From a virus: a stretch of DNA of 20,241 bases. The translations under genes were made by a program, and so were the position numbers. The DNA lies in the IMG/VR virus record IMGVR_UViG_3300037963_001515, positions 1-20,241 of that record; one strand, 5' to 3'. Positions 1-20,241 of the stretch are shown piece by piece; within the stretch, counting starts at the first letter, position 1; the number at the start of each line of letters is the position of its first letter. The notes beneath the pieces are model-generated. The model saw only the letters and a list, made by a program, of their open reading frames with translations, was not told the DNA's origin and ran no database searches.

Positions 1-328
1 CTACTTCATCAGCTAATCTTTTATTTTCTGCTTCTGTTTCTTTTTTTAGCTGCTCATACTTAGCATACTCTTCATCGTATTGTTTTTTTCTTTTAGCATT
101 TTCTGTTGCAATAATAGAATTTACACTTTGAGGGTCTACACGTTTACTTATATATAACCTTTGGTCAAATGTAGGTTCTTTACCAGCATATTTTTCATAT
201 ATAGTTGTTATAGCTGCTTGTTGATCAGGTGCAGAAGAAGCATATTTTACTTTTTCAGCAATTTGTTCATCTGTTAAATCTGTAGCGTATTTTTTATACA
301 ATTCAGTATATAAAGCTTCTCTACTCAT
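1..328 (-). CDS. Start of a virion-region protein, cut by the window edge
   Basis: The reading frame opens at ATG 328-326 (MSREALYTELYKKYATDL...) and stays open for 109 codons to the left edge, so the C-terminus is missing. The visible part is highly charged and looks helical. Its last 30 or so residues (KRKKQYDEEYAKYEQLKKET) look like the start of a coiled coil. The gene lies 26 bp after the stop of the 466-residue gene in the same late operon, and its leader is A/T-rich with no Shine-Dalgarno sequence. Position at the end of the tail module suggests a virion or ejected protein, but no family is recognised. In podovirus-like phages very large ejected proteins often sit here, so the full length would be informative. 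Confidence 0.75.
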   Translation of the reverse strand, partial: MSREALYTELYKKYATDLTDEQIAEKVKYASSAPDQQAAITTIYEKYAGKEPTFDQRLYISKRVDPQSVNSIIATENAKRKKQYDEEYAKYEQLKKETEAENKRLADEV

Positions 329-354
329 TATTTAATTTTTAAAATCTAGCGTTG

Positions 355-1755
355 TTATAGCCGATCAGGATCATTTTTATCAGTTTCGTCACCACTTCCT
401 GTTATAACTTTATTATATTTTCTTTGTGATTTATAAGCCTCGTTAGTCATTAATGAATAAACTTCATCAACAGCATAATCTCCGTACAAGTGTTCAAATA
501 ATTTTAGTTGTCTTTCACTTAAACCATTAGGATTATCATAGCTCCATGTTTTTAAATCTTCTTCTGTAGGAGCAAATCCTATAGCTTTTTCTACTTCTTC
601 TACATTTATATCACTTAAATCTTTTTTAGATAAAACTTTATTCCAAAGAGCAATAGCTTGTCCTTGATTTTGAGGTTCTGAGTAATAATTAAATTTTGTA
701 TTAAGCTCAGTTCCCATGGCATTTTTTATTTTATTTCTGTCAATTAAATTGTACTTAATATTAAGATCCATTGCAGCATCTCCTTCACCTACAGTTCCTT
801 CTGTTATTTGTTCCCACTTACTAAGACCCGCGTCATCAACTAGCATAAAATCTTCAATTGCAAAAGTTCCAGTTCCAGGAATTATATCTCCATTTTTATC
901 TGTTTCTACATCTTTCATAAAACCAGATCTAGAAACTATATCAGCCATTTCATTAGACATTTTAGGTGTTCTAACAAAAACGCTACCAGGTGGATTACCT
1001 GATGTTTGTTGTTTAAGACCAGCACTGTTTATTTTAAAGTTATCTCCTTCAAATTTCATTTTATTAATAAGACCATCAATATCATCACATCCTGTTTGTG
1101 TAGGCATTTTTTTACAATCAGCTTCAAGTTGTTTTCTAGCTTTGTTTTCATCAAATTTAAAAACCCAATTATAACTACCGTCATAAGTCATTTCACCATT
1201 TTCACCTTCAACTTGATTTTCTTCTATATCATATGAATAACCATATGCTGGAGTAAACTGTCCTTTACCTCCCAACACATTAGCTGCTAATATAAAATTA
1301 CCACCTTGATTTTCATCAAAGTTTTCATAATCATCATAATTTACTTGCGATAACATTCTCTCAGTAAAATCTTTTATTTCTTCTGGTGCTTTTTTTAATG
1401 TAGCTAATCTTGCGTTTAATTCAGCACAGTTTCCTGTTTTATTACAAGGAGCATCGGGTCCAGTTGTTTGCATAGTTAAATCACCTACTAATCCTCCGGT
1501 ACCAGTAAAAAAATTACCAATAGCACCTTTTGTAACTTCATTACCATAAGTGTTACTTTGAACACCAGTAGTTACGTGGGTTTGATTAGCACCTCTACCT
1601 GCTTCAACTCTAGCCGCATTAACTTTTTGTTTTTCTTCTCGTATATCTTTTTCTTGATCCGCTATATCACTACCGGCTTTTACACCAGCATTTATTAGAT
1701 TTTGATAATACGAGGCGTGAGATTGATACGTATATTTAGGATTTCTATATGACAT
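355..1755 (-). CDS. Hypothetical virion-type protein, 466 aa
   Basis: This is a long soluble protein (MSYRNPKYTYQSHASYY...) ending in TAA, with no signal peptide or membrane segment. The N-terminal 60 residues are helical and charged. A Gly/Thr-rich stretch follows (about 75-100), then a Cys pair (DAPCNKTGNC). The rest is acidic and mixed, with another Cys pair near KKMPTQTGCDD. It lies 20 bp downstream of the coiled-coil protein and 26 bp upstream of the truncated gene at the left edge, inside the run of tail and ejection genes. I do not recognise the family. The location and the acidic composition suggest a structural or internal virion component, but that is inference. The ATG start gives tight packing with its neighbour. 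Confidence 0.8.
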   Translation of the reverse strand: MSYRNPKYTYQSHASYYQNLINAGVKAGSDIADQEKDIREEKQKVNAARVEAGRGANQTHVTTGVQSNTYGNEVTKGAIGNFFTGTGGLVGDLTMQTTGPDAPCNKTGNCAELNARLATLKKAPEEIKDFTERMLSQVNYDDYENFDENQGGNFILAANVLGGKGQFTPAYGYSYDIEENQVEGENGEMTYDGSYNWVFKFDENKARKQLEADCKKMPTQTGCDDIDGLINKMKFEGDNFKINSAGLKQQTSGNPPGSVFVRTPKMSNEMADIVSRSGFMKDVETDKNGDIIPGTGTFAIEDFMLVDDAGLSKWEQITEGTVGEGDAAMDLNIKYNLIDRNKIKNAMGTELNTKFNYYSEPQNQGQAIALWNKVLSKKDLSDINVEEVEKAIGFAPTEEDLKTWSYDNPNGLSERQLKLFEHLYGDYAVDEVYSLMTNEAYKSQRKYNKVITGSGDETDKNDPDRL

Positions 1756-1775
1756 TTTATATTATTTTTTTAATT

Positions 1776-2561
1776 TTAAGCTGGTTCATCATCATTCCCA
1801 GTATCTGTTTCAGGATCATCATTACCGCTTCCAGTATCAGAATCTCCACTTAAATCTATATTAGATAAAGAACTAGTTATACCACCGATCATTCCTGTAA
1901 GAGCAGCTGTTCTATCAGCACCAGCTTGTGCCATTTGCATTCTAGCATTGTCTAACATAGCAGCTGTTCTGTCTATTTGCATTTGTTCTCTAGCTTCTCT
2001 TTGTTGATACATAAATTGTTCACCTTGAACTTCAGCTTGCTGAACTCTTTGAGCTTGAGTCATTTGTATTCCTTCAATTCTTTGTTTTTCTTGAATTATT
2101 CTAGACTCTAACGTTTGCTCGCCTTGAGCTCTTAGTTTTTCATTTTGTGCTTCTTGTTGCTCTATACTTGCGGCTACTTGTTTTTTACTAGCGGCAGCTG
2201 CTTTTGCTAACGCTGTAGCTCCACCTGCACCACCACCTGTTTGAGCTAAAGTATCTAATGTATTAGCTAAAGCTATATCTGTTTGTTCTATCTGCATTTC
2301 AGCAGCTTGAGTAGCCACTGATAAATTAGCATAAGGGTTGCTAAATTGATTAGAGTAATCTGTAGCCATAGAAGAAAGATCTGTTATACCCTCATAAGGA
2401 TTTATAATAGGTTGTCTATTTGCTTCTAAAGTTGCTAATCTTGATTGAAGTCTAGCAGCTTCTTGTTTAGCTTGAGCCTCTGCTCTTTTAGCTCTACTTC
2501 CTCCCAGTATTCCACCGAGGACGCTGCTTGCTACTCCTAATGCTACTCCTAATCCACTCAT
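1776..2561 (-). CDS. Putative internal virion / DNA-ejection protein (coiled coil)
   Basis: The 261-residue protein begins with a Gly/Ala/Val/Leu segment (GVALGVASSVLGGILGG, residues 5-21) that could insert in or bind a membrane. A long Ala/Gln/Glu-rich helical region follows (about 23-50 and 85-215), broken by a Gly patch (about 109-115, GGGAGG). A second Gly-containing hydrophobic stretch (ALTGMIGGITSSL) comes next, and the tail is very acidic (SGDSDTGSGNDDPETDTGNDDEPA region). Hydrophobic Gly-rich ends flanking coiled coil are typical of ejected proteins such as those of T7 and P22, which form a channel across the envelope. The gene follows the tail-nozzle genes, where such proteins usually sit. 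The similarity is in architecture only; I see no specific motif. It starts 2 bp after the 493-residue gene's stop. Confidence 0.65.
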   Translation of the reverse strand: MSGLGVALGVASSVLGGILGGSRAKRAEAQAKQEAARLQSRLATLEANRQPIINPYEGITDLSSMATDYSNQFSNPYANLSVATQAAEMQIEQTDIALANTLDTLAQTGGGAGGATALAKAAAASKKQVAASIEQQEAQNEKLRAQGEQTLESRIIQEKQRIEGIQMTQAQRVQQAEVQGEQFMYQQREAREQMQIDRTAAMLDNARMQMAQAGADRTAALTGMIGGITSSLSNIDLSGDSDTGSGNDDPETDTGNDDEPA

Positions 2562-2563
2562 AA

Positions 2564-4045
2564 TTATTTATTTATATATTCACTACTAGCGGCAAATAAT
2601 GCTTTTGCTCCGCCTAAATTTGTTGTTTGATCTGTGCTCATAGTCACAGTTGTATAATATCCTTTTATTCCCATAGTTTGATTACCCCAGATTACCTCGC
2701 CCGGCATTGGATCCACCGTGTTGTTAGGTATAACTGCGTAATATTTGTTTTGTTTTCTATCAAACCCAGCTCTATACTCTATGTTGTTTTCAGTATAAAG
2801 ACCTTCATCATAACTCCATATTTTATCATATGCAATACCTGAATTTGCTCCATCTAATTCTCTTACATCTCCAGTTGCTTCATCATCATAATTATAATAT
2901 AAACCAGATAATGTAGGAAATTCTGTTTCACCTGTTTGATCTGAAACTATATTTGTTACTTCCCATCCATTACTACCCTCGTAGTTTATAGTTTTAAATG
3001 TTTTTATAAAATTAGGTTGAGGATTAAAAACAAATTGTATTACTGATGGAGATGTTGAACCATAAAATTCATTTCTTAATGCACTTGAATCGTAATGTTG
3101 ATATAGTTTATTTTCTTTACATGAATAAAACTTACCAATAGAACTAAAAATCTGATCTGGTAAATAAGTAAAAAAGCTAGTCCAACCCGCGCTTCTTTCG
3201 TCCCATGCTAAAGTTTTATATTCTCTAGATTCTTCAAATCTACCTTCTGGCTGTAAAGATAAAACATAGTTTTTATTATATATATCATAACCACCTACAA
3301 TAGCTCCTGAATCACTCATGTTAGTAAATTCATTTCTAAAGAAGTTAGTCATACCAGCTACAGATATTTCTTGTATACTAGTTCCTTGCATTTTTAAAAC
3401 CGCGTTCTGTTCTTTATCTACAAAATATTTCGTATAACCATACGTGGCAAAAGATTCTGGATTATTTCCAATACCCCAATTTCCTGCAACTGGAGTTATC
3501 TGACCTATGACTTGTTTACCTGTTGTACTTAAACCTAAACCTTCAGCTGTAAATATAGCGTCTTTATCTATCAAAGCTACATTTACTTTTCTTTGTTGGA
3601 AAACTATTAGATTTGTATCTTCTGCATATAATCTTTGTATAGTTCCACCAACTGGATCAACTCCTCTTGTAATTTCTTCACCAACACTAAATTGATTAGT
3701 ATTGTTTACACCTGTTCTAGCATTAAATACACCTGAATAAATTAACGTGTTAGAAAGTAATTGTTGGTTTGGATTATCTTCTACTATATAAGCTTTAACT
3801 CCAAAATCAACACTTGTATTATTGAATCCACATCTTATTCTAGAGGCTTCTATACACCAGTCATAAGTTGTATCACCTAATATAGGATTATACCACGTAC
3901 AAGTATCACAAGCAACCTCTCCCTGCTCATACGCGTAGGGTATATTACCAGGCGCTACAACTCCAGCATCATCAACCTCACCTCTTCCATAAAGTCTCTT
4001 TGCATAAAAGGAATTAAAATAGTTTACGTTTATACTTATTGCCAT
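2564..4045 (-). CDS. Tail nozzle/stabilisation-type protein, C-terminal portion
   Basis: This 493-residue protein carries the block I associate with the C-terminal part of the nozzle ('muzzle') or stabilisation protein of crAss-like and other Bacteroidota phages. The block runs from a beta-propeller-like region (about 140-320; NKNYVLSLQ, LAWDERSAGWTSF, FYSCKENKLYQHY) through the signature FKTINYEGSNGW (350-361) to a terminal KGYYTTVTMSTD...ELF/KALFAASSEYI-like segment (461-491). The N-terminus is unusual, with four cysteines between residues 46 and 72 (CDTCTWY, DWC, RCGF), possibly a metal site or disulfides. It lies 31 bp downstream of the 1584-residue protein, which has the corresponding N-terminal signature, so the two probably form one structure from two chains. 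The assignment rests on remembered family motifs. Confidence 0.65.
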   Translation of the reverse strand: MAISINVNYFNSFYAKRLYGRGEVDDAGVVAPGNIPYAYEQGEVACDTCTWYNPILGDTTYDWCIEASRIRCGFNNTSVDFGVKAYIVEDNPNQQLLSNTLIYSGVFNARTGVNNTNQFSVGEEITRGVDPVGGTIQRLYAEDTNLIVFQQRKVNVALIDKDAIFTAEGLGLSTTGKQVIGQITPVAGNWGIGNNPESFATYGYTKYFVDKEQNAVLKMQGTSIQEISVAGMTNFFRNEFTNMSDSGAIVGGYDIYNKNYVLSLQPEGRFEESREYKTLAWDERSAGWTSFFTYLPDQIFSSIGKFYSCKENKLYQHYDSSALRNEFYGSTSPSVIQFVFNPQPNFIKTFKTINYEGSNGWEVTNIVSDQTGETEFPTLSGLYYNYDDEATGDVRELDGANSGIAYDKIWSYDEGLYTENNIEYRAGFDRKQNKYYAVIPNNTVDPMPGEVIWGNQTMGIKGYYTTVTMSTDQTTNLGGAKALFAASSEYINK

Positions 4046-4076
4046 TTATATATATAGTTACTTGTTTTTTAATAAA

Positions 4077-7000
4077 TTAAGGTATACATGGTGCCGCGGC
4101 GGATCCAGCATATGTACCATCACTGTAAGTTATATACCAACCCCAATCAGGACCATTAGTACCAGAGGTCTTACATAATATTCTATATTCACCTATTTGA
4201 TCAAATTTATATCTATAACCGTATTGATCACCTACCACATCACCAGGGTTTGCAGGTACAGAAACCACACTTTGTGTAGCTAACCATAAAGTGTCTAAGG
4301 CTGGATCGGGTGCTTTAGTAACCGCAACACTATCAATATTAGCCCATGCTGAACTAGAATTAGCTCTATACTGTATGTTAAATTCTCCTATTAACGATCC
4401 TGCAACAGGTATAGTATTAGTTACTTTTTGGAAATAAACCGTAAACTGAACTGTACCTTGGAATAAATCTCCTCTTTGTTTTTCACCCGGAGGACATCCT
4501 GGTCCTGGTCCAGAAGGAAGTGTGTCAAATTCATCTGCTAAATTCCAACAATAATAATTTAAACTACCACAACCACTTGGTGTAGAGGCATTATATCCAT
4601 CGCATAAATAAGGTGTAAAACTTCCAAATTGATTTGTAAATGCAAACTCACCACATCTTGATCCAGAAAAAGCTGGATAAGGACTGGTGCTTAAATATCT
4701 ATTAGGAAAAGTAGAAGGTGTAAATACAGTGCTTGGTCCAGTAGCTATAGGTTTTGGAGCTGGTTGAGTTCCAAATGTAACAAGTATATCTACTTCAGTA
4801 AATAAAGAACCAGTACCTTGGTCCGCATCTTCTACTTTTATTTTTATACCATATTGAGTTTCTGCTACAACTTCAACTGTATTTCTTAATATTACAGATC
4901 CTTTTACTGGTCCAGCAATTAATTCAAAGTCTAAAACAGAACCACCTAACACACTTTCAATAGTCCATATTAATTGTTCTTTCCTGTTACTAGAATCAGC
5001 AGAACCATTAAGACCGTACAGGGTAATTATCTCACTAGGTGTTACAGGAGGAGTATCTGGATAATCTGGTAAACTAGGTATAGTTATGCTTGAACCAGAA
5101 ACATCATTAGTATATCCTGCATCATCATATATAGATGGTGCTATATTATCTAAGGTAAGAGTTAAAGCATCTGTAAGAATATCAGTAAATGTTTCAGTAC
5201 CACTTGTAGATTCTACTTCAAGTGATAAAACATATACATCATCTCCTGGATTTAATGATCTTTCTCTAAACCAATATTCTTTAGCAATTTCAATTTGAGC
5301 CTCAGTAGCACTTAGTAAGTTAACTGTAAAATAATCACTAATATTTGCTATTGGTGATGCTGGATCAGCTAATGTATACATGCTTGAAATGCTTACAGCG
5401 TTTATTGTAGCTGTTGCACCACTTCCGTTTATAAAGTTAAAAGGTGAACCAACTCCGCTTCCAGAAGTTAAGTCTTCTTCAAATGATTGATTACTAACAC
5501 TGGCCGCAATAACACCATTATAATTAGAAGCAATAGAACTATTAAGAGTTTCTAGGTCTCCGCTTAATGTTGATTCCCAATATATATCTAATAAAGAAAA
5601 AACAGGTTTTGTTTCTACTATAGATAATATAGGTTGCATTGTTCTAATACCATCGGTATAATTAGTGTCATGATCAATAAAGGTACCTCCGATTTGTTCT
5701 AAAGGGTCTCCACAAACAATAGCGCCAATAGGATTTTCAAAGTTATTAACTTGACCTATTTTCATTATAAAAGGATTTTGTTCAGAACCGTAAAACGATT
5801 GTTTATCTGCAACATCTCCATATGGTATAGATCCTGTAGGAACTCTTTTTACATTACCTAATATATCATTAGTAACTGCTTCTGTAAAGCATCCACCAGC
5901 TTCTTCTGTTGTGCTACCGTATTCACCTCTGTATCCTTTTGCAGCTCCACCTGACAATTCAATACATGGCACATGACCTGCTGTTGTGTAATTATTTGAA
6001 TTATACAAAGCGTCTGTTCGAAATGCTTCAAAAGGAATAGCTGCTAACTCTGTTTCTCTAGCAGTACCAATGTTTAATACGGTTTGTTGTATTTGACCTG
6101 GATAATACTGTAAATTTCTTACACCTGTATTTGTTTGTTCTGTAGCATTTGGATTATTAACTCTAGTAAATAATATTTCTTCACTATTAAACTCTCTGTC
6201 TGTAGGACCAACTTCGTTTAAACTTCTAGGTATTTTATTTACATTTTCACTAAGCAGTGTGGCAAATGCTATTTTTCCTCTTTGAGTTTCTATAGGTGAA
6301 ACACCTGGACTAGTTCCAGCTGTTGTTTGTCTAGAAACACCGTCCCAAACTTGATTTTGTATAGGTAAACCATTAACAAATCCTGGTAAAAATACATTAT
6401 AATATTCTTGTTCTTGTTGTTTAACTACAACCTTATATGTATACCAACCCAAAGGATTAGCCTCACCTATTTCTGTTATTTCTAACATAGCATTAGAAAT
6501 AGTACCATTTAATTTAACTGTATCTCCTACTTGATAACCATGGCCAGCTGTAGCTACTATATAATCAACTACTTCTGTAGGAGCAACGTCCACTGTAGTG
6601 ACTCTTATAGTTAATCCTTCACCAGAACCACCAATAGCTTTATAAGTTTTATTAGCTACAAATCCTTCACCAGGATCGTTTAAAATAGTTGCTTTTACCC
6701 AACCTTCTCTTCTGTATAAACCAGGTTTACCTTGAGAAGGATTATACTCTGTACCTATTTGTTCACTAATACTTAAGGTTAAGTTTCTTCCTATCCAATC
6801 TATAACAGGAGCATCTACAGCGTCTCCTTCAGTTCTATAAGGAACATATACTGTTGAACCTTCAAACTCATTAGCTGAATCTAAAGATGATAAGATTACA
6901 TCAGACTGTCTACCATAATAATCTGCTAGTACAAAACCTACTTGATAGGTTCTATTTTGTTTAATATTAGAAAAAGGATACTCCGTAGAATAATCAGATG

Positions 7001-8831
7001 TTTGATAATTTCTTTCTGACCAATTAGCGGTATATTCAATTGACTCAGGTGGAGTCATACCTTGAACATAATTTCCATAAACCACTCTATTAGATATAAG
7101 TTCTTGACTTAAAGCTTTAATAGGTACTTTATCATAAACTCTTACTGTTTGGTTTTCTGGTAAAGTTTTATAAGGTTTGTTAGATGTGTACTGATAATTG
7201 TAAAATACTTTATCTATTAAACCATTTATATCATCATCGTAGTTTATTATATTTAATTGAGAATCTTGTATATCAGACACATTAATAGTATCTAAAACCT
7301 TTATTGATTCAGCATCAGATTCTTTATATAATATATCTATTTCTTTTACTTTAAATTGAGATAATAAATTATTTGTCGCACTAGATTTAGCCACAACACC
7401 ATCAGTTTTAGGTAATGGAATATTTAAAGCTATACTATCAATATCATTTTCAAACCATTCTAATATAGTACTTGTATACGCATCATTTTCATCTTGATAA
7501 TAATTATTTCTAACACTTCCTGATTCAACCGGAGTGTTCATTTGACCTAATCCAAACTGCCCTTGTTGTTTAGGTATAAACATTATTTGACTAAAAGGTG
7601 CTATTAAAGAATATTCATTATTAATAAATCTAAATCTATAACTAAACCTTACAAATCTATCATCTAAATAATTAGTATCACCATCAAAACTAGAATCATA
7701 ATTAGGATTTACACCAAAAGCTATTTGGTCTCCATTAGTAAAACCATGAGCTTGATCAAATTCAATATAAAATTGATTATCTGGTGGTGGTGCACCTTGA
7801 CCTACCACTCTAACAGCTGATTTTTTTATTCTTAAACTTGCTGGAGACGCGGCGGGATTTGTTAAATTTTCAACTAAATCTCCATTTCTAGGAAAACCAC
7901 CAAAATTCCAATCATCAAATCTAGCTTGAGTAGTTACATCTATTGGAGTAAAAGGCACGTTAGTGTTTCCACCCCATGTTTGTACAGAGTAATTAGAAAC
8001 ATATCTGTCTGATCTATTTTCCATAGATGTTCTACTAAAATCTATCAAAATACCACCTGCTAAAGCTCCTGGTAATATTGGAGGACTTACTTCAAACTCT
8101 GTGTTACTTATAACCTTTGTAACTCTTACTGGTGGTAAAACATTTTGTATAGGAAAATTAACAATTTCTGTTTTATCATTAGGTGTTACTATATCACCTA
8201 CTTTAATATTATCGTTACCAACTGTAATTTCAATTAATGTATCACTACCTGTAGCAACTGTAGTTACGGTTTGTCTTTCTAAAGGTATTATAGGATCAAA
8301 AGGATAATACTGTGCTACTGATATTTGATTTTCTTCTTGATAAAAAGTATTATCATTAGCAGCTAAACTAACATCTATTCTTCTAGGCTGATTAAAGTTA
8401 TCAGTAAAAAACAACAATGTATCTACTAAATTAGTTTGATGTATAGGAAACTTTTTATTAAAATTTAAAAAATGACCACTTACTAATATTTGTGGACCAG
8501 TACCTGTTGTTAAATTAAACGAAGCAATTACACATGTGTTACCGCTAGTTGCTCTAGACGAAGGATCTGTATTGCTAAAATCAGTAGCAAAAACATATAA
8601 AGTGTTTGTTATTTCATCTACAAACTTACCTATTATACTTACGTCAAAAGCTGTTACTTGGCTACCAACAATTGTATTTCCTTCTACATTTTCAAATTCA
8701 CCAACAGTTGAACCTGAAGATCTACTTATTAATAAATTAATAGCTTCTCTGTATTCACCCTCGGGTAAAATACGGGCATCAATGTCTTGGTTCATTCTAC
8801 CTTTTAAAAAGGTATTTTTAACTTCTGCCAT
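4077..8831 (-). CDS. Giant tail nozzle/receptor-facing structural protein, 1584 aa
   Basis: The N-terminus (KNTFLKGRMNQDIDARILPEGEYREA, residues 5-30, then EFENVEGN) is a signature I recall from tail nozzle/stabilisation proteins of Bacteroidota and marine phages. Beta-propeller-like strands follow (VDTLLFFTDNFNQPRRIDVS, 136-155). Further along are a fibronectin-like segment (NRTYQVGFVLADYYGRQSDV, 626-645), a Gly-rich beta module (about 712-790, with AGHGYQVGD) and a conserved-looking KPVFSLLDIYWESTLSGDLE motif (1075-1094). A cadherin-like domain (about 1195-1355, ending YGIKIKVEDAD...VDILVTFG) precedes a Cys/Gly/Pro/Tyr-rich C-terminal extension (1360-1584) with at least seven cysteines. The architecture suits a virion protein near the tail tip, where the C-terminal domains could contact the host surface (inference). 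The gene stands between the ring proteins and the 493-residue partner. No signal peptide is present. Confidence 0.7.
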   Translation of the reverse strand: MAEVKNTFLKGRMNQDIDARILPEGEYREAINLLISRSSGSTVGEFENVEGNTIVGSQVTAFDVSIIGKFVDEITNTLYVFATDFSNTDPSSRATSGNTCVIASFNLTTGTGPQILVSGHFLNFNKKFPIHQTNLVDTLLFFTDNFNQPRRIDVSLAANDNTFYQEENQISVAQYYPFDPIIPLERQTVTTVATGSDTLIEITVGNDNIKVGDIVTPNDKTEIVNFPIQNVLPPVRVTKVISNTEFEVSPPILPGALAGGILIDFSRTSMENRSDRYVSNYSVQTWGGNTNVPFTPIDVTTQARFDDWNFGGFPRNGDLVENLTNPAASPASLRIKKSAVRVVGQGAPPPDNQFYIEFDQAHGFTNGDQIAFGVNPNYDSSFDGDTNYLDDRFVRFSYRFRFINNEYSLIAPFSQIMFIPKQQGQFGLGQMNTPVESGSVRNNYYQDENDAYTSTILEWFENDIDSIALNIPLPKTDGVVAKSSATNNLLSQFKVKEIDILYKESDAESIKVLDTINVSDIQDSQLNIINYDDDINGLIDKVFYNYQYTSNKPYKTLPENQTVRVYDKVPIKALSQELISNRVVYGNYVQGMTPPESIEYTANWSERNYQTSDYSTEYPFSNIKQNRTYQVGFVLADYYGRQSDVILSSLDSANEFEGSTVYVPYRTEGDAVDAPVIDWIGRNLTLSISEQIGTEYNPSQGKPGLYRREGWVKATILNDPGEGFVANKTYKAIGGSGEGLTIRVTTVDVAPTEVVDYIVATAGHGYQVGDTVKLNGTISNAMLEITEIGEANPLGWYTYKVVVKQQEQEYYNVFLPGFVNGLPIQNQVWDGVSRQTTAGTSPGVSPIETQRGKIAFATLLSENVNKIPRSLNEVGPTDREFNSEEILFTRVNNPNATEQTNTGVRNLQYYPGQIQQTVLNIGTARETELAAIPFEAFRTDALYNSNNYTTAGHVPCIELSGGAAKGYRGEYGSTTEEAGGCFTEAVTNDILGNVKRVPTGSIPYGDVADKQSFYGSEQNPFIMKIGQVNNFENPIGAIVCGDPLEQIGGTFIDHDTNYTDGIRTMQPILSIVETKPVFSLLDIYWESTLSGDLETLNSSIASNYNGVIAASVSNQSFEEDLTSGSGVGSPFNFINGSGATATINAVSISSMYTLADPASPIANISDYFTVNLLSATEAQIEIAKEYWFRERSLNPGDDVYVLSLEVESTSGTETFTDILTDALTLTLDNIAPSIYDDAGYTNDVSGSSITIPSLPDYPDTPPVTPSEIITLYGLNGSADSSNRKEQLIWTIESVLGGSVLDFELIAGPVKGSVILRNTVEVVAETQYGIKIKVEDADQGTGSLFTEVDILVTFGTQPAPKPIATGPSTVFTPSTFPNRYLSTSPYPAFSGSRCGEFAFTNQFGSFTPYLCDGYNASTPSGCGSLNYYCWNLADEFDTLPSGPGPGCPPGEKQRGDLFQGTVQFTVYFQKVTNTIPVAGSLIGEFNIQYRANSSSAWANIDSVAVTKAPDPALDTLWLATQSVVSVPANPGDVVGDQYGYRYKFDQIGEYRILCKTSGTNGPDWGWYITYSDGTYAGSAAAPCIP

Positions 8832-8834
8832 GTA

Positions 8835-10076
8835 TTAACGTTTTATCCATTTAGATTTACCTCTCATTACCTGAGCTATCTCATCTAACTTAATATTAGA
8901 TAATCTTATTTTAGCATTTCGTAATGCGGCGTATCTTTGTTTTTTATATTGTGGTGCTATTGCAGCTGTGCTTGTTCTTGTAGATAAAATAGAATATAAC
9001 AAATGTTGATACATAGCTTCTTCTGCTAATTTAGGTATTCTACTATCTAAATCATAAGCTAAACCATCTGATATATATTCTATTATTACTAGTTGTCCTT
9101 TTAAATTACTTGAAAAAGATATTTTACCTTCACGCTCGTTCATGTTAAACCAACCATTATATTGAGCGTATTGAGGTTCCATCCCGTATAATTCACCGTA
9201 GTTGTAATACCAAAATCCTCCATAACCCCAGTCATATCCCCACCAATCAGCTCCTTGATTAAATAAAGAATTATTAAAGTTTTGATTTATTAAATTAGTA
9301 TTAGCTCTTTTCCATCTTTCTTCTGTAATTGAAGTACCTTCTGTATTTTCACCAAAGTTATCTTGAGTTGGTTGTCCAAGACTATCTTGTAGAGGCATTT
9401 CATAAGGCGAGTCAGTTAAGTTATTTGTAGGATATAATATATGTTGTACTCCTAAAGCATCTATCCTTGATATTCTAACATAGTTTACATAATCTTGTGG
9501 TAAAGCTAAACTTAAATTATGTGGAACTGTTAACTCTTGAGATTTAATACTTTTTAATGTATCATAACTAAACTCTTGTAAACCTCTTTTAGTATGAAAT
9601 ATTACATCTGTTCTATCAACTCTAGGTATTATTTTATCTTGACCAACATAGGCAACCATAAAATTGTTAACTAAGTCTTTTACTGTAATATAAGCATAAC
9701 CACCATAGTTTTGCTCTACTGTCATACCATAAGCATCTTTATTACCATAACTACCACCTGTTAAAGTTTTTAATTGACAAACTAAAGTATGACCAACAGG
9801 TATACCACCAACCGCAGATATTTGAACTACGTTATCTACTACATCGTAAGGTAATATATATTCTGTATAAGTTAATCCATCTGGACTGCTATATAGTTTA
9901 AAATTATTTTTAGCATAATTTATATTTGCAGGATCAAAAGCACCAAAAACTAAATCAGTGTCAAATGTAAATGTAAAATCATTTTGACCAGCTGGATCAG
10001 ATACTGTAAATCCCTGCGCACCCGCGTAATATTGTTGATTAGTTTCGGTTATTAAACCACCATTTGGTTGTGCCAT
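8835..10076 (-). CDS. Head-tail connector / tail ring protein, 413 aa
   Basis: Residues 20-105 form a beta-rich N-terminal module (FTFTFDTDLVFGAF, YTEYILPYDVVDNVVQI, PVGHTLVCQLK) that resembles the small beta domains at the base of podovirus tail fibres. Residues 128-220 and 315-413 (ITVKDLVNNFM, FSYDTLKSI, LPQDYVNYVRI, IIEYISDGLAYD, AEEAMYQHLLYSIL, MRGKSKWIKR) look like a connector or ring protein that stacks under the portal. Between them is an odd aromatic stretch (277-309) dominated by Trp, Tyr and Gly. The gene starts 3 bp after the 230-residue gene's stop and ends 3 bp before the giant tail gene. Which ring layer it forms cannot be told from sequence alone. Confidence 0.65.
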   Translation of the reverse strand: MAQPNGGLITETNQQYYAGAQGFTVSDPAGQNDFTFTFDTDLVFGAFDPANINYAKNNFKLYSSPDGLTYTEYILPYDVVDNVVQISAVGGIPVGHTLVCQLKTLTGGSYGNKDAYGMTVEQNYGGYAYITVKDLVNNFMVAYVGQDKIIPRVDRTDVIFHTKRGLQEFSYDTLKSIKSQELTVPHNLSLALPQDYVNYVRISRIDALGVQHILYPTNNLTDSPYEMPLQDSLGQPTQDNFGENTEGTSITEERWKRANTNLINQNFNNSLFNQGADWWGYDWGYGGFWYYNYGELYGMEPQYAQYNGWFNMNEREGKISFSSNLKGQLVIIEYISDGLAYDLDSRIPKLAEEAMYQHLLYSILSTRTSTAAIAPQYKKQRYAALRNAKIRLSNIKLDEIAQVMRGKSKWIKR

Positions 10077-10079
10077 GTT

Positions 10080-10772
10080 TTATGATTTTGCGTTTTGTTC
10101 TTCTGCAGCTACCGCTTGGCCAGCTACTTGTATTATTGTGGGATCATTAATTATAACACCTGCGTATGCTAATATTCTCATTATTATATTAGTTTGCTCG
10201 GATGGTGCTAATTCAAAAGCTGTAGATGCGGGAGGTGCTTGATATTCAAATTGACCTAAAGAACCTACACCGTATTGCCAAACAACATCTGAAGGTGTTT
10301 TTAAATATGATATAGTTATATTATCATTTATAGTAGTAGGGTAAATGTATAACTTGTCGTCTTCATATAAGTATATGGGAAAATGCTCAGTTGGTTGAGT
10401 TAACGGGGAAAGTAATATTTGTGTTAACTCGTTTCTTTGTGAGTATTGAGTAAGTTCTGTACCTTTATAAAACACGCTACCTAATCTATAAATATCAGTA
10501 GGTATTAAAGTAAATTCAGGTCCTACAAATGTTGTATTTCCTGTTCTTTGAAAAAACTGTAGTTTTTGTTGTATGTTTTTTACTCGGTCTGCATACTCAG
10601 TATCGTTTTGAGGAACACGGTATTGTTGATTTAAACTTTCAAAATAACTTTCAAATATATCTAGTTGCACTTGAGTAGCTACTTTATTGAACTCATCAGG
10701 TGTCATATATCCTCTTTGTTGTTGATTTAATATTAACAACACAGTTTTATATACAGTGTTTACGTTTACCAT
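10080..10772 (-). CDS. Head-completion / connector ring protein, 230 aa
   Basis: The protein starts MVNVNTVYKTVLLILNQQQRGYMTPDEF and has a helical N-terminal half (NKVATQVQLDIFESYFESLNQQYR, about residues 25-50, then YADRVKNIQQKLQFF). The C-terminal half is beta-rich (LIPTDIYRLGSVFY, FPIYLYEDDKLYIYP, NITISYLKTP) and ends in a helix. This helical-then-beta plan, together with a position after the capsid genes and before the larger ring protein, suits an adaptor that binds the portal or the next ring, in the functional niche of P22 gp4 or T7 gp11. I recall similar proteins in Bacteroidota and marine phages. A strong UUCG hairpin ends 16 bp upstream of the ATG. The start lacks a Shine-Dalgarno sequence. 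Confidence 0.65.
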   Translation of the reverse strand: MVNVNTVYKTVLLILNQQQRGYMTPDEFNKVATQVQLDIFESYFESLNQQYRVPQNDTEYADRVKNIQQKLQFFQRTGNTTFVGPEFTLIPTDIYRLGSVFYKGTELTQYSQRNELTQILLSPLTQPTEHFPIYLYEDDKLYIYPTTINDNITISYLKTPSDVVWQYGVGSLGQFEYQAPPASTAFELAPSEQTNIIMRILAYAGVIINDPTIIQVAGQAVAAEEQNAKS

Positions 10773-10788
10773 TATATTTTTATTGTTT

Positions 10789-10821
10789 AATATAGAGGCG
10801 GACGAATCCGCCCCTTATATT
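10789..10821 (-). other. Strong UUCG-tetraloop hairpin in the 5' leader of the 230-aa gene
   Basis: On the minus strand the inner stem is GGCGGA-UUCG-UCCGCC, at 10812-10797. It is extended by a G-U and a G-C pair and an AATATA/UATATT outer stem with a single bulged A, for about 14 pairs in all. It begins 2 nt after the TAA of the 271-residue gene and ends 16 nt before the next ATG. No U-tract follows (AAACAAUAAAAAUAU), so a classic intrinsic terminator is doubtful. A 3'-end stabiliser, processing site, pause site or weak terminator is as likely. The GC-rich stem stands out sharply in this AT-rich genome. Confidence 0.75.
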
Positions 10822-10823
10822 TA

Positions 10824-11639
10824 TTATAGTCTTTTTTCAATAGACTTATACACTTCAACTCCTTCATCAGTTTTAAACCATGATGCTAAAGCTGAATATG
10901 GATTTTCATCAAATGGAACAGCCATTAGTTTTCTGTCATTACTTCCCCAATGGAAAGATCTCTGATCAGATGATAATTTAATAATACCAAGCTCAACAGC
11001 ATTGATACCAAAATTTCTAAGCTGTACATTATCATCATTTGCAAGAGCTAAAAATAATTGAGGATTTTTCTTAGCAAGTAATAATAAATCTCTTTTTAAT
11101 TCTTTAGATGATAAAGATGAAACTTTTGAACCAATCTCAACTCTTACTATAGCTTCTGCATGATCAATATCCATGTTTTTAGCAGCATTTAATGCTTCTA
11201 TTTCAAACTCTATATCTTGTAATTGATCTTGAGCTACTCTTTGAGGAACATGCTCTATATATTTTTTATCACGCATAGGGTGATATAAAGAAAGTAATTG
11301 TTGTAAACCTACGTTTTCTTTAGGCACCGACAATGTTCCATCTCTAAAAATAATATGACCCATAGTTACTTCTCCTTTTTGTTCATCAACAAATGGTGAA
11401 CTCATATTTGTAGCATACCTAAGTTCTCTTTGAGTATTTTTTTCTGCATCAAACCATAACAGAGGATGTCTTCTGGTATGTTTACTAGGTATAGTAAATG
11501 TAAGTGGTTCTTTATTTCCTTTTAATAGATAAGTTCTATCTTTTATTTCCCAGCTATTTTTTTTAACTGGTTTTTCTTTTACAGGAGCAGGAGCTGTTAC
11601 AACTTCTTCAACCTGTTCTTCTTTTTTCTTTTTTGCCAT
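10824..11639 (-). CDS. Conserved-type phage head-region protein, 271 aa, function unknown
   Basis: The N-terminus is a Lys/Glu-rich then Ala/Pro-rich linker (MAKKKKEEQ, APAPVKEKPVKK, residues 1-28), followed by a compact soluble domain. Visible blocks are SWEIKDRTYLLKGNKEPLTF, HPLLWFDAEKNTQRELRYAT, SPFVDEQKGEV and the C-terminal FKTDEGVEVYKSIEKRL. I recall proteins with this LLWFD...REIRYA...SPFVDEQ layout directly behind the major capsid gene in uncultured marine phages, but know no established role. The position and flexible basic tail allow a head decoration, head-completion or DNA-contacting role, all of which is inference. The gene is isolated transcriptionally: a terminator hairpin lies upstream and a second hairpin just past its stop. 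Its 5' leader of about 25 nt is almost pure A/T. Confidence 0.75.
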   Translation of the reverse strand: MAKKKKEEQVEEVVTAPAPVKEKPVKKNSWEIKDRTYLLKGNKEPLTFTIPSKHTRRHPLLWFDAEKNTQRELRYATNMSSPFVDEQKGEVTMGHIIFRDGTLSVPKENVGLQQLLSLYHPMRDKKYIEHVPQRVAQDQLQDIEFEIEALNAAKNMDIDHAEAIVRVEIGSKVSSLSSKELKRDLLLLAKKNPQLFLALANDDNVQLRNFGINAVELGIIKLSSDQRSFHWGSNDRKLMAVPFDENPYSALASWFKTDEGVEVYKSIEKRL

Positions 11640-11661
11640 AATATAATATAATTAAATAGTT

Positions 11662-11696
11662 AAAAAGGTATATGGGCGCCGAAGCGCCCTTACCTT
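11662..11696 (-). terminator. Intrinsic terminator after the major capsid gene
   Basis: On the minus strand a perfect six-pair stem GGGCGC-UUCG-GCGCCC (11689-11674) sits inside a second six-pair stem AAGGUA/UACCUU (11696-11691 with 11670-11665), separated by a small A/AUA internal loop. A run of five U follows at 11666-11662. It starts 7 nt after the capsid gene's TAA and lies about 22 nt before the next ATG. Stem, UUCG loop and U-tract together fit a Rho-independent terminator. It may be partial, giving excess capsid mRNA, or may protect the 3' end. Confidence 0.85.
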
Positions 11697-11703
11697 ATAA
11701 TAG

Positions 11704-13161
11704 TTATACTCCTTGGAATAAAACAAAGTTGTTAGCAGCTTGAGTTACTAAACATCTTTCTGATAGGAAGTTAACTTCCATAGCATCAAGATCTGAAGTA
11801 AATGCTCCACCTGCAGAACCTGTTAACCAAGACTTCATTCTTCTATCATCACTTTGTGAAGCTCTATATCTTACGTGTAAGAAAGGTCTTCTGATGTTAG
11901 TACCAAGAACTTGATCGTATACTGTAGTAGTACCAGCTGGTATTAATACACCTTCAATAGAAGCAGGACCAACCATACCACCACGCGTAGAAGCGTCGTT
12001 TAAGTATTTCCAGTCTGTTTTATAGAAGTCATATGAACCTCTTCTGAAACCGCTAAAACCTAAGTTTAAAGCCATTTCTTCTGAGTTTTCAAATAAACCA
12101 TAAGCAGTACCACCTGCAGCACCTGAAGAAATGTTAGCTAACATATCATCAAATTCTAAAGCAGTCTCTCTATTTAAGAAAAGCATGTTCTCTTCAATAG
12201 CACCTTGAGTATCTAAGTTTCTAAGAACCTCGTCAAAATCTCCAATACCTGTAGCTGTAGAGAAACCAACTAATACATTACCTCTATCTTGGATAGCAGC
12301 AAATAAACCTTGAGAACCAATAGCTCCTGAAGCACCACCAGCAACTGCAGAACCTGCAGCAGTTAATTCTGATTCAACGCACATCATTTCTAAATAGTCT
12401 TCAAATCTAAGTCTAGTTTCAGATTCAGCTTTTAGATACCATAAATATCCTCCTGTTCCATCTTCTGTAGCAACTTCTACCCAACCGATTTGAGCCATAT
12501 CAGAACCATTAACAACATATTTGTTTCTGATAATGATAGGGTTGTTTTGGAATTGAGTAAATGCAGGGTCAACACTAATGTATTGTCCGTTTGCAAGAGT
12601 TGAAGTAGCACCAGCTCCTGGTACAAAGTTAGGAGTAACTGATCCTTTTGCATATTCAGCACCGTAAACAAATACTTTTACATTACCTACTAAACCAGCT
12701 CCTGCAATTGTAGCAGCAGTATAAGGTTCAACAGTAATAGTACCAGCACCTGGGTCAGAAATAGATACTAACGCTTTTACTTCAGCACCGAAGTCGTCCA
12801 TAATTACTACAGTCGCTCTAGCAGAAATAACGTTGTTAATATCAGCAGCACCAGTAGGGTTAACGTTAATTACGTTACCAGCTACAGTACAACCATCATA
12901 TGCAATGTGTAATCTATTTTGTTCAGACCAGATTACTTGGTCACTTGTCATAGGAAGTTCAGCACCAACCATTCTTAAGAATCCAGATAAAGTTCTGTTA
13001 CCATATCTTTCAACTTCTTGTTCGTAGATTTCCGGTAAATACTGCTGTGCAAAATCCGCAAAGTTAGCAGCTCCAGCGTCTGTCCACTGTAAATAGTTAG
13101 ACTGTAAAACCTCCTGTCTTTGTGATGGTACAATAGTACCAAATTGTGGGGTTAAAGCCAT
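11704..13161 (-). CDS. Major capsid protein
   Basis: The 485-residue protein has the look and place of a HK97-fold major capsid protein: directly after the scaffold-like gene, downstream of terminase and portal, and followed by a strong terminator. N-terminal residues 10-85 (VPSQRQEVLQSNYLQWTDAG, QQYLPEIYEQEVERYGNRT, MTSDQVIWSEQNRL) would be the N-arm and E-loop region. A beta-rich, Gly/Ala/Val-rich insertion spans about 90-200. The C-terminal half contains the spine helix candidates (EETRLRFEDYLEMM-like, 246-260; DFDEVLRNLDTQGAIEENMLFLNRETA, 308-334) and a final beta strand pair (RRPFLHVRYRASQSDDRRMKSW, 424-445; MEVNFLSERCLVTQAANNF, 461-479). No family-diagnostic residue is claimed; the call rests on gene order, length and remembered crAss-like capsid sequences. 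The leader is A-rich and lacks a Shine-Dalgarno sequence. Confidence 0.85.
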   Translation of the reverse strand: MALTPQFGTIVPSQRQEVLQSNYLQWTDAGAANFADFAQQYLPEIYEQEVERYGNRTLSGFLRMVGAELPMTSDQVIWSEQNRLHIAYDGCTVAGNVINVNPTGAADINNVISARATVVIMDDFGAEVKALVSISDPGAGTITVEPYTAATIAGAGLVGNVKVFVYGAEYAKGSVTPNFVPGAGATSTLANGQYISVDPAFTQFQNNPIIIRNKYVVNGSDMAQIGWVEVATEDGTGGYLWYLKAESETRLRFEDYLEMMCVESELTAAGSAVAGGASGAIGSQGLFAAIQDRGNVLVGFSTATGIGDFDEVLRNLDTQGAIEENMLFLNRETALEFDDMLANISSGAAGGTAYGLFENSEEMALNLGFSGFRRGSYDFYKTDWKYLNDASTRGGMVGPASIEGVLIPAGTTTVYDQVLGTNIRRPFLHVRYRASQSDDRRMKSWLTGSAGGAFTSDLDAMEVNFLSERCLVTQAANNFVLFQGV

Positions 13162-13172
13162 TTTTATTAATT

Positions 13173-14372
13173 TTAATTGTTAAAACTTCTCTTTTTAATT
13201 CTAAGTTTTGACGAATCCGTACCACTGACAGCTTTGACTTTAAAACCTTTTACAAATACATCCCCACCGGCAACTTGCCTCGGCGTATCTATAGAAGGGT
13301 TTTTAGAGCCGTCCACAACTTGTTTAATACCATCAGCTTTACCTTGCTCATAAAAATGAGTAGCAAGTTGATCGGCATTCATAGCTGTGTACATAGCTTT
13401 ATGATAACCAGCTGTATCTACCATGTCTCCTTTATCATTTAAATAAGGATTTACAAAGTTGTTAATATTAGACTGCTTATCAGCAACAGCGTTAGGATTT
13501 TTAACAGTATATCTAAATTTTTGGTCACCTACTTTAAAATCAAAACCTTTGAAATCTTCAGAAAACAATTTTTTAGTGTTGTCTTTAAATCTTTTATGCT
13601 GTTCTTCAACGATTTGTTGTTCGTCTTTATACCTATTGAAAAATTCCGTAGCCTTTTGTTGATCTTCATTAATTACATTACGAGTCTTAATAGAATCATA
13701 ATATCTATTTTTTAAATCATCTAAATGATTACGAGCTTCTGCAATAGCTTCTTTTTTAGCAAGTTTCTTTTTTTTGATGTCTCGCTCTTCATCAACTTCC
13801 TCATCATAACTAAAACTATCTTCCAGCATGAAAGATACTTCATCATCATTTAAATGAGGTTTAGTATTTTTATAGTATTCCTTTAACAATACATTTTCGT
13901 CTATATTAGTATAATCTCTATTTAATCTAACATAGTCTTCTAATGTACCTCCAGTTTGATTCATAAAATCAACTAGTTTATTTAAATTTTCAGGAACTTT
14001 TATTTCTTGTTCTACTTGTTTAACAGTTTGTTGTTCAACAGTTTCTTCAACACGCTCAATGGTTGACTCTTCTGTTTCATCTGTATTGATGATCCGTACT
14101 TCTTCTTCCATCTCTGGTAAATCTCCGGATGGTTTATCATCAGATAATTTTTCTGTTTTAGACTCTTGAACGGCATCTTCTTCTTTTTTATCTGTTAAAT
14201 CTACTTTTACAACTTCAGGTATAACTTCTCCTTGAGCTTCTGGTTTAGTTAAATCAACCTTTACTGGCTCATCATTATTTTTAGTTAAATCTTTAGTTTT
14301 TCTTTTAGGTTTAGACTTTATTTTAAAGTCACCTTCCTGTTTGACCTCTACGGCCGCTTTTTGTTCTGCCAT
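13173..14372 (-). CDS. Scaffold / prohead-core-like protein, 399 aa
   Basis: The first 125 residues are disordered, Lys/Glu/Asp-rich and low in hydrophobics. A short duplicated motif, VKVDLT, occurs at 37-42 and 55-60. Residues 127-190 form a compact helical block (LNKLVDFMNQTGGTLEDYVRL, LLKEYYKNTKPHLNDDEVSF). A charged coiled coil follows (about 190-270, EEVDEERDIKKKKLAKKEAI and onward), and the C-terminal third ends basic (KLRIKKRSF). Acidic disordered and coiled-coil regions, and a location between portal and capsid genes, are the usual marks of a scaffolding protein. I recall the YYKNTKPHL...DEEVDEER block from marine phage genomes at the same locus. No protease motif is apparent. It ends 11 bp before the capsid ATG. 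Confidence 0.7.
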   Translation of the reverse strand: MAEQKAAVEVKQEGDFKIKSKPKRKTKDLTKNNDEPVKVDLTKPEAQGEVIPEVVKVDLTDKKEEDAVQESKTEKLSDDKPSGDLPEMEEEVRIINTDETEESTIERVEETVEQQTVKQVEQEIKVPENLNKLVDFMNQTGGTLEDYVRLNRDYTNIDENVLLKEYYKNTKPHLNDDEVSFMLEDSFSYDEEVDEERDIKKKKLAKKEAIAEARNHLDDLKNRYYDSIKTRNVINEDQQKATEFFNRYKDEQQIVEEQHKRFKDNTKKLFSEDFKGFDFKVGDQKFRYTVKNPNAVADKQSNINNFVNPYLNDKGDMVDTAGYHKAMYTAMNADQLATHFYEQGKADGIKQVVDGSKNPSIDTPRQVAGGDVFVKGFKVKAVSGTDSSKLRIKKRSFNN

Positions 14373-14389
14373 AATAAAATATTATAAAA

Positions 14390-16783
14390 TTAATTAATGT
14401 CCGCGGTACCACTATACATACCTGGACTTTCTTGTTCAAAATTTACAGGTAAACCGTCAGAATTTCTTTGTTCAATCATTCTGCTTTGCTGTGTACCTTC
14501 CATTTTAGTTCTTTTATCTTTTCTATCTTCAATAAAAGCTTCTTTTTCTTTCATAGCTTCAACTCTCATTTTTTCAATTTCCATATCTAATTGATGCTTC
14601 ATTTGCATTTTTTGAATATCTAATTGAGCTTGAGTTTGAAGTCTTTGTATTTCCATTTGATTTTTAGCTTGCTCATACTGTACATTTGACGCAGTTAAAG
14701 CTTGCTGTTTTTGCATTTCTGCTTGAGCTTGTCTTTCGCTTGCTTGAGCATTAGCATCAGCTTGAGCTTTTATATTAGCTTGCTGAGCTTCTTGCATTTG
14801 CTTTTGCTTCTGCTTTCTTTTTTGCTTAAGCATTTGATTAGCAAGTTTTAAATTTTTAACTTGTCTAATATCAATTGCATCTTCTAAATCTATTCCACCT
14901 TGCTGTAGAGACATCTGTATGTTTTGCTCTAACATAGCTTTTTCTTCTTCTTCTGGTTCTAACTCTAAGAATATACCAAAATCATGAAGAGAAAGATTTT
15001 GTATTTCGCTTAATGTACCTACATTATAAGTAGAAATAGAATTTTTTAAAGAGTTTAAAGTTAAAGGATCTTTTAACGAATCAGCTATTTTAAGAGAAAT
15101 ATTTTCACATGTTCTTAGTGTTAGCCATAAACTTGCTGTTAAAATATGTCTAGTAGCTGTATTAGAAGCATTAGCAGCCATTTTTTGTAAACCTACTAAT
15201 GTATCTTTTTCAGGTAAACTACCATCTCTAGCTTCGTTTAATCCGGTCACGTCTCTTATTAACTGTAAATAATATTGATACGTTTGTATTAAACTTTGTA
15301 TTTTAGCTCCACCACTTGAAGTTTGTAATTCTTGTATAGGAACTTTACCAGGATTCATATCACCTTCTTGAGTTAATGATCTACCAACTATACTACCAGT
15401 TTGAAAATACATGTTTAATGCTTCTGCTGGATTATAATTAGTTCCATTACCTAAATCTACCTCCGCAAGTCCGTCCATATCTAAGAACACACCATCTGGT
15501 ACCATTCTAGCAATAACCTGTTGCAGCTTTAAATGTGTTATTTGAATCATATCTGCAAACCCAGTAACTCTACTTACTAGACTTTCAATACGACCTTTGT
15601 ACATACGCGGCGCACAAATTGTATAACTCATTTCTACTTTAGTTGTATCAGAAAAAGGTCTTGTCATGTTTTCTGATAGTTTCCACTCTATAAGTTGATT
15701 ATTACCTATAATTTTAGCACCTTGATATAATACTTCTATTTTTCTAGAAACTGTTTCAAAGTTGTCATTTTCTGGTGGATTAAATTGATCATCTTTTACT
15801 AACGCTTTTTGTAAACCTTGATCAGTTTGTTTTATTTTAAAAACTTGAGTGTTATAAGTTTTATATTCAAAAAATAATACTTGTACTGTATTAGGGTCAT
15901 AAGTCTGCCAACCATACATAGTTTGAGAGCTATACCCTTGAGTTTCTTGTATTTTAGTTAATTCTGCTTCTGATAAACCAGGAAATCTTTTTGCAACTTC
16001 TGGTATGGTCATTGCTTTAACTTCACCTACATAATATATATCTTCAAAATTTGGATCTTCTGTGTAAGAATATATTAAATAAGCTGGATCAACATAATCT
16101 ACTGTTACACCATTAGCTTTATTCCAGCTAGTTTTTACAGCACCTATACCTAATGTAACTAGATCTTGATTAAATCTTCTTTTAATATTTTCAAATCTAT
16201 TTTTGCTAAGTTCATTATTTATAACTTCTTCTTCAGCAATTTCAATTGATTGTTTATAAGAAAGCTGCATATGTAAATCTAACTCTTCTTTAGATTCAGG
16301 CAATGTTGCTTTGTCAGTTTGATATTCATCTAGACCTAAAGTATTCTGCAAACCATCAAGATAAGGTTTAGCAGCCATATCTTGCATTATAGCTGTAGCA
16401 TAATCAGTTCGCTTTTTTAACGCTACTGGATCTTGAGCAAAAGCTTTTATTTCATAATCTTTATTGGATAAACCATTAACAACAATATCTACAAATTTAG
16501 CTATAATAGGTACAGGTTTCCAGTCTAAATTAAGATATGATAAATCACCATTTATAGATAATTCATCTTTATATTTTTGAACTGGTTGCTCACCTTTAGC
16601 ATATAATCTTCTTTGATGAAATAAGTTGTAAGATAACGCGAAACGTGTACCATTACCTCCTTGTCTCCACCATTCTGTTTCAATAGCTTGAGCAACTTGC
16701 CTACCGTATTCCGGAGTAGCTTTTTCCGCATCAGGCACTGTCTGACTAGGAAAAGTACTAGAGTAGTTTGTTGTAATATTCAT
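14390..16783 (-). CDS. Portal protein
   Basis: The 797-residue protein follows the terminase directly, its ATG abutting the terminase TAA. The N-terminal part contains SYLNLDWKPVPIIAKFVDIVVNGL (82-105), which I associate with crAss-like portals. The wing region has alternating beta and helical segments (YVDPAYLIYSYTEDP, 230-244; VQVLFFEYKTY, 300-310; APRMYKGRIESLVSRVTGFAD, 391-411). The crown/stem region contains LIQTYQYYLQLIRDVTGLNEARDG (498-521), a common portal pattern before the stem and tunnel loop. Residues 612-770 are a very Gln/Lys/Met/Ala-rich helix that would make a long C-terminal barrel or coiled coil, as in P22-type portals. Portal dodecamers are the DNA entry channel and terminase docking site. 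Large size compared with a typical 500-700 residues is due mainly to this C-terminal helix. Confidence 0.85.
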   Translation of the reverse strand: MNITTNYSSTFPSQTVPDAEKATPEYGRQVAQAIETEWWRQGGNGTRFALSYNLFHQRRLYAKGEQPVQKYKDELSINGDLSYLNLDWKPVPIIAKFVDIVVNGLSNKDYEIKAFAQDPVALKKRTDYATAIMQDMAAKPYLDGLQNTLGLDEYQTDKATLPESKEELDLHMQLSYKQSIEIAEEEVINNELSKNRFENIKRRFNQDLVTLGIGAVKTSWNKANGVTVDYVDPAYLIYSYTEDPNFEDIYYVGEVKAMTIPEVAKRFPGLSEAELTKIQETQGYSSQTMYGWQTYDPNTVQVLFFEYKTYNTQVFKIKQTDQGLQKALVKDDQFNPPENDNFETVSRKIEVLYQGAKIIGNNQLIEWKLSENMTRPFSDTTKVEMSYTICAPRMYKGRIESLVSRVTGFADMIQITHLKLQQVIARMVPDGVFLDMDGLAEVDLGNGTNYNPAEALNMYFQTGSIVGRSLTQEGDMNPGKVPIQELQTSSGGAKIQSLIQTYQYYLQLIRDVTGLNEARDGSLPEKDTLVGLQKMAANASNTATRHILTASLWLTLRTCENISLKIADSLKDPLTLNSLKNSISTYNVGTLSEIQNLSLHDFGIFLELEPEEEEKAMLEQNIQMSLQQGGIDLEDAIDIRQVKNLKLANQMLKQKRKQKQKQMQEAQQANIKAQADANAQASERQAQAEMQKQQALTASNVQYEQAKNQMEIQRLQTQAQLDIQKMQMKHQLDMEIEKMRVEAMKEKEAFIEDRKDKRTKMEGTQQSRMIEQRNSDGLPVNFEQESPGMYSGTADIN

Positions 16784-18994
16784 TTATTTAATTATTTTTG
16801 AAACTAAACCGCTGTTGTTATATTTTTTTATACCTAACTCTATGGGTTCTCTTTTTCTTCTACTTACTGGTGCGTATCTATTTTTGTTACAAGCCATTAA
16901 AGCTAGTCCAGAACTAATCGACGCATCATGAGTAGTTCTATTGTTTATATCAAACCTAGCCCAGTCTTCTAATGTTCTTTGAAAATATACATCTCCATAA
17001 GAATCACCATTAAATCCAACCATAGTTTCTATATAAGATTCTATAGCTGCAGCATGAGCTTGTTTTATATCTTCACTTGAATTAGGTATACCACCTATTT
17101 CTTTTTCTGTAACTGATAATTTATTCCAAATTTTATCAGGTCTATTCATTGCAAAACCTCTATATCCTCTTCTTTTAAAATGATACAAAAGTCTTGGTTT
17201 ATTATTTTCTACTAGTATTGGCATTCCGTAAAATACGCAAGCCATTAAAACATCTTCAAAAAATATTTCAGCTGTTTGAGGTCTTGCTATATATTCTAAG
17301 AAAAAATGATTAGCAGGAGCATTTTCCATGCTAAACTTAGTTAAACCATGTAAAGAACCATTAGAACCTCTTTTATCTACTGTTCCAGATATATCGTATG
17401 GATCACACCCAAAAGCACCCATATGTTCATTACCTGGATATTTTACACCATTTTTTTCAATATATCTATTTTGTATCATATGATCAGGTATCCATGTAAT
17501 AAAAAATCTTCCTTGATTACTTGGATAAAACATAACCCTACTATCTTTAATCCCACTTTCCCATTGAAAATTACCCTGTGTGACTAATTTTTTACTATTT
17601 ATATCTTCATTATAGTCAATTTGTTGATAAATTTTTGTTAAATTGAATAAAGAAGACTTAGATTCATCTCTAAAAGCATGCTTTGTAGTTCTGGGAAATT
17701 GTCTGTAAAACTCATTTAAAGCATCAGCATCTTCCTTCAAACCATCAACTTCGTTCTGCCAATAATCAATTACACCTAAATATATATCTTCCCCTTGTGG
17801 TCCTTGAACGGCTTGTTTTGGAGTGTCGAATACAGGTATGCCATAAGAATCGATGTATCCTTCGTAGTTCCATTCCATAGGTATGAACAAACTATATAAT
17901 CCCGAGCGAGTCTGTCCATTGGCGTTTCTTTGTGTAACATCTGAATCATCGTATAATTTTTTAAAATTTCTACCACCTTTATCTAAAGCATTTGATGTTG
18001 AACCCATCATACATTTTCCAACAATTCTACTACCTAATCGCAACGTTGTTTTTGTTACTCGCCAGTTGTTAAGAATATTATTTGGTTTTTCCCACTTACC
18101 AGATTCATCATGTACTAATAGTTTTAATTTTTCACCATCATAACTATTATCACCTGTGTTTTTCCAGTCAATAGTAGTATCTAAACCTTGAAGTTCAGTA
18201 GTAGCTTCATTAGCAGTTAGTTTTCTTCTAGTTAGTTTTGTAGCAGGAACTCTATATGCTAGTTCAGTTTTTGGCCTATCCATACCATCTTGAATAGGTT
18301 TAAAGAAAAAAGGATAATTAACTGATATAGGTACTACTTTATCTGTAAACATAGTTTTAGCATCTGGTCCTGATTTAGATAATATACCGTATCTTGAATC
18401 AGAGTTTAGTGTAGCTAAATTAACAGTTTCACCTGACGCCATAAATGAAAAACCTGAACGTCTATTTTTTAAATAACACATGCCATAAGATCTAGGATCT
18501 GCTTTGCAAGCTTCCCAAAATATAAAAAATAATCTATTGGCTTCTCTAAAATCAGGTTTACCTACATCAATTTTACTCCACTGTAAATACATGTAATGAC
18601 TACCTGTTAGATATGTTGCTTTACCTTTGTTATAAAACCAAAATCCTTTTTCTCTACGATTAAACTCTTCATCTATATAATCGTACCATGTTTCTTTAAA
18701 ATCTAAAGGATATTCTTCCCAGTCAAATATAGTTTTTATTCGCTTTAATTCTTTAGGTAACGGTGTGTATTCCCATTTATCTTCAGAAAATTTAAATGTA
18801 TTTTCTTCTAATGGTAAAGCTATTTTTAAGTTTTGTATTTCGTATATCTCACCTATTTCACCTGTTTTACTTATAACAATTACATCATGCTCTTTGTTAT
18901 AACCGTACTTCCACTTTTTATATCTATTCTGTTGTTTAAGTACTTTAGGTTTTATATGGTCTTTTAATACTTTGTATAATTCTTGCTTATACAT
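16784..18994 (-). CDS. Terminase large subunit (packaging ATPase-nuclease)
   Basis: The 736-residue protein has both terminase halves. ATPase domain: a degenerate Walker A (KNRRSGFS, 176-183, with Phe where Lys is normal before Ser), Walker B (LKLLVHDE, 290-297, with D296 and catalytic E297) and a coupling motif (MMGSTSN, 329-335). Nuclease domain: GAFGCDPYD (526-534, D531 as likely first metal ligand), PILVENN (592-598, E596) and HDASISSGLALMA (689-701, D690), matching the three acidic positions of the RNase H-like fold. Residues 110-165 (FWFYNKGKATYLTGSHYMYLQW) precede the ATPase. The start ATG shares one base with the previous gene's TAA (TAATG), suggesting translational coupling. The sequence strongly recalls terminases of uncultured marine, crAss-related phages. 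Confidence 0.88.
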   Translation of the reverse strand: MYKQELYKVLKDHIKPKVLKQQNRYKKWKYGYNKEHDVIVISKTGEIGEIYEIQNLKIALPLEENTFKFSEDKWEYTPLPKELKRIKTIFDWEEYPLDFKETWYDYIDEEFNRREKGFWFYNKGKATYLTGSHYMYLQWSKIDVGKPDFREANRLFFIFWEACKADPRSYGMCYLKNRRSGFSFMASGETVNLATLNSDSRYGILSKSGPDAKTMFTDKVVPISVNYPFFFKPIQDGMDRPKTELAYRVPATKLTRRKLTANEATTELQGLDTTIDWKNTGDNSYDGEKLKLLVHDESGKWEKPNNILNNWRVTKTTLRLGSRIVGKCMMGSTSNALDKGGRNFKKLYDDSDVTQRNANGQTRSGLYSLFIPMEWNYEGYIDSYGIPVFDTPKQAVQGPQGEDIYLGVIDYWQNEVDGLKEDADALNEFYRQFPRTTKHAFRDESKSSLFNLTKIYQQIDYNEDINSKKLVTQGNFQWESGIKDSRVMFYPSNQGRFFITWIPDHMIQNRYIEKNGVKYPGNEHMGAFGCDPYDISGTVDKRGSNGSLHGLTKFSMENAPANHFFLEYIARPQTAEIFFEDVLMACVFYGMPILVENNKPRLLYHFKRRGYRGFAMNRPDKIWNKLSVTEKEIGGIPNSSEDIKQAHAAAIESYIETMVGFNGDSYGDVYFQRTLEDWARFDINNRTTHDASISSGLALMACNKNRYAPVSRRKREPIELGIKKYNNSGLVSKIIK

Positions 18995-19272
18995 TATTTC
19001 GATCTTCCTTCTGCGAAACCTTTAAACTCTTTTGGTTTTTTAGTTTCTTGTTCAACTTTACCCTCTATAATATTTTCTTCTTCATTTATTTTAGAAAGTA
19101 TTTCAAAAGCATCGAATATAGCTAATTTTTTAGTAGCGGCTGCGTTTTTTAATCTATCCGCGGAAATGTCTGGACCAAAGTCAATTATAGGTTCTTTAGC
19201 AACTTTTATTAACTCATCAACAGCTATTCGCCCAGCTTGGATTATATTCCTTTTGATTTTTTTTACTTCCAT
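18994..19272 (-). CDS. Small protein upstream of terminase, possible packaging partner, 92 aa
   Basis: This 92-residue protein has a basic N-terminus (MEVKKIKRNIIQAG), a helical core (ADRLKNAAATKKLAIFDAFEILSKINEEE, about 39-67) and a charged tail ending GFAEGRSK. It is placed where small terminase subunits usually lie, with its TAA overlapping the large terminase ATG. Similar short proteins before the terminase occur in marine phage genomes as I recall. No helix-turn-helix is convincing, so a small-terminase role is only a hypothesis. The start overlaps the GroES-like gene by 56 bp; no alternative ATG, GTG or TTG gives a shorter reasonable form. Confidence 0.7.
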   Translation of the reverse strand: MEVKKIKRNIIQAGRIAVDELIKVAKEPIIDFGPDISADRLKNAAATKKLAIFDAFEILSKINEEENIIEGKVEQETKKPKEFKGFAEGRSK

Positions 19273-19822
19273 ATTTAATTACAATATCATTAGATTTCAT
19301 GCAATAAAGCAGCTCGTTGTCAACAACAAACTCCCAATTAGCTCCTGGTTTAAAACCTATTACATCATTTAAAGCAATATTACGTGCTTCTAATGAATTA
19401 TTAGTATATTTTAGTATACCAACGTTAGGAACTGTTTTTTCATGCTTTAAAACATCATTATTTTCTATAGGTTTTACAAAACATCTATTACCAAAAGTAT
19501 GCCATTTTTTATTATTTTTATATAAATATATTTGATCTAACGATACAAAATATAAATTATCTTTAAAATAACTTCTACTATTCTTTTTTTCACCCTGCAT
19601 GTTATAAAATTTTCTAAAAATATTTTGATGAACTACAATTGTATCACCTACTTTTATATTTGTTTTATATGCTGCTGGTGTTGAAACAACCTTAGCATTT
19701 CTATTTACAAATTTCCAAGACTCAATTTTATTATTTAAAATCAAGTCTTTTCCATTTACTTTTGTATTATTGTTATATGTTTCACCTATTGGTTGTACAA
19801 TAAAATCGTATAAACTTTTCAT
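19217..19822 (-). CDS. Tandem GroES-like co-chaperonin, two domains in one chain
   Basis: The 201-residue protein appears to contain two GroES folds. Domain 1 (about 6-104) shows FIVQPIGE, then a loop NGKDLILNN, then AKVVSTP, NIKVGDTIVV and the closing LYFVSLDQIYLY. This is the order of GroES RVIVKR, mobile loop, GEVLAVG, VKVGDIVIF and LIMSESDILAI. The loop tripeptide LIL (27-29) matches the hydrophobic GroEL-binding tripeptide (IVL in GroES). Domain 2 (about 109-184) shows GNRCFVKPIE, NVGILKYT, IALNDVIGFKPG and LLYCMKSNDIVIKYG, but has little of a mobile loop. A charged tail with A8-encoded lysines follows. In T4 the phage co-chaperonin gp31 works with host GroEL to fold the capsid protein gp23; a similar job here is inferred. 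The start shares TAATG with the upstream gene. No GroEL is in the window. Confidence 0.75.
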   Translation of the reverse strand: MKSLYDFIVQPIGETYNNNTKVNGKDLILNNKIESWKFVNRNAKVVSTPAAYKTNIKVGDTIVVHQNIFRKFYNMQGEKKNSRSYFKDNLYFVSLDQIYLYKNNKKWHTFGNRCFVKPIENNDVLKHEKTVPNVGILKYTNNSLEARNIALNDVIGFKPGANWEFVVDNELLYCMKSNDIVIKYGSKKNQKEYNPSWANSC

Positions 19823-20049
19823 TAATATTCAAGATCATATTCTACTGCTATTGCCATTTGTGAATTAAATTTTTTCCAAGGCAATACCTCATCTTTTTTC
19901 TTAATATGTATATTATAAGAATTATCAGTAGGCTCAAATAAAATATGAGAAATTATATGACCTCCATAAACCTCTTGACCCACGGAGTAATGCATTGCAT
20001 CATTTTTATAATCTGATCCAATACTAATTTTACGTATTACATTACTCAT
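19822..20049 (-). CDS. Small conserved-type phage protein, 75 aa
   Basis: The protein reads MSNVIRKISIGSDYKNDAMH... and continues with VGQEVYGGHIISHI, a short beta-looking domain of alternating hydrophobic and charged residues ending VEYDLEY. I recall similar 70-80 residue proteins (IRKISIGxDYKNxAMHYxVGQ) near packaging genes of marine and Bacteroidota phages; their function is unknown to me. An upstream in-frame ATG at 20082 would add 11 residues, but the ATG at 20049 is preferred: it overlaps the previous gene's stop as ATGAGTAA, the normal coupling arrangement. Its own TAA overlaps the ATG of the GroES-like gene by one base. Confidence 0.75.
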   Translation of the reverse strand: MSNVIRKISIGSDYKNDAMHYSVGQEVYGGHIISHILFEPTDNSYNIHIKKKDEVLPWKKFNSQMAIAVEYDLEY

Positions 20050-20241
20050 CTTTGGTAGGTTTATGTTCAGTATAACTACCATCCTCTAGATTAATATCTA
20101 TAGGACCATATTTATCTTCTAAATCATTTTTTAATTTCCCTTGATCTTGATTTACACCCGCTAACTCATGAAGCAACGCGTGTTTTTCTGTTTCTGCAAC
20201 TCCTATTTTATGTAATAGTTGCGCTATTGTGTTTTGCAGAG
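20042..20241 (-). CDS. C-terminal end of an unidentified protein, cut by the window edge
   Basis: The last 65 codons of a gene that begins beyond the right edge are visible: LQNTIAQLLHKIGVAETEKH, then ALLHELAGVNQDQGKLKNDL and an acidic end LEDGSYTEHKPTKDE before TAA at 20044-20042. The frame is open to the edge with no internal ATG, and AT-biased codon use matches the neighbours. The N-terminal part visible looks helical, with leucines at repeating spacing as in a short coiled coil. Its stop overlaps the next start by 8 bp, marking it as the upstream member of the same operon. No function can be assigned. Confidence 0.7.
   Translation of the reverse strand, partial: LQNTIAQLLHKIGVAETEKHALLHELAGVNQDQGKLKNDLEDKYGPIDINLEDGSYTEHKPTKDE

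Follow-up and report, generated by a model that had tools for sequence, protein, structure and literature searches.

Two hairpins flank the gene behind the capsid gene

The window analyzed here is a whole virus record of 20,241 bases, with its main genes on the minus strand in the order terminase, portal (POR), SCA, MCP, X, N, and further virion genes. MCP (11704..13161, minus strand, 485 aa) belongs to PHROG 13704 (head and packaging, virion structural protein) and was named major capsid protein gene by homology to the crAss-like gene order. SCA (13173..14372, minus strand, 399 aa) lies directly 5' to MCP; its name, scaffold-like, was taken from position and composition only, and a search for a family match to its protein returned none. 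Gene X (10824..11639, minus strand, 271 aa) is followed by N (10080..10772, minus strand, 230 aa), which encodes a virion structural protein of PHROG 14543. The gaps on either side of X, 64 nt between MCP and X and 51 nt between X and N, were the widest among the 14 genes taken, with the next at 31 nt. No Rfam family at the gathering score and no tRNA was found in the window, and a scan of it for σ70-type promoters carried no information (97 hits versus 96.3 expected). The host was assigned from cultured relatives together with 28 metagenome-binned contigs, of which 17 carry Bacteroidota names and 11 other names.

Both gaps hold a hairpin. Hairpin 1, after MCP (11665..11696, minus strand), reads AAGGUA-A-GGGCGC(UUCG)GCGCCC-AUA-UACCUU from 11696 to 11665, then UUUAAC. 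It has a cUUCGg loop on a core of six G-C pairs, with a six-pair outer stem behind an internal loop; its fold was -18.9 kcal/mol (z -4.3), and 0/200 shuffles were equally stable. A run of five U (11662..11666, minus strand) stands at its 3' foot, the first two pairing in the outer stem. Hairpin 2, after X (10789..10821, minus strand), reads AAUAU-A-AGGGGCGGA(UUCG)UCCGCCUCU-AUAUU from 10821 to 10789. Its fold was -17.4 kcal/mol (z -4.8; equally stable shuffles, 1/200), and its core consists of five G-C pairs and one A-U pair closing the loop, above an A/U-rich lower stem. Since the loop of hairpin 2 is closed by A-U, the canonical extra-stable cUUCGg was found only in hairpin 1. These were the only stems in the window with at least 6 perfect pairs, at least 5 of them G-C, and a loop of 3-8 nt. 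Among 200 dinucleotide shuffles the mean of this stem class was 0.1, and a UUCG-looped stem never occurred; TTCG itself was rarer in the window than chance (32 versus 55 expected). The preliminary description of this DNA, which reported two hairpins with UUCG loops, six-pair GC-rich cores and A/U outer stems in the two widest gaps, therefore agreed with the folds, the shuffles, and the gap lengths.

We further compared both hairpins with the form of an intrinsic terminator. Each is GC-rich and shortly follows an ORF. A U-tract directly after the stem was present in hairpin 1 (five U) and absent from hairpin 2, where the GC stem is followed by UAUAUUAAAC. The terminator score after d'Aubenton-Carafa, whose formula was made for E. 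coli, was 21.7 for hairpin 1 and 1.2 for hairpin 2. Hairpin 1 is placed between the capsid gene and later genes of the same strand, similar to T-phi of phage T7. TAnnTTTG boxes were sought in the two window gaps (MCP-X and X-N), and neither contained one. By its sequence, hairpin 1 of the window still looks like a terminator and hairpin 2 hardly does, with exceptions elsewhere in its clade; the earlier calls of a terminator-like first hairpin and of a second one lacking a U-tract were thus borne out.

Stems at both gaps are conserved and covary

Relatives were collected from viral contigs as the best 80 of at least 600 in a search with MCP and the best 80 of 197 in a search with X. Hairpins were counted in gaps of 20-250 nt, available for 150 (MCP-X) and 136 (X-N) of the 160 relatives, plus the window. 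Identical gap sequences were counted once, so that counts represent distinct sequences rather than events, and the loci are not independent. The start codon was picked by script as the ATG nearest the aligned start, and a few gaps are consequently too long. The MCP of MW202828 was used as the query for 80 further contigs (the best 80 of at least 600), referred to as the sister clade. U runs and UNCG loops were counted in gaps of 30-160 nt, and terminator scores were calculated for gaps of 30-130 nt.

Among the matches listed, a hairpin with at least 5 G-C pairs was present in 125/125 distinct MCP-X gaps (z < -2 in 124/125), and one with at least 4 G-C pairs in 104/104 distinct X-N gaps (at least 5 in 96; z < -2 in 103/104). 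By eye, the stems of different subgroups were unrelated in sequence. For covariation at hairpin 1, we chose 38 of the 126 distinct gap sequences, and MAFFT aligned them with no structural information. In these 38, 95.9% of cells were paired and double changes were seen in 6/6 core pairs; the covariation score was reached by 0/500 shuffles, and slid versions were 40-57% paired. For hairpin 2, eight closely related X-N gaps (set A3) were chosen from 86 for their nearly gap-free alignment. All 128 cells paired (100%) in these eight, with double changes in 4 pairs; 5/500 shuffles reached 4 double-change pairs and 0/500 reached the covariation score. RNAalifold on 35 chosen X-N gaps (set A1) gave no consensus structure because MAFFT had put the stems out of register, and the covariation of hairpin 2 therefore rests on the eight sequences of A3. 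Stems with compensatory changes were thus found at both gaps in relatives, where the preliminary description had proposed to look for them.

In nine contigs of the window's clade, 9/11 intergenic stems of the strict class defined in the window were located at MCP-X or X-N. Three of the nine (G003, G009, and G010) had no stem of this class, and their hairpins were less regular. The sense fold was stabler than the antisense fold in 85/125 MCP-X and 96/104 X-N gaps among the matches listed; this does not favor a DNA-level function on both strands, which we had considered. The loop behaved differently from the stem. UNCG loops were found in 51/126 MCP-X and 32/86 X-N gaps of the window's clade, versus 1/64 and 0/50 in the sister clade (among the matches listed), and loops differed both between and within clades. 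UUCG is thus a loop type that the window's clade tends to use, whereas the conservation at these positions does not extend to it, and we rejected it as a conserved feature.

In L002, L077, L086, L101, and L105, hairpin 1 takes a variant form, two short stems separated by a symmetric internal loop (AAAAA / CAAAAA); L086 encodes a 97% identical X. In the MCP-X gaps of L009, L028, L038, L056, L059, and L080, the first hairpin is succeeded by another, longer one that starts with TGACATTAGCC.

Terminator form and promoter boxes divide the relatives

We then dissected the two gaps by clade. The five named X-N gaps were those of MW202828, two near-identical elemo phages, phi38:1, and the near-identical Calle_3. 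Among the matches listed, X-N scores exceeded 10 in 50/50 sister-clade gaps and 5/5 named gaps versus 24/86 gaps of the window's clade, where 44/86 scored above 0. Five or more consecutive U within 30 nt of the loop were present in 46/50, 5/5, and 4/86 X-N gaps respectively (matches listed). Under a stricter measure, a run of at least 4 in the 10 nt after the outermost G-C pair, the contrast was 34/50 in the sister clade versus 13/86 in the window's clade (among the matches listed). The window's clade has 18 further X-N gap sequences longer than those counted for U runs, and in two of these a run of at least 5 was seen (U9 in L128 and U8 in L156). Since 44/86 gaps score above 0 and these two loci keep U9 and U8, termination at hairpin 2 may persist in the window's clade. 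By comparison with relatives, hairpin 2 nevertheless seems to be a former terminator.

At MCP-X, scores exceeded 10 in 60/64 sister-clade gaps, 5/5 named gaps, and 52/125 gaps of the window's clade, with 82/125 of the latter above 0 (among the matches listed). U runs of this length, at the same distance from the loop, occurred in 51/64, 5/5, and 52/126 respectively, again among the matches listed. By score and U run, many members of the window's clade have a hairpin 1 that would terminate poorly, which counts against the reading that we set out below.

The Bacteroidota -7 box TAnnTTTG has been refined to TAHHTTTG in F. johnsoniae, as stated in a portion of PMC6847099. Boxes of the form TAnnTTTG were counted over distinct gap sequences 30 nt or longer. 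Among the matches listed, the X-N gap contained a box in 57/57 sister-clade and 5/5 named sequences and in 1/104 of the window's clade; the POR-SCA gap did so in 53/53, 5/5, and 0/48 respectively, and in 0/101 of the window's clade at any gap length. The MCP-X gap had a box in 0/65 sister-clade, 2/5 named, and 6/126 window-clade sequences (among the matches listed). All six of the last, TATATTTG in similar gaps, sit before the hairpin and not between the hairpin and X. In a subgroup of the clade (L129, L130, L136, L143, L146, and L154), TATATTTG directly follows the capsid stop codon; it may be a promoter or a chance occurrence in AT-rich DNA. In elemo and MW202828 a box is present between hairpin 1 and X, which counts against a need for read-through.

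Upstream of genes generally, TAnnTTTG was at chance in five contigs of the window's clade. It was enriched in the parts taken of elemoA (14 versus 1.6) and MW202828 (9 versus 2.1), less clear in phi38:1 (6 versus 1.0, with one permuted motif as high), and not enriched in Panino (4 versus 1.8, with 5/29 permuted motifs as high). An EM motif search recovered TAnCTTTG from sister-clade and named phages, whereas its output for the window's clade included no motif of similar clarity. In an MCP tree made by a quick method from 83 of 239 proteins left by a similarity filter, the rows without TAnnTTTG formed one group (57 rows, one of them unlabelled; SH-aLRT 98), and the sister group comprised 22 rows (SH-aLRT 100). 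The box label needs two changes on the tree, because the sister row L246, with an 11-nt POR-SCA gap, has no box.

The capsid-gene hairpin is present in cultured phages

By tblastn, MCP and X were found together in 85 phage records: 68 Flavobacterium elemo phages, 15 Cellulophaga phages, Maribacter phage Panino, and MW202828. The MCP-X gap contained a hairpin and, with it, a long U-tract in elemoA, MW202828, phi38:1, phi19:3, Panino, and Calle_3. In the X-N gap of elemoA, MW202828, phi38:1, and Calle_3, a hairpin with a long U-tract was followed at once by TAnnTTTG. Gene order, gaps, and hairpin place in elemo, MW202828, phi38:1, Calle_3, and the sister clade are like those of the window; in contrast to them, the window's clade has no POR-SCA and X-N boxes, has mostly lost the U-tract of hairpin 2, and frequently has UNCG loops. 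No hairpin directly followed X in phi19:3. Hairpins at further gene junctions of relatives, for instance two more in phi38:1 and one in Panino, count against our interpretation. X and N of phi19:3 are separated by an inserted block of small genes on the reverse strand (L166 11871-13951), and small genes are also inserted behind X in Panino.

Two members of more distant groups were informative. In crAss001, whose gene order matches here, gp31 (in the SCA position) stands behind a TATCTTTG box and is followed by the capsid gene gp32, and the 71-nt gp32-gp33 gap has a strong terminator form (score 51.5). The X profile identified gp33 as the X homologue (HMM E 1.7e-5, among the frames of 50 kb). 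Unlike the window, only 4 nt separate gp33 from gp34, with no second hairpin. Stranded RNA-seq of crAss001 exists, as mentioned in a section of PMC8375218. In phi14:2 (Crassvirales), the gap between the capsid gene and g090 has a hairpin with a poor U-tract (score -3.4), TATATTTG lies in the POR-SCA gap, and the X profile matched g090 weakly (E 0.0034 in a search of two proteins). The poor score of the phi14:2 hairpin counts against the reading set out below. Because a capsid-gene hairpin occurs in cultured flavophages, phi14:2, and crAss001, it is probably older than these phage families.

A proposed leaky attenuator and a probable former terminator

Taken at sequence level, these data lead us to favor, with moderate confidence, a reading in which hairpin 1 is a leaky attenuator behind the capsid gene and hairpin 2 is a former terminator kept as an RNA element after its promoter was lost and its U-tract mostly so. 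Outside the window's clade, the order would be promoter, SCA, MCP, terminator, X, terminator, promoter, then N and the tail genes. Transcripts of SCA and MCP would mostly end at hairpin 1, acting as a leaky intrinsic terminator, and the fraction reading through would supply X and, in the window's clade, the genes behind X. Capsid mRNA would thereby be in excess over X, following the logic of T-phi in T7. Most relatives have no recognisable promoter between hairpin 1 and X, and X probably depends on read-through for this reason, although a promoter of another type may lie there. That absence of TAnnTTTG fits the suggestion, made in the preliminary description, that the hairpins may set an excess of capsid mRNA.

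The ancestor of hairpin 2 would have been a true terminator, of the kind that sister-clade phages and several cultured relatives have just ahead of a host-type promoter serving the neck and tail genes. Within the window's clade, the X-N promoter would have been lost and the U-tract mostly decayed, with transcription continuing from X into N. Once the host-type boxes were gone, N and the tail genes would be fed through X, so that a strong second terminator would be harmful, consistent with the U-tract being mostly gone. The stem of hairpin 2 was kept and covaries without a U-tract; this is best explained if the stem acts in the RNA, for example as a block to 3' exonucleases behind X, and suggests a post-transcriptional function of hairpin 2 in the window's clade. 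Selection would have kept the stem most likely as a 3'-end barrier or processing boundary of the X message. An earlier idea was that the hairpins insulate a separately transcribed gene. It fits the X-N gap of the sister clade, elemo, MW202828, and phi38:1-like phages, where a terminator is coupled to a promoter; in the window's clade, the promoter is gone and the U-tract of hairpin 2 mostly lost.

A rather unlikely alternative is that neither hairpin terminates transcription in this clade, and that both are 3'-end barriers or processing boundaries of a long late transcript that is cleaved, stabilising the capsid and X messages. Short U-tracts at hairpin 1 and mostly missing ones at hairpin 2 are compatible with this, as are stems that are kept while U-tracts vary and the frequency of stable UNCG loops in the clade counted above. 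Hairpin 1 of the window, however, has five U and a positive terminator score, and MCP-X scores above 10 prevailed in the named phages and the sister clade, with crAss001 at 51.5 and phi14:2 as the exception.

A sigma factor and a bipartite motif in the window's clade

A sigma-factor gene of PHROG 351 (E 1.5e-19 and 4e-21) was found in the window's clade, on the minus strand of L174 (3782-4561) and L178 (8420-9175). Of the Pfam sigma regions, region 2 was below cut-off and region 4 just above it in one of the two proteins. The gene was present in 7/20 contigs of the clade. It was not found, by protein or by profile, in 11 sister contigs and 5 named phages, and tblastn against 50,697 phage records gave one weak match. 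Its neighbor is a primase-helicase-like gene with Toprim and DnaB_C domains. When this neighbor was sought in 13 of the 20 contigs, six had both it and the sigma gene and five had neither; in G011 and G013 it lies at the contig end, with the place of the sigma gene cut off. None of the 11 sister contigs was matched by the primase query either, and these contigs may not reach into the early region.

A count of spaced tetramers revealed a bipartite motif, TTACAAACTAAATACGA-N9-GATAATAT, before presumed early small genes on the strand opposite the late genes. Hits of at least 15/18 numbered 8, 8, 11, 7, 8, and 9 in G003, G005, G009, G004, G006, and G010, versus 1, 0, 1, 1, 1, and 2 in the reversed-sequence control of the same six contigs; a few of the real hits are strays on the late strand. 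G007 had 4 hits (control 0), G011 had 0 (control 2), and G001 (51 kb, X 97% identical) had 2 at one end (control 5). Sister and named phages had 0 or 1. The window itself contains no sigma gene and no bipartite motif (control 1), both being known from relatives, and a motif of this type was absent from the late region. A search of eight relatives for a T7-type polymerase found none, though its control likewise gave no match. It is conceivable, and we propose it tentatively, that a large marine clade of Bacteroidota phages switched promoter systems: it would have gained its own sigma factor and promoter class, lost TAnnTTTG, reduced the coupled terminator and promoter behind X to a hairpin acting on mRNA only, and kept the capsid attenuator, on which the later genes would depend.

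An AT-rich element precedes X and SCA

An AT-rich element (11640..11661, minus strand) adjoins the ATG of X and is near-invariant in the clade. A divergent copy precedes SCA (14373..14389, minus strand), in the gap where relatives outside the clade have TAnnTTTG. When a matrix derived from these leaders was run on five contigs of 43-68 kb, its two best hits lay before SCA and X, with one weaker third hit in G009. A 5-nt period was present in the SCA and X leaders of both clades (0.64 and 0.67; 0.52 and 0.56; shuffles about 0.44 and 0.37), was absent from MCP leaders, and was hardly present in N leaders (0.46 versus 0.39; 0.25 versus 0.31). Periods of 3, 8, and 10 were raised too in leaders of the window's clade. 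AAATT-like repeats running into the ATG were also seen at genes for a Cpn60 chaperonin and for the primase-helicase-like protein (G001 7549, G005 60644, G007 5192, and G003 41976).

The element may be a translation leader, which we favor, or a late promoter of the phage sigma factor. The translation leader is favored because the position of the element is fixed relative to the ATG and because the corresponding leader before the sister SCA lies behind a promoter. A late promoter in the element of X would make read-through needless. The transcriptional punctuation would then persist: hairpin 1 would terminate, the element would start a nearly leaderless unit of X and the following genes, and hairpin 2 could lose its U-tract because the promoter had in effect moved from behind X to before X. 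We consider this unlikely. The two best matrix hits before SCA and X, the position of the POR-SCA element where outside relatives have TAnnTTTG, and the sigma factor carried by the clade are in its favor. The lock to the ATG is not, nor is the sister SCA leader, which lies between the -7 box and the ATG and so is 5' UTR; moreover, only two sites occur in the late region, and AAATT-repeat leaders before other genes too point to translation.

That the hairpin and AU-repeat leader of X form a translational operator linking X and SCA translation to a phage RNA-binding protein is very improbable, for although both clades share the 5-nt period of the SCA and X leaders and the T4 gene 32 operator, folded RNA then UUAAA repeats in the account given in part of PMC535899, is a precedent, SCA bears the leader without a hairpin, other periods are raised as well in the window's clade, and the repeats before the chaperonin and primase-helicase genes suggest that the leader may only favor initiation.

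Comparison with known systems and gene X

In phage T7, T-phi lies behind capsid gene 10. Hairpin 1 is like T-phi in being a candidate terminator right after the major capsid gene, with later genes behind it that would need read-through. We know of no T7 counterpart of hairpin 2 or of the loss of its promoter. The native T7 terminator hairpin is inefficient (62%), according to a passage of PMC9157156. A multisubunit polymerase is expected for the phage of the window, unlike T7. The C(UUCG)G motif of hairpin 1 is shared with the cUUCGg hairpins that phage T4 has; hairpin 2 differs from them in its A-U closing pair, and the loop varies across relatives, so it is not the conserved part. We found no paper on these gaps by title and opening of the abstract.

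A hairpin behind the capsid gene that extends from the gut phage crAss001 to cultured flavophages and the marine clade, its sequence replaced repeatedly, would represent a regulatory mark of deep conservation in this group and a simple way to control dosage during capsid assembly. The clade with the sigma factor offers a natural experiment, in which genes and hairpins stay the same and host promoter boxes are present or absent, and it lets one ask why a terminator hairpin stays once its promoter partner is lost.

The structure model of X (pLDDT 89) had no match in the PDB at E < 0.001 by fold, and its sequence had none there up to E 1. By fold, the model matched unnamed proteins of Tenacibaculum phage Gundel_1, phi14:2, and crAss-like phages. 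In phi38:1, X (L165 34263-35063) is annotated as hypothetical between genes called structural, and in phi14:2 the genes in the X and SCA places (L288 25066-25950, 27568-28692) are without the MS/MS note that most of their neighbors have. Going by this annotation and the MS/MS notes, X may be an assembly factor rather than a part of the virion.
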